A stretch of 64,000 bases of DNA from Methanosphaerula palustris E1-9c (GTDB lineage: Archaea > Halobacteriota > Methanomicrobia > Methanomicrobiales > Methanospirillaceae), in the NCBI RefSeq assembly GCF_000021965.1, contig NC_011832.1:2831242-2895241 (forward strand). The letters are read 5' to 3'. The notes beneath the pieces were generated by a model, which searched no databases, was not told where the DNA came from, and was given only the letters and a program-made list of their open reading frames with translations. Made by a program: the position numbers and the translations under genes. Below, in pieces: positions 1-64,000 of the stretch (its first letter is position 1; every line of letters begins with the position of its first letter).

Positions 1-1404
1 AGCGACCTGGCTCTTCGTCAGAGTGAAGAGCGGTTCCGGCTGCTGGCTGAGAACGGGACCGATATGATCTCCTGTCATACCCCAGACGGGACTTACCGAT
101 ATGCTTCACCGGCCTGCATACATCTCCTTGGGTACCAGCCAGAGGAACTGATTGGCCACGCCGCCTATGAGTTCATCCACCCCGACGATATTCCAAAGAT
201 CCGCGAGTGTGCAGAGAAGGCCGTTATCGATTCTTCACCATCCCTAACAACCTATCGGATCAGGCGAAAGGACGGGAGGTACTGCTGGGTCGAGTCGACC
301 CACCGGCTGATCAGGATACCAGGACAGGGGCTGGAGACCCAGGTCTCATCACGGGACATCTCCGCACGGAAGGTTGCAGAGGAGCAGGCATGGTTCCAGA
401 TGGAACTGCTCAACCATATTAGCCAGGCGGTGGTCGTGACCGATCCAGAGGGGACGATCGTCTCCTGGAATCGAAGTGCCGAGGTGCTCTATGGCTGGAA
501 GGCAGGAGAGGCCAGAGGGAAGAGGAGAGATGTCCTGATTGCCACGCTGACCGATGAACCCTCAAAAGAACGGATCACCCAGGCCACCCAGGGAGGAGAG
601 AAGTGGAGTGAGGCGATCGCAGTCAGGCGACGTGATAACCTGGTGGTAAACGTCAGGATGAGCTGGTGTCCCCTCCATAACCAGAATCAGCAGCAGATCG
701 GAGCGGTCTGTGTCTCTGAAGAAGTGAACCCCCGAACTGACAGGACAAACCTGTACCTCGACATCATGACCCATGATATCAACAATGCAGTTATGTCGGC
801 CCTCGGGTACGCCGATTGTCTCTCTGGGATGCTCGATGAGAACGAAGCCTCGATGACAACAAAACTCCAGACCTGTATCCGCCATTCAATTGAGATCATC
901 GATAACATCTCGACAATCAGAAAGATCGCCGAGGAACAGAAAACCCCCCATAATATCGATCTGGATCAGGTGATAAAAACCCAGATCACTCACTTTCCAG
1001 GAACACCGATTCACTATAACGGTCAGAGAACGATTGTCTCTGCAGATGACCTGCTTGGAGGGGTGCTGACCAACCTGATAGGGAACAGCAGAAAGTTCGC
1101 CGGTCCAAAAGGAACGATCACCATCAGGGTCGAACCGACTGATCAGGAGTACCTGGTCTCTGTGGAGGATAACGGCCCGGGTATCCCTGATAACAAGAAA
1201 CAGTTGATCTTCAACCGGTTCCAGAGGGGTGCAGGCGAGGAGAACAGAAAAGGGCTCGGGTTGTACATCGCACAGATGCTGGTCGAACGGTATGGGGGAA
1301 GGATCTGGGCTGATGACCGGGTGGCAGGTGAGCCCGGTGAAGGGGCAGCGATCCGGTTCACCCTACCAGTGGCAAGGGATTTAACCGGCTGTGAAGAGAT
1401 ATGA
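1..1404 (+). CDS. PAS-domain sensor histidine kinase (5' end outside window)
   Basis: The reading frame is open from base 1, and the codons before the first ATG (64) already encode PAS sequence (QSEERFRLLAENGTD), so the gene begins upstream. Two PAS domains (about residues 8-120 and 127-240 of the visible part) are followed by a kinase core: H-box MTHDINN (His near residue 257), N-box LTNLIGNSRKFA, G1 DNGPGIP and G2 GLGLYIAQ. All ATP-binding motifs look intact. No transmembrane segment is visible in this part, so it may be cytoplasmic. The ligand and the partner response regulator are unknown. It ends 4 nt before the next gene. Confidence 0.9.
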   Translation, partial: SDLALRQSEERFRLLAENGTDMISCHTPDGTYRYASPACIHLLGYQPEELIGHAAYEFIHPDDIPKIRECAEKAVIDSSPSLTTYRIRRKDGRYCWVESTHRLIRIPGQGLETQVSSRDISARKVAEEQAWFQMELLNHISQAVVVTDPEGTIVSWNRSAEVLYGWKAGEARGKRRDVLIATLTDEPSKERITQATQGGEKWSEAIAVRRRDNLVVNVRMSWCPLHNQNQQQIGAVCVSEEVNPRTDRTNLYLDIMTHDINNAVMSALGYADCLSGMLDENEASMTTKLQTCIRHSIEIIDNISTIRKIAEEQKTPHNIDLDQVIKTQITHFPGTPIHYNGQRTIVSADDLLGGVLTNLIGNSRKFAGPKGTITIRVEPTDQEYLVSVEDNGPGIPDNKKQLIFNRFQRGAGEENRKGLGLYIAQMLVERYGGRIWADDRVAGEPGEGAAIRFTLPVARDLTGCEEI

Positions 1405-1408
1405 GCAT

Positions 1409-1978
1409 ATGAAGAGATCGATCGGTGCAGAGACATTCCTCTGTGTGCACCCGGACCTGATCGTGGGCACCTATGACCATCAGGGTAGGCCGAACATGAT
1501 GGCCGCTGCATGGGGGGGAATCTGCAGCTCAGATCCGCCGAGCGTTGGAATCTCGATTCGGCCATCCCGGTATACCCACCAGTCGCTCCTTGCAAAGCGA
1601 GAATTTACGATCAGCATCCCCTCAGAGCACTATGTCGCCGAGGCCGATTATGTGGGGATTGAGTCAGGAAAGACAGTCGATAAGTTTGCGGTGACTGGAC
1701 TGACCCCCAAAAAGAGCGACCTGGTCGACGCCCCGTACGTGGACGAGTTCCCGGTGGTCATCGAGTGCAGGCTATCAAACACCCTCGAACTCGGAGTGCA
1801 TACGCTCTTCATAGGCGAGATCCTGGATGTGAAGGTGGACGAAGCAGGGCTCTCCCCTGAGGGAAAGCCGGACCTGACAAAGATCAGACCGCTCGTCTAT
1901 GACTCGATTGAAATGGGGTACTACGGGCTTGGAGAGTTCCTCGGTAGGGCATTTTCAAAAGGGCGCTCATTCAAGTGA
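1409..1978 (+). CDS. Flavin reductase-like FMN-binding split-barrel protein
   Basis: About 189 residues of the flavoredoxin / flavin-reductase-like family (FMN split barrel), with the typical early PNMMAAAWGGICSSDPP region and ISIRPSRYTHQ. Family members bind FMN and pass electrons to partners; the substrate here is unknown. GTG at 1391 is in frame, but ATG 1409 is preferred because a purine-rich GAAGAG lies about 10 nt upstream and the start falls just after the kinase stop. The next gene starts 8 nt downstream, so the two are probably co-transcribed. Confidence 0.8.
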   Translation: MKRSIGAETFLCVHPDLIVGTYDHQGRPNMMAAAWGGICSSDPPSVGISIRPSRYTHQSLLAKREFTISIPSEHYVAEADYVGIESGKTVDKFAVTGLTPKKSDLVDAPYVDEFPVVIECRLSNTLELGVHTLFIGEILDVKVDEAGLSPEGKPDLTKIRPLVYDSIEMGYYGLGEFLGRAFSKGRSFK

Positions 1979-1985
1979 TTCTGGC

Positions 1986-3191
1986 ATGAACCGATCAACA
2001 TCATCCCGAAACACCACTGCAGATGTTGTTGTGGTGGGTGCCGGCCCCGCCGGTGTCACAGCTGCCTACTTGTTGGCAAAGGACGGTCACCAGGTGTTGC
2101 TCATCGACAAGGCAACGTTCCCCCGGAAGAAACTCTGTGCCGGGTGTCTGACCGAGAAGACCCGAGACCTGCTCAGCCGGACCTTCGGGTTAACAGAAAC
2201 TTATATGATCAGGGAGGGAATCGTCGCTGCAACCGCCGATCACTATCAGATCTCCTGTAGAAGGGAGATGATCTGCAAGCGGAACACATCGATACCCTTC
2301 ACGTTTGTAGACAGGACTGCGTACGACGCGAAACTTCTGGCCGCCGCAGAGGAAGCAGGGGTGACGGTGATCACCGGGTGCGAGGTGACCAGCGTGGACC
2401 CTCTCATAGGTCTGGTGATGACCAGGGATGGAAGGACGATCACCGGCAGGTATCTGATCGGTGCCGACGGGGTGAACAGCAGGGTCAGACACGCGTTTCC
2501 TATCACCCCTGAAGATAAAAACCGATGGTTCCAGAACCTGGCCAGCACGGTGGAGATTAAGGTCCCTCGCTCCCGGCTGGCCCCGCCGTTCAGTGGGATC
2601 GATCACCCGATCCTCTTCTTCGACCTCCCAGGATGGAAGGCGGGCTATGGCTGGGCCTTCCCCGGAGAAGAAGAGGTGATCCTTGGCATCGGCGGGCTGA
2701 AACAGGGTGGGGAGAGAAGGGTCGCTGAGATCTTCAAAACCTGCCTGGCAGCCAAGGGACTTGAAGATATGGTTTCCCACCCCCAGGGTTGGGCCCTCCC
2801 CTATGGCAACTTCATACGGAATCCAACCTTTGGAGTGGCCCTGCTGGTCGGGGACGCCGGGGGGTTCGTTGAGCCGTTCCTCGGCGAAGGAATCTTTTAT
2901 GCACACCGGACTGGCGAACTGGCAGCTGCAGCAGTGCACAGGGCCCTCTCAGAGGGGGGCGATGCGGCAGACCATTACCAACAACTGATCAGGTCACTGA
3001 TCTGTCCTGAGTTAAAGGCTGATCTCCGGGGACGTAACCTGCTCTTCCACCTAGTCCATCGCCTGCCGGTTCCACTGATCAGGGTGATCATCACCCACTC
3101 AGATAATCTACTGATCGGACTGATTCACGGTCGGCGATCATGGCAATGGCTCCGCCCTGCCGGGAACCTCCACCAGCGGACCGAACCCTGA
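1986..3191 (+). CDS. Geranylgeranyl reductase family flavoprotein
   Basis: FAD-dependent reductase of the digeranylgeranylglycerophospholipid/geranylgeranyl reductase family, which saturates isoprenoid chains of archaeal membrane lipids. An N-terminal Rossmann motif VVVVGAGPAGVTAAYLLA is followed by the family signature around KKLCAGCLT, the second FAD motif LIGADGVNSRVR, and VALLVGDAGGFVEPFLGEGI, where GD contacts FAD. The start is ATG 1986; the open frame continues upstream, but that part overlaps the preceding gene and is not family sequence. Length (401 aa) is normal. A quinone or other isoprenoid substrate cannot be excluded. Confidence 0.85.
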   Translation: MNRSTSSRNTTADVVVVGAGPAGVTAAYLLAKDGHQVLLIDKATFPRKKLCAGCLTEKTRDLLSRTFGLTETYMIREGIVAATADHYQISCRREMICKRNTSIPFTFVDRTAYDAKLLAAAEEAGVTVITGCEVTSVDPLIGLVMTRDGRTITGRYLIGADGVNSRVRHAFPITPEDKNRWFQNLASTVEIKVPRSRLAPPFSGIDHPILFFDLPGWKAGYGWAFPGEEEVILGIGGLKQGGERRVAEIFKTCLAAKGLEDMVSHPQGWALPYGNFIRNPTFGVALLVGDAGGFVEPFLGEGIFYAHRTGELAAAAVHRALSEGGDAADHYQQLIRSLICPELKADLRGRNLLFHLVHRLPVPLIRVIITHSDNLLIGLIHGRRSWQWLRPAGNLHQRTEP

Positions 3192-3899
3192 TCAGGGGAG
3201 GGTCATCACGATCCGCTCGCGGGAGAGGAGTCTGGTCAAAACGGTCGTTGCCAGCAGCAACAGCAACGCCACTAGGAGCACGGCCCCTTCCGTCACCCAG
3301 GTGATCTCCCCGGTCGCGGAGGCCAGGGACCGTGCGGTGCTCAGCAGGGTGACCATCACCAGGATCACGACGATCCCGATCACCCGGTTCTCACGCATCC
3401 CGAGTAGCAACTGCGAGAGGCCAAGCAGGCCAACGACGGCGGCGATGGTGCACGGAACTACCACCAGTAGATGGACGAGCAGTTCACCCGACCAGAATCG
3501 ACCTGGACCTTCCCCGGCCAGGGGAACGAAGAAGGCGGCGCCGGTCATCAGCCCTGCGGAGACAAGGGCTATCAGGTAGGCCGGGATCACCGCCCCGAGC
3601 ACCTTTCCTGCCCAGAGTTCCTGAAGTGTCAGCGGCGAGCAGAGCAGGGTCTCGATCGACCCATCCTGTTTCTCCCGCAGGAAGGTCTGTCCTGAGAAGA
3701 GGTACCCGGAAAAGATCCCAAGCATCAGCACCACCGTGAAGAGGAGCGTGTCGAGACGTTCTCCACCTGAAGCACCTGCCGCAGGCACCGACATCCCGCC
3801 AAAGATCACGGCAAAGACCAGGGCTGAAAGGAGCAGGCTCCTTGTATGCAAGATCTGATAGGTCTCCTTCTCTGCCACCACCAGCAGAGATCGAATCAT
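3192..3899 (-). CDS. ABC-2 type transporter permease
   Basis: A 235-aa membrane protein with about six hydrophobic segments and the motif REKQDGSIETLLCSPLTLQELWAGK, typical of ABC-2 exporter permeases. It overlaps the upstream ATPase by an ATGA junction (3896-3899), so the two form one exporter. Its stop abuts, on the opposite strand, the end of the geranylgeranyl reductase gene. The substrate is unknown. Confidence 0.85.
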   Translation of the reverse strand: MIRSLLVVAEKETYQILHTRSLLLSALVFAVIFGGMSVPAAGASGGERLDTLLFTVVLMLGIFSGYLFSGQTFLREKQDGSIETLLCSPLTLQELWAGKVLGAVIPAYLIALVSAGLMTGAAFFVPLAGEGPGRFWSGELLVHLLVVVPCTIAAVVGLLGLSQLLLGMRENRVIGIVVILVMVTLLSTARSLASATGEITWVTEGAVLLVALLLLLATTVLTRLLSRERIVMTLP

Positions 3900-4834
3900 G
3901 TTTTATCACCTCCGGTGACTGCCAGGTACGCATCCTCAAGCGATTCACGCTTGAAATACCCTTCTTCTACCTGAATACCGGCGTGGACAAGACAGCCGAG
4001 CAGACCAGCAGACCCTGAAGTGCCCTGCAGAGTGACATGCATCATCCCATCCTCCTCCAGTCGAGCCTCCACCACACCAGGACAGGTTCTCAGCACCTCT
4101 ACAGCAGCCACGGTCTGCTCCCGCCGGGAGAGGACGATCAGAAAGACCCGCTGCTGGTGACCCCGTCGAATCCCCTCGACGGTGTCGATCGCCCGGATCC
4201 GCTGGTCCTGCAGGATCGCAACCCGTGAACAGACCCGCTCCACCTCGTCGAGGTGATGGGAGTTGAGAAAGACCGTCATCGACTCCTCTACCGAGAGGGT
4301 TCGGATCAGTTCCCTGACCCGCTGCTGGGCCCCGGGGTCGAGACCGGAGGTCGGTTCGTCCAGAAAGAGGACCGCAGGGTGATGGAGAATAGCTCGGGCG
4401 AGGCCGAGGGATCGACGCATACCGGTGGAGAAGGTGCCGACCAAGTCCGACCGGCGGTCGAGGAGACCGACCAGGGAGAGGACCTCCTCCACCCGCTGCG
4501 CCGGGTTGGGGACACTGTACAGTCCGGCGTAATAGCGCAGGTTCCGTTCGGCGGAGAGACGGTCGGTCATCCCGTTCTGTTCGAGGAGCACACCAACCCT
4601 CCGCCGTTCACGATCATGTTCAGCCAGCGAGACCCCAAAGACCGTGGCTTCCCCCCGGTCAGGGCGAATCAGCCCGAGCAACAGCCGCATCGTGGTCGTC
4701 TTCCCCGCACCGTTCGGGCCGAGGAACCCGAAGATCTCCCCACTCTGGATCGAGAACGAGACCTGGTCAAGAACGAGATGCCCATCAAAGGACCTGCTCA
4801 GGTTTCGTGCCTCAATCACCGGATCTGATACCAT
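3896..4834 (-). CDS. ABC transporter ATP-binding protein
   Basis: ATPase subunit of an ABC-2 type exporter. Walker A is GPNGAGKTTT, the signature region is FSTGMRRSLGLARAI (a degenerate LSGGQ, common in this subfamily), Walker B is AVLFLDEPTSGLDP, and the switch His lies in NSHHLDEVERVC. A C-terminal extension of about 80 residues is usual for drug, antibiotic or copper-type exporters. ATG 4834 is chosen; an upstream in-frame start at 4882 would add 16 residues of non-family sequence. Confidence 0.9.
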   Translation of the reverse strand: MVSDPVIEARNLSRSFDGHLVLDQVSFSIQSGEIFGFLGPNGAGKTTTMRLLLGLIRPDRGEATVFGVSLAEHDRERRRVGVLLEQNGMTDRLSAERNLRYYAGLYSVPNPAQRVEEVLSLVGLLDRRSDLVGTFSTGMRRSLGLARAILHHPAVLFLDEPTSGLDPGAQQRVRELIRTLSVEESMTVFLNSHHLDEVERVCSRVAILQDQRIRAIDTVEGIRRGHQQRVFLIVLSRREQTVAAVEVLRTCPGVVEARLEEDGMMHVTLQGTSGSAGLLGCLVHAGIQVEEGYFKRESLEDAYLAVTGGDKT

Positions 4835-4878
4835 CGATACGAAGTCGCCGGCTGTTGATATAAGAGGTGCTCCCGGGC

Positions 4879-5198
4879 TCACTGCTGGACAGTCAGGTTC
4901 AGCCCTGCGATCCCTGCCAGGATCAGCAGAATGCAGAGGAACCGGGCCAGGCCGCGGGGCTCGTTGAAAAGGATCATCCCGGCGATCACGGTCCCGGTCC
5001 AGACCGCATAGGCGGTCCCGAGAGGGAGAGACCTGGTTGCAAGGGAGAGGAAGTAGACGCTCAACCCCATCGTCACCAGGGTGATTAGCGTGGGAAATGG
5101 CCGGGTGAACCCATAGGGGTACTGGTTAGCACCGCCCAGACCGCCTCGAAGATCCCCGCGATCATCAGGTAGGCCCATGGGAGAGAGGAAGGGGACAC
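4879..5198 (-). pseudogene. SMR-family multidrug/guanidinium exporter, one-base frameshift
   Basis: A small multidrug resistance protein split between two frames. From GTG 5198 the first frame reads WAYLMIAGIFEAVWAV, the first membrane helix with the conserved Glu. After about base 5128 the family sequence continues in the next frame as GFTRPFPTLIT and GTAYAVWTG, ending at 4879 (GLNLTVQQ). The whole span is 320 nt, one base short of a 106-codon gene, so a single missing base right after the EAVWAV codons explains it. It could be a real pseudogene or a sequencing error; all other family features are intact. Confidence 0.75.
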
Positions 5199-5206
5199 GG
5201 TCGCAT

Positions 5207-6199
5207 TCACCCCCTGTGGACACCGTAGGGAACCGTGATCTGAAACCGGGCACCGGACTGCTGGTCCGGAGCTACCGAAAGGGTGATGCCGGTCACCGAG
5301 AGGGACGCCACAGCGAGGAAGAGATCATACCCGGACATATGAAGGTATCCATATTCCAAGAGCCGGTTCCGGTCCTTCTCCGGGATGGGAAGGCCGTCGT
5401 CCTCCCAGACCAGCACCAACCCCGCACTGGTCCTCTCCACGGTCAACCGGACCAGGGTGACCGGGGATCGGTGGATGACAGCATACGAGAAGAGGGCCGC
5501 GCAGACCTCCGGGAGGTGCTGTTCGGCGAAGAGACTAACCTCCCCCACTGCAGAGGCATCGAGGGTGACTCCAGAGCCGGCCTGTTTTGCGGCCGCGATG
5601 AGAACTGGAGCCAGCGACTGCCACCGGGCCTCGCCAGCGCCCAGGTCCTGATACGAACGAGTAAAGGTGATGTTCCGGTTTATCGTCTCTGCTGCTTTCT
5701 CGATCTTCTCCAGGAAGAGTTGCGCCGATTGATCAGGGACCATATCGTGAAGAAGCTCTGCATACCCGCTCAGCACCATGATCTGGTTCAGAATGTCATG
5801 CCTGACCCGAGCGGTGATACTGCTGACTGTAGCGTTCGCCACCTGTTGCGCAGCGACCTGCCTCTGTCGATCGGTGATCAGGTGCAATGCTCTCTGTAGG
5901 ATCTGGATTCTGGTGTCTGGATCCCCTCCGCTACATAAACAGAGGTCAGCCCCTGCAACAAGCCCTTCCGCACAGACCTGTTGTTCATCTGAAAGCAGGA
6001 TGAACGGAGTCTGATCACCGGCGCTGCGGAGTGGTCCGAGCAGTGCTATCCCGCCGTCTGAAACAATCAGATCGAATCGTTCCTGAACGAGCACGAGCGC
6101 CGCCTCGGCACTGACGCAGGGAGTGAGATCGTAGCTCCTGTCCAGAGCAATCGATCTGAGCAGATCCGGGTCATCACTAACGAAGAGAACCGAAACCAT
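5207..6199 (-). CDS. Receiver-like / degenerate histidine-kinase-like signalling protein
   Basis: About 330 residues. The N-terminal 115 residues look like a response-regulator receiver (VLFVSDDPDLLRSI, DLIVSDGGIALLG with a possible phospho-Asp). Then comes a helical HisKA-like segment with VRHDILNQIMVLSGYAELL, and a C-terminal HATPase-like fold in which the G1 box has become WEDDGLPIPEKDR and no clear N-box Asn or GLGL loop remains. The kinase is therefore probably inactive or a histidine phosphotransfer-type protein. ATG 6199 is chosen because AGGAAAAATACC precedes it; an earlier in-frame start (6226) lacks such a site. Confidence 0.75.
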   Translation of the reverse strand: MVSVLFVSDDPDLLRSIALDRSYDLTPCVSAEAALVLVQERFDLIVSDGGIALLGPLRSAGDQTPFILLSDEQQVCAEGLVAGADLCLCSGGDPDTRIQILQRALHLITDRQRQVAAQQVANATVSSITARVRHDILNQIMVLSGYAELLHDMVPDQSAQLFLEKIEKAAETINRNITFTRSYQDLGAGEARWQSLAPVLIAAAKQAGSGVTLDASAVGEVSLFAEQHLPEVCAALFSYAVIHRSPVTLVRLTVERTSAGLVLVWEDDGLPIPEKDRNRLLEYGYLHMSGYDLFLAVASLSVTGITLSVAPDQQSGARFQITVPYGVHRG

Positions 6200-6295
6200 G
6201 GTATTTTTCCTGTCTTTGCATTCCATGAGATGAATACACGCCAGATAAGAGTGGCGCGTTCAGACAACTAAAAGTCTTTGCTAAAATGGGGTACA

Positions 6296-7327
6296 TCAGG
6301 GGTGATGAGATCGCCTGATCTTGATCCCTGCCAGTTTTTCAATCGCACAGGTGTCGACCTCGCCTTCGAGTAAGAGCCGGTTGTGATCGAGGGCACTCTG
6401 CACAAAACCTGCACCAGTCTTTGTCCTGACGAGCAGTGTCGTGCACCCCTCCGGGGATCCCACCGAACCGGCAGAGAGGTCGGCGTCGACGCCGGTCAGG
6501 TCATTGCAGGTGTGACAGCCCGGCCGAACACAGTCGGCAAGGTCCTTGAGCGGGATCGTGATCGCGTTCCCATCTTTCAGGAGTACCTCGAGCACGCCCT
6601 TCACATCCATCTTTCTGATCTGCCAGGGCTCGATCGAGAACTCATGGACCAGTTTTCCTTCCATCAGCCTCTGGTAATCGAACGACTCGGTGCAGAAGAG
6701 ACCGATCAGCAGACGTATTGCCCGGGCATACGGACGGAGCAGGTCATGCTCACTCGACCGCATCTGTTCGACGGCCTGAACCACGCAGGGTACCCCGACG
6801 ATGGCGATCCGCTTGTACTTCCGCGTAACCACCGCCTCCTTCAGCGCAGCCAGCAATGGCACCCACCAGTTGTACCGAGAGCCGGCACCGGTGATCAGCG
6901 CCTCGGATGAGGTGATCACTGTTGAGTGCGGAAGCATCGTCCACTGATCGGCCGTCACGGTCACCACCGCATCGATCAGCCCCTCCTCAAGGGCATTGAC
7001 GAGGATGGCCGTCACGGCCCCTCCACTCTGTCTCCCCTCGATCTCAAACGCGGCCCTGGCCGCATGCATCGAAAGAACTGGTCCGATCGACTCCTCAGCA
7101 TGCGGTTGAACGCGTGGGCAGACCGCATAGCAGGCCCCACAGGGGACCCCATCATTGGCCGCCTTGCAGTAGCCATTGTTTCGGGGATGGTCTGATGATC
7201 CTGTTCCCTGGTCCATACAGAGCGCATCGGCAGGGCAGACCGCCACACAGGCGCCACAGCCTGCACAGAGACCCTTCTCCCAGACAGCCCCGCTCAGATC
7301 CTTGTAACTTCTCTCTTCCATCGCCAT
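6296..7327 (-). CDS. FrhB/FdhB-family F420-linked oxidoreductase subunit of glutamate synthase operon
   Basis: About 343 residues of the coenzyme F420 hydrogenase/dehydrogenase beta-subunit family (FrhB_FdhB). The N-terminus carries cysteine clusters GLCAGCGACVAVCPADAL and VPCGACYAVCPRV for two [4Fe-4S] clusters, followed by the flavin domain (RQSGGAVTAIL, GVPCVVQA) and late cysteines CVRPGCHTCNDLTG. FrhB proteins transfer electrons between F420 and FeS centres through FAD. Its start ATG 7327 overlaps the gltB domain-3 stop (TGATG), so it is translated with the glutamate synthase genes. Inference: it supplies electrons from F420H2 in place of the bacterial NADPH subunit. Confidence 0.85.
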   Translation of the reverse strand: MAMEERSYKDLSGAVWEKGLCAGCGACVAVCPADALCMDQGTGSSDHPRNNGYCKAANDGVPCGACYAVCPRVQPHAEESIGPVLSMHAARAAFEIEGRQSGGAVTAILVNALEEGLIDAVVTVTADQWTMLPHSTVITSSEALITGAGSRYNWWVPLLAALKEAVVTRKYKRIAIVGVPCVVQAVEQMRSSEHDLLRPYARAIRLLIGLFCTESFDYQRLMEGKLVHEFSIEPWQIRKMDVKGVLEVLLKDGNAITIPLKDLADCVRPGCHTCNDLTGVDADLSAGSVGSPEGCTTLLVRTKTGAGFVQSALDHNRLLLEGEVDTCAIEKLAGIKIRRSHHP

Positions 7328-8073
7328 CACTCGTTTGTGTATTTGCCTGCAAAAGGCCGTCCGCTCACCGGTACAATCCGGGTATACGCTGCACTCAATA
7401 ACGGGGCCGCATCGATCCCAAAGTGGTCCGCAAACTGCCGAATCAGCGGTGCGATCCGCTCACGGTCCTGTTCGGACAGGACTGTCTTCATCGCCCCGAC
7501 CCCCAAGTACTGGTCATCGACATCACCGCGTATGATGATCTCCCCGCCATGGATGCCGGACCCAAGACCACGCTCTTCAACCGGAACGCCACCATGAAGA
7601 CCGAGTACCAGCACGGTCCCGCCTGCCATGTACTCACCTAGGAACGCACGGGAGTACTCCCCGATCACCAGGGTCGGGCGCTTCTCCTGGTACTGCTTCA
7701 TATGGATTCCGCCGCGGTAGCCGATATGCCCGCGGACGAATATCGTACCGCCCCGCATACTGTGGGCGACCGCATCGCCAGCACTCCCGTGGACCACGAT
7801 CGTGCCGCTGTCCATCGTGTTTCCCGGAGCATGTTCGCAGTTGCCATGGACGATCACCGTTGGTCCGCTCATGAACATTCCAAGGTCTCCTCCAGGGACC
7901 CCGTGGATCTCGATCACCACGTCATCGCCCCGGAGGCCGTCGGCGATGAATCGCTGCCCGAGCACATGCTCGAGCACGATCCGTTTCACCCCTGCAGCGA
8001 CCGCCGCCCGGATCTGTTTGTTCAGGGGGGTGTAATGCATCCCTGCTGCATCGATGGTCACGCTCTCCATCAT
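7327..8073 (-). CDS. Glutamate synthase, GXGXG domain (domain 3) subunit
   Basis: About 248 residues with the repeated Gly motif architecture (VIEIHGVPGGDLGMFMSGP, GGTVLVLGLHGGVPVE, GSGIHGGEIIIRG) of the C-terminal beta-helix of glutamate synthase large subunits. In archaea this domain is often a separate gene and structurally links the amidotransferase and FMN sites. It starts at ATG 8073 within the TGATG overlap with the preceding gene; GTG 8076 is an alternative. Confidence 0.9.
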   Translation of the reverse strand: MMESVTIDAAGMHYTPLNKQIRAAVAAGVKRIVLEHVLGQRFIADGLRGDDVVIEIHGVPGGDLGMFMSGPTVIVHGNCEHAPGNTMDSGTIVVHGSAGDAVAHSMRGGTIFVRGHIGYRGGIHMKQYQEKRPTLVIGEYSRAFLGEYMAGGTVLVLGLHGGVPVEERGLGSGIHGGEIIIRGDVDDQYLGVGAMKTVLSEQDRERIAPLIRQFADHFGIDAAPLLSAAYTRIVPVSGRPFAGKYTNE

Positions 8074-9581
8074 CACGCCCCCACCGGTTTCACATCGAGC
8101 ACCTTCATCATCGATTCGTCGAGCATATACCCGCGGAGCCGATCCCGGTTGCCGCGGAGGCTCTCAATGCTGTTGATTCCAGCCGCACCCATCAGGTCCA
8201 TGATCTCCAGGGTCCACCCCTGGATCAGGTTGGCAACCTGCGTCGCCCCAACCTCGGGGTCAAGCCGGTTCACGAGATCTTGCCGCTGAGTCGCGATCCC
8301 CCAGGGGCAGAGGTTGCGATAACAACTACCGCAGACCCTGCATCCGAGCGCGACCAGCGCTGCTGTCCCGATATAGACAGCGTCTGCACCGAGGGCGATC
8401 ACCTTCGTCACATCGGTTGAGTCCCGGATCCCGCCGCTGGCAATGATCGAAATCTCGTTTCTGATCCCCTGTGACCGAAGTTTGGCATCGACCGCGGCTA
8501 CGGCCGCCTCGATTGGGATACCGACATGATCCCGGAAGACCCGCGGAGCAGCCCCGGTACCGCCGCGGAACCCGTCGATCACCACTGCATCCGCCGAAGA
8601 TCGGGCGATCCCAGCTGCGATCGCGGCCACGTTGTGGACCGCGGCGATCTTCACAAAGACCGGCTTCTTCCACTCGGTCGCTTCCTTGAGCGCCCTGACC
8701 AGTTGAGCCAGATCCTCGATCGAATAGATGTCATGGTGCGGTGCCGGACTGATCGCATCACTGCCAACTGGGATCATCCTGGTCAGCGAGACCTCCTCAT
8801 TCACCTTCTCACCGGGGAGGTGGCCGCCGATCCCCGGTTTGGCCCCCTGTCCGATCTTGATCTCGATCGCTGCTCCGCGTTCCAAGTAGTTGATGTCAAC
8901 CCCGAACCTCCCTGAAGCAACCTGGACGATCATATGTTTCTGGAACGGGTACAGGGTCTTATGGAGACCACCCTCGCCGGTGCCCATGAAGGTGCCGGCC
9001 TTCTCTGCGGCCTTCGCAATCGCTGTCTGGGCATTCAGGCTGATCGCCCCGTAACTCATATGCCCGATCATGATCGGAGTTTCAAGCTGCAGGTTCGGTG
9101 CCAGCGTGGTCAGCAGGTCAACCTCTCCATCATGCTCCCGGACAGAAAGCCGGGCTGGTTTTTTTCCGATATAGGTCCGGAGTTCCATCGGTTCACGGAG
9201 CGGGTCGATCGACGGATTCGTCACCTGACAGGCGTCGAGGACCAGCCGGTCGAAGATGATCGGATAGGAGCCAGCATTCCCCATTCCGGAGAGGATGATC
9301 TTGCCGGTCCGGGCTTGATTGTAGATCGACTCCCGTACCTCTCGCGTCCAGACCGGATGGGTCCGATAATCAAGCGGCTTCTCTTTGAGTGAGATCGCAT
9401 CGCGGGGGCACATCGCAATACACCGGTGGCAGGCCGTGCAGTTCCGCGGGTTGACGATCGCGATCCGCTCCTCCTCCTTCTGAAAAACCCCATACGAACA
9501 GTTGTCGACACACCTGCCGCAGAGCATGCATTGATCTGAATCAATCGAGACTTTGTACCTGAGTGGGAGACTCCCGATCAT
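8073..9581 (-). CDS. Glutamate synthase, FMN/FeS catalytic domain subunit
   Basis: A 502-aa archaeal-type GltB core. The N-terminus holds two [4Fe-4S] motifs (CMLCGRCVDNC and CTACHRCIAMCP), a ferredoxin extension usual in archaeal versions. The FMN barrel follows (IMIGHMSYGAISLNAQTAI, GEGGLHK, KIGQGAKPGIGGHLPG, ASGGIRDSTDV) with the C-terminal cluster ligands CRVCGSCYRNLCPWGIAT. It catalyses reductive amination of 2-oxoglutarate by ammonia released from glutamine. Its start overlaps the amidotransferase stop (ATGA, 9578-9581). Confidence 0.93.
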   Translation of the reverse strand: MIGSLPLRYKVSIDSDQCMLCGRCVDNCSYGVFQKEEERIAIVNPRNCTACHRCIAMCPRDAISLKEKPLDYRTHPVWTREVRESIYNQARTGKIILSGMGNAGSYPIIFDRLVLDACQVTNPSIDPLREPMELRTYIGKKPARLSVREHDGEVDLLTTLAPNLQLETPIMIGHMSYGAISLNAQTAIAKAAEKAGTFMGTGEGGLHKTLYPFQKHMIVQVASGRFGVDINYLERGAAIEIKIGQGAKPGIGGHLPGEKVNEEVSLTRMIPVGSDAISPAPHHDIYSIEDLAQLVRALKEATEWKKPVFVKIAAVHNVAAIAAGIARSSADAVVIDGFRGGTGAAPRVFRDHVGIPIEAAVAAVDAKLRSQGIRNEISIIASGGIRDSTDVTKVIALGADAVYIGTAALVALGCRVCGSCYRNLCPWGIATQRQDLVNRLDPEVGATQVANLIQGWTLEIMDLMGAAGINSIESLRGNRDRLRGYMLDESMMKVLDVKPVGA

Positions 9582-10630
9582 GCCACGACCCTCCCGATGA
9601 TCGGGTCGCCTGCTCTCGGAGTGAAGACGTCGTCGATATCCGGATCCATCGCACGGATAGCTGCCTCTTCACTGGAGACATACAGCTTCGAACCGTTCTC
9701 TGCCCCGACCAGCGGACGGAGCTTGGAGCGATCGGTGAACGCGACCATTGTATCCTGGTCGGCTACCACAATGGCGAACGGTCCGTTCATCATCGCCGAG
9801 GCATAGGTGAGCCGGATCGCCCGGTCGAGTTCCTGCTGCTTCGGCACTTCCCGGTCGATCTCGTCCCAGAACGGCGGGGCAAGCGCACGGACGGTCATCT
9901 CCTGTGAGAGACCATGCTGGCGGGCCAGCAGATCGACCATGTAGGCAACGACCTCGGTGTCGGTGAACATCGAGCATTGATACCCAAAGCTCTCGATATA
10001 TCGCCGGTTGGTCCCGTACGAGGTGATCTCACCATTGTGCACGACCGACCAATTCAACAGATTGAACGGGTGAGCCCCGCCCCACCAGCCTGGAGTATTG
10101 GTCGGGTAGCGGTTGTGTCCCATCCAGATGTAGCCTGAGTAGTCCTCGATCCGGTAGAAGTCGGCAACCTCTTCTGGCCATCCTGCGGCCTTGAAGACAC
10201 CGAGGTTCTTGCCTGAAGAGAAGATCAGGGCTCCGGTCACCTGGGTGTTCACCTTCATCACCAGGCTGGTCACAATATCCTCTGCAGGTGTGGAACTGCG
10301 TGTCATCAGGCTGGTATCCGGGGCGAAGAAGTACCGCCATGGCGTGTGCACCCTGCGCAGACCCTGCTGTTCATAGGTCGGGATCTCCTCGTCATGGATG
10401 ATGGTACCCCACTGACTGAGCAGTGCATCGACCGCCTTCTTGTGCTCATGCACATTGTCGAAGAAGACGTGCAGTGCATAGTAGTCCTTGAACTCAGGAT
10501 AGACGCCATAGGCGACATAGCCAGCTCCTTCGCCGCTCCCCCGCTCGTTCATCATGGAGAGCGCCGATTTTATATGAGAACCGTCCATCAGGGACCGGTT
10601 CCGATCGATAACACCAATTATCCCACACAT
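9578..10630 (-). CDS. Glutamate synthase, class II glutamine amidotransferase subunit
   Basis: 350 residues of the class II (Ntn) amidotransferase family. ATG 10630 is chosen because it gives MCGIIGV, placing the catalytic Cys at residue 2 (exposed after Met removal); an upstream in-frame GTG at 10639 would not. Other family features are MGHNRYPTNT and VVHNGEITS. It hydrolyses glutamine and delivers ammonia to the FMN subunit encoded next. It is the first gene of the four-gene operon and is divergent from glnA. Confidence 0.92.
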   Translation of the reverse strand: MCGIIGVIDRNRSLMDGSHIKSALSMMNERGSGEGAGYVAYGVYPEFKDYYALHVFFDNVHEHKKAVDALLSQWGTIIHDEEIPTYEQQGLRRVHTPWRYFFAPDTSLMTRSSTPAEDIVTSLVMKVNTQVTGALIFSSGKNLGVFKAAGWPEEVADFYRIEDYSGYIWMGHNRYPTNTPGWWGGAHPFNLLNWSVVHNGEITSYGTNRRYIESFGYQCSMFTDTEVVAYMVDLLARQHGLSQEMTVRALAPPFWDEIDREVPKQQELDRAIRLTYASAMMNGPFAIVVADQDTMVAFTDRSKLRPLVGAENGSKLYVSSEEAAIRAMDPDIDDVFTPRAGDPIIGRVVA

Positions 10631-10682
10631 GGCAACCACAAAATACTCTCGATAGAGTTCAACATTATACAGTATTCTCTTA

Positions 10683-10704
10683 ATACCTATATTACAGTAG
10701 GTAT
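10683..10704. promoter_or_regulatory. Inverted-repeat operator between glutamate synthase operon and glnA
   Basis: Perfect 7-bp arms ATACCTA and TAGGTAT separated by 8 nt, in the 104-bp divergent promoter. The right arm overlaps a TATA-like TATAAGTA (10702-10709) that would serve glnA. A second short repeat, GAAG-TTTT-CTTC, lies at 10720-10731 just before the glnA start. The position over the basal promoter suggests a repressor site, as for the archaeal nitrogen regulator NrpR, although the arms do not match the GGAA-N6-TTCC operator I know for Methanococcus. Confidence 0.55.
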
Positions 10705-10734
10705 AAGTAGAATTGGGTAGAAGTTTTCTTCCAT

Positions 10735-12063
10735 ATGTCTGGAGACGTAGTATCCGGGATGCTGGAACGGATCGATGCGGATCTGATAAAATTCATCAGA
10801 CTGCAGTTCACCGATATCCTTGGAATCCCAAAGAATGTGGCCATCCCTGTGGAGCAGGCAGAGAAAGCACTCACTGAGGGAATATGGTTTGATGGTTCAT
10901 CTATAGAAGGTTTTACCAGGATCGAGGAGTCCGACATGTTGCTCAAGCCGGACCCTGCGACCTACGCGATCCTTCCGTGGAGACCACAGGACGGCAGAGT
11001 GGCACGGTTCATCTGTGACCTTCAGACCTACGGTGGCAAGCCTTTCGAGGGCGACCCACGGTATGTGCTGAAGAAGACCCTGGCAGAAGCCGCAAAGATG
11101 GGCTTCTCATTCAACACAGGCCCTGAACTGGAGTTCTTCCTCTTCCAGATGCAGAACGGCAGACCCACCACCGAGTTCGTCGACAGGGGTGCGTACTTCG
11201 ATCTGGCTCCGAACGATGCAGCAGAGGATGTCAGGCGGGAGATCGTTCTCGCCCTCTCTGATATGGGCTTTGAGATCGAGGCGTCGCACCACGAAGTGGC
11301 CGAGAGCCAGCATGAAATCGATTTCAAGTACAGCGATGCTCTGGATACCGCAGACAAGGTGATCACCTTCAAGTTTGCAGCCAAGGCGATTGCACTCAAG
11401 AGCGGAATGCATGCGACATTCATGCCCAAGCCGATCGGCGGAATCAACGGTAGTGGTATGCATACCCACGGTTCGCTCTCAAAGGACGGAAAGAACATCT
11501 TCTTCGATCCAAATGGCGACAAACAGCTCTCAGACACAGCACGTTATTACATCGGTGGGCTGCTCCACCATGCCCGTGCCATCACCCGGGTCGCCAACCC
11601 GACGATCAACTCGTACAAGCGGCTGGTGCCAGGCTATGAAGCCCCAGTCTATGTCTCCTGGTCTACAGCCAACCGTTCAGCCCTGATCAGGGTGCCGGCA
11701 GCCCGTGGCAACAGCACCAGGGCAGAGTTCAGATCCCCTGACCCGACGTGCAACCCGTACCTGACCTTCGCCTCGATGCTCGCGGCTGGGCTCGACGGGA
11801 TCAAGAACAAGATCGAGCCACCGGAGTCGACCGATGTGAACATCTTCCACATGACCGCAACAGAGCGGAAGAATCTTGGGATCACGATGTTGCCAGGCAG
11901 CCTCTACGAAGCCCACGAGGCACTGCTCGCGGACCCGGTCATCACCAACACTCTAGGCAACCACGTGGTCAGCGGTCTCAGTGCCATCACCACCGCAGAG
12001 CACGACTCGTTCAGGATGGCCGTGCACCCCTGGGAGATCGAGCGCTACCTCAACACCTTCTAA
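10735..12063 (+). CDS. glnA: Glutamine synthetase type I
   Basis: 442 residues, a full-length GSI. Visible motifs: WFDGSSIEGF near the N-terminus, GPELEFFLF, the ATP-binding KSGMHATFMPKPIGGINGSG (family KPxxGxNGSG), and NRSALIRVPA with the active-site Arg. No Tyr adenylylation motif of the NLYDLP type is evident near the C-terminus, consistent with the unadenylylated GSI-alpha group. The C-terminus is HPWEIERYLNTF. No Shine-Dalgarno is visible, and the TATA-like box lies about 30 nt before ATG, so the transcript may be nearly leaderless. It works with the divergent glutamate synthase as the GS/GOGAT pair. Confidence 0.97.
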   Translation: MSGDVVSGMLERIDADLIKFIRLQFTDILGIPKNVAIPVEQAEKALTEGIWFDGSSIEGFTRIEESDMLLKPDPATYAILPWRPQDGRVARFICDLQTYGGKPFEGDPRYVLKKTLAEAAKMGFSFNTGPELEFFLFQMQNGRPTTEFVDRGAYFDLAPNDAAEDVRREIVLALSDMGFEIEASHHEVAESQHEIDFKYSDALDTADKVITFKFAAKAIALKSGMHATFMPKPIGGINGSGMHTHGSLSKDGKNIFFDPNGDKQLSDTARYYIGGLLHHARAITRVANPTINSYKRLVPGYEAPVYVSWSTANRSALIRVPAARGNSTRAEFRSPDPTCNPYLTFASMLAAGLDGIKNKIEPPESTDVNIFHMTATERKNLGITMLPGSLYEAHEALLADPVITNTLGNHVVSGLSAITTAEHDSFRMAVHPWEIERYLNTF

Positions 12064-12065
12064 TC

Positions 12066-12072
12066 TTTTTTT
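12066..12072 (+). terminator. T-run terminator after glnA
   Basis: A run of seven T within 10 nt of the glnA stop; archaeal RNA polymerase terminates at such U-runs. The 173-nt gap up to the convergent gene shows no coding sequence. Confidence 0.45.
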
Positions 12073-12236
12073 AATAACAGTGAAACCAATATCCTTGACT
12101 GATTAAAGACGAAGGAAAATGAATTACTCTTGAATTAGGATGGTTCATCTGCTTCCTCCATCCTTTCTAAACAAAAATTCGAAGAATCCAGATATTATCA
12201 ACGATCAGGTTTTCAACAAAACAATACTGCCTGATG

Positions 12237-13652
12237 TCAGAAGGGACCGTCCTGTTCAAACGACCGTCCGAAGCTGAGCGCCAGTTCGGCCTTGTACAGC
12301 TCCTTTCCGAGATAGGCGGCATGGTCGAGGAGGGAGACCAGACCCTCTGCCTGAATCTCAGCAAAGACCTCCTCCCAATGAGAACCAACAAAGGCGGTCC
12401 CGTTGTGTACGGCCACGATCTGGCCGTCCTCGATTCCGATCCTGAAGTTCCCGGCCGGATCATAGGTGAGATCCGCGGCGAGGGGTGACACCTCGATCCG
12501 CTGCTGGTAGGCGAGTGGGGGCTCCCGCCGCCGCCGCTTCTCCTTGATCACCAACAGATCGAGGCCGACGTCCTTGGGATAGGGCCGGCACCGGACCAGC
12601 ATCATCATCTCAGTGGCCCGCCGCATCTCCTCGACAGCCCCATGCGTCTTGTCCGAGTGTTCACTGGCAAAGACCAGAGCAGCGTGAACCTCAAGCGCCA
12701 TCCCGGCCAGCAGGGCCTGTACCCCAACAGAGTCGGCATCGATCAGCTCGGTGACGTTCCCTGCGCCGAAGAAAAGCGGATACCCTGGTTCCTCCGGGAA
12801 CTCCCGGAGCGACCGGACCAGCCCTGACCCGACTGGCTGGAGGAGAGGATCCGCGATCAGCGAGACAATCCCGGCCTCTTCGGCGAGGGCCAGGTTCTCG
12901 ACCAGGGACTGATAGCGTGGTACCACCACAGCCGCGACACCGGCGGACGCCACCTCTGCACCGACCAGCGGAATGTTCTCCTCGTGGAGCGAGAGGACCA
13001 GGTCAGCCCGGAAGAGAGCGGCTCTAATTAACGCAGGGTCCTGCGAGTCCACGGCCAGTGGCCCCTCGATCGACTCGACCGCTGAAAAGCACCGGCGAAC
13101 ATCCTCCGGGGTCGCATCGAACCCGAATCCCAGGTCGACGATGTCAGCACCACGGGAGAAGAGGTCGGTGACCACGGCTGCCAGGTCAGGCTGCCGGGGG
13201 GCGTCCATCACCTCGGCCAGCACTTTCATCCGCGAGCCGCCACCGATCTTCACCCTCCGGATCAGCAGGTCTGGAATGGCCGACCGCTCCAGTCCAGCCA
13301 GTTTTCTGCCGGCCTCCTCCTGGCGTTGAAGTCGGATCAGTTCATCAGCAGGAAGCGTCCGCGAAAGTTCAAGTGAGCCGAGTCTGGAGAGGATCAGGGG
13401 GAGGTCGGCAGCATGCCTTGGACCACGGAAGACCGGCACCCCGGTCTCCTGCTCAACCTGAACAAAGGACGCGGTACACATCCCTGATACGATCACGAGA
13501 TCGTACTGTCGCTCTTTGAGCAGGGAGAGGAGCTGTAGTGGAGTCAGAAACGAGGCGATCTCCCCAGTCACGACCACCTCAGCATCAAACCCTGTGGCAG
13601 CCTCACTGACGAGTTGATAGGTCGCTGCACCGGTCGGTAGAAGAACAGGCAT
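12237..13652 (-). CDS. Dihydropteroate synthase-related protein
   Basis: About 471 residues of the archaeal dihydropteroate-synthase-like family. The central part has a pterin-binding TIM-barrel pattern (LAEVMDAPRQ, ADIVDLGFGFDATPEDV, LAVDSQDPALIRAA, SLIADPLLQP) with an N-terminal Rossmann-like part and a C-terminal extension. In methanogens it is thought to act in tetrahydromethanopterin synthesis, but the reaction is not established from sequence. ATG 13652 is chosen because AAGGAGAC lies 4-5 nt upstream; the open frame continues 25 codons further without family sequence. The PHP gene is divergent 43 nt away. Confidence 0.8.
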   Translation of the reverse strand: MPVLLPTGAATYQLVSEAATGFDAEVVVTGEIASFLTPLQLLSLLKERQYDLVIVSGMCTASFVQVEQETGVPVFRGPRHAADLPLILSRLGSLELSRTLPADELIRLQRQEEAGRKLAGLERSAIPDLLIRRVKIGGGSRMKVLAEVMDAPRQPDLAAVVTDLFSRGADIVDLGFGFDATPEDVRRCFSAVESIEGPLAVDSQDPALIRAALFRADLVLSLHEENIPLVGAEVASAGVAAVVVPRYQSLVENLALAEEAGIVSLIADPLLQPVGSGLVRSLREFPEEPGYPLFFGAGNVTELIDADSVGVQALLAGMALEVHAALVFASEHSDKTHGAVEEMRRATEMMMLVRCRPYPKDVGLDLLVIKEKRRRREPPLAYQQRIEVSPLAADLTYDPAGNFRIGIEDGQIVAVHNGTAFVGSHWEEVFAEIQAEGLVSLLDHAAYLGKELYKAELALSFGRSFEQDGPF

Positions 13653-13695
13653 ACGTCTCCTTAATAGTGAGAAGGATAAAAAATAGTACTGTTTG

Positions 13696-14361
13696 ATGCT
13701 CAACTGTGACCTGCATATCCATACCAACCACTCACGCGACGGCGAGTCGAGCGTCGAGGAGATCCTGCTTCAGGCAGAGAAGGTCGGGCTGGATGCAATT
13801 GCAATCACTGATCATGATACGATGGACGGGGCCTGGTACGCGGCTAAAATCAAAAGTCGTGTGCTTGTAATCCCCGGGATCGAAGTCTCGACAGCACAGG
13901 GGCACCTGCTCGTACTCGGAGGGACCAGCGTGATCCCGCCCAGCCTCGACGTGATCGAGACAATACGACTCGCCAACGCCCAGGGTGCTGTGACGATCCT
14001 GCCCCATCCGTTCCACATCTGGAGGCATGCCGTCGGGCTGAAAGTGAAGTCCGCTCTTGAGGCGGTCGACGCGATCGAGGTCTTCAATAGCCGGTACATC
14101 GTCGGGCAGGCGAACAGAAAGGCCGCACGCGGGGCACGCAGGGTTCACAAGCCAGCTGTTGGTGGTTCAGACGCTCATCATGCCCGGTACGTCGGGTTTG
14201 GAAGGACAACCATCGATGCTGAGAGGACCGTCGAATCTATCCTCGAAGCGATTCGGGCCGGAAAGACCGTGCCCGGTGGAAGAATGACCCCACTGCGGAC
14301 CTATACCCGGCAATCGATCAAAAGTACCTGGCGGCGTGTCCGGCGCCATGTCCACCGATGA
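13696..14361 (+). CDS. PHP-domain metal-dependent phosphoesterase
   Basis: About 221 residues with all PHP motifs: CDLHIHTNHSRDG, AITDHDTMDG, PGIEVS, ILPHPFH and GGSDAHHARYVG, supplying His/Asp/Glu metal ligands. These enzymes hydrolyse phosphoesters; the substrate is not predictable. ATG 13696 is preferred to the in-frame TTG at 13693. The stop overlaps the truA start (ATGA). The basic tail (SIKSTWRRVRRHVHR) could bind nucleic acid, which is only a guess. Confidence 0.88.
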   Translation: MLNCDLHIHTNHSRDGESSVEEILLQAEKVGLDAIAITDHDTMDGAWYAAKIKSRVLVIPGIEVSTAQGHLLVLGGTSVIPPSLDVIETIRLANAQGAVTILPHPFHIWRHAVGLKVKSALEAVDAIEVFNSRYIVGQANRKAARGARRVHKPAVGGSDAHHARYVGFGRTTIDAERTVESILEAIRAGKTVPGGRMTPLRTYTRQSIKSTWRRVRRHVHR

Positions 14362-15200
14362 GGCTGGCATTCCAGCTCTCGTACGACGGGAACCAGTTCC
14401 GGGGGTCCCAGCTCCAACCTGCCTACCGGACGGTTGAGGGGGAGCTTATCACCGCCTGTCAGCGGGTCCAGCTCTTCGATGATCCTTGCAAGGCAGGGTT
14501 CGCCCTGGCTGGCAGGACCGACCGGGGTGTGCACGCCCGGGGCCAGGTCGGTGCCTTCTCAACACCGTTCCCCGAGCGGGCGGTGGAGGCGCTCAACGGG
14601 CAGCTCTCACCCGACCTATGGTGTAACGGGTTCGCCGAAGTGCCTCCCTCGTTCCACCCGCGCTTCGATGCCATATCACGCACATACCGCTACTTCTTTG
14701 CCGACTGGCCCCTCGATATCAGAGCGATGGATCAGGCCGCAGCGGCCCTGATCGGGACTCACGACTTCTCACGACTCGCACGGGTGAGGGAGAAGAGCCC
14801 GATCCGGACCGTCAAGTCGGCCCGGGTTTTCCAGGACAGAGGGATACCGGTCTTTGAAGTGACCGCCCACACCTATCTCTGGCACATGGTCAGGTGCATG
14901 GCGGCGGCGCTCCTCCTGATCGGAACCCACGAACGGGAGCCAGAACTGATGGAGCGGCTCCTCTCTGGGAAATGCAGAAGAAACCCGCCGGCAGCCCCGG
15001 CTGATGGATTGGTGCTCTGGGACGTGGACTGTGGGGTCACCTTCACCCCGACTGAACCCGACCCACGGAGCAGGGACTGGATTGGTTCGGCCAGGCGGGA
15101 GGCGATGGTCCGGGAACGGATCATTGGCCTCCTAGACCGGAGTGGCGTTGACCGACGGGGGAAGGAGCCGGGCGATGATAGCGGACGGGACCTGCTCTGA
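14358..15200 (+). CDS. truA: tRNA pseudouridine synthase A
   Basis: 280 residues. The catalytic Asp is D55 in ALAGRTDRGVHA, with YDGNQFRGSQ near the N-terminus and FEVTAHTYLWHMVRCM in the C-terminal half, all TruA hallmarks. It makes pseudouridine at positions 38-40 of tRNA. It is translationally coupled to the PHP gene. The last 69 nt overlap antiparallel with the next gene, and the acidic/basic tail there (DRRGKEPGDD) is probably not conserved. Confidence 0.93.
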   Translation: MRLAFQLSYDGNQFRGSQLQPAYRTVEGELITACQRVQLFDDPCKAGFALAGRTDRGVHARGQVGAFSTPFPERAVEALNGQLSPDLWCNGFAEVPPSFHPRFDAISRTYRYFFADWPLDIRAMDQAAAALIGTHDFSRLARVREKSPIRTVKSARVFQDRGIPVFEVTAHTYLWHMVRCMAAALLLIGTHEREPELMERLLSGKCRRNPPAAPADGLVLWDVDCGVTFTPTEPDPRSRDWIGSARREAMVRERIIGLLDRSGVDRRGKEPGDDSGRDLL

Positions 15201-15779
15201 GGTCCGGACTCCAAGGGAGAAACTAGCATCACTGTCAACAAGGCCGTTGTACGTCGCATCGAGCTTGAAGGAGAACGAAAGGAGCGGATAGCCAAGTATC
15301 GTCACCGCGGCCTGTTTCTGCGTGATCTCCTTCTGCTCCCCGACCTTGATGTCATAAGGAACCTTGTCGACCGAGAGGCTAACATGGTCGGCATACGGAA
15401 TCGCAACGATCAGGATATTACCGATCTGCACTGGGTTGGAGTTCGGGAAGGTCACGTCATAGGTGACAGTATACGGATAGTGTGCTGCCTGTTCCGACCC
15501 ACCGATCGTGATCCCGATCGAGATGAAGGCGACGATCAGGGTGATCAACACAAGGCCGATCAGGGAGAGACCCAGGTACCATCCCCAGCGAGATCGTACA
15601 CTCCTCTTCTGGGGAGCCGGGACAGAAGGAGGAGGGGGGCGGGCAGAGACTGGTTCCATGGAGGGAGTTATCTGAGGAGAAGAAGGTCCTGTTGATGGGC
15701 CCTCGGTGGATTTTGTTGCGCTCTCGGCCTCTATCTTTTCATCAATCTCAAAGATCATATCCTGATCGTCCATTCCCAT
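15132..15779 (-). CDS. Single-pass membrane protein of unknown function
   Basis: 215 residues: an acidic N-terminus with Pro/Ser-rich linker (about 1-65), one transmembrane helix (about 66-92, WYLGLSLIGLVLITLIV), then an extracytoplasmic beta-rich domain (YTVTYDVTFPNSNPVQIG). The end, PSAIIARLLPPSV, is hydrophobic. No family recognised. ATG 15773 is an alternative start with better spacing to GAGAGG. It ends in TAG, one of few genes here to do so. Confidence 0.7.
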   Translation of the reverse strand: MGMDDQDMIFEIDEKIEAESATKSTEGPSTGPSSPQITPSMEPVSARPPPPSVPAPQKRSVRSRWGWYLGLSLIGLVLITLIVAFISIGITIGGSEQAAHYPYTVTYDVTFPNSNPVQIGNILIVAIPYADHVSLSVDKVPYDIKVGEQKEITQKQAAVTILGYPLLSFSFKLDATYNGLVDSDASFSLGVRTSEQVPSAIIARLLPPSVNATPV

Positions 15780-15878
15780 GCCTCTCTATAATCAGTAGTG
15801 TCGTGAGCGCCGTATTAAGGTTATGTGACGGTAATTATCATTATAAAAGATGATAGATATATACTACCAGTGACCTAC

Positions 15879-16760
15879 ATGAGTGAACTACCGAAAGAGG
15901 AGTACCTGAAGAAATGCACCTCTGCCTGTGCAGGGTGCAGTTCTACCCTCTGCCTCCGTTATGTCCTGAAGGCCGCAGGCCCGGACACGGTGCTGGTGGT
16001 CCCCGCATGCTGTACGAGCGTGCTGCAGGGGATCTACCCGACCACGGCGATGAACGTCCCGGTTTACAATGTAGCGTTTGCAGCGGCCGCTGCGTGCGCT
16101 TCAGGGATGAGCACGGCCTTTTCAGCCACAGGCAAAAAGACCAATGTGATCGCCTATGCCGGCGACGGCGGAACGGTGGATATCGGGATCCAGGCACTAT
16201 CAGGGGCCCTGGAGCGTGGGACAAACTTTCTCTATATCTGCTACGATAACGAAGCATACGGCAACACCGGGATGCAGCGGTCAGGGGCGACCCCGATAGG
16301 GGCCAGGACCACGACGACCCCCGGCGGAAAGCTCGAGACCAAGAAGGATATCGACCGGATCGTCGCTGCCCACGAACCGCCCTATATGGCGACCGCATGC
16401 AGCGCCTATCCCCAGGATCTATATAAAAAGGTGAAGAAGGCGCTCTCGATACAGGGGCCGAAGTTCATCCATATCCTCGCTCCATGCCCCCCAGGATGGC
16501 GGTACCCCACAGAGAAGACGGTCGAACTCGGAAAACTGGCCGTCAGGACCGGGGTCTGGATGCTGTACGAGCGGGAAGCAGGAAAACTGACGATCAATGG
16601 TATCTCCAAGGCCGCGATGAAGAAACCGCTCCCCCTTGAGGAATATCTCTCTGCCCAGGGCAGGTTCAAGGGTATCTCGGTGGAGGCTATCAGGGAGATG
16701 CAACTCACGCTTGAACGAAACCAGCGGCGCCTCCGTAATGAGGAGGAAGGACTATGCTGA
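15879..16760 (+). CDS. porB: Pyruvate:ferredoxin oxidoreductase (pyruvate synthase), beta subunit
   Basis: TPP-binding beta subunit, about 293 residues. An N-terminal cysteine pair in CTSACAGCSS binds part of the [4Fe-4S] cluster, and the TPP motif is AYAGDGGTVDIG to CYDNEAYGNTG. It fits PorB rather than KorB (VPACCTSVLQGIYPTT region, mid-chain AAAACASGMSTA). ATG 15879 is chosen over upstream starts since family sequence begins MSELPKEEYLKK. A TATA-like TATAAAAG lies near 15842. First gene of a porB-A-G-D operon; it overlaps porA by 7 nt. Confidence 0.9.
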   Translation: MSELPKEEYLKKCTSACAGCSSTLCLRYVLKAAGPDTVLVVPACCTSVLQGIYPTTAMNVPVYNVAFAAAAACASGMSTAFSATGKKTNVIAYAGDGGTVDIGIQALSGALERGTNFLYICYDNEAYGNTGMQRSGATPIGARTTTTPGGKLETKKDIDRIVAAHEPPYMATACSAYPQDLYKKVKKALSIQGPKFIHILAPCPPGWRYPTEKTVELGKLAVRTGVWMLYEREAGKLTINGISKAAMKKPLPLEEYLSAQGRFKGISVEAIREMQLTLERNQRRLRNEEEGLC

Positions 16761-17866
16761 CGATAGCAACCGGCAACAAAGCAGTGGCCTCAGCGGCTCG
16801 TGAGGCCCAGCCTGATGTCGTGGCTGCGTATCCGATCACACCGCAGACCGAGATCGTCGAACAGATCGCGAACTACGTGACCGACGGTTCGATGAGAAGC
16901 CAGTACATTCCAGTCGAGAGCGAACATTCTGCGATGGCAGCCTGCATAGGGGCCTCGGTCACCGGTGCCCGGACCTTCACGGCGACCAGTTCACACGGGC
17001 TGCTCTACATGCACGAGATGCTCCACTGGGCGGCGGCTTCGCGCCTCCCGATCGTGATGGCAAATGTGAACCGTGCGCTCGGCCCGGGATGGAACACCTG
17101 GGCGGAGCACTCGGACGCCTTCTCACAGCGGGACACCGGCTGGCTGCAGGTCTATGTGGCCACTGTGCAGGAGGCCTACGATGCGACGCTGATGGCCTTC
17201 CGGATAGCAGAGCACCATGACGTGCTGCTACCCGTGATGGTGAACTTGGACGGGTTTTCGCTCAGCCACATCACGCAGTCGCTCAAGACGGTCAAGCTCG
17301 GGGACTTCATCCCGCCGATCGATCTACCGCATCGAATCGATACCACCCACCCGGTCGGCTACGGTCCGATGACGGGTCCTGACCAGTATTTCAAGTTCAG
17401 ATGGGACATCGAACGATCGATGCGCGACGCGGTGAAGGTGATCGCTGATGTAGAGTCCGATTTCGCCAGCCGGTTTGGCAGGCAGTATGGGCAGACCGAG
17501 GAGTACCGGTGTGAAGACGCGGATGTGGTCCTCATCTCGATGGGAACACTCGGTAAGGAGGCCGAAATGGCGATCGATATCCTCAGAGATGAGGGGATCA
17601 GGGCAGGGGGGATGCGTCTCCGCTGGTTCAGACCGTTCCCGAAGCTTGACCTTGCCGGCCGGGAGGTCGTGGTGATCGACCGCGACTACTCATTCGGATT
17701 CGGCGGGGTGCTGGCCCATGCAATCCGATCGACCTGCAGGACGGATCTCTACAGTGTGATCGCCGGCCTCGGTGGCCAGGAGGTCACCTATGATGACATC
17801 GCAGAGTTTGTCAGGTCCAGGAAAATAGGGACTGAATTCTGGTTTGGGGTGACGCCAGATGTTTGA
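16754..17866 (+). CDS. porA: Pyruvate:ferredoxin oxidoreductase, alpha subunit
   Basis: 370 residues. The motifs YPITPQTEIVEQIANY and PVESEHSAMAACIGASVTGARTFTATSSHGLLYM are diagnostic of PorA, and NVNRALGPGWNTWAEHSD matches the pyruvate-type active site. In methanogens the enzyme runs as a synthase, carboxylating acetyl-CoA with reduced ferredoxin. It overlaps porB and porG. Confidence 0.93.
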   Translation: MLTIATGNKAVASAAREAQPDVVAAYPITPQTEIVEQIANYVTDGSMRSQYIPVESEHSAMAACIGASVTGARTFTATSSHGLLYMHEMLHWAAASRLPIVMANVNRALGPGWNTWAEHSDAFSQRDTGWLQVYVATVQEAYDATLMAFRIAEHHDVLLPVMVNLDGFSLSHITQSLKTVKLGDFIPPIDLPHRIDTTHPVGYGPMTGPDQYFKFRWDIERSMRDAVKVIADVESDFASRFGRQYGQTEEYRCEDADVVLISMGTLGKEAEMAIDILRDEGIRAGGMRLRWFRPFPKLDLAGREVVVIDRDYSFGFGGVLAHAIRSTCRTDLYSVIAGLGGQEVTYDDIAEFVRSRKIGTEFWFGVTPDV

Positions 17867-18386
17867 AATTCGGATCCACTCACGGGGTGGACAGGGTGGC
17901 GTGACTGCAGCCAAACTTCTGGCCCAGGCGGCGTTCAATGACCACAAGTATGCAACTGCAGCCCCGTTCTATGGGGCAGAGCGGCGGGGAGCACCGGTGG
18001 TCTCGTTCGTCCGGATCAGTGATGAGCCGATCAAGGTGTACAGCCAGATCAGGTCTCCTGACCTGGTCGTGGTGCTTGACAGCAGTGTGATGGACGTGAT
18101 CGATGTGCTCAACGGGATCAAACCAGACGGGACGGTGCTGATCAACAGCGCCCATGCCGTGACGATGGATGGTCACACCACTCATCATGTAGACCTTACC
18201 GGGATCGCCCTCTCGCTCGGACTGGTAGTCGCGGGGTCACCGATCCTGAACACGCCGGTGCTCGGTGCCCTGGCAAAGTTGGGGATCGTCTCACAGGAGT
18301 CCGCCAGGAAGGCGATCCGCGGGACGTTCACTGATGAGCGGAATGTGAAGGCAGCAGAGCAGGCCTATGCAGAGGTGACGGTATGA
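17859..18386 (+). CDS. porG: Pyruvate:ferredoxin oxidoreductase, gamma subunit
   Basis: 175 residues with the gamma-subunit opening FEIRIHSRGGQGGVTAAKLLA and FYGAERRGAPVVSFVRIS. It forms the CoA-binding module of the complex. It overlaps porA by 8 nt and porD by an ATGA junction. Confidence 0.92.
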   Translation: MFEIRIHSRGGQGGVTAAKLLAQAAFNDHKYATAAPFYGAERRGAPVVSFVRISDEPIKVYSQIRSPDLVVVLDSSVMDVIDVLNGIKPDGTVLINSAHAVTMDGHTTHHVDLTGIALSLGLVVAGSPILNTPVLGALAKLGIVSQESARKAIRGTFTDERNVKAAEQAYAEVTV

Positions 18387-18628
18387 GAGAACGGCTAGCA
18401 TTGAGCACCCCCGGAGAGGGGGCCGCGGGAAAGACCGGATCATGGCGGGTCTTCCGTCCAGTCGTCGACAAGGAGAGATGTAACACCTGCGGGCTCTGCG
18501 GGATGTACTGTCCAGACGGGGTGATCAGCGAGGACCTGACGATAGACCTGGAATTCTGCAAGGGCTGCGGCGTCTGCGCCAATGAATGCCCGAAAAAAGC
18601 AATAACGATGGAACGCGAAGAGCGTTAA
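18383..18628 (+). CDS. porD: Pyruvate:ferredoxin oxidoreductase, delta (ferredoxin) subunit
   Basis: 81 residues with two [4Fe-4S] motifs, CNTCGLCGMYCP and CKGCGVCANECP, which pass electrons between ferredoxin and the catalytic subunits. Last gene of the operon. The order B-A-G-D differs from the common G-D-A-B order of methanogen por operons. Confidence 0.92.
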   Translation: MRERLALSTPGEGAAGKTGSWRVFRPVVDKERCNTCGLCGMYCPDGVISEDLTIDLEFCKGCGVCANECPKKAITMEREER

Positions 18629-18640
18629 TCTCCCACCCTC

Positions 18641-18646
18641 TTTTTT
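18641..18646 (+). terminator. T-run terminator after porD
   Basis: Six T residues 13 nt after the porD stop. The rest of the 145-nt gap is an AT-rich stretch (about 18686-18740, TTAAATATATAG-like) that probably holds the promoter of the next operon. Confidence 0.4.
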
Positions 18647-18773
18647 AATCATACGATCGAAGACCAGATCCAGCCTCTGCCAAAATGTTAAATATATAGA
18701 TTTATAATTCAATATATATTATATACAACAATACTATATGCACCCTCCACCGAGATCTGGGTAGAGGGTTATA

Positions 18774-19649
18774 ATGAACAGACCTACTTTCAGTTGGATC
18801 AACAAAAAGAGACGGCACCCCGAATTCCTGGTGATGACAACTCTGCTGCTCTGCCTCATCGGACTTCTCTCTGCTGCAGGATGTCTGGCCACCTCGACAT
18901 CCGTGGAGACGACGCAACCCATCGCACTGACGACCAGCGGAGCACCGGCGCTCTCTTCTGTCCTCTCGGAAGCCGGCCTCAGTGCAGCTAGGCAATATCC
19001 GGGGCTGACTCTGATGGTGAAGAACACCTCCAGCGATCAGGGAATCATGGACCTGGTCGGCGAGAAAGCCACCATCGCCCTGACAAACCGGACCCCAACC
19101 AGCAGAGAATACGCACAGGCAAGGATACAGGGAAAGAATCTCCACCTGACCCTGATAGGCTACGACCCCCTGACAGTGATCGTCCATCCAGCTAACCCAA
19201 TCACCTCCATCAGCAAAGACGATCTCGCCAGGATCTTCTCAAATGGAACAATAACCGAATGGAACGCACTCGACACCGGATCTGCCGGACCCCTCCACTC
19301 ATACCAGGACGCCAATGAAACACCCGACATCCAGTGCCTAATTCAGGGCATCACCGGGGTGAACTGCACTCATTCAACCGCAATTTCCACAGTATCAGCC
19401 GTTCGAGCAGTTGCGGCAGACCCTGACGGGATCGCCTGTATTCACGGGTCGGCACTCACTCCCCAGGTGAAGAGTCTAACGATTGAAGGAAATGAGGGGA
19501 AGGGCTGGGTTAAAACCGGAACAGCAGATCCCCTCTACCTGATCACCGATGGCAGTCCATCCCCTGCCGTCCTGCAGGTGATCAGCGAACTCTTCTCAGG
19601 CACCAGCACGGCGACGATGAAAGCAGAGGGACTGGTCCCGATCGAATGA
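18774..19649 (+). CDS. PstS-like substrate-binding lipoprotein
   Basis: 291 residues. A positively charged start and one hydrophobic helix end in a lipobox-like LLSAAGC, so it is probably a membrane-anchored lipoprotein. The mature part resembles phosphate/tungstate-type binding proteins (PBP-like superfamily: IALTTSGAPALSSVLSEAG, VHPANPITSISKDDLARIFSNG, ITEWNAL). No ABC permease or ATPase follows; instead come a HAMP protein and a small cytoplasmic protein, so sensing rather than transport is inferred. Confidence 0.8.
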   Translation: MNRPTFSWINKKRRHPEFLVMTTLLLCLIGLLSAAGCLATSTSVETTQPIALTTSGAPALSSVLSEAGLSAARQYPGLTLMVKNTSSDQGIMDLVGEKATIALTNRTPTSREYAQARIQGKNLHLTLIGYDPLTVIVHPANPITSISKDDLARIFSNGTITEWNALDTGSAGPLHSYQDANETPDIQCLIQGITGVNCTHSTAISTVSAVRAVAADPDGIACIHGSALTPQVKSLTIEGNEGKGWVKTGTADPLYLITDGSPSPAVLQVISELFSGTSTATMKAEGLVPIE

Positions 19650-19659
19650 GGTGATGAAG

Positions 19660-20457
19660 ATGAAGATACAGTACAAACTGATGCTCTCGTTCTCGGTGCT
19701 CGCCGTGGTCTTCCTGATCGCAGGGGTGATCATCAGTGCCAATGTCACCGGGATGAACGCGCTCGACAAGCGGATCAGCACCGACCTGACCATCAACCAA
19801 CAGGCGATCGCCTACCAGAATGCAGCCAGGGACGTCCAGACCGGAACATTCCTCTATCTGCAGGGGGAGACCGGGATGGGCAACCAGATGATCAACGAGG
19901 GCGAACTACAGATGGTGAAGAGCCGGCTCGCCCTGAACGCCTCCCTCACCGATCCCAAGATGATCGCAGACCTGAGCGATACCAGAGACCTGGAACAGCA
20001 GGTGCTCGACAGTTCCCACCAGACCCTCTCGATCGCAGCCGGCGATGATCCAGACCGTGACCAACAGATCAGGGATCGGATGAACGCGCTCGACGCCATG
20101 GTTGTGGCTCTGAACACTAGGATAGCCACCTTCGTCGGAGCGACCGATCGACAGGTCAGCACCGCCATCGATGCCTCTGCGGCCTACGGAGCGGCCACGG
20201 TCCAGATGATCGTCATGGGACTAGGACTCGTCCTCATCCTCTCACTGCTGATGGCGATCGTGATGGCCCGCCATCTGACTGGCCCGATCACCAGCCTGAC
20301 CGAAACCGCAGACAGGGTCAGCCGTGGAGATTTGGAAAATAAGATCGAGATAAAAACAGGGGACGAGATCGAGAACCTCGCCGACTCGTTCACCAGGATG
20401 ATCAATGCCTACAAGATGATGGAGGCGATGAGTATGATGAACGAGGAGGAGGCATGA
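19660..20457 (+). CDS. Methyl-accepting-like membrane protein ending after HAMP domain
   Basis: About 265 residues: TM1 (LMLSFSVLAVVFLIAGVII), an extracellular four-helix-like sensor, TM2 (VQMIVMGLGLVLILSLLMAIV) and one HAMP domain (ARHLTGPITSLTETADRVSRGDLENKI). It then stops after about 25 helical residues, without the methyl-accepting or kinase domain normally following. ATG 19660 is favoured because GAGGTGAT, a match to the 16S 3' end, ends 4 nt upstream. Its stop overlaps the next gene by ATGA. Confidence 0.85.
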   Translation: MKIQYKLMLSFSVLAVVFLIAGVIISANVTGMNALDKRISTDLTINQQAIAYQNAARDVQTGTFLYLQGETGMGNQMINEGELQMVKSRLALNASLTDPKMIADLSDTRDLEQQVLDSSHQTLSIAAGDDPDRDQQIRDRMNALDAMVVALNTRIATFVGATDRQVSTAIDASAAYGAATVQMIVMGLGLVLILSLLMAIVMARHLTGPITSLTETADRVSRGDLENKIEIKTGDEIENLADSFTRMINAYKMMEAMSMMNEEEA

Positions 20458-20681
20458 CCCTGGAGCAACAGGTTCTCGCCGTACTGGCAGCCGAACTCGG
20501 CCCCTCGGCGCCGAAGTTTCTGAAGAGGCAATGCACCTACCACCTGAAGAAGGAATCCTCCCGGCTGACGTCACGCGATCTCGAGGACCTGGCCAACTGG
20601 ACGTTCATCGGAATCAAACTGATCCTCAGCGAGACCACCGCCGAGAAGGTGAGAAAGAACCTGCTCTCACTGAAGAACTGA
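20454..20681 (+). CDS. Small cytoplasmic protein of unknown function in sensor operon
   Basis: 75 residues, no membrane segment: MTLEQQVLAVLAAELG then a basic middle (KFLKRQCTYHLKKE) and DLEDLANWTFIGIKLILSE. It is helical throughout and not recognised as a known family. It overlaps the HAMP protein by ATGA, which implies balanced production and possibly direct contact. No catalytic motif is visible. Confidence 0.7.
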   Translation: MTLEQQVLAVLAAELGPSAPKFLKRQCTYHLKKESSRLTSRDLEDLANWTFIGIKLILSETTAEKVRKNLLSLKN

Positions 20682-20745
20682 ACTCACCAGAATCATCTCC
20701 CCCAACTCTTCGCTCAGAGACCCGGCCTCTTTTCAACAGTCCAGG

Positions 20746-21204
20746 TCACACACCAAGGGAACCCCCTCATGACCGGGGAGGGTCCCCCGAATCCGGGCAC
20801 CACAGAGACCGGGAGATCCGCGACCTCCTACCTCAGGATCAATCGCCGGCCCCTGCCTTTTTGACCCCGCTGTCATCCCAGTGGCTGGGAATCATGTCCT
20901 AGCCGATGTTCGCCCCGATGATGTAACTGTCAGGGGTGACAGTCCGGTCAATGTATCCCCTTCGCATGCATCATGAACAGACCTGGCCAGACTACTCCTC
21001 AGGGTGAGTGAGATCGAAGTACATGGAGAAATTCCGGAACGGGATCAGCAACAGATGCCCCGGCGCGACCGGATGAAGATCCGATCGCGCATACCAGTGA
21101 AGGGAAGGAGAGAGAATAGCCTCCTCAAAGGGGTCACAGAATAGACAGGATGCTGGTAGTATATCTCTTCCAGGAGAGGAACTGTTAAAATATTTTCCGG
21201 TCAC
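20746..21204 (-). pseudogene. HIT-family hydrolase remnant
   Basis: The start, CLFCDPFEEAI with YARSDLHPVAPGHLLLIPFR and FDLTHPEE, is a clear HIT-family N-terminus. It ends at a TAG at 20992. The family sequence goes on in the same strand as DSYIIGANIG, a further TAG, DMIPSHWDDSG where the catalytic His triad should be, several stops, and finally CPDSGDPPRS and GGSLGV, matching the C-terminal GD-PRGGV region. The His triad is not recognisable, so this is a dead gene. Confidence 0.7.
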
Positions 21205-21277
21205 CGATCAGCCAGCATGACACCGATGTGTTATGATTAATAATGATAAATACAAATAGGAAGTAGAGTGGGTTCAC

Positions 21278-23185
21278 GTGGAGCTGCTATTATTCCTGAT
21301 ACTCTTTCCGTTGATCATCGCATTGATGATGTACGCACTGCCTGAGCACGCACTCAAGCACCTGCTCGTACGCATCGGAGCGCTGGTGATCGGCGTTGCC
21401 TCGGTCTACCTGGTTGTGACCTCGTTCGCACAGGGCGCTATATTCTCGACGTTCGCTTCAGAGCCGGCTGGTCAGATCATGTTCGTGATCGAGATGCTGA
21501 TGGCTCTCTTCATCCTGTACATGGGGGTACGGTACAAAAATTACCTGGCCGTGGCTCTAATCCTTATACAGTCTGCGATGATGATCTACTTTGAGACCAC
21601 CTATGCAGAGCACCTGACAGCGATCCATAACCTGTTCGTCGACGATTTCACCCTGATCATGGCGCTGATCATCGGGATCATCGGGTCCCTGATCTGTGTC
21701 TACTCGATCCGGTACATGCAGGTCTTCCATGAACATCACCCAGAGGTGACCGACAGAAGAAGGATGTTTTTCTTCGTCCTCTTCGCATTCCTCTCGGCGA
21801 TGTTCGGACTTGTCTTCTCGAACAACCTCGTCTGGGTCTATTTCTTCTGGGAAGTGACGACGCTCTGTTCGTTCGTGCTGATCGGATACACCCAGACCGA
21901 AGAGGCGATAAAAAACTCGTTCCGGGCCCTGTGGATGAACCTCCTTGGTGGTCTCGGGTTCGCTGCAGCGCTCCTATACCTGGCAGCCATGCCGGCAGCA
22001 GGCGGTATTATCGAGCTCGACCGACTGGTCGGGGCCGGCCAGGCCGTGGCCCTGATCCCGGCGGTGCTGATCTGCTTTGCCGGACTGACTAAGTCCGCCC
22101 AACTGCCGTTCTCGTCCTGGCTGGTTGGGGCAATGGTCGCACCGACGCCTGTCTCGGCCCTGCTCCACTCCTCGACGATGGTCAAGGCAGGGGTCTATAT
22201 CATCATCAAGATGGCCCCGATCCTGCAGGGTTCCCTTCCAGGGCTGATGCTCGCCCTGGTCGGCGGGTTCACGTTCCTGCTCGCCTCTGGGATCGCCATC
22301 TCCCAGTCCAACGCCAAGAAGGTGCTCGCCTATTCGACGATCGCAAACCTCGGACTGGTGGTGGCCTGTGGCGGTATCGGGACCTACGAAGCAGTCTGGG
22401 CAGCGATTCTGTTGATCATATTCCATGCGATCTCCAAGTCGCTCCTCTTCCTTTCGGTCGGGACCGTCGAACACCAGATTGGATCCCGGGACATCGAGGA
22501 CATGGAGGGGCTGATCGCCCGGATGCCACGGGTGGCCACGATGATGATGGTCGGAATCGCCGGGATGTTCCTAGCCCCGTTCGGGATGTTGATCAGCAAG
22601 TGGGCAACACTCCGTGCGTTCATCGATGTGCAGTTCGGCCTGATCCTGGTCGCGATCGTCGCCTTCGGGTCGGCAGTGACGCTCTTCTTCTGGACCAAAT
22701 GGATGGGCAAACTGATCGCCGTCCCCACTCCCCAGAAGAACCAGGAGGGGGGCGTCGGCAGAGAGGAGATCGGAGTACTGTACACCCTGACGGTGCTGAC
22801 CGTCGGGGTCTGTCTGCTTTTCCCGCTCATCTCCTCGGTGCTGATCGAGCCATATGTGCTCGCAGCCTATGGAAAGGTCACCCAGCTTGGACAGGACAAT
22901 GTGATCATCATGCTGTTGATGCTCTTCATGATCCTGCTCCTGCCGCTCTCGATGCGGTACTACGGAAAGGACCAACATCACCTAACTCCATACATGGGCG
23001 GACGAGCCACCAACGCAGATATGCAGTTTAAGGGGACATTTGGCGTGTATAAGCCGGCAACCATGCACAACTACTACTTGAAGAACCTTTTTGGTGAGAC
23101 AAAACTGATGAAAGTCGGCGTGGTCCTCTGCACCGGGTTAATCGTGCTAATGGCCGGTGCCGTCTACACGGGGGTGCTGTTATGA
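21278..23185 (+). CDS. echA: Ech hydrogenase subunit A (NuoL/antiporter-like)
   Basis: 635 residues and about 15-17 membrane helices of the NuoL/Mrp-antiporter family. The core region includes FFWEVTTLCSFVLIG with the conserved Glu, PFSSWLVGAMVAPTPVSALLHSSTMVKAG, and a broken helix of the discontinuous-channel type. It is the ion-translocating subunit of the energy-converting hydrogenase. The start is GTG 21278. An AT-rich promoter region lies at about 21230-21262. The stop overlaps echB. Confidence 0.93.
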   Translation: MELLLFLILFPLIIALMMYALPEHALKHLLVRIGALVIGVASVYLVVTSFAQGAIFSTFASEPAGQIMFVIEMLMALFILYMGVRYKNYLAVALILIQSAMMIYFETTYAEHLTAIHNLFVDDFTLIMALIIGIIGSLICVYSIRYMQVFHEHHPEVTDRRRMFFFVLFAFLSAMFGLVFSNNLVWVYFFWEVTTLCSFVLIGYTQTEEAIKNSFRALWMNLLGGLGFAAALLYLAAMPAAGGIIELDRLVGAGQAVALIPAVLICFAGLTKSAQLPFSSWLVGAMVAPTPVSALLHSSTMVKAGVYIIIKMAPILQGSLPGLMLALVGGFTFLLASGIAISQSNAKKVLAYSTIANLGLVVACGGIGTYEAVWAAILLIIFHAISKSLLFLSVGTVEHQIGSRDIEDMEGLIARMPRVATMMMVGIAGMFLAPFGMLISKWATLRAFIDVQFGLILVAIVAFGSAVTLFFWTKWMGKLIAVPTPQKNQEGGVGREEIGVLYTLTVLTVGVCLLFPLISSVLIEPYVLAAYGKVTQLGQDNVIIMLLMLFMILLLPLSMRYYGKDQHHLTPYMGGRATNADMQFKGTFGVYKPATMHNYYLKNLFGETKLMKVGVVLCTGLIVLMAGAVYTGVLL

Positions 23186-24039
23186 CCTCAGTCCTCTACG
23201 CTGTGATCTTTCTGCTGATCGCCCCGGCCCTCGGCGGGCTGCTGGCAGGGGTCGATCGGAAGATCACCGCACGGATGCAGGGGCGGATGGGCCCGCCGGT
23301 GGTGCAGCCGTTCTACGACGTGCTGAAACTCTTTGAGAAGGAGCACGCGGTGGTCCATACCTCACAGAACTTCTATGTGTTCAGTTACCTGATCTTCATC
23401 GCCTTCAGCGGGGCCCTCTTCTTTGCAGGAGGGGACCTGCTGCTGGTGATCTTCGCCCTGACCCTGGCGCATGTCTTCCTCATCCTCGGGGCGTATGCAG
23501 CTGCATCGCCGTACGCATTCATTGGAGCCGAGCGTGAGCTGGTCCAGGTCATGGCCTACGAGCCGATGGTAATCCTGGTCGCCGTCGGGATGTACATGGT
23601 CGTGCACAGTTTCTATGTCAGTGCCCTGGCCACCACCGCGGTACCGCTGATCCTGTACCTGCCTGGGGTCTTCATTGGGTTTGCCTATATCCTGACGATG
23701 AAACTTCGGAAGTCACCGTTCGATATCTCGACCTCGCACCACGCCCATCAGGAGATCGTGAAGGGTGTCACCACCGAGTTCTCAGGGTCGACGCTCGGGA
23801 TGGTCGAGATCGCCCACTGGTACGAGAACATCCTGCTGGTCGGGATGGGCTACCTGTTCTTTGCGTTCAACCCGCTGATCGGGGTGGTGGCGATGATCAT
23901 CCTGTATTTCATAGAGATCTTCATCGACAATACCTTCGCACGGGTGAAGTGGGCCTGGGCCCTGAAGAGTATCTGGCAGGTGACCGCAGTCTTCGGACTG
24001 ATCAACCTCGGTCTGCTCTACTGGAGGGCCCTGATATGA
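23182..24039 (+). CDS. echB: Ech hydrogenase subunit B (NuoH-like)
   Basis: 285 residues, about eight membrane helices, NuoH/HycD family. Visible family features: DRKITARMQGRMGPPVVQPFYDVLKL near the N-terminus (GRMGPP), GAERELVQVMAYEPM and KSPFDISTSHHAHQEIVKG. It connects the soluble hydrogenase arm to the ion pump. It overlaps echA and echC by ATGA junctions. Confidence 0.93.
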   Translation: MTSVLYAVIFLLIAPALGGLLAGVDRKITARMQGRMGPPVVQPFYDVLKLFEKEHAVVHTSQNFYVFSYLIFIAFSGALFFAGGDLLLVIFALTLAHVFLILGAYAAASPYAFIGAERELVQVMAYEPMVILVAVGMYMVVHSFYVSALATTAVPLILYLPGVFIGFAYILTMKLRKSPFDISTSHHAHQEIVKGVTTEFSGSTLGMVEIAHWYENILLVGMGYLFFAFNPLIGVVAMIILYFIEIFIDNTFARVKWAWALKSIWQVTAVFGLINLGLLYWRALI

Positions 24040-24479
24040 CCTATATGAAGAAGTCACCCTGGATCATCCACTACGACGCCTCCAGCTGCAATGGCTGTGA
24101 TATCGAGGTACTGGCCTGCCTGACACCGATGTACGACCTCGAACGGTTCGGAATCATCAACACTGGCAACCCCAAGCACGCCGACATCTTCCTCGTCACC
24201 GGGGGGGTCAACGAACAGAACAGAGCAGTGATCAAGAACATCTACGACCAGATGCCTGAACCCAAGGTCGTCATCGCCCTTGGAGTCTGCGCCACCAGTG
24301 GCGGGGTCTTCCGCGAGTGCTACAACATCATCGGTGGGATCGACAAGGTGATCCCGGTGGATGTTTACCTGCCCGGCTGCCCGGTCCGGCCTGAACAGAT
24401 CATCGACAGTGTCGTCAAGAGTCTTTCGATCCTTGAAGAGAAACAGCGGCAGCTCGCTGCCAGAGGGAAGAGTGCATGA
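24036..24479 (+). CDS. echC: Ech hydrogenase subunit C (small subunit, NuoB-like)
   Basis: About 147 residues. The [NiFe] small-subunit cluster ligands are SSCNGCDIE, the later Cys in GVCATSGG, and the Cys in LPGCPVRPEQ. The ORF is open upstream to 23949, but ATG 24036 makes the ATGA overlap with echB and begins family sequence (MTYMKKSPWIIHYD). Confidence 0.93.
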   Translation: MTYMKKSPWIIHYDASSCNGCDIEVLACLTPMYDLERFGIINTGNPKHADIFLVTGGVNEQNRAVIKNIYDQMPEPKVVIALGVCATSGGVFRECYNIIGGIDKVIPVDVYLPGCPVRPEQIIDSVVKSLSILEEKQRQLAARGKSA

Positions 24480-24841
24480 AGACTGAAGAACAGACCACCG
24501 AGGTGATCGAGGTCCCAACGCTGCAGAAACGAGTGAAGGAGATGCTCGATCAAGGTTACCGGCTGGTGCAAATCGGGTGCACGAACACCGGTGAAGCATA
24601 TGAGATCAACTACTCGTTCGATAAGGACTATCACTTCGTAAACATGCGGATAGTCATCGCCCCGGGGACCGAACTGGCCAGTATCAGCAGCAGTTATCCA
24701 GGTGCATTCATCTACGAGAACGAGATCCATGACCTGTACGGGATCACTGTCACCGGTATGAACATCGACTTTGGAGGAACGCTCTATACGACGTCGATCG
24801 CCCACCCATTCGGCATAACCATCCAGAAAAAGGACGAATAA
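24476..24841 (+). CDS. echD: Ech hydrogenase subunit D (NuoC-like)
   Basis: 121 residues of the NuoC 30-kDa family, with FIYENEIHDLYGITVTGM, the usual signature (E-I-x-D-L-Y/F-G). It forms part of the hydrophilic arm with EchE. ATGA overlap with echC; 2 nt before echE. Confidence 0.9.
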   Translation: MKTEEQTTEVIEVPTLQKRVKEMLDQGYRLVQIGCTNTGEAYEINYSFDKDYHFVNMRIVIAPGTELASISSSYPGAFIYENEIHDLYGITVTGMNIDFGGTLYTTSIAHPFGITIQKKDE

Positions 24842-24843
24842 TC

Positions 24844-25923
24844 ATGTCAAAAAGAACAATCATCCCATTCGGGCCGCAGCATCCGGTCCTCCCCGAGCCG
24901 ATCCATCTAGACCTGGTGCTGGAGGACGAGCGCGTGATCGAGGCGATCCCCTCGATAGGGTATGTCCACCGCGGTCTTGAGAAACTGGTCGAGAAGCGGG
25001 AGTACCCGGACATGGTGTACATCGCAGAACGGATCTGTGGGATCTGCTCGTTCATTCACAGCCTCACCTACTCACAGGCGATCGAGCAGGTCATGGGGGT
25101 TGAGGTTCCAGATCGGGCTCGATACCTCCGGACGATCTGGTCCGAGTACTCCCGTCTTCACTCGCACCTGCTCTGGCTCGGCCTCTTTGCAGACGGGATG
25201 GGGTTTGAGTCCCTCTTCATGAACGCCTGGAAGCTCCGCGAACATATCCTCGACGACATGGAGGCGACAACCGGCGGACGTGTGATCCAGGGGGTCTGCA
25301 AAGTCGGCGGGGTCAGAAAGGATGTCTCCAACCAGAAACTGAAGGAGATGGCAAAGGGACTCAACGGGATCAAGCATGAACTGCGAGACCTGACCAAGGT
25401 CTTCTCACATGACGACTCGGTCGGTCACCGGCTCAGGAACGTGGGGGTCCTGCCACAGGATCAGGCCTACCTGCTCGGGGCCGTCGGGCCAGTCGGACGG
25501 GGAAGCGGATTGAACATCGATATGCGGATGCTCGGGTACGCGGCCTACGACGAACTCTCGTTCAAGCCAGTGACCGAGTCCAGTGGCGATTGCCTGGGCA
25601 GGTGTTTGGTCAGGGCCAACGAACTCTTCACCTCGATCGATCTGATCGAGCAAGCTGTCGACAAGATTCCTGACGGTCCGGTCGATGTGAAGGTGACCGG
25701 CAGCCCTGACGGGGAGTTCTTCTCACGGACCGAACAGCCGCGTGGCGAGGTGGTCCACTATGTGAAGGGAAATGGAAAGAAGAACCTGGTCAGGTTCCGG
25801 GTCAGGACCCCGAGCTTCACGAACATCCCGCCGCTGGTCGAGATGCTCAAAGGGTGCGAACTGGCCGATGTGCCGATCATCGTCCTCTCGATCGACCCCT
25901 GCATCGGCTGCGCAGAGCGGTAA
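24844..25923 (+). CDS. echE: Ech hydrogenase subunit E ([NiFe] large subunit)
   Basis: 359 residues. All four active-site Cys are present: ERICGICSFIHS at the N-terminal side and DPCIGCAER at the end. The protein ends three residues after the last Cys, so no C-terminal peptide has to be removed, as in Methanosarcina Ech. The Cys pairs separate this hydrogenase from complex I or Fpo, whose NuoD homologues lack them. Confidence 0.95.
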   Translation: MSKRTIIPFGPQHPVLPEPIHLDLVLEDERVIEAIPSIGYVHRGLEKLVEKREYPDMVYIAERICGICSFIHSLTYSQAIEQVMGVEVPDRARYLRTIWSEYSRLHSHLLWLGLFADGMGFESLFMNAWKLREHILDDMEATTGGRVIQGVCKVGGVRKDVSNQKLKEMAKGLNGIKHELRDLTKVFSHDDSVGHRLRNVGVLPQDQAYLLGAVGPVGRGSGLNIDMRMLGYAAYDELSFKPVTESSGDCLGRCLVRANELFTSIDLIEQAVDKIPDGPVDVKVTGSPDGEFFSRTEQPRGEVVHYVKGNGKKNLVRFRVRTPSFTNIPPLVEMLKGCELADVPIIVLSIDPCIGCAER

Positions 25924-25935
25924 TCTGGTGATATT

Positions 25936-26313
25936 ATGGGACTCTTCACATTTGCAAAGACCGTAACGGCAACACTCCTCAAGAAGCCGGCGACGCTGAA
26001 CTACCCAGCACGACCCGCAAAGAAGTCCGACCTCTCCCGTGGACACCTGACGATCGATGTCGACTCGTGCAAATGGTGCGGGCTCTGCTCCCGCCGATGC
26101 CCGACGCAGGCGATCAGTGTGGACAGAAAAGGGAAGACCTGGGAGATCGACCGATTCCGGTGCGTGGTCTGCAACTCCTGCGTGGAGATCTGCCCTGCTC
26201 ACTGCCTGACGATGGAGAACACTTACCTGCCGCCTGTCACTGAGGGGGTCAAGGAACTCTTCAGACCAGCCGTGGTTGAGACCGAACCAGAGACCGAGAA
26301 GGCAGAGGGTTGA
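25936..26313 (+). CDS. echF: Ech hydrogenase subunit F (two-cluster ferredoxin-like)
   Basis: 125 residues, NuoI family, with CKWCGLCSRRCP and CVVCNSCVEICP binding two [4Fe-4S] clusters; it receives electrons from, or gives them to, ferredoxin. The C-terminus is Glu-rich. Last of the six ech genes, which match the Methanosarcina order A to F. Confidence 0.93.
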   Translation: MGLFTFAKTVTATLLKKPATLNYPARPAKKSDLSRGHLTIDVDSCKWCGLCSRRCPTQAISVDRKGKTWEIDRFRCVVCNSCVEICPAHCLTMENTYLPPVTEGVKELFRPAVVETEPETEKAEG

Positions 26314-26353
26314 TCCCCTGGCTGTTCCCACCCGATTTTTGGATAGTATCTTT

Positions 26354-27613
26354 CTATAATTCTTGATCTTTTTCGAGCAGGGAGAGGAGAGCCGCACTCA
26401 TCGCCCGGATACCGTTCTTGATCACACCCTCTGCATCGGGTGAAAATCTGCCGCTGTGCAGAAAGGCCGGGGGCTGAGGACTATTCGGGCCGACACTGCC
26501 TACCCGGAAATAACAGATCGGAATCGGGGGGTCGACCACCCCGAATGCTCCGAAGTCCTCACTGCCGGAAGACGGCGGGACGGCGATCACCTGCTCCTCA
26601 CCGACCACCTCCCGGATGGCCGCTATCACTCTGTTGGTTAGCGCCGGGTTGCAGACCATCGGCGGGGCCGACTCATCGAGCAGGGTCAGCACCGGGAGGT
26701 GGTCCTCCGGGACACCAGCACCGCGGGCGACGGCGGCGACGATCCGTTCGATCGCTCGGATCAGGTGATCCCGGACCTCGGGCGAGAAGTACCTGAAGTT
26801 CAGGGTCAGGTCGACCTCTGCTGGGATCGCGTTATGCTTAGAACCCCCATGGACCGACGAGACGGTCAGCACGGCGAAGGCCTGTGGATCGATCTCACGG
26901 GAGACGACGGTCTGAAGAAGGAGGATCGTCTCTGCAGCGATCACGACCGGATCGATCGTCAGGTCAGGATGAGCTGCGTGCCCCCCGACACCGAAGATCT
27001 TCAGGTCGAGCGACTCGGCCCCTGCCGAGGAGACCCCCTCGGTGTAGATGACGGTGCCGACCGGGTAATCGGCTGCCACATGGAGGGCGAGGAGGGCGTC
27101 CGGCCTGCCGATCATGGTGTACAGCCCGTCCCTGACCATCGCCGCAGCTCCAGATACCCGCTCCTCTGAAGGTTGACCGACCAAGATAAGTCGGCCAGTC
27201 CACCGGCCCTGCAGGGTGACCATCACCCTCGCGACGCCGGCGAGAATCGTCATATGCAGGTCATGCCCGCAGGCATGCATCACCGGCACCTGCCGGCCGT
27301 TCCAGTCGGTGGTGATCTCGGTGCTGGCATAGGGGAGACCAGTCTCCTCCAGAACCGGGAGGGCATCCATGTCAGCCCTGACCAGCACAGTCCTGCCCGG
27401 ACCGGCGTCGAACACCCCGGCGATCCCAAACCCACCAATCCCGGTGATGACCTGATACCCAGTGGCCTCCAGAGAGGCTGAAAGAGTCTTCGCGGTCTGC
27501 TCCTCCATCTCAGAGAGTTCCGGGTGCTGGTGGAGCGTTCGGTACAGGGAGAGGAGGGACAGGTACTCACGTTCGATCACCAGGTCCACCAAGTCACGGC
27601 GTGCAGTCTTCAA
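26354..27613 (-). CDS. M20-family amidohydrolase (hippurate/aminoacylase type)
   Basis: 419 residues. Metal-ligand motifs are VRADMDALP, MHACGHDLHM, GQPSEERVSGA, LLALHVAADYP and the late FLHSGRFSP. The dimerisation domain sits around GVGGHAAHPDLTIDP. The family removes acyl groups from amino acids or small amides; the substrate is unknown. It ends in TAG and is convergent with echF. Confidence 0.9.
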   Translation of the reverse strand: MKTARRDLVDLVIEREYLSLLSLYRTLHQHPELSEMEEQTAKTLSASLEATGYQVITGIGGFGIAGVFDAGPGRTVLVRADMDALPVLEETGLPYASTEITTDWNGRQVPVMHACGHDLHMTILAGVARVMVTLQGRWTGRLILVGQPSEERVSGAAAMVRDGLYTMIGRPDALLALHVAADYPVGTVIYTEGVSSAGAESLDLKIFGVGGHAAHPDLTIDPVVIAAETILLLQTVVSREIDPQAFAVLTVSSVHGGSKHNAIPAEVDLTLNFRYFSPEVRDHLIRAIERIVAAVARGAGVPEDHLPVLTLLDESAPPMVCNPALTNRVIAAIREVVGEEQVIAVPPSSGSEDFGAFGVVDPPIPICYFRVGSVGPNSPQPPAFLHSGRFSPDAEGVIKNGIRAMSAALLSLLEKDQEL

Positions 27614-27701
27614 TATTCACCTCTACTCTACTCTCCCGTTGCCGTTATTAATAATAACGGCAGACGATCCGTCGCCTCCTAGAAAAGCAGGAATTGAAAA
27701 A

Positions 27702-28979
27702 TCAAGGTTTATAGAAGAGGACGATCCGGTTGGTGTTGGTCCCGCAGGCATTGTTGGCCACACCCCAGATCTGCGAGGTCTTGGTGAACTGCTGGGTGTT
27801 GACGACGATCCCCTCACAGGAGAAGCCGGCGGCCCTGCCGAGCGGGACCACGTGCTGGTCGAGAGAGATTGTTCCCCGCCGGACCTCTCCGACCTCGAAG
27901 GCCACCCATCCGCCCGACCGGGTGACCCGGTACAGCTCGTCAAAAACCTCACCCATCACCGACGACCACCCCTCCACCGTCCGTGCCATCGTGATACCCC
28001 TGCCGATCGCCTGGGCATCGAGATCATTGAACCAGCAGCGGAGCCAGTTGTCACGGGCGTACTGGACGATGTCCAGAAACGGAGGGGAGGTGACGGTCAG
28101 GGCCACCGACCCGGACCGGATCGTCGGGGTCTCCCGTGCGTCCCCAGTCAGAAACGAGGCCCCAGCCCCGACCGATGCAAGGCCGGCCCGTTCATCTGAC
28201 GAAACCCCGCTCAGCAACTGCCTGGACTTCCGCTCGATGATCACATGGACGTCTTTATAGGGGGGGACCTGTCCGCGCTTGGTATTGATTCGGCACTGGC
28301 TCTCTTGCGAGACCGCCTGGTTAGGCGGGAGCGTGTACACCGAGAAAAAGTTCTTCGAGTGGCCGGTCAACCGGTTGGTCGCGACCATCCGGATCCACCG
28401 GTCGACCTGATCCTCATCACCTGACTGGTACCGGTCGATCAGGTACCGCCGGAGGGCGACAAGCGTAGCCTCGGTCTCTGGATGGTAGAACATCGAGAGG
28501 TCCAGGTCCGCACCCACCTTCCCTTCAGGAACCTGATCCAGCCGCTCTGCCACCTCTCCCTCTTGAGGAAGGGTGAACCGGGGGGCGGTCAGGATCGCCG
28601 AGAGCGGGTTGATATCGTTCGCGATCACCTGCCTCCCCAGGAGACCGGCTTCGATCGCCGTGGTACCCCGGCCGCTGAACGGGTCATAGACCGTCTCTCC
28701 CTCGCGGGTCAGCAGCCTGATAAAGAAGCCCGGGAGCTGCGGTTTGAAGCAGGCCCGGTACGAGAGTTCATGGAGGGTGGAGGCCTGTCGCTGACGGGAG
28801 GTCCAGAACTCATTGATATAGTGAGGGACAGACTCCCCGTCGACGCTGATCATCTCGCACCGGGTTATCGGAGAAAGCGCACCGGCAGTGCTCTCATCGG
28901 CCAGCGCGAAGAGTCCGAGAAACGCCCTGACCATATCAGGAGACGCAGTCCTCTCAGTCAATGCCGGGCCTTCCATCAT
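27702..28979 (-). CDS. Site-specific DNA methyltransferase, probably N4-cytosine
   Basis: 425 residues. The AdoMet motif YDPFSGRGTTAIEAG (around residue 100) precedes the catalytic motif TSPPFLDIVQYARDNW (around 300); SPP[Y/F] is typical of N4-cytosine enzymes. Motif I lies before motif IV, so the arrangement is not the usual beta class. No restriction endonuclease gene is adjacent, so it looks like an orphan methyltransferase. A role in modifying the host genome or in protection from restriction is possible. Confidence 0.82.
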   Translation of the reverse strand: MMEGPALTERTASPDMVRAFLGLFALADESTAGALSPITRCEMISVDGESVPHYINEFWTSRQRQASTLHELSYRACFKPQLPGFFIRLLTREGETVYDPFSGRGTTAIEAGLLGRQVIANDINPLSAILTAPRFTLPQEGEVAERLDQVPEGKVGADLDLSMFYHPETEATLVALRRYLIDRYQSGDEDQVDRWIRMVATNRLTGHSKNFFSVYTLPPNQAVSQESQCRINTKRGQVPPYKDVHVIIERKSRQLLSGVSSDERAGLASVGAGASFLTGDARETPTIRSGSVALTVTSPPFLDIVQYARDNWLRCWFNDLDAQAIGRGITMARTVEGWSSVMGEVFDELYRVTRSGGWVAFEVGEVRRGTISLDQHVVPLGRAAGFSCEGIVVNTQQFTKTSQIWGVANNACGTNTNRIVLFYKP

Positions 28980-29044
28980 CAGGTATTGGGGCCGGAGAGT
29001 TATAATCCAGCATCAAAGCAGCATGGCCAGAGGCGTGCACCAGA

Positions 29045-32000
29045 TCACTCCTCTTCCTGGATCTCCGGAACCGGTTCCTCAAGTTCAAGTTGCTCTGGTT
29101 GCTCAGACTGTTCGGTCGCGCTCTCCTCCCGAAGGAGCAGCCCTGCCCGCTTTCGAACCAGGTACGATGAGTCGGCAGCGGCATGTTCGAGGAGAACCGC
29201 AGCAGAAGGCCCACCGATCTTGGCAAGAGCACTGACCACCCCGAGCCGGATCTCAGGATCTGGATCGTTGATAAACTGGGCGAGAGGAGGGAGGGCATCC
29301 TCACCAAAACGGCCGATTTCAGACCACCGCTCCTCTGCGATCAGGTATCCTACCTCCTGGACGGTATCTGTAGGTGTCCAACCGGCAGCCGCGAGGCTCT
29401 CTGCAGAGCCGGCGCGGATCTCCTTCTCCGGATCGTTGAGGGCTTCCACCAGCGCCTCGGTGGCCCCTGAACCGAGTGCTGTCAGAGCCTCCCCAGCGAC
29501 CTGTCTGACCCCATAGTCGTCGGCATCCAGCAACTGGATCAATGGTGCAGCAGCAGCAGGGTCCTGAATTTCACCGAGCGACCGGGCTGCCCGCATGACG
29601 ACCTCGTCGCTCTGATCCTCGAGTGCAGTGATCAGGTCCGGCACCGCAGCCTGGTCTCCGAGCAACCCGAGTGACGCGGATGCAGATGCCCGAACGTCCT
29701 CATCCTCATCAGTCAGCAGCGTTCTGAGCAGGTCCCCAGCCCGAGGGTCATGGCTCTTGGCAAGGGCATGAGCGACCTTCTTCCGAACCCGGGCCTCTTC
29801 ATGCACAGAGGCCTCGATCAGTAGAACAAAATCAGGATCCTCGGAAGGAACTGTACCGGATTCCAGCCCTCCAGACTCGTCGATAGGTTCAGGGAGCGGT
29901 GGAACTGACCGAGGGGTTGGGTTCAATTGGGTGACCTCAATCGGGGGAGGGCCTTCCTGAGGAATCGTGATCTCATGAATAGGAGAGACCTCCCCTGACA
30001 GCACGGCATGAAACTGCCTGGGAGGGAGAGGGGAGAGGGTTGTTTCTTCTTCATGAAGGCGGGCCAGCAACATCTTAGCATCCTTTTGTCGTCTCTCATC
30101 TGCAGTGTCTGAGGCCTGCATGGCAAGATCCTGATCAGCCCCGAGCGTCCTCAGGGCCCAGATCACATCCTCTGCCGTAGCACGATCACCGGACTCGAAG
30201 AGGGCCACGAGGGGGCCGATCCCCTGCCGATTTCCAATCATGCCCAAGGCCCTGGCCGCGGCCCCTCTGACCACCGGGTACTGATCATGCAATGCCCGGA
30301 CCAGAACCTCGGTTGTAGCAGGGTTCCGGAGCTCTCCAAGGGCATGAGCCGCCTGACTCCTGACCTCCTCATCCTCGTCCTCGATCAGCAGGTTGACCAG
30401 CGGAGAGAGAGCTCGCTGATCCCGGATCTGACCGAGAGCGTCGGCAGCTGTGACCCTGACCTGGTAGTATGGATCCTGAAGCGCCTTGAGCAGCAGAGGC
30501 ACCGATTCGATCCCGATCTGTCCGAGCACCTCAGCAGCCACCATCCTGACCGCATCGTCCTCTGCGGAGAGGCCTGGACCGACGGCGCTGACAATCACCG
30601 AGGGCTGGTCACTGGAGAGAACTCCATGTTGATCGGCAAGGTACGAGGAGATCAGCTGGGATCGTTCTTCATCATCAGGAGAATTCCGCTGGAGTGTCTC
30701 CATCAGGGAGAGGAAGGCCGACTCCTGGACCGGAGCCCAGCCGGACGCTTCATTATCCATGGAGCCGGCAGTCTCCAATCCTGGACCACCCACAACTGGA
30801 AGGACCGAAGAGGGGGTGATGGAAGGTGTCCCGTCATCCATCTGTGGGATGATCAGGTCATCTGAATCCAGCCAGGAAGAGAGAGGTTCTGGGGTCGCCA
30901 GATCATCCTCAACTGGGAGATCCCAGAATGGTGGTGCCTCAATAGTCATCGTCGTCGATTGGAGAGAGGAGAGATCGATCGGGGGCAGAGAATCATCCAG
31001 CCCAGCGAGGATCTGGTCCGCATCCTCCAGATCATCTGATAAGGGAAGGGATGGTCCATCCTCAATATCCCGGGTAAATTCAATGGATCCTCCCACCGCC
31101 GGCTCTGCCGTCATCATCTCCTCTGGCGACTGCGTCCCGGTCGGGGAGAGGAGGAGGGCCAGATCGTCCTCGACAGGATCGGGCTCACAGGGTGTGGGTG
31201 TCAACCCGGATGCTGAAATGTCCTCGGTCCATGAGATATCCGGATAGACCTCCCGTCTGATATGCAGTGGGGGAGTGATGTTGGGCCTGATCTGTTCGAT
31301 ATAGGTCGGTGCAGACTGTTCCCTGGGAAAGGCACCGAGCCGCATCAGCACACCGGTAGATCCGGCCCGAATGGCTGGGTTCTGGTCGTGGAGGGCCCGG
31401 ATCAGAGATTTCACGGCAGGATCGCCGATTCTCCAGAGGGCCTCGGCGCTACCGGTCCGGATCCCATAATATTCATCGCCGAGGGCCGTGATCAACACCG
31501 GAATCGCAGCAGGCCCATGCCTTATCAACTGGGACCATTGCTCTGTAGCCACCAACAGGGTCAACTGCTCCTGTTCGTCATCAGGAACCCAGTTGATCCT
31601 AGCCAGGGCCTGAGCTGCCGCCATTCTGACACTGTGCGCATGGTCATTGATCGCAGCCCGAAGCGCCGGGATCGCCTGGTCGTCGACGAGGAGACCGAGC
31701 GCCTCGGCAGCTCCTGCACGGACCGTCTCCTCGGGATCAGTGATCAGCAGCCGTCGAAGGGGATCGATAGCCCGAAGATCCCCAATCGAACCGAGGGCCA
31801 GAGCGACATCCCGTCTCACCGCATAATGACTGTCTTCCAGAGCGGCCAGCAGCGGGAGGACCACGGCCTTGCGTTTCTTCACCAGTTCCGACCACTGGCC
31901 AGTCGCAAACAGGTACCGAAACTTCTCCCGCTCATCCTGTGGCACCCACCCAGTCCGATCGAGGGCCAGCGCCGCCCCGTATCGGATCCGGTACGATGGG

Positions 32001-32446
32001 TGCATCAGGGCAGCCAGCAACTGCGGCCTGGCCGGTTCACCCATCATCCCGAGCGCAACGATAGCCCCCTTCCGGATCTCCTCATACTCACTGTTCAGCG
32101 CTCCCATCAGGGGTAGCACTACCTGATCGCCCATCGTTGCGATCAACGTCGCGACGCCGGGAAAGGTATGGCCGGTGTCATCACCGAGGGCAGTGATCAG
32201 GGTCTCCACCGGGAGGTTGGGGATCTCCTTGAGCACCGCAGACACTCGCTGCTGAAGCTCAGCGTTTCCATGCTGGAGAGTATCGAGCAGCAGTGGAACG
32301 CTGATCCTTCCCATCGAACGGAGAATGGTACTGGCCTGCCGCTGTACTATTGGATCCCGATGAGAGAGGGCCGCAATCAGCCCGCTGACGTCCTGTCGTT
32401 CGGCCAGCTTGCCGAGGTTGGGCCTGAAGAGATCATGCAGCCACAT
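29045..32446 (-). CDS. Giant HEAT-repeat protein (1133 aa)
   Basis: Three blocks of PBS-lyase-type HEAT repeats (about residues 20-385, 630-800 and 885-1110), with units such as AAAQALARINW and VRSQAAHALGELRN, separated by long acidic Pro/Ser/Thr-rich linkers (about 395-630 and 800-885). No signal peptide or membrane helix. Several repeats carry an inserted W-containing loop (GWVPQDEREKFRYLFATGQW) that recurs in blocks 1 and 3. Probably a large scaffold for protein-protein contacts; partners are unknown. A TATA-like TTATAAAC lies at about 32490-32501. Confidence 0.85.
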   Translation of the reverse strand: MWLHDLFRPNLGKLAERQDVSGLIAALSHRDPIVQRQASTILRSMGRISVPLLLDTLQHGNAELQQRVSAVLKEIPNLPVETLITALGDDTGHTFPGVATLIATMGDQVVLPLMGALNSEYEEIRKGAIVALGMMGEPARPQLLAALMHPSYRIRYGAALALDRTGWVPQDEREKFRYLFATGQWSELVKKRKAVVLPLLAALEDSHYAVRRDVALALGSIGDLRAIDPLRRLLITDPEETVRAGAAEALGLLVDDQAIPALRAAINDHAHSVRMAAAQALARINWVPDDEQEQLTLLVATEQWSQLIRHGPAAIPVLITALGDEYYGIRTGSAEALWRIGDPAVKSLIRALHDQNPAIRAGSTGVLMRLGAFPREQSAPTYIEQIRPNITPPLHIRREVYPDISWTEDISASGLTPTPCEPDPVEDDLALLLSPTGTQSPEEMMTAEPAVGGSIEFTRDIEDGPSLPLSDDLEDADQILAGLDDSLPPIDLSSLQSTTMTIEAPPFWDLPVEDDLATPEPLSSWLDSDDLIIPQMDDGTPSITPSSVLPVVGGPGLETAGSMDNEASGWAPVQESAFLSLMETLQRNSPDDEERSQLISSYLADQHGVLSSDQPSVIVSAVGPGLSAEDDAVRMVAAEVLGQIGIESVPLLLKALQDPYYQVRVTAADALGQIRDQRALSPLVNLLIEDEDEEVRSQAAHALGELRNPATTEVLVRALHDQYPVVRGAAARALGMIGNRQGIGPLVALFESGDRATAEDVIWALRTLGADQDLAMQASDTADERRQKDAKMLLARLHEEETTLSPLPPRQFHAVLSGEVSPIHEITIPQEGPPPIEVTQLNPTPRSVPPLPEPIDESGGLESGTVPSEDPDFVLLIEASVHEEARVRKKVAHALAKSHDPRAGDLLRTLLTDEDEDVRASASASLGLLGDQAAVPDLITALEDQSDEVVMRAARSLGEIQDPAAAAPLIQLLDADDYGVRQVAGEALTALGSGATEALVEALNDPEKEIRAGSAESLAAAGWTPTDTVQEVGYLIAEERWSEIGRFGEDALPPLAQFINDPDPEIRLGVVSALAKIGGPSAAVLLEHAAADSSYLVRKRAGLLLREESATEQSEQPEQLELEEPVPEIQEEE

Positions 32447-32513
32447 CTATCTGTCCACCGGATTCGTGATCAAAAGAAGGAGGAGAAAGTGTTTATAAGT
32501 TTAGTTAAAGGGC

Positions 32514-33632
32514 TCAGAGAGCTCCGATGAACCGATCCCTGATCGCTTCCGGTGAGAGTGGGATGTTCGGTACCTGGGTGTTTCCCGGTCTGATCAGCAC
32601 ATGGACGAAGAGAGGGCCATCAACCTGATCGCTGCAGACCGCAGCCAGTTCCTCGGGACCCTGGACCTTGACAGTCGAAATGATACCTGCAGCCCTGGCC
32701 ATCAGTTCGATGTCCACCCCGGTCGCCGCATAGGTCGGCTGGTTACCGGTCGAGCCAAACGCCCCGTTGTCCAGGCAGAAAATCCGGAGGTTTGGAGGAT
32801 GGGCTGCCCCGACGGCCGGGAGGATCCCTGTCCCGAGCATACTTCCATCCCCATCGATCACCCAGACATCCCGATCGGTGACCGAGGCCAGACCGAATCC
32901 GACCGGGGTGGCCTGAGTGTAACTGCCGAGCATGTAGAAATTTTGCGGACGGTCATGGTGCACATAGAGTTCCTTGCTCGGCATCCCGATGTTGGCCACG
33001 ACCGCCTGGTCGGTCAGCGCCCCGCTGATCACCCCGATCGCATCCGACCGGGTCATCACCGGCTCTCGGATCTTGCGCTGGTAGCAGATCGCTGAGGTTC
33101 GTCCCCGTGACGGAAAGGGTCCAGAGGTCGCACATTCGCCACCCCCCTCCCAGACCTTCGGGGAGATCAGGGCGACCGAAGGAGTATGATCTTCAAACGC
33201 CTCCTGGATCACCTGGTTGACCAGGCCAAGTTCGCCGGCCTCCCTGATGATCTGGTACGGGATCCCAAGCGCATCCAGCACCGCCGGAAGCGGCCGATTG
33301 AATGGGACCTGCGCCGGAATCGCCTCGTGATAAAACCCGCGCCAGCTGGCGATGATCGGGAGCGGGAGGCGGTAGGTCATCGTCAGTGACATCAGGGCAT
33401 TGAGCGAGTTACCGAGGCCAGAACTCTGGATCACCAGTGCCGGCCGGGAACCCCCAAGGGCAGCACCGGCGCAGACACCGACCCCGTCCTCCTCCCGGTT
33501 CACCGGGATCTCAGGGATATGAGCGGTGAGCAGTGAGCAGAGATCCTTTGTCCGGTCGCAGGGGAGGGTCGCAGCAAGGTCGATCTTCTGTTCAGAGAGG
33601 ATGGAGATCAGGTCCGTTTCATGCATGGTCAT
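32514..33632 (-). CDS. comDE: Sulfopyruvate decarboxylase, fused alpha-beta
   Basis: 372 residues joining ComD (about 1-185, CDRTKDLCSLL, NREEDGVGVCAGAALGG) and ComE (about 190-372, with TPP motif VIDGDGSMLGTGIL to FCLDNGAFGSTGNQ). It decarboxylates sulfopyruvate to sulfoacetaldehyde, the precursor of coenzyme M. It overlaps the cysteate synthase gene by up to 14 nt (an internal ATG at 33626 would overlap by 8). Last gene of the six-gene operon. Confidence 0.93.
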   Translation of the reverse strand: MTMHETDLISILSEQKIDLAATLPCDRTKDLCSLLTAHIPEIPVNREEDGVGVCAGAALGGSRPALVIQSSGLGNSLNALMSLTMTYRLPLPIIASWRGFYHEAIPAQVPFNRPLPAVLDALGIPYQIIREAGELGLVNQVIQEAFEDHTPSVALISPKVWEGGGECATSGPFPSRGRTSAICYQRKIREPVMTRSDAIGVISGALTDQAVVANIGMPSKELYVHHDRPQNFYMLGSYTQATPVGFGLASVTDRDVWVIDGDGSMLGTGILPAVGAAHPPNLRIFCLDNGAFGSTGNQPTYAATGVDIELMARAAGIISTVKVQGPEELAAVCSDQVDGPLFVHVLIRPGNTQVPNIPLSPEAIRDRFIGAL

Positions 33633-34896
33633 TCACCCAGGTGATTACATCTCTTCTGATTTCATCGTCAGGGTTGCCGGCAGGGACCCGGTATCCGGCC
33701 GGAGTCGGAACCAGAGTATGATCCTCAACGACACGGTCGTACCCGCCACCGGTGATGTTCAGCAGCACCCTTGATCCGGGTTCTATGGTTCCCATCTCGA
33801 TCGCCTGGATCAGCGAGGCTGTTGCGACCGCTGCGGCCGGATCGAGGTCTATTCCCTCGCAGTCGGTGAAGAGTGTGCCGGCAGCCCTGGCCAGACCGTT
33901 GCTGATCGCATACATCTCCCCGCCGGTGGCCTCAAGGGCATCATAGGTCCCGCCAGGGACCCCGTACGGTGGCGTCCGGTTGGTCAGCACCGGGGCAGAG
34001 ACCCATTGTTCTGCCTCCTCGGTGTATGGTGTCCCCGGGCCGACCTGAAGATCGCGGGTATGTTCCTCCCAGGCCGCCACCATCGGAACGAATGGCAGGT
34101 TCTGAGCGAGGTGAAGGATCGGGAGCCGTCCACCGAACCGCCCGTCCCGGATCAGCCGGGAGGCTGCCTCGTACGCGGCGACACCCCCGGTCCCGGATCC
34201 GACTGCCTGGACATAATGGTCGGGGATACGTCCGATCGTCACCGCCCCATCGAGCATCACCGTCCCCATCCCATCCCGGCGAGCCACGTTCCGGGCGCCT
34301 CCCTCAACGATCAGCCGGGGGTCGACGGCTGCCAGCGCCGTGCTGTACGCGATCGCATCGGCATAGTCGCCATCGACCCCGATCACCAGCGCCGCTGGAG
34401 CAGGCTCGGTGGTCCAGAGCCGAGGAAGGGCTGATTGCGGGACCACGATCACGACCGGGATACCGGTCAGGGCCGAGACCTGACAGAACGCCCGGGCCGT
34501 GTTCCCTGCTGAGGCGACGACCAGGATCCCCGCTGTTCGTTCGGTCGCACGCAGCATCGACGGGACCGCTTCGAGCTCCTTGAACGAGCAGGTGACGAGA
34601 TCGGCCCCCCGTTCAGGCCAATAGCCGTTGAACCCGATGAAGAGGTGCGCAAGCCCGAGTTCCTCTGCCAGGCCGTCGCTCTGGTAGGTAACGGTCCCCC
34701 CGGTGAACGGAAGCCGGCCCCTGACCGGCAACCATGACTCATACCGGAAGATCCCGGGCTGGCCACTGAGGGAGAGAGTTCTCTCCGGGTAATCCGTCAC
34801 CAGGAGCCCGGGGTGGCCGGCCGGACAGAACGAGGAGTAGCGATCCGTGATCCTCAGTCCACAGGTCGGGCACCTGAGCTGGTAATCTCCACTCAT
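33619..34896 (-). CDS. Cysteate synthase (threonine-synthase-like)
   Basis: 425 residues of the PLP fold-type II family. It starts with a zinc-finger-like LRCPTCGLRI and has the loop VVASAGNTARAF of the threonine synthase family and AVGSGTGGVAAYEAASR for the PLP phosphate. Adjacency to comDE identifies it as cysteate synthase, which makes L-cysteate from phosphoserine and sulfite, the route described for Methanosarcinales. A paralogous threonine synthase cannot be excluded by sequence alone. ATGA overlap with the DUF39 gene. Confidence 0.87.
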   Translation of the reverse strand: MSGDYQLRCPTCGLRITDRYSSFCPAGHPGLLVTDYPERTLSLSGQPGIFRYESWLPVRGRLPFTGGTVTYQSDGLAEELGLAHLFIGFNGYWPERGADLVTCSFKELEAVPSMLRATERTAGILVVASAGNTARAFCQVSALTGIPVVIVVPQSALPRLWTTEPAPAALVIGVDGDYADAIAYSTALAAVDPRLIVEGGARNVARRDGMGTVMLDGAVTIGRIPDHYVQAVGSGTGGVAAYEAASRLIRDGRFGGRLPILHLAQNLPFVPMVAAWEEHTRDLQVGPGTPYTEEAEQWVSAPVLTNRTPPYGVPGGTYDALEATGGEMYAISNGLARAAGTLFTDCEGIDLDPAAAVATASLIQAIEMGTIEPGSRVLLNITGGGYDRVVEDHTLVPTPAGYRVPAGNPDDEIRRDVITWVNDHA

Positions 34897-36137
34897 AGTG
34901 AATCGACCTTCCTGGTGAGACTGAAGGTGCCGACCCGGATCCGCTCCTTGAGCTCGGCACAGAGACGTGTGCCGCGGATCCGATCCGACTGGCGGAGGGT
35001 GATCGGCACCTGCCTTCCCTCATAAGTGATTGCACCGAGGATCCCGGAGAAGGCTGGTCCAGGGCAGACCTGCACGCAGGTTCCGCAGTTCACACACCGG
35101 TCCCGATCGATCACCGCGCCCGGACTGATCGCCCCGGTCGGGCAGAGAGTAGCCGCCCGGCAGGTCTCGCAGTGAACACAGCCGGACGGATCGTTCTGGA
35201 TCCGATGATCGGTTCCCTGCCAGACCTCGCTGTACTTCGAGGCTGCGCATCCTGTCCGATCGTTGATCCCTGCGATCGGCAGATTGACTTCTGCATCGAG
35301 GACCAGCAACGGGTCGAGCGCCGCCTGGTCGAGCACCGGGATCGGAGCTGCGAGAGAGGTCAGGCACTCGGGTCCGACTGAGGTGATGAAACCCCCCATC
35401 ATCTGGGGGTTCATCCCCTTCATGTCTCCATAGACCGAGAGGTTCGGTTTCTCCTGGCTGGAGCGGGTTCCCTCGCCGATCACGTACCCGGTTCCGCCGT
35501 TCAGCAACACCCTGGTCCCGGTGCCGATGAACCGTCGCTCGGGATCGTTCTCGAGCGGGTTGATCTCTCCGCAACCACTGACCGAGACCTCGGTGCACGG
35601 GCCAGCGAGACCAGTCACTGAGAAGATCGTCTGGATCGGGTCGACCGACCGGTTGATCATCGCATGGTAGTTCCGAAACGCCATCCGTGTTGCAATGATC
35701 CGGGCCAATCCCATCTGGTTCAGGGTGATCATCGTCTCCAGAGTCTGCTCTCCTGCAACAACCTCGACCGCGATCACATGGCCTGCGACGATATCCCGGA
35801 AGAGGTGGCCGCCGCCGTACCGGTGGTCGCGGTGGGCGGTCCCATAGACCACCAGATCCAGGATCCCGTTCCGCTCGTTCGGACAGGGGCCGGGGTAGGC
35901 TGGCACCCCGTTCAACAGCACCTGCTCGGCCTTCTGGAATGTTCCCGGCTTCGCCACCGAAAACGAGAGGACCGCCATCGTCCCTGACATCACCCCGAAG
36001 GTCCCGGTGGTGACGACATCCACCTTCTCGGGGGTGACCGTCTCCCCCTCTCTGATCCGGGCCTTCAGCTCGTCTGCTGTCAGCACAACCGCCGTCCCCT
36101 CCCGGATCTTTTGATTGATCTCATCGATCGTCTTCAT
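34893..36137 (-). CDS. DUF39/COG1900 protein with C-terminal ferredoxin domain (methanogenesis marker 16)
   Basis: 414 residues. The first 325 match the DUF39 family (MKTIDEINQKIREGTAVVL, GTFGVMSGTMAVLSF, YPGPCPNERNGILDLVVYG, GGYVIGEG-like Gly loops). The last part binds two [4Fe-4S] clusters (CVHCETCRAATLCP and CVNCGTCVQVCP). Other COG1900 members take part in reductive sulfur transfer that makes homocysteine. With cysteate synthase and ComDE alongside, the likely role is the last CoM step, the reductive thiolation of sulfoacetaldehyde; this is inference. Confidence 0.85.
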   Translation of the reverse strand: MKTIDEINQKIREGTAVVLTADELKARIREGETVTPEKVDVVTTGTFGVMSGTMAVLSFSVAKPGTFQKAEQVLLNGVPAYPGPCPNERNGILDLVVYGTAHRDHRYGGGHLFRDIVAGHVIAVEVVAGEQTLETMITLNQMGLARIIATRMAFRNYHAMINRSVDPIQTIFSVTGLAGPCTEVSVSGCGEINPLENDPERRFIGTGTRVLLNGGTGYVIGEGTRSSQEKPNLSVYGDMKGMNPQMMGGFITSVGPECLTSLAAPIPVLDQAALDPLLVLDAEVNLPIAGINDRTGCAASKYSEVWQGTDHRIQNDPSGCVHCETCRAATLCPTGAISPGAVIDRDRCVNCGTCVQVCPGPAFSGILGAITYEGRQVPITLRQSDRIRGTRLCAELKERIRVGTFSLTRKVDSL

Positions 36138-36769
36138 AATATCCTGATATCCTCAAGCCGGATATGGAGTCCGAATGACTTCTGCATCACCATGTTCACC
36201 ACGGCAGTATGCGAGAGGTTGATCATGCACGAGCCGGGCAGAAACCGCTGCCTCCGTCCCAGCACCGGCGGAGCCGCGAAGATCTCGGCAACCCCTTCAA
36301 AGGAGGCCACATGATAGGCCTGCACATCGTGCACATTCAGACCGGCCTCCCGTGCCACCATCGGCCCGACGGTGTGGCAGACCAGCAGGCCGGTCACGGG
36401 GTTGGCCGAGATGACCCGCAGGCCATGATATACCGGACAGCCCGGACCGGCAGGTCGGCCGGTCACGATATCCCCCTCTTGGATCCCCCATCGTTCGACC
36501 AGGTCAGCTCGGAACGGAACGATCCCCTTTCGTGCCGAGATCTCCCCGGGCAGAGGGGCCAGCACAAAGTCGTACACGGCCCCATGGACATCCTTGCCCG
36601 TATACGGCGAGGCGACCCCCCTGATCTGCGGGTCCACCGTCCCCTCCTCCCGGTAGAACGGGCAGTTCTGCATCTCCTTGCTTCCCTCTTCAACCAGAGC
36701 GACAAAACTATCGCAGCCCGCCGCACCGCAGGCCCCGCAGTCCCTCCCTGGGGGAACCCAGCCGACCAT
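36134..36769 (-). CDS. FeS-domain protein of the CoM operon, unknown function
   Basis: 211 residues. It begins with a PF04060-type FeS motif (PPGRDCGACGAAGCDSF and a later NCPFY) seen in CdhE and RnfB. The remaining 160 residues (PFRADLVERWGIQEGDIVTG, GPGCPVYHGLR, SCMINLSHTAVVNMVMQ) resemble conserved methanogen proteins of unknown activity. It lies directly after the NTPase gene (TGAATG junction) and overlaps the DUF39 gene, so it is expected to work with both. Confidence 0.8.
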   Translation of the reverse strand: MVGWVPPGRDCGACGAAGCDSFVALVEEGSKEMQNCPFYREEGTVDPQIRGVASPYTGKDVHGAVYDFVLAPLPGEISARKGIVPFRADLVERWGIQEGDIVTGRPAGPGCPVYHGLRVISANPVTGLLVCHTVGPMVAREAGLNVHDVQAYHVASFEGVAEIFAAPPVLGRRQRFLPGSCMINLSHTAVVNMVMQKSFGLHIRLEDIRIL

Positions 36770-37477
36770 TCAGTCACCCCGGAAGAGGTGGTCGGCGTTA
36801 TCGAGCTGTCTGAGCACCCCAAAGTGGTGCTGCCAGCCGATCTCCTTCTTGCCGACACAGATGGTGCAGACCCCAAGCGGGGGACTGCCACGGAGTACGA
36901 TCGTCGCGGGATCGGTAACCTCTTCTGCCTGTGCGACCCGCTCGATCAGGTACCGGAGACCGGTCCCCTGCACAGCATTGGTCTCGATGATATCAACACC
37001 CGGGCTCACCTCCAGGATACACTCCCGAAAGACCTCCTTCTCTGCCTGCGAGACCAGGTCTACCCTGGTCACCACCGCGATATCGGCGAGGGCGATCATC
37101 GGCGCCATCTTCAGCGGAGTGTTGGAGCCGCTGACGGCGCTGACCACCACGACCCCGAGGGCCTGTGTCGTGAAGGGAGTACACCGGAGGCAGAGGCCAG
37201 CACTCTCATAGATCAACAGATCAGCCCCCTGCTTCTCCGCCCAGGAGAGTCCGTCCATCAGGACCATGATCCCGGTGTGATCAGGGCAGAGGTCGCCAGA
37301 GTAGACGATCCTGGTCGGGATCGAGAACTCCTGCTTCAGTTCCTGATCCTCAAAAGCTCGAACCACGTCGACCTTGAGATAGGCGATCCGATGCTCTCCC
37401 TGCAATTGCCGGATCACCTGCCTGGCCACGGCGGTCTTACCGGCGCTCGGGGGGCCGGCGATCGCGATCAGCTTCAT
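36770..37477 (-). CDS. CobW/HypB-like P-loop NTPase of the CoM operon
   Basis: 235 residues. Walker A IAGPPSAGKTAVA, a switch-like LKVDVVRAF, Asp-rich LIYESAGLCLRC, and VTRVDLV in the place of the base-recognition motif, as in the G3E/SIMIBI group (HypB, UreG, CobW, MeaB). A C-terminal pair CTIC (GVCTICVGKKEIGW) could bind metal. Such proteins load metals or cofactors into partner enzymes. Here the partner is presumably the adjacent FeS or DUF39 protein. Confidence 0.8.
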   Translation of the reverse strand: MKLIAIAGPPSAGKTAVARQVIRQLQGEHRIAYLKVDVVRAFEDQELKQEFSIPTRIVYSGDLCPDHTGIMVLMDGLSWAEKQGADLLIYESAGLCLRCTPFTTQALGVVVVSAVSGSNTPLKMAPMIALADIAVVTRVDLVSQAEKEVFRECILEVSPGVDIIETNAVQGTGLRYLIERVAQAEEVTDPATIVLRGSPPLGVCTICVGKKEIGWQHHFGVLRQLDNADHLFRGD

Positions 37478-38256
37478 TTGATCTCCACCCCGTCCGTGAT
37501 CTGCTCGCCGGCCCGGATCCGCTCGCGGAGGGAATAGAGAAGGGTATTGATCCCTGCAACCGTAGCGAGCGCAGCCTCCTCCGATCCGTCTGACTCGATC
37601 ACCTTCACGACGGCCCCACGTTGCATCACGATCCGGCGGTCTGAGAGAAGAGAGACATAGGGGTCGTGGGTGACGAAGATCACGGCACGCTTATGTTCTT
37701 TCAACGAGGCAATCACCCGGTCCTTGAAGATCCCAGCGTTCTCGATCTCGTCGAGCAGGATCAACGGGGTATCGCTGATTACGATCGCATCGGCCACCAT
37801 CAGTGACCGTGTCTGCCCCCCGGAGAGGGCCGTCATACGCATCGTCCCGGTGATCGCCTCGCCGGTGAACTGGTTGGCCTGGGCAATCGTCTCCTCGATC
37901 CTTGCCGGGTCTGTACACTTCCTGGCCTGCAGATGCATGATCAGAAAGTCCTGAACTGATAGGTCGGCCAGGCACTTGGTGTGCTGGGTGATCAGAGCGA
38001 TCGGCTTACTTGCAGGATCCCTGACCAGGACATCAGGGGGCAGAGCCCCGTTCACCAGTACACTCCTTCTGGTCGCGGTGTCCTGCTGGGCAAAGACCTC
38101 GATATCGTTGATCAATGCAGTCTTCCCTGACCCGGTCGGGCCCACGATCGAGATCGTGTCTCCAGGGCGGATAACGATCGCATCGAAGGTCTCCCGTTTC
38201 CCGTCCCGGCTGACGCCCGGGAGGAGGGTGATATCCCTGATTGCATATGCATCCAT
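37474..38256 (-). CDS. Soluble ABC-type ATPase of the CoM operon
   Basis: 260 residues with one ABC domain: Walker A GPTGSGKTALI, signature ALSGGQTRSL, Walker B PLILLDEIENAG, and switch His in VTHDPY. There is no membrane partner in the operon, so transport is unlikely. The insertion VEVFAQQD and the C-terminal tail differ from importers. It may act as a mechano-ATPase in cofactor assembly, as the component A2 ATPase does for methyl-CoM reductase. First gene of the operon; ATGA overlap with the NTPase gene. Confidence 0.82.
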   Translation of the reverse strand: MDAYAIRDITLLPGVSRDGKRETFDAIVIRPGDTISIVGPTGSGKTALINDIEVFAQQDTATRRSVLVNGALPPDVLVRDPASKPIALITQHTKCLADLSVQDFLIMHLQARKCTDPARIEETIAQANQFTGEAITGTMRMTALSGGQTRSLMVADAIVISDTPLILLDEIENAGIFKDRVIASLKEHKRAVIFVTHDPYVSLLSDRRIVMQRGAVVKVIESDGSEEAALATVAGINTLLYSLRERIRAGEQITDGVEIK

Positions 38257-38359
38257 ACCAGTCTTCTGGGTATACCGAATGAAATACTTTCTCTGAATAA
38301 ATTGAATAAATAACCCAATAAGGAAAATATATTAAAATATTATCTACAATAGTAAGATA

Positions 38360-38848
38360 ATGTTGATCAGACGTATACTTGACACCTCGTTTCAGGCCGT
38401 CCTGAACGAGGAACTGCGGCGACGGGACATGACCGTTCGGGAGCTGGCCGATGCAACCGGGATACCTGCGGCTACGCTGTACAAGATCACCGCCGGTGAA
38501 CGGGATCCACGCCTCTCAACCGTCACCAGGATCATCAATATCCTTGAACCGAGAGGCAGGGACTTCATCGCCGTGGTCGCGGCCAAGTTCGTCCTCGAGG
38601 AGGTCGAAGGAGAGGAGATCACCTGCGGAGAGCGGACCTGTACAATAAAAGGCTACTCTGCCAACTCCCTGGAAGAGTGTATCATCGCTGCGGTCAGGGC
38701 TGAAAAGGAGGGAGCGAGCGGAATCGTCTGCGCCCCGGTACTGGCCTCGATCATCGAGCGGATCGTCGACATTCCGGTTTCGATCATGAAACCGCAGCCA
38801 CCGACGATCATCGAGGCGATCGAGACCCTCGGAAAGCGAATCTCCTGA
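38360..38848 (+). CDS. HTH regulator with small-molecule-type C-terminal domain, divergent from CoM operon
   Basis: 162 residues. An XRE-type helix-turn-helix (about residues 22-60, MTVRELADATGIPAATLYKITAG) is followed by an alpha/beta domain (about 85-162, with SGIVCAPVLASIIERIVDIPVSIM) reminiscent of PrpR-type sensor domains. The 103-bp shared, AT-rich promoter region with the CoM operon makes this its likely local regulator, possibly responding to a CoM-related or sulfonate metabolite. Confidence 0.8.
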   Translation: MLIRRILDTSFQAVLNEELRRRDMTVRELADATGIPAATLYKITAGERDPRLSTVTRIINILEPRGRDFIAVVAAKFVLEEVEGEEITCGERTCTIKGYSANSLEECIIAAVRAEKEGASGIVCAPVLASIIERIVDIPVSIMKPQPPTIIEAIETLGKRIS

Positions 38849-38858
38849 TCATCCGAAC

Positions 38859-39103
38859 CTAATCTTGACCCCTGAACCGGGCGGTGATCAGCACGAAGAG
38901 CACCCCGTTAGTGACCATGATCGGCATCTGCCCGATCATCAGTCCGTACCCTGACCAGAGCACCGAGCCGGTGATCATCATGCCGAGAATCACCAGGAGA
39001 GAACTCTGGTGGATCTGCACCGGATCGATTTGATCACCTGCAGGAGAAATGAGAGGGTCGAGAAGAAGCCTGCAATATAACCAAGAAGCATGATGGAGTC
39101 CAT
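38859..39103 (-). pseudogene. SemiSWEET-type sugar transporter with one-base frameshift
   Basis: From ATG 39103 (GAGGTGAT ends 4 nt upstream) the sequence reads MDSIMLLGYIAGFFSTLSFL, then QVIKSIRCRSTR, the opening of a three-helix SemiSWEET protein. The frame closes at a TGA, while the family sequence continues one frame over as ILGMMITGSVLW, SGYGLMIGQMPIMVTNG and VLFVLITA to TAG at 38859. The total of 245 nt is one base short of an 81-codon gene, so one missing base near 39010 explains it. It could also be a sequencing error. Confidence 0.75.
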
Positions 39104-39166
39104 GATCATCACCTCTCTATCGATGGGGGTATAAACAACAAATTCTACACCCAGATCTTCCCCTCA

Positions 39167-40009
39167 TCAGGCCTGATGGTACAGGTCGTCGAAGACCTGC
39201 AACTGCTGCTTGTAGATCGAATGATCGCTGTTCTTGTACTCCAAGCTGGTCTGGTTAGCCGGGTGGTTTTTGACCCACGCCATCACCTGATCGATCGGAA
39301 CCCCACCCTCAGAGTGATCGAGTGGCAGGTGCTGATCGGTGATCGACCCGGTTCTGCTATTGGAGAGGTGGTGGAACCGGACCGGAAGGGCCGAAAAAGC
39401 GGTCAGCATCTCCCCGTACGGATTAGAAAGATAGTTGGCTGAGCAGTAAAGATGGGCGAAATCCAGGCAGATCCCACCAATCCGGGAGAGGTTGAGGGAT
39501 TTGAGTTCCTCTGCCGTCGCCCCGAAGAACTGGAGATCCTTATGAACCGCAGGGAGGTTCTCAATAAGGAGACGCCGATCATGGTACCGGTCAATGAATG
39601 AGCGCACGTTGTTGACAACCTTCTGCCGGTCGAGATGACCGATGAAACCTGCATGGGCGACGATATAGGAAGCGTCGAGCCGGTCGGCGAATTCGAACGC
39701 ATCGGCCATCCCGGCTTCGATCTGTGCCTCCCCATCCGTTACCGACATGGATCCTCCGAGCGAGGGGTCGGCAGGGTTCACCCTGTCCAGGTGGTGGGGG
39801 GCATGGACGACGATCCTGGCATCTGTCGTGGCAATCTCTTCTATCTCTCCATTCAGAATCTCTTCAGGTGCAGGGCTCACATAGACCTGGATATGGTCTA
39901 TCAGTCCCTGATCAGCGAGAAGAGAGAGGACGTGGAACGTTTCGAGATCATCCGAACGCATTCCACCTCCGATCCGGTACGCACGCTGCATAACCAGAAT
40001 ATCAGTCAT
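39167..40009 (-). CDS. TIM-barrel xylose-isomerase/endonuclease-IV-like protein
   Basis: 280 residues of the AP-endonuclease-2 / sugar phosphate isomerase superfamily. Metal-binding positions appear in RIVVHAPHHLD, YIVAHAGFIGH, RLLIENLPAV, GICLDFAHLYCS, FHHLSNSRTGS and the late SLEYKNSD. The reaction is unknown; homologues include isomerases, epimerases and endonucleases. It is followed 30 nt later by the DUF1614 gene. Confidence 0.8.
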   Translation of the reverse strand: MTDILVMQRAYRIGGGMRSDDLETFHVLSLLADQGLIDHIQVYVSPAPEEILNGEIEEIATTDARIVVHAPHHLDRVNPADPSLGGSMSVTDGEAQIEAGMADAFEFADRLDASYIVAHAGFIGHLDRQKVVNNVRSFIDRYHDRRLLIENLPAVHKDLQFFGATAEELKSLNLSRIGGICLDFAHLYCSANYLSNPYGEMLTAFSALPVRFHHLSNSRTGSITDQHLPLDHSEGGVPIDQVMAWVKNHPANQTSLEYKNSDHSIYKQQLQVFDDLYHQA

Positions 40010-40039
40010 TCACCCACATGAGGGTTGCTGTCAGGAGAG

Positions 40040-40756
40040 TCAGGCCAGCAGCACGGCCAGCACCCCGGTAAGGAAGATCCCGTCGAAGGTGCCGGCACCC
40101 CCGATCGAGACCAGCGGAGCGCCGAGGTTCCTGTACGAGCGCCAGTTCAGCAGGTCGGCCCCGATCAGGGTCCCTATAGTCCCACCGATATAGGCGATCA
40201 CCGCACTCTCCCAGCCGATTCCTCCTGCCAGCAGCAGACCGGCCAGCGCCGCGGTGATCGGGGGGATGAAGAACGGGGTGGAGATCCCGAGGCCCGGTAC
40301 CGGCTCGGCCAGCAGGTGGGTGACGATCGTCACCGCGACGATGCCGATACCGATCTGCAGCAGCAGTCCAGTGCCGACCACAGCAACCGCGGCCCAACTC
40401 AGCAGCAGCGAGATCACCACCGGCACCACCGCCCCGCCAAGGTTCACGGCGACAGTCGTCGTCTCGGTGTAGACCGGAACCCGGTAGAAGAACGGTAGGA
40501 ACCGGCTACCCCTGCCTCCGAAGAACCGATCGGGCGGAAAGAGCGGCGACGACCGGATCGTCGTCACCGGTATGTTGACGAAACTACCAACCAGAGTCAG
40601 CAGCACGATCAGCACCGCCTGCCAGCCAGAGAAGCCGAGCCGCGTGAACGCACTGCCAACGATGTTCAGAAAGAGGAGCGGGATCAGCAGGATGCCGATC
40701 AGTACCAGCGCGATCAGAAAGAGCAGGCTGAACGGACTTGAGAAGATCCGGGGCAT
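40040..40756 (-). CDS. DUF1614-type membrane protein
   Basis: About 238 residues, seven or so membrane helices. Family features are INIPVTTIR-like FVNIPVTTIRSSPLF after the second helix, and the Gly-rich end SIGGAGTFDGIFLTGVLA. Function is unknown. ATG 40756 starts the hydrophobic region in the normal way; an upstream frame to 40786 is also open. It lies 26 nt after the fibrillarin gene. Confidence 0.82.
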   Translation of the reverse strand: MPRIFSSPFSLLFLIALVLIGILLIPLLFLNIVGSAFTRLGFSGWQAVLIVLLTLVGSFVNIPVTTIRSSPLFPPDRFFGGRGSRFLPFFYRVPVYTETTTVAVNLGGAVVPVVISLLLSWAAVAVVGTGLLLQIGIGIVAVTIVTHLLAEPVPGLGISTPFFIPPITAALAGLLLAGGIGWESAVIAYIGGTIGTLIGADLLNWRSYRNLGAPLVSIGGAGTFDGIFLTGVLAVLLA

Positions 40757-40782
40757 ACCTTTTATCTCTTCCTGCTGGATGA

Positions 40783-41406
40783 TCAATCCTTCTCTTCAGT
40801 GCCCTTTCTGCAGATCAGAGCCGCATGGTCGGGGTGGTACGGGGCCAGCCAGTCGATGCTCTCCACGACAAGGCCGGCAGCGGTCAGGGCTGCTGCAGCC
40901 TCGGCGGCGACCTCTTTCGGATCCCTGCTGACGTCGACCGACCTGCTCTTGAGCATCAGGATCAGCCGTCCACCTGGGCGGAGGAAGATCAGGTTCGCGA
41001 TGGCGATCGAGACCTGCGTCGGTTGGGCTACGTCCTGATAGAGCAGGTCCACCTGCTCGAGGAGTGGAGCGTACTGCTCGGGCCGGCCGGCATCGGCCAT
41101 GATCGGGATCACGTTCTTCCGTCTCCTCGCCACCATCACCAGATCCTGCATCGGGTGCGGGGCGAACTCGACCGCGTAGACCACTTCGACATAGTCGGCG
41201 ACATGCGAGACGGTGGTCCCATTGGCCGCCCCGAGGTACAGCACCTTTTGATCACCAGTCAGGTCCAGATTCCGCTCCCGGTATCGGGTGGCCAGGGCCG
41301 CGAACTTGGAGCGGTACGGGTCCCAGACCCGATATCCCTGGACGACCCGTTCGCCATAGACTCCTGACTCCCCCTCGGAGACAAGGGTCCCGTCGATCCA
41401 GATCAT
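40783..41406 (-). CDS. flpA: Fibrillarin-like rRNA/tRNA 2'-O-methyltransferase
   Basis: 207 residues, slightly short of the usual length. AdoMet-binding motif VLYLGAANGTTVSHVADYV, then VYAVEFAPHPMQDLV, and ILMLKSRSVDVSRDP with the catalytic Lys. With Nop5 and L7Ae it forms the box C/D sRNP that methylates ribose guided by sRNAs. Its start overlaps nop5 (ATGA). Confidence 0.95.
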   Translation of the reverse strand: MIWIDGTLVSEGESGVYGERVVQGYRVWDPYRSKFAALATRYRERNLDLTGDQKVLYLGAANGTTVSHVADYVEVVYAVEFAPHPMQDLVMVARRRKNVIPIMADAGRPEQYAPLLEQVDLLYQDVAQPTQVSIAIANLIFLRPGGRLILMLKSRSVDVSRDPKEVAAEAAAALTAAGLVVESIDWLAPYHPDHAALICRKGTEEKD

Positions 41407-42266
41407 GCGACTCTCCCGGCCCGATCGATCGCCTGTTGCGCCTTATCGATGAAGGTCGGGTCAGGTTCGCCCCGGTACAGGTCCAAACGGGCCGCGATGG
41501 CCAGTTTAGCAGCCAGCACCCGTGAAACGCGGCCCCTGACCGAAGGTGGGGCGTTGTGGACCCGCCGGTGCTGGAATATGATTCCATGCTTGGGGGACGG
41601 GGTGCCGGACCGGATATGAGAGAAGAGAGCCGTCTTTGCCCCGAGCACCTGCACCGAACTGCCGGGTAGCCGAGCCAGGGGTTCGAGTCCGCCAGCCGTG
41701 GAGAGAAGCCGGGCGGCGACAAGCCCGCCAACCAAGGCGCTACAGTTCGGGAGGACCAGATCTGATCGAGAGGACACCTCCCGCATCAGTGCAGTCCGGG
41801 TCACCGAGAGGCGCTCGATCTCCTCCATCACCATGCCGAGCGGCCCTTTCGTCCGCGGGGCGAGCGATCCAAGGAGTTTTCGGGCGTTCATCGATTTGAA
41901 CTTCCTGCTGAACTTCGGGTGTTTGACGGTGTACCAGTCAACCGCTCGTTCGGTCAAGAGATTGATCACTTCGTCCATCTGGTCGAGGGTCCGAACCATC
42001 TGGAGGAGCTCGACATCCTTAGCCTGGTACTGGACAGCGACCTTCTGCTCGGCGAGGAGAAGGCAGAGTTCCTGGAGCCGGTGCAGGTACTCGTCCCTGG
42101 TCTGGACGTATCCGCACGCGGCCGCCCACTGCCAGTCGGGGAGGATATAATCCTTGACCGGCGTTCTCAGCGTCGCAAGCCTGGCCAGTGCATCTTCGAG
42201 CCGGGCCGGCGCAGGGGTACAGACCTCTCCCCCTTCCTCACGATCCCCAAACCAGTAGTGCTGCAT
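41403..42266 (-). CDS. Nop5/Nop56-like box C/D RNP scaffold
   Basis: 287 residues. The C-terminal Nop domain is clear: LPNCSALVGGLVAARLLSTAGG, LARLPGSSVQVLGAKTALFSH and PKHGIIFQHRRVHNAPPSVRG. The N-terminal coiled-coil is shorter than in the classic protein and there is no Lys-rich tail. It scaffolds fibrillarin and L7Ae on guide RNA. Confidence 0.93.
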   Translation of the reverse strand: MQHYWFGDREEGGEVCTPAPARLEDALARLATLRTPVKDYILPDWQWAAACGYVQTRDEYLHRLQELCLLLAEQKVAVQYQAKDVELLQMVRTLDQMDEVINLLTERAVDWYTVKHPKFSRKFKSMNARKLLGSLAPRTKGPLGMVMEEIERLSVTRTALMREVSSRSDLVLPNCSALVGGLVAARLLSTAGGLEPLARLPGSSVQVLGAKTALFSHIRSGTPSPKHGIIFQHRRVHNAPPSVRGRVSRVLAAKLAIAARLDLYRGEPDPTFIDKAQQAIDRAGRVA

Positions 42267-42302
42267 CTCTGAATCATAAGCGCTGCCTCCATATAGTCAT
42301 GC

Positions 42303-43514
42303 TCAGAGTGTCAGTAACCCGAACGAGTACAGGATCACTGGAAGTAAGATCGCACCCATGCAGAAGATCTTCCGGATATCGATCAAATACGGGGCGATGC
42401 CGACCAGGGTGGCGAGGAGGAGCACCAGCAGCCCGAACGGGCCGGAGAGGAGGAGGGTGAGCAGGGTCACAAACCCGGCGACGCCGTAGTTCAGAGTCCT
42501 GCCATCGAGCACCTGCAGAGCTGATGCAGAACCGGCGAGGAGGACGGTCAGCAGGTAGCCGGCCCCGCCGGCCAGGCATCCGACCGCGGCCAGCACCAAT
42601 GGTGAGGGAAGGTGGAGGGAGGCCATCGCAGCGATCACCCCGCTCCGCTCCCGGCCGAGGGCGAAGAAGGCAGCAAGGCCAACGAACGCGTTCGAGGTGG
42701 AGGCTGCCGAGGTAGCGAGGATGTACCCCCGGCGGTCCCGGTCGTAGGAGACGAACCTGGTCAGCAGCCCATTGGCAGTGGCGGTGGAGAGGCCCGGCAG
42801 CCAGCCGACCAGCACCCCGGCCAGGGCCCCGATGGCGGACTGGGAGATGATCGTCTTCAGCGGGGTGCTGATCCCCTCGAAGGTCTGCGGCGGGATCCCG
42901 GCGTGTGATGAATATAGCAAGGCTGGCAGACCGAAGAGGCCAGCGAGGAGGGGCATCAGCAGCGCCGACTCGCCGAGGGTATGCCAGGCCAGGTACCCAT
43001 ACCGCATCGTGAAGATGCCGAGGATCCCTGAGGTGAAGAAGATCGCCGCCCCCCAGCGAGGGGACTCGGCCGCGAGGATCATCGTCCCGACGACGGCGAC
43101 GAGCAGGATCCCGATCCCCCAGTCCAGGAAGGGCTGGAGCGGCGGGAGGAGGTAGAAGCAGAGGAGGGAGAGCGGGATGGCGAAGGAGAGACCCCAGGCC
43201 GCACCAAGGGCCGAGGTCCTGACCGCCTCCTCACCGTGCCCCTCCAGGCAGAGGGCATGGGACGGCAGCACCGAGAGGGCCGTGTCGGCATCGGGAACCC
43301 CGAGAAAGGTGGAGGGGATCGTATCCAAAAACGTGTGGGTGATCAGGGCTGCAAACATCGCAGTAGCGAGCTCTTCCTCACCGAGGATGCCGGCGAGGGT
43401 GGCCTGCAGTCCGAGGAGGATCCCTGCCATGGTGTTGGCGTGGATCCCTGGCAGCAGCCCGCTGATCGTACCGAGAAGCACCCCAGCGACCAGACCGGTG
43501 ATCACACCCTCCAT
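42303..43514 (-). CDS. TctA-like membrane protein (COG1784)
   Basis: 403 residues with about ten or more membrane helices. The Gly/Pro-rich repeats TISGLLPGIHANTMAGILLG and VGWLPGLSTATANGLL are the inverted-repeat signature of the TctA family (tripartite tricarboxylate transporters). No TctB or TctC partner gene is nearby. The substrate is unknown. Confidence 0.8.
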   Translation of the reverse strand: MEGVITGLVAGVLLGTISGLLPGIHANTMAGILLGLQATLAGILGEEELATAMFAALITHTFLDTIPSTFLGVPDADTALSVLPSHALCLEGHGEEAVRTSALGAAWGLSFAIPLSLLCFYLLPPLQPFLDWGIGILLVAVVGTMILAAESPRWGAAIFFTSGILGIFTMRYGYLAWHTLGESALLMPLLAGLFGLPALLYSSHAGIPPQTFEGISTPLKTIISQSAIGALAGVLVGWLPGLSTATANGLLTRFVSYDRDRRGYILATSAASTSNAFVGLAAFFALGRERSGVIAAMASLHLPSPLVLAAVGCLAGGAGYLLTVLLAGSASALQVLDGRTLNYGVAGFVTLLTLLLSGPFGLLVLLLATLVGIAPYLIDIRKIFCMGAILLPVILYSFGLLTL

Positions 43515-43629
43515 GGATTGGCATCAGTGGCTGAGGAAAAAAAGGTTCTGAAATGTGATGGCGAGGGGTGAAAAAAACAAGAATTTATCAGAAGAGGAGG
43601 TCATTCTGAAAAAGAAGTGATGATTCCGA

Positions 43630-44349
43630 ATGAGATCTCAGTATATATTCTGCGTTCTCCTCCTCCTCTTCTGGAGCAGTGTCCAGATTGTTTCAGCCGA
43701 TGGAGAGAATGAGTACACCACACAATGGGGCAGTCCCGGCCAGGGGGACGGGCAGTTCAACGGACCAAACAGTATCACCGTGGATAGTACCGGAAAAGTC
43801 TACGTCGTCGATAGGAACAACACCTGGATCCAGAGATTCGACGCGAATGGCACATTCATATCAAAATAGGGGATTTCGGGTCAGGGAGACAGGCAGTTCG
43901 AATCGCCAGCCGGTATCGCAGCAGACAGCCGAGGAGATGTCTACGTCGTCGACATCTATAATGTCCGAATTCAGAAGTTCGATCAAAACGGCACATTCAT
44001 CACAAAATAGGGCAGTTCAGGTTCGGAAGACGGGCAGTTCGACCTGGCTGCGGGTGTCGCCGTGGACAGTGCAGTTAATGTCTTTGTCGCCGATACGTAT
44101 AACGACCGGATCCAGAAGTTCGCCCTGGTGACCCCTATGTCATCGTCAGGAAACGCTCCCAAAGATCTCACCAGTGATAGGCTCTATGAAGACATCAATG
44201 GCAACGGCATCTTCGACTTCAATGATGTGGTCCTTTTCTTCAACCAGATGGACTGGATTGTCGACCATGAACCCATTTCCGCCTTCGACTTCAATCAAAA
44301 CAATCAGATCGACTTCGGAGACATCGTCGCGCTGTTCAACAACAGATAG
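43630..44349 (+). pseudogene. NHL-repeat secreted protein with dockerin-like end and two in-frame TAG codons
   Basis: A signal peptide (about 1-22, CVLLLLFWSSVQIVSA) precedes three NHL repeats (GQGDGQFNGPNSITVDSTGK is the first) and a C-terminal dockerin-like double EF-hand module (DINGNGIFDFND and DFNQNNQIDFGD). The single frame has no frameshift over 240 codons, but TAG codons occur at 43867 and 44008, both where the next repeat would begin with Trp (FISK-stop-GISG and FITK-stop-GSSG; the intact first repeat has QWGSPG). It is labelled pseudogene, but readthrough remains open. Confidence 0.7.
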
Positions 44350-44487
44350 GAGTCGATGAAGACCCGGAACTGTCCAGCCTTCTCGAAAATTGGAGTGTTG
44401 TCGTCAAACCTTTGGAACAGAGGAAGATTTGAACTCCCCCTATCCAAGATGGAGCATATGGAAACAGCACGGTTCCCATGTACTACC

Positions 44488-44808
44488 CTACTTTAAGAGC
44501 GAGGTACCCCAGATCGTGTGCTCGTACCGCTGGCCCATCTCTGACCCGCGAGTACAGAACGAGGTGTTTTTCAGACCGACCGACTGACCAAGGCCACACG
44601 TCGGACAGGCACAGGTCTTCTGGTCGCTGATGCACATAAAGGACCGGCCATTGATACAGAAGAGTTTCTCCTTCGCCTCGCTGGCACATCGGTTGTACGT
44701 CGGGCAGCCCGGGCAGGGGCACTTCTCATGCATCTCCGCGATCGCGGCCGCCTTATCCACAGAGCTCTTCCCCGAGAGCGACTGTATCGTCTCTTCAAAA
44801 ACATCCAT
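44488..44808 (-). CDS. DUF2769 cysteine-rich protein
   Basis: 106 residues. The cysteine pattern CPCPGCPTYNRCAS and later FCINGRS, CISDQ, CACPTCGLGQ matches the DUF2769 family, small methanogen proteins probably binding a metal or FeS cluster through eight or more Cys. Function unknown. It ends in TAG. Convergent with the NHL gene. Confidence 0.8.
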   Translation of the reverse strand: MDVFEETIQSLSGKSSVDKAAAIAEMHEKCPCPGCPTYNRCASEAKEKLFCINGRSFMCISDQKTCACPTCGLGQSVGLKNTSFCTRGSEMGQRYEHTIWGTSLLK

Positions 44809-44846
44809 TTCGATTGCCTCGTGCCTGGAATTGGGGGAACTTATAT

Positions 44847-45199
44847 TTATAATGGCAGGACCCGGTTCAACCTCCGGAATTTTTCAACATCCCGGCAATC
44901 CCTATCCTCGTCGTGGCGTAGGTACGTCCGTATCAGCAGGAAAGCACCGATGATCACGAGATAAAGAAGGCCGCGTTGAAGACTGGCACGTAATCGTCCG
45001 CAAACCAGTACCGGATCACCTCCAGGACTGTAAAATAGTGCTAGAACATGGCCAGGAGGATCAGCTGCAGAAGGGTCCCAAGAAGACCGATCTTCAGAAG
45101 CCCTGGAAGGCCCCCATCGAACCCTCTCTCATACACCCGTCGAACAGATCAGTAAAAGGCGCAGGCGGCGAGGAGAAAAAACCCCAGTGGAGGCATCAT
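44847..45199 (-). pseudogene. Decayed small membrane protein
   Basis: On the minus strand one frame reads MMPPLGFFLLAACAFY, stop, SVRRVYERGFDGGL, KIGLLGTLLQLILLAMF, stop, then HYFTVLEVIRYWFADDY and FNAAFFIS, stop. A second frame continues as VIIGAFLLIRTYLRHD and DVEKFRRLNRVLPL to TAA at 44847. This is a once-coding sequence with three membrane helices, two or three stops and a frameshift. No family assigned. Confidence 0.55.
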
Positions 45200-45330
45200 C
45201 TCTCCCGTAGGAGGCCTATTGCGAGGTGAACCCATAAGTTAGTGTCGCCTGATCAGAACTGGGAAGGAGAGGGGTCGTTTGGTCATCCCTGAGCGATATA
45301 CTCTTATCCGGAGAGGATGATGATCCTGCA

Positions 45331-46014
45331 ATGAAGATCGCAATCACCCGGCTTGCTGGCAAGGAAGAGAACGATGCTGCCCGGTGCAATGCATTCGGCC
45401 ACACCAGTGAGGCCGTCTCCCCCCTTCGGGCCGAGGTGTACGCCGACCAGATCGAAGCGTTTGTGCAGGCGGTCACCGAGGGACAGTTCGACTGCCTCTT
45501 CTTCACCAGTGCCCTGCCAGCCCAGTTGATCGGGCCTCACCTGAACACCTGGCCGCGGGTGGTGGCGATCGGGCCGACCACCGCAGCGACACTCCAGCAG
45601 CACGGGATCCCGGCAGAGACCCTCTCGATGTTCTACTCGCGAGAGTTCGTTCCCTACCTGGGCTCCTGGATCAGTATGAAGACAATCGGGATCCCGCGTG
45701 CCGACGTCCCAAACCAGGCTCTCCTCGATTCGATCACCGGAGCCGGCGGGATCCCGCGGGAGTTCCGATGCTACGGGCTCGTGAAGACCGGAGAACCCCT
45801 CCAGACCGCTGACGCCGGGGCGATCCTCTTCACCAGTGCGATGTCGTACAGAGAGGCACGCTGGACACCCCGCCCGGATCTGCTGGTCGGCGCCATCGGC
45901 GAGGTGACGGCGGATGCGGTCAGGGCCGGCGGAACACCGGTGGATGTGATCGGTGACGGTTCCCTAGAGGGGTTCCTTACGGCACTGAACCGATTCATAG
46001 AGGAGCGATCATGA
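45331..46014 (+). CDS. hemD: Uroporphyrinogen-III synthase
   Basis: 227 residues with the HemD pattern: KIAITRLAGK at the start, CLFFTSALPAQLIGP, VVAIGPTTAATLQQHGI, and AILFTSAMSYREA then VGAIGEVTADAVRAGG. It closes hydroxymethylbilane to uroporphyrinogen III for siroheme, corrinoids and F430. It overlaps cbf5 by ATGA. Confidence 0.88.
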   Translation: MKIAITRLAGKEENDAARCNAFGHTSEAVSPLRAEVYADQIEAFVQAVTEGQFDCLFFTSALPAQLIGPHLNTWPRVVAIGPTTAATLQQHGIPAETLSMFYSREFVPYLGSWISMKTIGIPRADVPNQALLDSITGAGGIPREFRCYGLVKTGEPLQTADAGAILFTSAMSYREARWTPRPDLLVGAIGEVTADAVRAGGTPVDVIGDGSLEGFLTALNRFIEERS

Positions 46015-46910
46015 GCACCGGAACCAAGAAAACTGGGATTGTGATCATCGACAAGCCACGCGGGCCATCGAGTCACCAGGTGGCGGCCTGGGTCGGAGAC
46101 CTGCTCGGGGTCGATGTCGGCCATGCCGGGACGCTGGATCCGATGGTGTCAGGGGTGCTGGTCGTGATGCTCGGCAACGCGGTCAGGCTCGCCCCGCTCC
46201 TCCTCCAACATGACAAGGAGTACGTCGCCCTGATGCGGCTACATGGGGATGCGGAACCCTCCGATGTGCAGGAGGCAGCCAGGGAATTAACAGGCAGGGT
46301 TTACCAGCGACCACCGAGGCGGAGCGCTGTGAAGCGGGCCCTCCGGATCAGGACGATCCAGGACCTAACAGTCCTCGACCAGCAGGGCCGGTTGGTACTG
46401 CTCAGGATCCGGTGCGACGCAGGCACCTACATCCGATCGCTCTGCCATCACCTCGGCCTCGTCCTCGGTGTGGGCGGGCATATGCAGGAACTCCGAAGGA
46501 CCCGATCCGGAACCTTCGACGAGATGCAGGCCCATACCCTCCACGCTCTCAAGGACGCGGTTTTCAGGGCTAAAGAAGGGGACTCCTCTGCACTCGACGC
46601 GATGATCCTGCCGGTTGAGGTCGCCATTCCTGAGGTGCAGACTGTGGTGATCCGTGACTCCGCAGTCGATGCGATCTGCCATGGAGCCGTCCTCGCCGGC
46701 GTTGGCGTCGTCGGTGTGACGAAATTTAAACGTGGGGAGAGGGTGGCTGTACTGACCGAGAAAAAGGAGTTCGTCTGCCTCGGTCGGGCCCTCGTCGACG
46801 CCACCGCGATCATCCCCGGCAAACCTGGACTCGTCGTCGCCCCGGGCACGGTCTTCATGACCTCCGGCACCTACCCCCGGTGCTGGAAGAAGCATCAGAC
46901 CTCATGCTGA
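46011..46910 (+). CDS. cbf5: Pseudouridine synthase Cbf5/TruB-like
   Basis: 299 residues. Catalytic Asp D43 in VGHAGTLDPMVSGVL, with YVALMRLHGD, GTYIRSLCHHLG and a C-terminal PUA domain (about 215-290, AICHGAVLAGVGVVG to VFMTSGTYPR). It makes pseudouridine at tRNA position 55 or in rRNA with box H/ACA guides. Coupled to hemD, as is common in archaea only by chance of operon order. Confidence 0.93.
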   Translation: MSTGTKKTGIVIIDKPRGPSSHQVAAWVGDLLGVDVGHAGTLDPMVSGVLVVMLGNAVRLAPLLLQHDKEYVALMRLHGDAEPSDVQEAARELTGRVYQRPPRRSAVKRALRIRTIQDLTVLDQQGRLVLLRIRCDAGTYIRSLCHHLGLVLGVGGHMQELRRTRSGTFDEMQAHTLHALKDAVFRAKEGDSSALDAMILPVEVAIPEVQTVVIRDSAVDAICHGAVLAGVGVVGVTKFKRGERVAVLTEKKEFVCLGRALVDATAIIPGKPGLVVAPGTVFMTSGTYPRCWKKHQTSC

Positions 46911-46981
46911 GCCTTTAAGTATAAATAAGAACAGGCAGGATGACTGGTATCCTGACCCCCCGTTCCAGGTCAGGCACTTCT

Positions 46982-49026
46982 ATGAAGAGGTCAAGGTCGT
47001 TTCTTCTGATCTGCTCGCTGCTGATCCCGGTGATAGGGAGCACAGTTATGGTCTCTGCAGGAGAACTGCCGGCAGCCAGCGCGACGAACACTGGTGGGCA
47101 CCCGATCATGCATCCAAATCAGACCACGTTGCAGCGATGGATCGAACAGTATGATGCCACCGAACTGGTACAGATCGATCCAGTGATCAGGAACCAGGCG
47201 ATCCAGTCAACCGGTGCACAATAATTTCTGTCACACCTGCCCTACACCCCAGCAGAGCGGGACCAGAATCCAATTGGAAACTGCTGGTCGGGGCCAGTAC
47301 CGGAGTGATAGAGGTGGCTCACGACATCGACAACCAAGTATACGACCGGCTCTCGATCCAGTACCTCGACTCGAACTACAACGGTGGATCCGGATCTGAC
47401 TGGGCTGGGGAGAGCGGACCCCTGACAGAGTTCGTCCAGTTCTATAACCAGATGCGAATCACGGCCCCCTGGTCCAACACCAATGCAGACTTCCAGGATG
47501 GAAGAGAATGGTGCTCGGTGAACAGACAGGCCTCTGGGTCTCGGCCTCATCGATCCAGACCATTCCCCATTATGATATCTCCAGCATCACCGAGCAACGG
47601 ATCGAGACCCGGAAGGTGAGTCAAGCCGGTGCAATCGCCGATATCAAGACGGTGCTGGATCAGAATCAGGCCGTCTATCTCGGATTTTGACTTCCAAACC
47701 TGGTGGCCTGGGATGATTTTGATACATTCAGGGACACCAAGAGGAAGATATGGTCTGGGACCCGTCCCCATATCATGGGCAAACCTGGAACAGCAACGCC
47801 AGCGGTGGCCATGCCGTCCTCTGTGTCAGTTATGATGACACAGACTCCAACAACCGCTACTGGATTCTCGTCAACTCCAGGGGGACCGCCGATGGCAGCC
47901 GGCCGCACGGCATCTTCCGTATGAAGATGGATGTCGATTACAGTGCTACCTATTTATGGACTGTACAATCTACCCGCGATGCAATGGGAGACCGAGTCAG
48001 TGACATTCAGCGCTACCCCGCGGACCACGGTCACCACACTATACCGACAACCATACCGACCATCACAGTCACTCCAATGCCCACCTACACGATCACCACC
48101 ATGCCGACGACCATCCCCACCGCCATCGTCACTCCCACCATTACGACCGGACCTGACACCCCAACATTTGCCGGCATCTGGGAGACCACCTACGGCCAGA
48201 TGAAACTGACCGTCGCCGGGAGGCAGGTTCACGGAACCTATGGATACTGGGGAGAGGAGACCGGAACGATCGGTGGTACTCTCTATGACAGCGGGCAGAC
48301 CCTGTACGGCACCTAGTTCGACTCACTCGGATACAACCCGCCTAGAGGCAGTGGTCCTCTCACCCTCACCGATGATGGGGTCGCCTTTCAGGGCCAGTTC
48401 TTCTCCAACAACTGGATGTACAGTGGCTGGTGGGAGGGTATCCAAGCACTACCCCAACCCCCACACTGGCCTCAGCCACCGTCGGATTCTCCCCGACCGC
48501 AGCGACGGTGACGAGTGGTGGGGAGGGTCCCGCTCGATCTGGACCTCTCCACCATCGAGGATGGGATCTGGGCCTACACGATTAGAGTCAGCACTGATGA
48601 CCCCTCGGTTGCGGTGATCACAACAGCAGAGCCCCCCTCTGGGCATGGATGACCAGCGTCTCGACACTTCCGCATCGACCGTCACCATCAGAGGCTCGGA
48701 CCTCTTCGATCAGATCTGGAGACGGGTGGAGAACATTCCGTTGGGGCATATGACGATCCAGGATAAAAATACGGGAATGACCGGGCTGAAGGGGACGGTG
48801 ACTCGCCTGAGCGACGACGTGGGGGAACCGAACAATCAACCGACCTGGACCATGTCGGGCTGTACGAAGATCTGAATGGGATGGGGGCCTGGACTTCAAC
48901 GATGTGGTCCTCTACTTCAACCAGATGGACTGGATCAACAAGCATGAACCGGTCAGTACGTTCGACTTCAATACGGATGGTCAGATCGACTTCAATGATA
49001 TTGTCAGACTCTTTGGCATGATCTGA
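46982..49026 (+). pseudogene. Papain-family (C1) protease with cohesin-like and dockerin-like domains, decayed copy
   Basis: A broken copy of the gene 250 nt downstream. The signal peptide and PIMHPNQTTLQRWIEQYD match, then a TAA at 47221, frameshifts near 47283, 47505 and 47950, a TGA at 47687 and a TAG at 48314. The catalytic Cys motif reads NPIGNCW before the frame is lost; the Asn motif has become LVNSRGTADG. An extra beta-rich domain (FAGIWETTYGQMKL to MYSGWWEG) lies between a Pro/Thr linker and the cohesin-like region. The end encodes LDFNDVVLYFNQMDW and DFNTDGQIDFND. Confidence 0.85.
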
Positions 49027-49279
49027 ACACTCGTTTTTCCGATTCATCTTTGACTACCATTCTATCCTCCTGAACCGGTTCCATCTTCAGGAGAACCTGT
49101 CGCGATGTCAAAATAGTAGTATATAAATATAAACCAAGATTAATACAAAATCAACTGCCTTTATTAATTACATAGCATTAGGCTGATGCAATAAATATGC
49201 AGCCAGTATAGGTCTTATTTGAAGAGAAAATATCAAAATTAAGAATTTTCAGGGCGCTGTTCCAGGTTGTGTTTGTCCC

Positions 49280-51007
49280 ATGAACAGATTCCAATCCATA
49301 CTTCTCTTCTGCTGTCTATTCATGATTCTCTTCAGTGAAGGTGCAGTCTCTGCAGCAGAAACCCTGGCATCCAACGAATCGGTCACAACACTCAACCCGA
49401 TCATGCACCCAAACCAGACGACCCTGCAGCGGTGGATCGAACAGTATGAGGCTGCTGAGACTGTGCCGATAGATCAGACGATCAAAGACCGGGCGATCCA
49501 GTCAACTGGTGCACGGTCGCTCCTCTCGGATCTGCCCTATATCGCTTCCGAGCGGAATCAGAATCCGATTGGGAACTGCTGGGTCTGGGCCGGCACTGGT
49601 GTACTTGAAGTAGCTCATGCAGAACAGACCGGGATCAAAGACCGACTCTCGATCCAGTACCTCGACTCGAATTATAATGATGGATCCGGCCCTGACTGGG
49701 CTGGTGAGGGAGGGTCCCTGACCGATTTTGTCCAGTTTTATAACCAGCAGCATATCGCAGTCCCCTGGTCCAACTACAACGCGAACTTCCAGGATGGACA
49801 GTTATGGTCCTTGAAGAATATGCAGACCTGGATTCCTGCCGCATCGATACAAACCACCCCTCATTATGACATCTCCAGCATCACTGGACAGAAGGTTCAA
49901 ACCAGGGGGGTCAGTCAGGTCACAGCGATCACCAATATCAAGGCGGTGTTGGATCAGAACCGAGGTATTTATCTCGGTTTCAAACTCCCAGACGAGGCGG
50001 CCTGGGACGATTTTGAAACCTTCTGGAACGATCAGGGGGAGGATGCTGTTTGGGATCCGTCTCCATATGTCAGTAGAACGTGGGACAGCAACACCGGTGG
50101 TGGTCACGCTGTGCTCTGTATTGGTTATGATGACACGGACCCCAACAATCGTTACTGGATCCTCGTCAACTCCTGGGGGACTGCCGGGGGCAAAAGGCCA
50201 AACGGCATCTTCCGAATGAAGATGGATGTCGATTACAGTGCTACCTATTATGGACTGTACAATCTGCCCGCGATGCAATGGGAGACCGAGTCAGTGACAT
50301 TCAGCGCTACCCCGCAGCCCGTCTTCACGATCACCACAGTCGCCCCCATACCAGCGTCGCTCGGACTTTCCCCGAAAAATAACACAATGAAGAGCGGGGG
50401 AAACCTGTCACTCGACCTGAACCTCACCCCATCAGTGAACGGCCTGTCTGGGTATATCATCACGATCACCAGCGATAACCCCCAGGTGGCCTCGATCACC
50501 AGTGCAACGCTCCCCGCCTGGGCTGGTATGACCAGTATCTCGACACTCCCGTCATCGACCGTCACCGTCATGGGCTCTGACCTCTCCGATCAGGTCCACG
50601 GAGCAGCACAGACCATCCCCCTGGCCAACCTGGGGATCACGACCGGAAAGGCAGGGACGGCCACACTGACTGTGAAGGTGACCGGGCTCAGCGACGACAG
50701 TGGACACCCCATCCTGACCACCAGCGTGCCGGCTGTGATCACAGTGCAGGCGCCGAATATCTCCTCCGGAGTGATTCCAATCCAGTCAAATGGAGACCTG
50801 CTGATAGGCAACCAGCCCACCGACCCGGATCATGACGGGCTATACGAGGATCTGAACGGGAATGGGGTGCTGGACTTCAATGATATCACGCTCTTCTTCA
50901 ATCAGATGGACTGGATCAGTGGGCATGAACCGTTAGGGGCGTTCGACTTCAATGGAAACGGTCAGATCGACTTCAATGATATCGTCATCCTCTTCAATTC
51001 ACTTTAA
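49280..51007 (+). CDS. Secreted papain-family (C1) protease with cohesin-like and dockerin-like domains
   Basis: 575 residues. Signal peptide 1-26; papain-like domain about 85-340 with catalytic Cys100 (PIGNCWVWAG), His276 (GGGHAVLCIGYDD) and Asn297 (ILVNSWGTAGG). Then a cohesin-like beta domain (about 360-495, SGYIITITSDNPQVASI, SLPSSTVTVMGSDLSDQ-like) and a C-terminal dockerin-like EF-hand pair (DLNGNGVLDFND, DFNGNGQIDFND). Probably exported and calcium-dependent. Preceded by an AT-rich region (about 49110-49240) with TATA-like sequence. It ends in TAA. Confidence 0.9.
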   Translation: MNRFQSILLFCCLFMILFSEGAVSAAETLASNESVTTLNPIMHPNQTTLQRWIEQYEAAETVPIDQTIKDRAIQSTGARSLLSDLPYIASERNQNPIGNCWVWAGTGVLEVAHAEQTGIKDRLSIQYLDSNYNDGSGPDWAGEGGSLTDFVQFYNQQHIAVPWSNYNANFQDGQLWSLKNMQTWIPAASIQTTPHYDISSITGQKVQTRGVSQVTAITNIKAVLDQNRGIYLGFKLPDEAAWDDFETFWNDQGEDAVWDPSPYVSRTWDSNTGGGHAVLCIGYDDTDPNNRYWILVNSWGTAGGKRPNGIFRMKMDVDYSATYYGLYNLPAMQWETESVTFSATPQPVFTITTVAPIPASLGLSPKNNTMKSGGNLSLDLNLTPSVNGLSGYIITITSDNPQVASITSATLPAWAGMTSISTLPSSTVTVMGSDLSDQVHGAAQTIPLANLGITTGKAGTATLTVKVTGLSDDSGHPILTTSVPAVITVQAPNISSGVIPIQSNGDLLIGNQPTDPDHDGLYEDLNGNGVLDFNDITLFFNQMDWISGHEPLGAFDFNGNGQIDFNDIVILFNSL

Positions 51008-51202
51008 TGAAGAGGTCACCGCCAATAACAGTGGTGCTCATTGCAAGTGAACAAACAGACGGACCTCTAGGCCCTGATCACAGCCACCGAGGAGAGAGAG
51101 AACTGTCAGACTACTCCATAAAATCCTCACCGACCTCCTTGGGGGATCAGAACAAGGCATACCATTAAAAAAATAGACCGTGAAGTATACTAGGACATTT
51201 CT

Positions 51203-51288
51203 GCTGAGGTAGTCTAGTCCGGTAGGGCGCAGGCCTGGAAAGCCTGTGGGGCGTTTGCCCCTCGGGAGTTCAAATCTCCCCCTCAGCG
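51203..51288 (+). tRNA. tRNA-Ser (anticodon GGA)
   Basis: An 86-nt cloverleaf: acceptor GCTGAGG pairing with CCTCAGC, anticodon stem CAGGC/GCCTG around a loop with GGA, a long class II variable arm (GGGGCGTTTGCCCC), and a T arm GGGAG-TTCAAAT-CTCCC. The class II arm supports Ser. G follows the acceptor stem as discriminator. Confidence 0.95.
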
Positions 51289-51433
51289 TTCTTTGTTTTC
51301 ATCACTGTTTCTTCCAATAGCAGAGTGGCTCAACTTCGAGTCAACAGTGTTTCGGAATCTGCTGCTCAGGCTCCTGATCACCTGGACTACCGGAATTTTG
51401 GTGGCAAGATCTCTCATATTCGATCCCATATCT

Positions 51434-52084
51434 TCATTTTTCTGCACCAGACAAAGTTACACTCACCCGGCCTATCCCCAGTTTGATGAGTGGTAGGGTC
51501 ATATAAACCGCCGAACTCCAAGTGAACCCAGCGAGGGCGAGGAGAATACCAACGAGTGCTACAATCGGGATGGTGAAAATACGAAAGCGTACTCTCCGGA
51601 TGAAGAGAGCCTCCACTGTCGGTTTTACGAGACGATGTCCGGCCGTCGCATAGAGCCACTGGAAGAACAGACCCATACTGATAGCAAAGAGGTTAGCATC
51701 AAAGACGATAGCCCCGAGCGAGGCCCCGGGGAAGTCCCCTGAAAAAGAGGTCGAGAAGGGCAACAGGGCAACAAACATCAGGGTGATCAGGTTGATCCAG
51801 ACGAATATTTTGTCGACATGCCAGATGAAGTGAAAATTGGTGTGATGAGAGAGCCAGATGGCCCCGAGGATCAGGAATGCCAGAACATAATGGAAGAAGT
51901 CGGAACCGAGCGATAGGAGAACATGGATGGCATACTCGTTGGACTGAACAATCGTCGCCTTATCGGGCAAATCCACCCCGAGGACAAGAAGCGTCATCGA
52001 GAATGCAAAGATGCCATCCGAGAGTCCTTCAAGCCGCCCCTTGGTGAGGTGCATCTCATTGTCGAACTCATTCTCTTCTTCCAT
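51434..52084 (-). CDS. TMEM175-family potassium channel-like membrane protein
   Basis: 216 residues with about six membrane helices. The start GRLEGLSDGIFAFSMTLLVLGV carries the family motif (R-x-x-x-[FL]-S-D in the first helix) of TMEM175, which lines a potassium pore. Other parts (HHTNFHFIWHVDKIFVWINL) also fit. Prokaryotic versions assemble as tetramers of one repeat. No neighbour suggests a specific process. Confidence 0.88.
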   Translation of the reverse strand: MEEENEFDNEMHLTKGRLEGLSDGIFAFSMTLLVLGVDLPDKATIVQSNEYAIHVLLSLGSDFFHYVLAFLILGAIWLSHHTNFHFIWHVDKIFVWINLITLMFVALLPFSTSFSGDFPGASLGAIVFDANLFAISMGLFFQWLYATAGHRLVKPTVEALFIRRVRFRIFTIPIVALVGILLALAGFTWSSAVYMTLPLIKLGIGRVSVTLSGAEK

Positions 52085-52200
52085 AGTGAACTGAGTAAAT
52101 TTGGGGGTATTGGAGGTTTAATCTCTCGGTCATCCGGATGAAAAAAGAGCGGCCGGGTGAACCAATGAGATGCAAGACCTGACTCATCGACCGGCCAGAT

Positions 52201-52679
52201 TCATATTGAGAGATTCTTTGTATCCCCTCTCCACAGGTCGAACTGTTCATTGAAGATGAAGAGAAACTCACGCACCCGCCTCTCCTTCACAAGATAACCC
52301 TGTTTTACAAGCCCGAACAGGTCGGTCCATGCTGTCTAATAGACAACACCGGAACGGGACATTATCTCTCTAATGGTGAAGTACTCGTCGCTGTACTCCA
52401 TCATATACCAGAGAATTTCCACCTACCTCTGGTTGATATCCCGGGTAGCCCTGATGATCGCCTTCATTTCATCCTGTTCGCTCTGTTTCCTCTCGATAAA
52501 AGCGAACAGATCCTTTCGCGCATCTTCGATGAACCTGATGTGTACTGGATGGAGTAGGTTCGATCCACCTCGTCGTATTCAGTGTACAGGTATGCAAGGG
52601 CGTATCTCTATTTGGACTGGAGGATAACCCGGGAGAGCGGCATGTACTCGAAGAGCCAGTAGCCATGTGAGACGTCCAT
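52201..52679 (-). pseudogene. Decayed winged-helix transcription regulator
   Basis: Minus-strand translation begins MDVSHGYWLFEYMPLSRVI, meets TAG, then RYALAYLYTEYDEVDRTYS; after a frameshift it reads IRFIEDARKDLFAFIERKQ and MKAIIRATRDINQR, TAG, VEILWYMMEYSDEYFTIREI, TAG and TDLFGLVKQGYLVKERRVRE to TGA at 52201. The last part has a wHTH look (IREIMSRSG, wing-like YLVKERRVREF). Three of its stops are TAG. Directly upstream are operator-like repeats, so it was probably autoregulated. Confidence 0.6.
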
Positions 52680-52700
52680 TTCCTGTGGGTCTGATCTTCT

Positions 52701-52740
52701 AAATACTAATTTTAAACATATTAGTATTTTATGAGTATTT
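52701..52740. repeat. Operator-like repeat 1 upstream of decayed regulator
   Basis: AAATACTAAT and its exact complement ATTAGTATTT face each other over 9 nt, followed 3 nt later by a third, variant copy (TGAGTATTT). It lies 22 nt before the regulator start on the minus strand, where an operator would be expected. Confidence 0.55.
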
Positions 52741-53096
52741 CAGTCAGAAGGCATCCGACATCATCTCATCCATAGTATTTTTGAGCAGTGGAACCTGTCT
52801 CTTCCTCAATAACATTAGGAATATCCGTCCTTTCACCATTCCCAGCCTGGTTCATTTCTGGAGGTTCGTCATCTCCTAGGGTTGGGCCTGTTAAATACTA
52901 ATTCTACAGAGTTTAGTATTGAGTTAGTATTTCGATCAAGTACGATATCATCGTTGATGTTTAAAAAAATCGATTACATATCGGACTGAGGAGGTTTAGA
53001 AGAATCCAGATGGGTGAGCAACCATCACCTGAAGGCAGTGTGGTCTCCCGGATACACCTATCTGCCGACCACCCACCAGGCAACCCAGTACATCAA
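52741..53096. other. Gene-poor stretch holding operator-like repeat 2 and coding scraps
   Basis: No complete gene is supported. A 40-codon minus-strand fragment (52752-52890, PPEMNQAGNGERTDIPNVIE) and a plus-strand fragment near 53013-53096 (VWSPGYTYLPTTHQATQYIN) look protein-like but have no start or family; they may be remnants of lost genes. Confidence 0.5.
52893..52932. repeat. Operator-like repeat 2, same motif
   Basis: A second copy with the same layout: AAATACTAAT, then TTAGTATT and, 3 nt further, another TTAGTATTT. The conserved spacing between the last two half-sites in both copies suggests one binding protein. Confidence 0.5.
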
Positions 53097-54305
53097 TCAG
53101 GACTGCTGGGGATGGGAAACCGGATTCATCAACGAATTGTTCTCCTCCTTCAGTTTTTGCGCCGCTATCGCAGCCAGTCTCTGATCGATTGCTGAGATCC
53201 GGGCTACACCATATTGGGGACTGATTGTGATATGCTCTGAGAATTGTCGCTCTCCAATCATCACAGTCCGGAAGATCGAACCGGTCTCCTCCCGTTCCAT
53301 CGCCGCGAGGATCTGGTCGAGGTCGACAGGGAGGAACGATTGCAGGTCCACCTCTTCACCACTGTTGATCAACACGTCGATCGCGGCCTCATTGAAGTAG
53401 GTGATCTGGCCGACAGGGTTCACCTCAATGACCGGGTTGATCTCAAGGTGAGGGAAGGCCGCGAGCTGTGTCATCTCGCGTTTGATGACCAGCGTTCGGG
53501 TGATGTCGGTCAGCTCGATGATATGGCCGTACTCGTGGTGGGCCTGGTCAAGAGGGGCGATGTGCACGTCACAGTCGATCGGGGCCCCGTGTTTTTGGAC
53601 GAACCGAATCCTGAGCTCCGATCGCCCATGGTCCCGGAGGTCGGCCCGGATCTGTTCGCCGGCCTGCTCGTATTCTTCCTCACCAGGATAGAGCTGCCGG
53701 AGATGGCAACCGACCAGTTCCTCCTCCTGATAACCGAGCATCCCTGCCAGCGAGCCGTTCACCCACTGCAACCGCATGCCCCGAATCAACGCAATCCCAT
53801 GGGCCGAGGCCGAGAGGATCGCAGAGAGGACCTCGTGCATCTCCCGGATCTGTCGTTCCTGTTCCCGCTCTGCGACCGCACGCCGGATCTTATGAGCCAA
53901 CTCGGCGTATTGAGCCTGTGCCTCTCCCCCCTTCTGCAGATAATAGTCTGCACCCGAATTGAGCGCCTCGATCACCACCTCCTCGCGGCCATGGCCGGTG
54001 AAGATCACGAACGGGATGGTGTTCTGCGAGGCACGGAGCACCTTTAAGAACGCGATCCCATTCATCCCCGGCATCTCATAGTCTGAGATCACGCCATCAA
54101 AGGTTTCATGATCCAGGCGATCCAGTGCCTCGGTCACCGAATGGACCGCGTCGATGCTGATAGAACCAGAACGTTCCAGAAAAAGGCGGGCCAGGTCGGT
54201 CATTTCCACCTCGTCGTCCACCATCAAAAGTCTGAGCGTCCGCCGATCCAGGAGCACTCCTTCACCTCCTCTCCCAGTCCCCTTTCCAGTATAAGCAGAT
54301 AGCAT
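53097..54305 (-). CDS. Response regulator with two PAS domains
   Basis: 402 residues. A receiver domain (about 25-150) has LLMVDDEVEMTDLARLF, phospho-Asp in VISDYEMPGMNG, and YYLQKGG. Two PAS domains follow (about 160-280 and 285-390). No HTH, kinase or cyclase output domain. In methanogens such proteins pass signals to separate histidine kinases. The start ATG 54305 leaves a 25-residue N-terminal extension; a later start is possible. Confidence 0.88.
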   Translation of the reverse strand: MLSAYTGKGTGRGGEGVLLDRRTLRLLMVDDEVEMTDLARLFLERSGSISIDAVHSVTEALDRLDHETFDGVISDYEMPGMNGIAFLKVLRASQNTIPFVIFTGHGREEVVIEALNSGADYYLQKGGEAQAQYAELAHKIRRAVAEREQERQIREMHEVLSAILSASAHGIALIRGMRLQWVNGSLAGMLGYQEEELVGCHLRQLYPGEEEYEQAGEQIRADLRDHGRSELRIRFVQKHGAPIDCDVHIAPLDQAHHEYGHIIELTDITRTLVIKREMTQLAAFPHLEINPVIEVNPVGQITYFNEAAIDVLINSGEEVDLQSFLPVDLDQILAAMEREETGSIFRTVMIGERQFSEHITISPQYGVARISAIDQRLAAIAAQKLKEENNSLMNPVSHPQQS

Positions 54306-54429
54306 TGTAGCTCCTGTTGTATCGTAGAGTTCAAGAGTATTAAAATTAAATCAATAGATATTTTGTAAAGTATATATTAATCGCGGGGAGGAGAACGAGT
54401 ATATAGACCACGAGCACCATGATCGATCG

Positions 54430-55659
54430 ATGAACCAGCACCGGCAGATTCCCCCGGCAGAGAAGCGGCAGTTCCTCCTCTTTCTAATCCTCTGCTCGAT
54501 CGGAGGGCTGGCCATCTTCAGCTCGACGATCAGCAAGAATCCGGTCCTCCCGATCCTCGCCCAGACCCTCGGAGCAAACCTCCAGACGATCGGGCTGATC
54601 GCTGCCGCTTCGACCGTGACCGGGATAGTAACCAGCCTCTGGGCAGGCTCTCTCTCTGACCGCTACGGCCGGCGGCCAATGCTGATCCTCTCTGGCATCG
54701 TCTTCTTCACTGCCCCGGTCCTGTACCTGTTGGTTCATACGCCGCTCGACCTCGCGCTGGTCAGGGTCTACCATGGTCTCGCCACCGCCATCTTCGGCCC
54801 TGTCGCGATGGCCTACGTCACCGACCTGACCCCGGTGAGACGTGGAGAACGGCTCGGCTACTTCTCCTCATTCCAGCTCGCCGGCAGATCGGTCGCCCCG
54901 CTTGCCGGCGGTGCAATTCTGGCCATCGGGGTCTGGCAGCTGGTGTACCTGGTCTGTGCCGTCGCCGGTGCCCTGACCCTCGCCGGAATGGTGCTACTGC
55001 CGGAACCGGATCGGATAGGCAGCGAGGAGAGGGATGAAGAGCCTGCACCCGAATCTGACACCACGAGCATGGGGTCCGCCTTCAGGGCTGTGATCAGCGA
55101 CCGGACGATCCTGATCACCTCCCTGGCCGAGGCCTCAGGTTTCTTCGCATTCGGCGCCATCGAGGCGTTTCTCCCACTATACGCCCTGAACGCAGGGATC
55201 GATACTTTGATGATTGGCCTCCTCTTCCTGGTGCAGGTTGGGGTCAGAACCCTGACCAGGCCCCTCTTCGGCAAGGTCAGCGACCAGCGGGGGCGCAAGG
55301 CACAGATCACCGCCGGTCTGCTACTGACGGCCGCTACCGCCGCCCTCTTCCCGTACACCACCGCCTGGCCGGTGCTCCTCTGCCTCTCCGCCCTCTTTGG
55401 AATGGGCTTCTCGGTCGCTTCGGCTGCTACCTCAGCCTTCGTCGCGGACCTGGCACCCAGCCGTGGCCGGGGTACCGCCCTCGGGCTGATGTCGACGATC
55501 ATGGACATCGGCCAGGCTGCAGGACCGATCCTGATGGGCGGGCTGCTGGCGCTCTTCTCCTACCACACGGGGTTCGGAGTGACCGGGGCAGTCGTACTCG
55601 TCTGTGCTATCCTCTTCCAGTGGTTGGCCGTTGAAGAACGGCAAAAATTAAAAAAATGA
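54430..55659 (+). CDS. MFS transporter
   Basis: 409 residues, 12 membrane helices. Loop 2-3 motif GSLSDRYGRRPML and its counterpart GKVSDQRGRKAQIT in the second half identify the major facilitator superfamily, drug-efflux type (DHA1). The substrate is unknown. Ends seven nt before a T-rich stretch between the convergent iorB. Confidence 0.9.
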   Translation: MNQHRQIPPAEKRQFLLFLILCSIGGLAIFSSTISKNPVLPILAQTLGANLQTIGLIAAASTVTGIVTSLWAGSLSDRYGRRPMLILSGIVFFTAPVLYLLVHTPLDLALVRVYHGLATAIFGPVAMAYVTDLTPVRRGERLGYFSSFQLAGRSVAPLAGGAILAIGVWQLVYLVCAVAGALTLAGMVLLPEPDRIGSEERDEEPAPESDTTSMGSAFRAVISDRTILITSLAEASGFFAFGAIEAFLPLYALNAGIDTLMIGLLFLVQVGVRTLTRPLFGKVSDQRGRKAQITAGLLLTAATAALFPYTTAWPVLLCLSALFGMGFSVASAATSAFVADLAPSRGRGTALGLMSTIMDIGQAAGPILMGGLLALFSYHTGFGVTGAVVLVCAILFQWLAVEERQKLKK

Positions 55660-55667
55660 CCGATCTA

Positions 55668-55673
55668 TTTTTT
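55668..55673. terminator. T-run between convergent MFS and iorB genes
   Basis: ATTTTTTAT lies 9 nt after the MFS stop and 5 nt before the iorB stop. On the other strand the preceding A-run (within TTAAAAAAATGA at the MFS stop) gives a T-run for iorBA termination. Confidence 0.35.
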
Positions 55674-55678
55674 ATATT

Positions 55679-56269
55679 TCAGCAACCACCGGCGGCGTTC
55701 CGCCCGAGCAGGAACGCCTTCTGATTGATAACGACGGTCTTCGCCGGCACCGACCGCTCAACGGCCGATGACAGTGATTCCACCGCAAGCGGCAGGTGAT
55801 GAGAGGCCGCACCGAGGATCACCACATTCTGGGTCAGCACCGAGCCGGCCTCGGTGGCGATGGCAGCCGCATCGAGCAGGATGACCCGAACTCCCCGGGC
55901 TCTGAGCAAGCCCGGGATCTCCGCAGCCGTCGGCATCGGCAGATTCCGCAGAAAGACGGAGGTCGGTGGGACCAGATGATCGTTCACGATAGCGACACCG
56001 CCCTCCCGCAGAAAGTGGCTGTACCGCAGAGCCTCAAGCAGGTCGAACGCGATCAGTAGGTCCGCCTGTCCTGGGGCGATCAGGGGACCATACCGGCCGT
56101 CGATCCGCACCTGACACTCGACAGACCCGCCCCTCTGAGCCATCCCATGTGTCTCTGCACCCCGAATCGTCCTCCCTTCGATGATACAGGCCTCGCCGAT
56201 GATGTTGGAGGCGAGAATCGTCCCCTGCCCCCCAATACCGGCGATGATGATATCATAACTCTCTTTCAT
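55679..56269 (-). CDS. iorB: Indolepyruvate:ferredoxin oxidoreductase, beta subunit
   Basis: 196 residues with DIIIAGIGGQGTILASNIIGEA and GAETHGMAQRGGSVECQVRI, the gamma-like domain of the Ior small subunit. With IorA it oxidises aryl pyruvates, or in methanogens reduces arylacetates to aromatic amino-acid precursors. ATGA overlap with iorA. Confidence 0.92.
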   Translation of the reverse strand: MKESYDIIIAGIGGQGTILASNIIGEACIIEGRTIRGAETHGMAQRGGSVECQVRIDGRYGPLIAPGQADLLIAFDLLEALRYSHFLREGGVAIVNDHLVPPTSVFLRNLPMPTAAEIPGLLRARGVRVILLDAAAIATEAGSVLTQNVVILGAASHHLPLAVESLSSAVERSVPAKTVVINQKAFLLGRNAAGGC

Positions 56270-58041
56270 CGTCTCCCTCCGCGTGCGATCGCCCCGAAAG
56301 GACAGATCGCTGTGCAGACCCCACAGCCACTGCAGAGATCGTTGACAACGGCCTTCCCGTCCTCAAACTCTATCGCCGGACAGCCGAACCTGATACAGGC
56401 CCGACAGCCGGTACATCGGTCAGTGAGAATCGCGTAGATCCCCCGCTTCACCTTAGCCCGCTTCTCGGTGATCACACAGGCCTGTCTGGCGATGATCACT
56501 CTCACCCCAGACCGCCCCTTCGCCTCTTCAAAGGTCCGGAGCATCCCGGTCAGGTCATAGGGATCGATCGTCTCGACAAACCGTGCTCCACAAGCCCTGG
56601 CCAGTGCCTCGAGCGAGAGCGGGGGCACCAGCGTGCCAGTTGCCGTCACCCCGGTGTTCGGGTTCGGCTGATGGCCGGTCATCGCGGTGATCCGGTTATC
56701 CAGAATCACAACGACCATGTCAGCCCCATTGTAGACCGCGTTGATCAAACCCTGGACACCGGTGTGAAGGAACGTCGAATCTCCGATGGTGCAGACCACC
56801 GGCCTCGTCTCCCCAGAGTGGGCGATCCCGCTCGCGACCGTGATCGAGGCTCCCATGCAGATCGTCGTGTCGACCGCTCCGAGCTGCAGTCCGAGGGTGT
56901 AACACCCGATGTCGCTCGGGAAGATCCCATCGGCAAAGACTTTCTTCATCGCATAGAAGGTTGCCCGGTGCATGCACCCAGCACAGAGGATCGCCGGCCG
57001 CGGTGGCAGGTTCTGTTCCGGGGTCACCGCCGGAAACGGGGTCTGATCGAGGAACCCGGCCCGAACCAGGATATCAGCGACCAGTGCAGGCGAGAACTCC
57101 CCTTCATATGGCGAGCATCCGTCCTTCTTCCCATGAACCCTGATACAACCGGCCACCTGCCTGACCACCTCCTCGATAACCGGGGCCAGCTCCTCGACAA
57201 CCAGCACCTCCTCATGCTCCTGGACGAAACGGCCAAGCCACTCCTCGTCGATCGGATACGCCCTGATCACCATCAGCGAGACATCCTCAGGGAGCACCTC
57301 CTGCAGGTACGAAGCCGCGATCCCGCCGGTGATCACTGCACGTCGCCCCCGAATCGTCCCGGTGTTGTACCCCTTCTTCACCAGAGCTGCAGCGAGGGGC
57401 TGTTGTTTTTTATTCAGTTCCTTATGTAACACCCTGGTATGGGCCGGGATCACGACATACTGGGCTGGATTCCTGGTGAACGAACCGGTCCGGTGCTCGG
57501 TCGCGACCTCACCGAAGGTGACGTCCCCCTTGGAATGACAGATCCTCGTCGTCGGCCGGAAGAGCACCGGAAGGTGAAACTCCTCGGAGAGGACGAACGC
57601 GTCCTTCATGAGGTCATGAGCGTCCTGCACCCCGGTCGGGTCCAGACAGGGAATCCGGGCGAAGTGAGCGTACCGCCGGCTATCCTGCTCGTTCTGAGAA
57701 CTGTGGGCAAACGGGTCGTCGGCACTGAGCACCACCAGCCCGCCGATGACTCCGGTGTAGGCACTGGTCATCAGAGGGTCGGCGGCCACGTTCAGACCCA
57801 CATGCTTCATCGTGCAGAGGGCCCGGAGCCCGCACCATGCGGCCCCAAGTGCATTCTCAAGCGCGACTTTCTCATTCACCGACCATTCGATGTAAGCATT
57901 CCCCCGCGCTTTTGTACGCAGAGTGTCGATCACCTCGGAGGACGGCGTCCCTGGGTACCCGCTTGCAAAGTCCATCCCTGCTTCGAGGCATGCATGGGCA
58001 ATGCCTTCATTTCCAAGAGCGTATCGTTTTTCCATGCTCAT
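56266..58041 (-). CDS. iorA: Indolepyruvate:ferredoxin oxidoreductase, alpha subunit
   Basis: 591 residues. N-terminal pyrimidine-binding domain (DFASGYPGTPSSEVIDTL), TPP motif TIGDSTFLHTG to LDNRITAMTGHQPNP in the centre, and two C-terminal [4Fe-4S] motifs (CTGCRACIRFGCP and CSGCGVCTAICP). Start: MSMEKRYALGNEGIAHA; the operon begins here, 118 nt divergent from tRNA-Ile. Confidence 0.93.
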   Translation of the reverse strand: MSMEKRYALGNEGIAHACLEAGMDFASGYPGTPSSEVIDTLRTKARGNAYIEWSVNEKVALENALGAAWCGLRALCTMKHVGLNVAADPLMTSAYTGVIGGLVVLSADDPFAHSSQNEQDSRRYAHFARIPCLDPTGVQDAHDLMKDAFVLSEEFHLPVLFRPTTRICHSKGDVTFGEVATEHRTGSFTRNPAQYVVIPAHTRVLHKELNKKQQPLAAALVKKGYNTGTIRGRRAVITGGIAASYLQEVLPEDVSLMVIRAYPIDEEWLGRFVQEHEEVLVVEELAPVIEEVVRQVAGCIRVHGKKDGCSPYEGEFSPALVADILVRAGFLDQTPFPAVTPEQNLPPRPAILCAGCMHRATFYAMKKVFADGIFPSDIGCYTLGLQLGAVDTTICMGASITVASGIAHSGETRPVVCTIGDSTFLHTGVQGLINAVYNGADMVVVILDNRITAMTGHQPNPNTGVTATGTLVPPLSLEALARACGARFVETIDPYDLTGMLRTFEEAKGRSGVRVIIARQACVITEKRAKVKRGIYAILTDRCTGCRACIRFGCPAIEFEDGKAVVNDLCSGCGVCTAICPFGAIARGGRR

Positions 58042-58159
58042 TTTCCCGTTTTTCTGATTCTCTTTCTGAGGGGAACAAAGGGATCGTGACTGCCCTCGCC
58101 CCGCGGAACATATGATAATCTATAAGAACTTCAAGAATTTATCTAATAGGGTAACAGTT

Positions 58160-58233
58160 GGGCCCGTAGCATAGCCAGGTGGTGCGCCCGGCTGATAACC
58201 GGGAGGTCATGTGTTCGAATCACATCGGGCCCA
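58160..58233 (+). tRNA. tRNA-Ile (anticodon GAT)
   Basis: A 74-nt cloverleaf: acceptor GGGCCCG pairing with CGGGCCC, anticodon stem CCCGG/CCGGG around CTGATAA (GAT), T arm ATGTG-TTCGAAT-CACAT, discriminator A. No CCA encoded. An AT-rich promoter-like stretch (58113-58140) precedes it. Confidence 0.96.
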
Positions 58234-58274
58234 TCTCTTATTCTCTTATATCTGATGCAACCCTACGATTCCGT

Positions 58275-58730
58275 ATGCAATTACGCCAGATGCTGGTGCT
58301 GGGAGTGGGAGTGATCGCTGCGGCGGCTCTGTATTTCTTTGAACCGATCTATGGGTATATCATGCTGATCTTCACTGCGGTGATATTCATGGGCATGAAG
58401 ATCATGGAGGACAGTCTGGGCCTTCCCGATGTCACCTGTAACCTCCGCGATGATGCAAAAGCGGTGGTGATGATCAACCGAGGCAACGCTTCGATCACCG
58501 GCGGGCACGTGGCACTGGTCCCACTGAACATCGAGTTCGACCTGCCGGCTCTGGTTCCCGACCAGCGCTTTGAGTATCCACTCACCGAGATGGTTGTGGA
58601 GGCCAAAGCCGTTGTACACTACAGCACAGTCGATGGACGGAGCCTCTCCGGCTCGTTTCCACTCTCCGCGCTCGGCGAAGGGGAGGAGGACCTGCTCAAA
58701 CCCACGTTCCCCCTCTTCGGCTGGAAGTGA
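58275..58730 (+). CDS. Two-helix membrane protein of unknown function
   Basis: About 151 residues. Two N-terminal membrane helices (MLVLGVGVIAAAALYFFEP and YIMLIFTAVIFMGMKIM), then a cytoplasmic or external beta-rich domain (CNLRDDAKAVVMINRGNASI). Not recognised. The ORF is open upstream through the tRNA, so ATG 58275, after the tRNA, is the start. Confidence 0.75.
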   Translation: MQLRQMLVLGVGVIAAAALYFFEPIYGYIMLIFTAVIFMGMKIMEDSLGLPDVTCNLRDDAKAVVMINRGNASITGGHVALVPLNIEFDLPALVPDQRFEYPLTEMVVEAKAVVHYSTVDGRSLSGSFPLSALGEGEEDLLKPTFPLFGWK

Positions 58731-59300
58731 TCAGATCTTTGTCTGATCGTTCAAAAACGAGAGCACCACATTGAGGGCGGCGACGAGCGTCTCCTCCCCG
58801 TCCAGGTTCTCCTTCAGGGCCCGGTAAAGCATGAAGAGTAACTCATATCCGTAGATCGCGAGCGCCTCGTCCGGCGTGATCGTCTGCAGATAGGAGTCGG
58901 CGATCCCGCCGGCGGATGAATACATCAACTCTGCAAAGGTGCCGTCCTCCCGAAGCACGCAGAACTGGTCGTCGATCTTCTTTTCAGGATTGTCAGGGCG
59001 GAACGGCATCGGATCTGTTCGCCCGAGCACCAGCACCTTCTGTGCGTAGTGCCGGGCATCGAAGACCTCGCCGTCGAGACCGATCTTGCCTCGTTCGAGT
59101 ACATTGAGACCGATCGCAGGGATCAGAGAGGCCGCTCGAACTCCCATCCTCCCAAGGAGAGCACCCTCACGAGCCCGAACCTCAGCACCCTTCACCTCGA
59201 TCAGATCCCCGCTCTCAACGACCAGGTCCGAGAGGCGGTTGAAGCCCTGCTCGATCACGGTCAGCGTCGTCTCTATATTTTCAGGTATCTGGTCAGCCAT
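58731..59300 (-). CDS. Conserved protein of unknown function
   Basis: 189 residues without membrane helices. Helical N-terminus (TLTVIEQGFNRLSDLVVESG), central NVLERGKIGLDGEVFDARHY, and VLREDGTFAELMYSSAGGIA. Its stop is directly against the convergent upstream gene. No family assigned; the start MADQIPENIETT is plausible. It lies 36 nt downstream of... the methylthiotransferase gene, same strand, so they may be co-transcribed. Confidence 0.7.
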   Translation of the reverse strand: MADQIPENIETTLTVIEQGFNRLSDLVVESGDLIEVKGAEVRAREGALLGRMGVRAASLIPAIGLNVLERGKIGLDGEVFDARHYAQKVLVLGRTDPMPFRPDNPEKKIDDQFCVLREDGTFAELMYSSAGGIADSYLQTITPDEALAIYGYELLFMLYRALKENLDGEETLVAALNVVLSFLNDQTKI

Positions 59301-59336
59301 ACCAGATCGTCTGCTGGAGAGGGGATAATACGATCG

Positions 59337-60599
59337 TCAGACCAGGGAACCGATGAAGTAGTAGGTGCAATCTTGCTCGATCTGTACCCTGCACTTCATC
59401 CCAAAGGGGAGGGGTTCCGGGATGACGATGTTCTGATAACGCTCGTCCCGGGTGATCACCGAGCCTAGCTTGCGCTGCTCGGTGACGACGACGCCGACCT
59501 CCTCTCCAATCCACCGACTGTTCTTCTGGTGGTAGAGTGTAGTAACATGGTCGTTAACAGCCCGTGACCGATCCTTCTTCACCGAGTCCTGCAGATCTGG
59601 CAGGTCGGCTGCGGGAGTGCCAGGCCTCCCTGAGTACCTGGTCATGTTCACCTTGTTCGGAGAGAGAGCGGTGATCATCTGCAGGGTCTCTTCAAAGTCC
59701 TGATCGGTCTCGCCGGGAAACCCGACGATCAGGTCGGTCATCAGGGTGAGGTCAGGATGGACCTCACGAAACGCTCTTAGGATCTGCTGAACGTCGGAGG
59801 CGGTGTAACTCCGGTTCATCGCAGCCAACACCCGATCCGAGCCCGACTGGATCGGGAGGTGAAGGAACTGGAAGATTCGGTCCGACTGGTAGGCTGCAAT
59901 CAGATCATCCAAGATAGGGAGAACCGTGGCCGGGTTCATCATCCCGAGCCTGAGACGGTAATCACCCGGAAACGCCGTGATTCCCCGAAGAAGGTCGGGG
60001 AGGCTCCGCCCGAGGTCGAGCCCCCACGAGGAGAGGTCCTGACCGGTCAGCTGCACCTCGACAGCCCCGTTATCGACCGCTTGCTGCACCCTGTTGTAGA
60101 TATCCGGCGGCTGGAACGACTGGAGCGGCCCGCGGGCATTTCTGGTGATGCAGTAGGAACACCGACCGGCACACCCCTGCCCCACCTGCACGACCCCTAT
60201 CGCCGACGGAACCGTAGTGTTCACAAGGGTATAGGCCGCCCGGATCTCCTCTGGGGGGATCACCTTAGGGGAACAGACCTCACAGATCGCATCCATCTGC
60301 ACGGCCGGCATACACCCGGTCAGATAAAGGTCATGGCCGCTGTACCGACGCATCTGCCTGAGCATCAGCCGTTCGGTCGGGCCGATGACGGTGCAGGTGT
60401 TCAGCACCACGGCATCCGCCTCCTCAGGTGTGGGGACGATCGTACACCCCTGCGCCTTCAGCACCTCGACCAACGCCAGGGTATCGGCGTGGTTGAAGGT
60501 GCACCCATACTCCTCCAGGTAGACATCCTTCCCAACAAGGCTGTGAAGAGCGCTGATACAGGCACCGGTGCTGGTGCAAAGAGAAGAGAGGCGTTGCAT
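59337..60599 (-). CDS. tRNA t6A37 methylthiotransferase (MtaB/CDKAL1-like radical SAM)
   Basis: 420 residues. An N-terminal UPF0004 domain (YLEEYGCTFNHADTLAL, VVLNTCTVIGPTE, YLTGCMP) with three Cys for one cluster, the radical-SAM motif QGCAGRCSYCITRNARG for the second, and a C-terminal TRAM domain (GSVITRDERYQNIVIP). It converts t6A37 to ms2t6A in tRNAs. The first 20 residues (to SALHSLVG) are not family sequence, so the true start may lie later, but no in-frame ATG or GTG is visible there. Confidence 0.88.
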   Translation of the reverse strand: MQRLSSLCTSTGACISALHSLVGKDVYLEEYGCTFNHADTLALVEVLKAQGCTIVPTPEEADAVVLNTCTVIGPTERLMLRQMRRYSGHDLYLTGCMPAVQMDAICEVCSPKVIPPEEIRAAYTLVNTTVPSAIGVVQVGQGCAGRCSYCITRNARGPLQSFQPPDIYNRVQQAVDNGAVEVQLTGQDLSSWGLDLGRSLPDLLRGITAFPGDYRLRLGMMNPATVLPILDDLIAAYQSDRIFQFLHLPIQSGSDRVLAAMNRSYTASDVQQILRAFREVHPDLTLMTDLIVGFPGETDQDFEETLQMITALSPNKVNMTRYSGRPGTPAADLPDLQDSVKKDRSRAVNDHVTTLYHQKNSRWIGEEVGVVVTEQRKLGSVITRDERYQNIVIPEPLPFGMKCRVQIEQDCTYYFIGSLV

Positions 60600-60654
60600 C
60601 TGCAGGATAGCTCGTCGACCTCAGAATATATAAGGAAACGGGTCGTTCCAGCGA

Positions 60655-61697
60655 ATGTACAGTCCTGAAAGTATTTCTCACAGATCTTAACTTAAGATAA
60701 TTTGAACGTTTCATCAAGTCACTAACCGAAAACCCTGATACCAATACCGAGGATAGCCTCTTGAGGTAATCTTCTCCAGAACGCGAGTTCCGGAGATTCA
60801 AGATTATCAAAATCCAAGCTGCCGTGAGGTCGGTTATTGTACCAGACAATGAATTCATCAAGAGAAGCAAACTTATATCGGAACCTATTATAGATATTGA
60901 ACCATTTCTCAATTTTCCCATTTGTTTGGAGATGTTTTACTCGAGCAAGAATTGGTCGGATATCATGAGTTCCGAGATATTGTTTGAATTCACTGTCCCA
61001 ATCTCCATTCTCGTCTCTTCGATGCGCCCCAAACTCGCTGCCATGATCCATAATCAGTTCACGAAGTGGGCATATTGGCTCATATTCCTGAATTACTCCT
61101 TCAACAACAGTTATTATTTTTTTTTCCGTGTTGACTGTAACAGATTCATCGATTGCCAAGATCTTTCGTGAAGGGTCATCCAGAACCGCACAGATCTTAA
61201 GTTCACTGATTGCATCTTTGTGCCAATCGATGTGTCCGGCTGACATGCTATGCTTTCGCTCATACCGCACCTATTTCCGCTGTTTTCGTTTTGATACTTC
61301 AACCCCTGGCGAGTCCCCGATCCATCACGTATCTGTGTATCCAGTTATGAGAAATAATTAGGCCATAGACCTTCAGGATGAGTGTTTCCAACATCCTTGC
61401 TCCGTACTGGAATCGTCCGTACGCTTCGTCTATCACGGTTGATTCCTCAGTGGTTACCGGTTTCTTCGGCGACCCATTGCCTCTCCGATGATTGGAACTA
61501 CCCCTGTTTCACGATACTGTTTCCAGAGTTGGTCCACGCGCCTCCTCGCTATGTGCTGGATCTTCGCTATTATCCCAGAGAATTCTTTCTTTTCCTTCTG
61601 ATGGATTATCCACCGTATCTTCTTCTAGGTCAACTTCATCGTTGAACTCGTCTTCGGTTCAACGTCAGATATAGGAAATACTTTCGGGACTATACAT
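60655..61697. mobile_element. IS481-like insertion sequence, decayed, with terminal inverted repeats
   Basis: Imperfect 23-bp terminal inverted repeats at 60655-60677 and 61675-61697 (21 of 23 match; core AGTCCYGAAAGTATTTC) bracket 1043 bp holding one minus-strand transposase. No target duplication is seen at these boundaries. The exact outer ends may differ by a base or two. Confidence 0.72.
60722..61639 (-). pseudogene. IS481-type transposase, disrupted
   Basis: Begins MKLT, TAG, KKIRWIIHQKEKKEFSGIIA with an HTH region (ARRRVDQLWKQYRETGVV). Two frameshifts (near 61470 and 61310) and a TAG at 61271 (QRK-stop-VRYERKHS, where Trp is expected) break it. The intact stretch 60722-61270 holds the rve core: Asp in AGHIDWHKDA, Asp in IMDHGSEFGA and Glu in TNGKIEKWFN, then a normal C-terminus. 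It cannot make full-length transposase. Confidence 0.8.
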
Positions 61698-62042
61698 CTC
61701 TTATTTTGACGATTCTGTATATAAACTCCTTTTAAACAGATGGCTGTTTCTGGAGGTTAATAGATAACCTCACAATTACGTTTTATGCACTTTACTCCCG
61801 CTATTATCTCTGGGATTGATAGAGATTACTCCTCAACCTGCAATATGGATACATTTAAACCATTTAAAGATTAGTCACTTATTTGAGCGGTCCTACTGAA
61901 CTCTCCGCCGGCAACAGAGCTGGGAAATAGCAGGATACAGGCATACTTCATCCGAAAGGATGATCTCCTGCAATGATGATCCTCCCTGAGCTCTTTCCCT
62001 CATGAGGGTGAAGAGGTTCGCTGCCAAATATACGGAGTTTGA
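61698..62042. other. Noncoding stretch upstream of HTH-PAS gene
   Basis: No gene or RNA recognised. AT-rich parts at about 61710-61800 and 61850-61880 could include the promoter of the next gene. A short GAGCTCTTTCCCTC pyrimidine stretch near 61990 has no assigned role. Confidence 0.4.
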
Positions 62043-63824
62043 GTGACGCACACCTCGACTACGAACCAGGAAGTGTTCGGCAGGATCATTGACCTGCTTC
62101 AGCAGTACGCACCACGGGGGATGCCGATTCTGAATATCGCCCGGGAACTCGATATCGACCGAAAAACAGCTGCTAAATACCTCGAACTCCTCACACTGAG
62201 CGGCGATGTCAGCGTGGAACGGTTCGGACAGAAGAAGTTCTACCAGCCGTCACGGCGCATCCCACTGCCGGAGATCTTCGACCACCTCCACCACGCGATC
62301 GTGATCCTGGATAGCGACCTGCAGATCCTCATGGTGAATACGAGTTTCATCGTCACCCTCGGCATCCATCCTGGCCACAATCTTGTCGGCGTCCCGCTCT
62401 TTGAACTCGATCTTCCGATCTTCTCCGAACTCTCAGTCCGGCGGAACATCGAACGGGTACAGCACTCCCAAACGCATCTTACCGAGATGCAGATGATCGA
62501 CGAGCGGACGAATCAGGTCTATCTCGTCGACTTCGCGCCGATCAGCTCGCAGACCAGCCGCCCAGGGATCATGGTCAGCCTCAGGGACATCACCGCGCTG
62601 AGGAAGGCCGAGACCGATCTGGAGGACTCGGAGAAGAAGATCGCGACTCTCTTCGAGTCGGTTCCAAGCGGGATCATCATCTTCTCTGCCAACGGGACTA
62701 TCCTGAACGCGAACCGCGCTACGTTGCGGGTTCTCGGGCTGCGCACCCTCGCCGAACTGAAAAACGCGAACGTCTTCGACCTCGCCTGTCGCCGGGAGAA
62801 GATGGAGTCACTGATCCAGCTGGGGCAGGAGGCTGAGATCGAGCTTGCATGCGACTTCGATCGGTTGCTGCAAGAACGGCAGATCCTGGGCACAAAGCAT
62901 GGCATTGCCTTCTTTGATGTGGCCTTCACCCCGATCCTGTCTGGTACCCGAGGTCAGCCGAACGAGTATGCCATCCTCTTCAAGGACATCACAGCAAAGA
63001 GGCGTGCAGAAAAGGAGTTGAAAGAGCGGTACAGAGGGATCTCCAGCAATCTTCCGGGGGTTGCGTACCAGTTCTATGCGAGAGATACAGGAGAATGGGG
63101 AGTGTATTACGTCGACGAACGTTCGATGGAGATCTACGGTGTTCCCATCGCACCCCTGGATAACTGGTTCCAGCGGTTCGGTGCCTGCATCGCACCCGAA
63201 GACCAGGCGCGATGGTTCGAATCGATCTGGGATGTCATTGCGAGGGTGGCACCATGGGACTTCGAGGGCCGTTTCATCAGATCGACGGGGGAGGAGATGT
63301 TCATTCGGGGTGTCTCGCAACCTGTCAGGTTGAAGAACGAGACAGTCTGGAACGGGATATTCTTCAATATCACCAAACGTAAACAGGCAGAGAAGGCATT
63401 GCAGACGAGTATCTTTCAGGAGACACGGTACCGCTCCTTCTTCGAGGATACCTGTAATGGTGTCCTGATCTACGAGCCGATCGAAGGGGGGAACGATTAT
63501 ATTATCAAGGACGTCAACAGGGCAACGGCGATCCTCCTCAGAACGGAGAAGCAGGACCTGATCGGGAAGAGACTCTTTGTGGAGTTTCCCGACCTACCAG
63601 ATCCCTCGGTGCGTGAGATGTTGATCCGGGTGCTGACCACAGAACAGCCGGAGTTCGTCCCGCCGCTACGGTACCGGAACCGTGAGGACTTCCCCTGGAT
63701 CTCGCACTACGTCTTCAAGCTCCCGTCGGGTGAACTCGCCTCCTTCATGATCGACGTCTCTGGAATGCTGGAGGACATGACGGGGTCATCAGACCCCATG
63801 GTGGATACCCGCTCCGACCTGTGA
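62043..63824 (+). CDS. HTH protein with four PAS domains, no output kinase
   Basis: 593 residues. An N-terminal winged HTH (about 10-65, ILNIARELDIDRKTAAKYLELLT) followed by PAS domains at about 75-185, 195-320, 325-455 and 465-590, without histidine kinase motifs. HTH-PAS proteins of this type are common in Methanomicrobiales and are thought to be one-component sensors. The start is GTG 62043; no better ATG exists before the HTH. Confidence 0.85.
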   Translation: MTHTSTTNQEVFGRIIDLLQQYAPRGMPILNIARELDIDRKTAAKYLELLTLSGDVSVERFGQKKFYQPSRRIPLPEIFDHLHHAIVILDSDLQILMVNTSFIVTLGIHPGHNLVGVPLFELDLPIFSELSVRRNIERVQHSQTHLTEMQMIDERTNQVYLVDFAPISSQTSRPGIMVSLRDITALRKAETDLEDSEKKIATLFESVPSGIIIFSANGTILNANRATLRVLGLRTLAELKNANVFDLACRREKMESLIQLGQEAEIELACDFDRLLQERQILGTKHGIAFFDVAFTPILSGTRGQPNEYAILFKDITAKRRAEKELKERYRGISSNLPGVAYQFYARDTGEWGVYYVDERSMEIYGVPIAPLDNWFQRFGACIAPEDQARWFESIWDVIARVAPWDFEGRFIRSTGEEMFIRGVSQPVRLKNETVWNGIFFNITKRKQAEKALQTSIFQETRYRSFFEDTCNGVLIYEPIEGGNDYIIKDVNRATAILLRTEKQDLIGKRLFVEFPDLPDPSVREMLIRVLTTEQPEFVPPLRYRNREDFPWISHYVFKLPSGELASFMIDVSGMLEDMTGSSDPMVDTRSDL

Positions 63825-63976
63825 TCGCGGACCTGACCCTGGAGAACATCCTGAGCAGGTGTGAATGGCAGGGTGCTGGCGGGCGCGGGCATCATAACGG
63901 CCACGACGATGCCGGGGAGGGCGAGCAACGCGACAGCGGCAAGAATGATAACAACCCGGCGTGTCATGGGGGTCAT
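63707..63976 (-). CDS. Possible small secreted protein or remnant
   Basis: 89 residues with a convincing signal peptide (MTPMTRRVVIILAAVALLAL, then PGIVVAVMMP). The remaining 60 residues are polar, and the last 39 are antisense to the end of the HTH-PAS gene, so only the N-terminus may be real, possibly a truncated gene. Low confidence. Confidence 0.35.
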   Translation of the reverse strand: MTPMTRRVVIILAAVALLALPGIVVAVMMPAPASTLPFTPAQDVLQGQVRDHRSERVSTMGSDDPVMSSSIPETSIMKEASSPDGSLKT

Positions 63977-64000
63977 CTCCGAGACTCCGGATGGCGGGAG

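Follow-up and report, generated by a model that had tools for sequence, protein, structure and literature searches.

Methane formation requires coenzyme M (CoM). Cysteate synthase (CS) converts O-phosphoserine and sulfite into cysteate, and sulfite is a substrate of both this enzyme and ComA. The source of the sulfite used for CoM has been stated to be unclear (PMC6286981). In 2025, genetics assigned ComF (MMP16) as the main CoM synthase of Methanosarcina acetivorans; L-ASST is able to back up MMP16 (PMC12068725), and that paper cites MJ1681 as yielding CoM by itself in E. coli. The CoM cluster described in the same study (Chadwick et al. 2025) shares with the locus analyzed here CS, ComDE, and MMP16, as well as genes for an ATPase, a Ni-binding GTPase, and a COG2000 Fe-S protein. 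The co-location of these three genes with CoM genes has thus already been published, with their roles left open. In contrast to that description, we find that the accessory trio is a portable cassette, present also in bacteria and bound to CS or ComA more than to MMP16.

Layout of the coenzyme M operon

We analyzed a 64,000-nucleotide stretch of the Methanosphaerula palustris E1-9c genome (the window). On its minus strand, at positions 38256-32514, the ORF listing confirms six genes whose junctions all overlap or abut. These genes and the divergent region next to them are:

38360..38848, plus strand: divergent gene for an HTH protein that may regulate the operon (PF01381)
38257..38359, no strand: AT-rich divergent promoter region of 103 bp, read from the sequence, with tandem TGAATAAAT and an inverted repeat
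37474..38256, minus strand: soluble ABC ATPase, 260 aa (PF00005, 50 bits)
36770..37477, minus strand: HypB/UreG-fold metallochaperone-type NTPase, 235 aa (PF02492)
36134..36769, minus strand: COG2000-type Fe-S protein (FeS), 211 aa (PF04060)
34893..36137, minus strand: MMP16/ComF, CoM synthase (TIGR03287, PF01837, Fer4)
33619..34896, minus strand: cysteate synthase, CS (TIGR03844)
32514..33632, minus strand: ComDE, fused sulfopyruvate decarboxylase (TIGR03845 and TIGR03846 on one ORF)

The operon of six overlapping or abutting genes is real as originally proposed, and its family calls are borne out by the profile scores. Of the junctions given in the original prediction, the single TGAATG was found between the NTPase and FeS genes, but ATGA occurs at three junctions (ABC/NTPase, FeS/MMP16, and MMP16/CS) and not at four, since CS and ComDE overlap by 14 nt (8 nt if an inner ATG is used) and have no ATGA. 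The same gene order was found again across Methanomicrobiales, so the arrangement is far beyond chance.

The CoM pathway genes were assigned by family profiles. CS scored 566.4 bits with TIGR03844 (cut-off 324.9), and MMP16/ComF scored 516.7 bits with TIGR03287 (cut-off 363.95). The ComDE ORF scored 203 bits with TIGR03845, above the cut-off of 148, and 217.2 bits with TIGR03846, about 4 bits under the cut-off of 221.5, in a full-length match within the fused ORF. In MMP16/ComF a ferredoxin domain is inserted in the HcyBio domain (DUF39/COG1900), and the Fer4 matches lie inside the HcyBio match. That this ferredoxin-fused DUF39 protein performs the final CoM step had been predicted from the window, and its identity as MMP16/ComF agrees with the genetic proof in M. 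acetivorans (PMC12068725). Judged by its sequence, the locus is a CoM operon of the cysteate-synthase type, a kind already published. A homologue of the divergent HTH gene adjoins the ABC gene in 12 further loci of related genomes, including a relic operon (L078). The HTH gene itself, at 38360-38848, was absent from the original prediction.

The three accessory proteins

The ABC ATPase has a PF00005 nucleotide-binding domain with Walker A (GPTGSGKT), LSGGQ signature, and Walker B (LILLDE) motifs, and attained no NCBIfam equivalog cut-off in the profile search. No membrane permease partner is encoded in the operon, and no extra conserved gene was found among the FeS-linked cassettes compared. 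The ABC gene adjoins the NTPase gene in 135 of 136 loci, the sole exception being located at a contig end.

The NTPase has the fold and the Cys/His region of the nickel metallochaperone GTPases HypB and UreG, its CPDH motif standing beside the CPH motif of UreG. The structural model (pLDDT 84) belongs to the SIMIBI metallochaperone GTPase fold, and its six best PDB matches are UreG/HypB. It differs from both by additional CxxC motifs, a C-terminal CxxC-His, the ABC ATPase partner, and profile scores below both equivalog cut-offs (62 versus 121 for HypB and 29 versus 204 for UreG). Ligand-like residues are conserved, and the motifs CPDH, AGLCLRC, and CTICVG are accompanied by a diagnostic position that is His in all 75 FeS-linked homologues and Gln in all 85 others. 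Many anaerobes carry an unnamed pair of homologous ABC and NTPase proteins in which the CPDH and CxxC motifs are likewise invariant; in this pair a cytosolic binding-fold protein (DUF1858/SBP_bac_6) replaces FeS, and Gln replaces the diagnostic His. Inspection of N-termini found no evident signal peptide in these partner proteins, and literature searches on DUF1858 yielded nothing on an ABC-NTPase module. The ABC ATPase and NTPase as CoM-specific proteins were ruled out by hundreds of bacterial relatives in the GTDB scan.

Over its first ~40 residues, the FeS protein carries the PF04060 domain and [4Fe-4S] ligand pattern of the corrinoid iron-sulfur protein (CFeSP) large subunit, forming an N-terminal four-Cys cluster. 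In contrast to CFeSP, it has no match to the remaining CFeSP domains and continues into a beta-rich domain of its own with two Cys and two His (C111, H115, C181, and H187), which are present in 51 of 51 aligned rows. The FeS model has a pLDDT of 88, and a fold search of the PDB found no match past the first ~36 aa. A methanogen-specific FeS protein was ruled out by its presence in bacteria.

Distribution of the cassette in methanogens and bacteria

The ABC, NTPase, and FeS genes form a self-contained three-gene cassette with the fixed order ABC-NTPase-FeS, recognized here for the first time. Among methanogens, our genome survey covered those outside class I (ComABC), and statements on class I rest on PMC12068725. 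In good-quality Methanomicrobiales genomes, the cassette is present in 52 of 53 with CS and in 3 of 36 without it. In a sample of the phylum, 33 of 34 cassette genomes have CS. It is missing in 29 of the 62 CS-containing genomes of this sample, so sulfite must have other sources too.

Within Methanomicrobiales, the cassette tracks CS more closely than it tracks MMP16. The MMP16 gene sits between FeS and CS in most of these genomes, and 46 genomes have both FeS and MMP16, while 9 and 2 have one only. The order ABC-NTPase-FeS-CS-ComDE is kept without MMP16 in six good-quality Methanoregula-like genomes (6/6). In the Methanosarcina-like genomes searched, CS, ComDE, and MMP16 are present and the FeS gene is absent; CoM is made there without the cassette, which is thus dispensable. 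A further genome (G019) has CS and ComDE with neither MMP16 nor the cassette. In the relic L078, one deletion cut the operon, and the ABC gene decayed along with it. The FeS-linked sequences fall into two subfamilies; both include CoM-linked as well as stand-alone members, and their arrangements in the CS operons differ. Second cassette copies, in the genome of the window and in its relatives, adjoin cell-surface genes. Mirror-tree correlations (r 0.90-0.94) are uninformative because high values already follow from the species tree by itself.

The cassette is also found in the same order in Clostridia and Bacteroidota. All 25 bacterial FeS loci examined have the ABC-NTPase-FeS order and the diagnostic His, and 49 bacterial genomes with the NTPase/ABC pair, five of which have the whole cassette, lack MMP16. 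In one bacterial phylum, 24 of 25 genomes with FeS have ComA, compared to 135 of 398 overall (Fisher p = 2e-11, uncorrected for shared ancestry), and this association may be partly due to shared ancestry. At three loci (L237, L240, and L244) comA or comA-comB lies directly upstream of the cassette; these loci share other neighbors and may represent one lineage. Most bacterial cassettes are not beside comA. MetY/MetA flank two other cassette loci, and further neighbors include DUF364 heavy-metal chelation, NifX-like, and NifU-like genes.

Possible roles of the cassette

We favor, tentatively and with slightly less than even confidence, a metallochaperone-powered Fe-S system for the sulfite/sulfonate branch that is helpful, not essential, and no obligatory subunit of the CoM synthase. 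CoM would be made by CS, an aminotransferase encoded elsewhere, ComDE, and MMP16/ComF. The NTPase would act as a HypB/UreG-like metallochaperone constantly accompanied by the soluble ABC ATPase, with FeS as their putative client. At the expense of NTP, the two may load or reset a metal site at C111/H115/C181/H187, while the low-potential 4Fe-4S domain of FeS would move electrons, and the cassette would probably make or hand over the sulfite that is fixed by CS, or by ComA in bacteria. We prefer this reading because the cassette is nested in CS-containing genomes and kept when MMP16 is lost, because the bacterial FeS loci examined keep the gene order and the diagnostic His, because FeS genomes of the one bacterial phylum nearly always have ComA and comA lies upstream at three loci, and because MetY/MetA flank two bacterial loci and the NTPase fold is that of UreG/HypB. 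It is further suggested by the presence of both FeS-linked subfamilies in CS operons of differing arrangement, by the joint decay of ABC and operon in the relic, and by the unclear source of sulfite for CoM (PMC6286981). The broader proposal of an unrecognized ATP/GTP-driven anaerobic system making or delivering sulfite for C-sulfonates, which would have evolved alongside CS in the methanogens and alongside ComA in the bacteria, we regard as unlikely.

Somewhat unlikely is a module of general sulfur or metal trafficking, from which several sulfur enzymes would receive either activated sulfide or a metal cofactor and which would have the CoM genes as only one customer. The MetY/MetA, DUF364, NifX-like, and NifU-like neighbors, the stand-alone operons, and the second copies away from com genes would all suit such a module, which however does not predict the near-perfect nesting in genomes with CS or ComA.

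According to the original prediction, the three accessory proteins would assemble or activate MMP16/ComF or supply it with sulfur and electrons, and together with it would form an ATP-dependent complex for CoM synthesis. Their co-location with CoM genes is upheld by PMC12068725 and by the genomes compared here, and such a complex would account for the position of MMP16 between FeS and CS, the strong FeS-MMP16 association, and the electrons that the MMP16 ferredoxin domain would need. Yet MMP16 and the cassette each occur without the other: six good-quality genomes and the bacteria retain the cassette in the absence of MMP16, and MMP16 functions cassette-free in Methanosarcina and E. coli (PMC12068725). 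Accessory genes apart from CoM genes, which the prediction had named as evidence against itself, are largely what we found (bacterial stand-alone cassettes, the widespread NTPase/ABC pair, and loss of MMP16), and we consider the complex improbable.

The six Methanoregula-like genomes would also agree with FeS being an alternative CoM synthase that thiolates sulfoacetaldehyde where MMP16 is missing. This role is very unlikely, as MMP16 is found in most genomes that have the cassette, G019 lacks both, L-ASST can substitute for MMP16 (PMC12068725), and the cassette occurs in bacteria that have no MMP16. The solute-binding-fold proteins next to ABC-NTPase pairs elsewhere recall an ABC-type importer of sulfonates or CoM. 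This reading is hardly credible and was dropped, given the absence of a permease from the operon and of evident signal peptides from those proteins.

The CoM operon and the co-location of the trio were already known (PMC12068725); the portability of the cassette across bacteria and its ties to CS and ComA are new. They touch on two questions, the role of the co-located trio (PMC12068725) and the source of sulfite for CoM in organisms living on sulfide (PMC6286981). With the cassette linked to enzymes that fix sulfite in both archaea and bacteria, attention shifts from thiolation, at the end of the pathway, to sulfonation, at its start; this offers a clean feeding test, with Clostridia as simpler hosts for study. 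If true, an ATP/GTP-driven sulfite system would be one answer to the origin of sulfite for CoM and sulfolactate in strict anaerobes living on sulfide.

The operon and its accessory genes

All six genes of the original prediction were recovered by ORF calling; they span 38256 to 32514 on the minus strand. The prediction had also read four ATGA junctions and one TGAATG; the TGAATG was found, together with three ATGA junctions, while cysteate synthase and ComDE overlap by 14 nt. The following genes were identified:

38256-32514, minus strand: six-gene coenzyme M (CoM) operon
within it, minus strand: cysteate synthase (CS), TIGR03844 (NCBIfam)
within it, minus strand: ComDE, TIGR03845 and TIGR03846 (NCBIfam)
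within it, minus strand: DUF39 protein, methanogenesis marker 16 (MMP16), TIGR03287 (516.7 bits; cut-off 364), carrying inserted ferredoxin motifs
38360-38848, divergent from the operon: HTH gene, a conserved operon neighbour in related genomes and probably associated with the operon

The remaining three proteins matched broad families only in NCBIfam and Pfam: ABC_tran (ABC), cobW/HypB (NTPase) and the PF04060 Fe-S domain (FeS). Their genes, ABC-NTPase-FeS, are called the cassette below. The operon itself includes no permease gene for the ABC protein. Just downstream on the same strand (29045-32446) lies a repeat-rich, HEAT-repeat-like ORF of 1133 aa.

The six best PDB matches to the NTPase model (pLDDT 84) were UreG and HypB, and its score falls below the equivalog cut-offs of both; its motifs CPDH, AGLCxRC and CxxCxG do not vary among homologues. 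FeS has a CFeSP-like four-cysteine start and a confidently modelled beta-rich domain (pLDDT 88), for which a fold search returned no PDB match. Its residues C111, H115, C181 and H187 are invariant in 51/51 alignment rows, and also when bacterial homologues are aligned.

Distribution of the cassette in methanogens

Among Methanomicrobiales genomes at least 90% complete (one partial FeS match left out), FeS is present in 52/53 genomes with CS vs 3/36 without it. MMP16 occurs in 47 of the 53, and all six CS-containing genomes that lack it keep the cassette directly upstream of CS-ComDE. In the phylum sample, CS was found in 33/34 FeS-containing genomes; a further 29 genomes, Methanosarcina-like ones among them, have CS without FeS.

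The FeS-linked part of the NTPase tree comprises a Methanosarcinaceae-Labilibaculum group and a Methanocella-Clostridia-Methanomicrobiales group (some taxon names inferred), therefore the CoM-linked cassettes are not one clade. In one group the cassette lies upstream of MMP16-CS, and in the other between CS and ComD.

Several individual loci were also recorded. Genome G003 has a relic CoM operon (L078 5870-7295), in which NTPase residues 1-116 are fused in frame to the ComDE C-terminus beside a broken ABC gene; a single internal deletion made this fusion, a natural loss mutant of the CoM pathway. A second ABC-NTPase-FeS copy in the genome studied here (L069 8346-10663; G000:C1 ~1882345-1884662, outside the window) lies away from com genes and adjoins large cell-surface-type ORFs, and similar copies in G167, G204 and G174 stand beside PKD-domain or related genes. 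A Methanocella-like genome (L079 6965-8128) carries a class V aminotransferase gene between NTPase and FeS, and relatives of this gene stand close to the CoM operons of L192 and L195; it is possibly a cysteate aminotransferase.

The cassette and the ABC-NTPase pair in bacteria

A scan with the NTPase alignment recovered at least 574 relatives in GTDB genomes, the best 80 being almost all bacterial. ABC adjoins the NTPase in 135/136 loci, the lone exception being at a contig end. The third gene encodes a solute-binding-fold protein in 77/80 of the scan loci, often a DUF1858 fusion without evident signal peptide. The FeS-linked NTPases branch as a clade of their own (SH-aLRT 99), with a diagnostic His in 75/75 vs Gln in 85/85 others. 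One conserved bacterial cluster (L102-L163, e.g. L135 8628-12066) encodes a cytosolic DUF1858-SBP_bac_6 protein, the HypB-like NTPase, the soluble ABC ATPase and, in addition, a Cys-rich protein of 80 aa (MHDGCAGSF...); in some cases Rrf2 or CRP/FNR-type regulators adjoin the cluster.

Full-length FeS was present in five of the 49 bacterial genomes reached through these loci (Pelotomaculum, Dethiobacter, Syntrophopropionicum and two Labilibaculum), each with the ABC-NTPase-FeS arrangement; MMP16 above cut-off was found in 0/49. Across the phylum of the Pelotomaculum genome, FeS occurs in 25/398 genomes. Order and strand are identical in each of the 25 bacterial loci examined. The cassette is not CoM-specific. 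ComA was detected in 24 of the 25 FeS-containing genomes vs 135/398 overall (Fisher p 2e-11, phylogeny ignored). In three loci read, comA or comA-comB lies directly upstream of the cassette, as in L244 (8209-12104), where the phosphosulfolactate synthase and phosphatase genes immediately precede it; in a fourth genome (G638) comA is ~2.3 kb away on one contig. The adjacent comA cases have other neighbours in common and may represent one lineage.

Possible role of the accessory genes

Sulfite is a substrate common to ComA (PMC3087415) and cysteate synthase (PMC12713407). Its source for CoM has been called unclear, with sulfite reductase in reverse proposed (PMC6286981). The most economical reading of these associations is a metallochaperone and ATPase pair that would load or reset an Fe-S client protein, which would work on the sulfite/sulfonate side of the pathway. 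The MetY/MetA and metal-handling neighbours are also compatible with a broader sulfur or metal role. In genome G171 (L190 5840-9737), NMT1/THI5-like and ThiF-family proteins follow the cassette on the same strand, a possible sulfur-activation link. The ATP-dependent CoM complex originally proposed, with the cassette serving DUF39, is disfavoured, although it may still apply in species having both cassette and MMP16.

Chadwick et al. 2025 (PMC12068725) established MMP16 (ComF) as the primary CoM synthase of Methanosarcina acetivorans and also cite an earlier report of sulfoacetaldehyde conversion to CoM in E. coli with MJ1681 alone. The predicted DUF39 function agrees with this and was therefore already known, as was the operon type: the same work describes an ATPase, a Ni2+-binding GTPase and a COG2000 Fe-S protein as often co-located, their role unassigned there (Fig. 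2 legend). What is new concerns the three accessory genes, ABC, NTPase and FeS.
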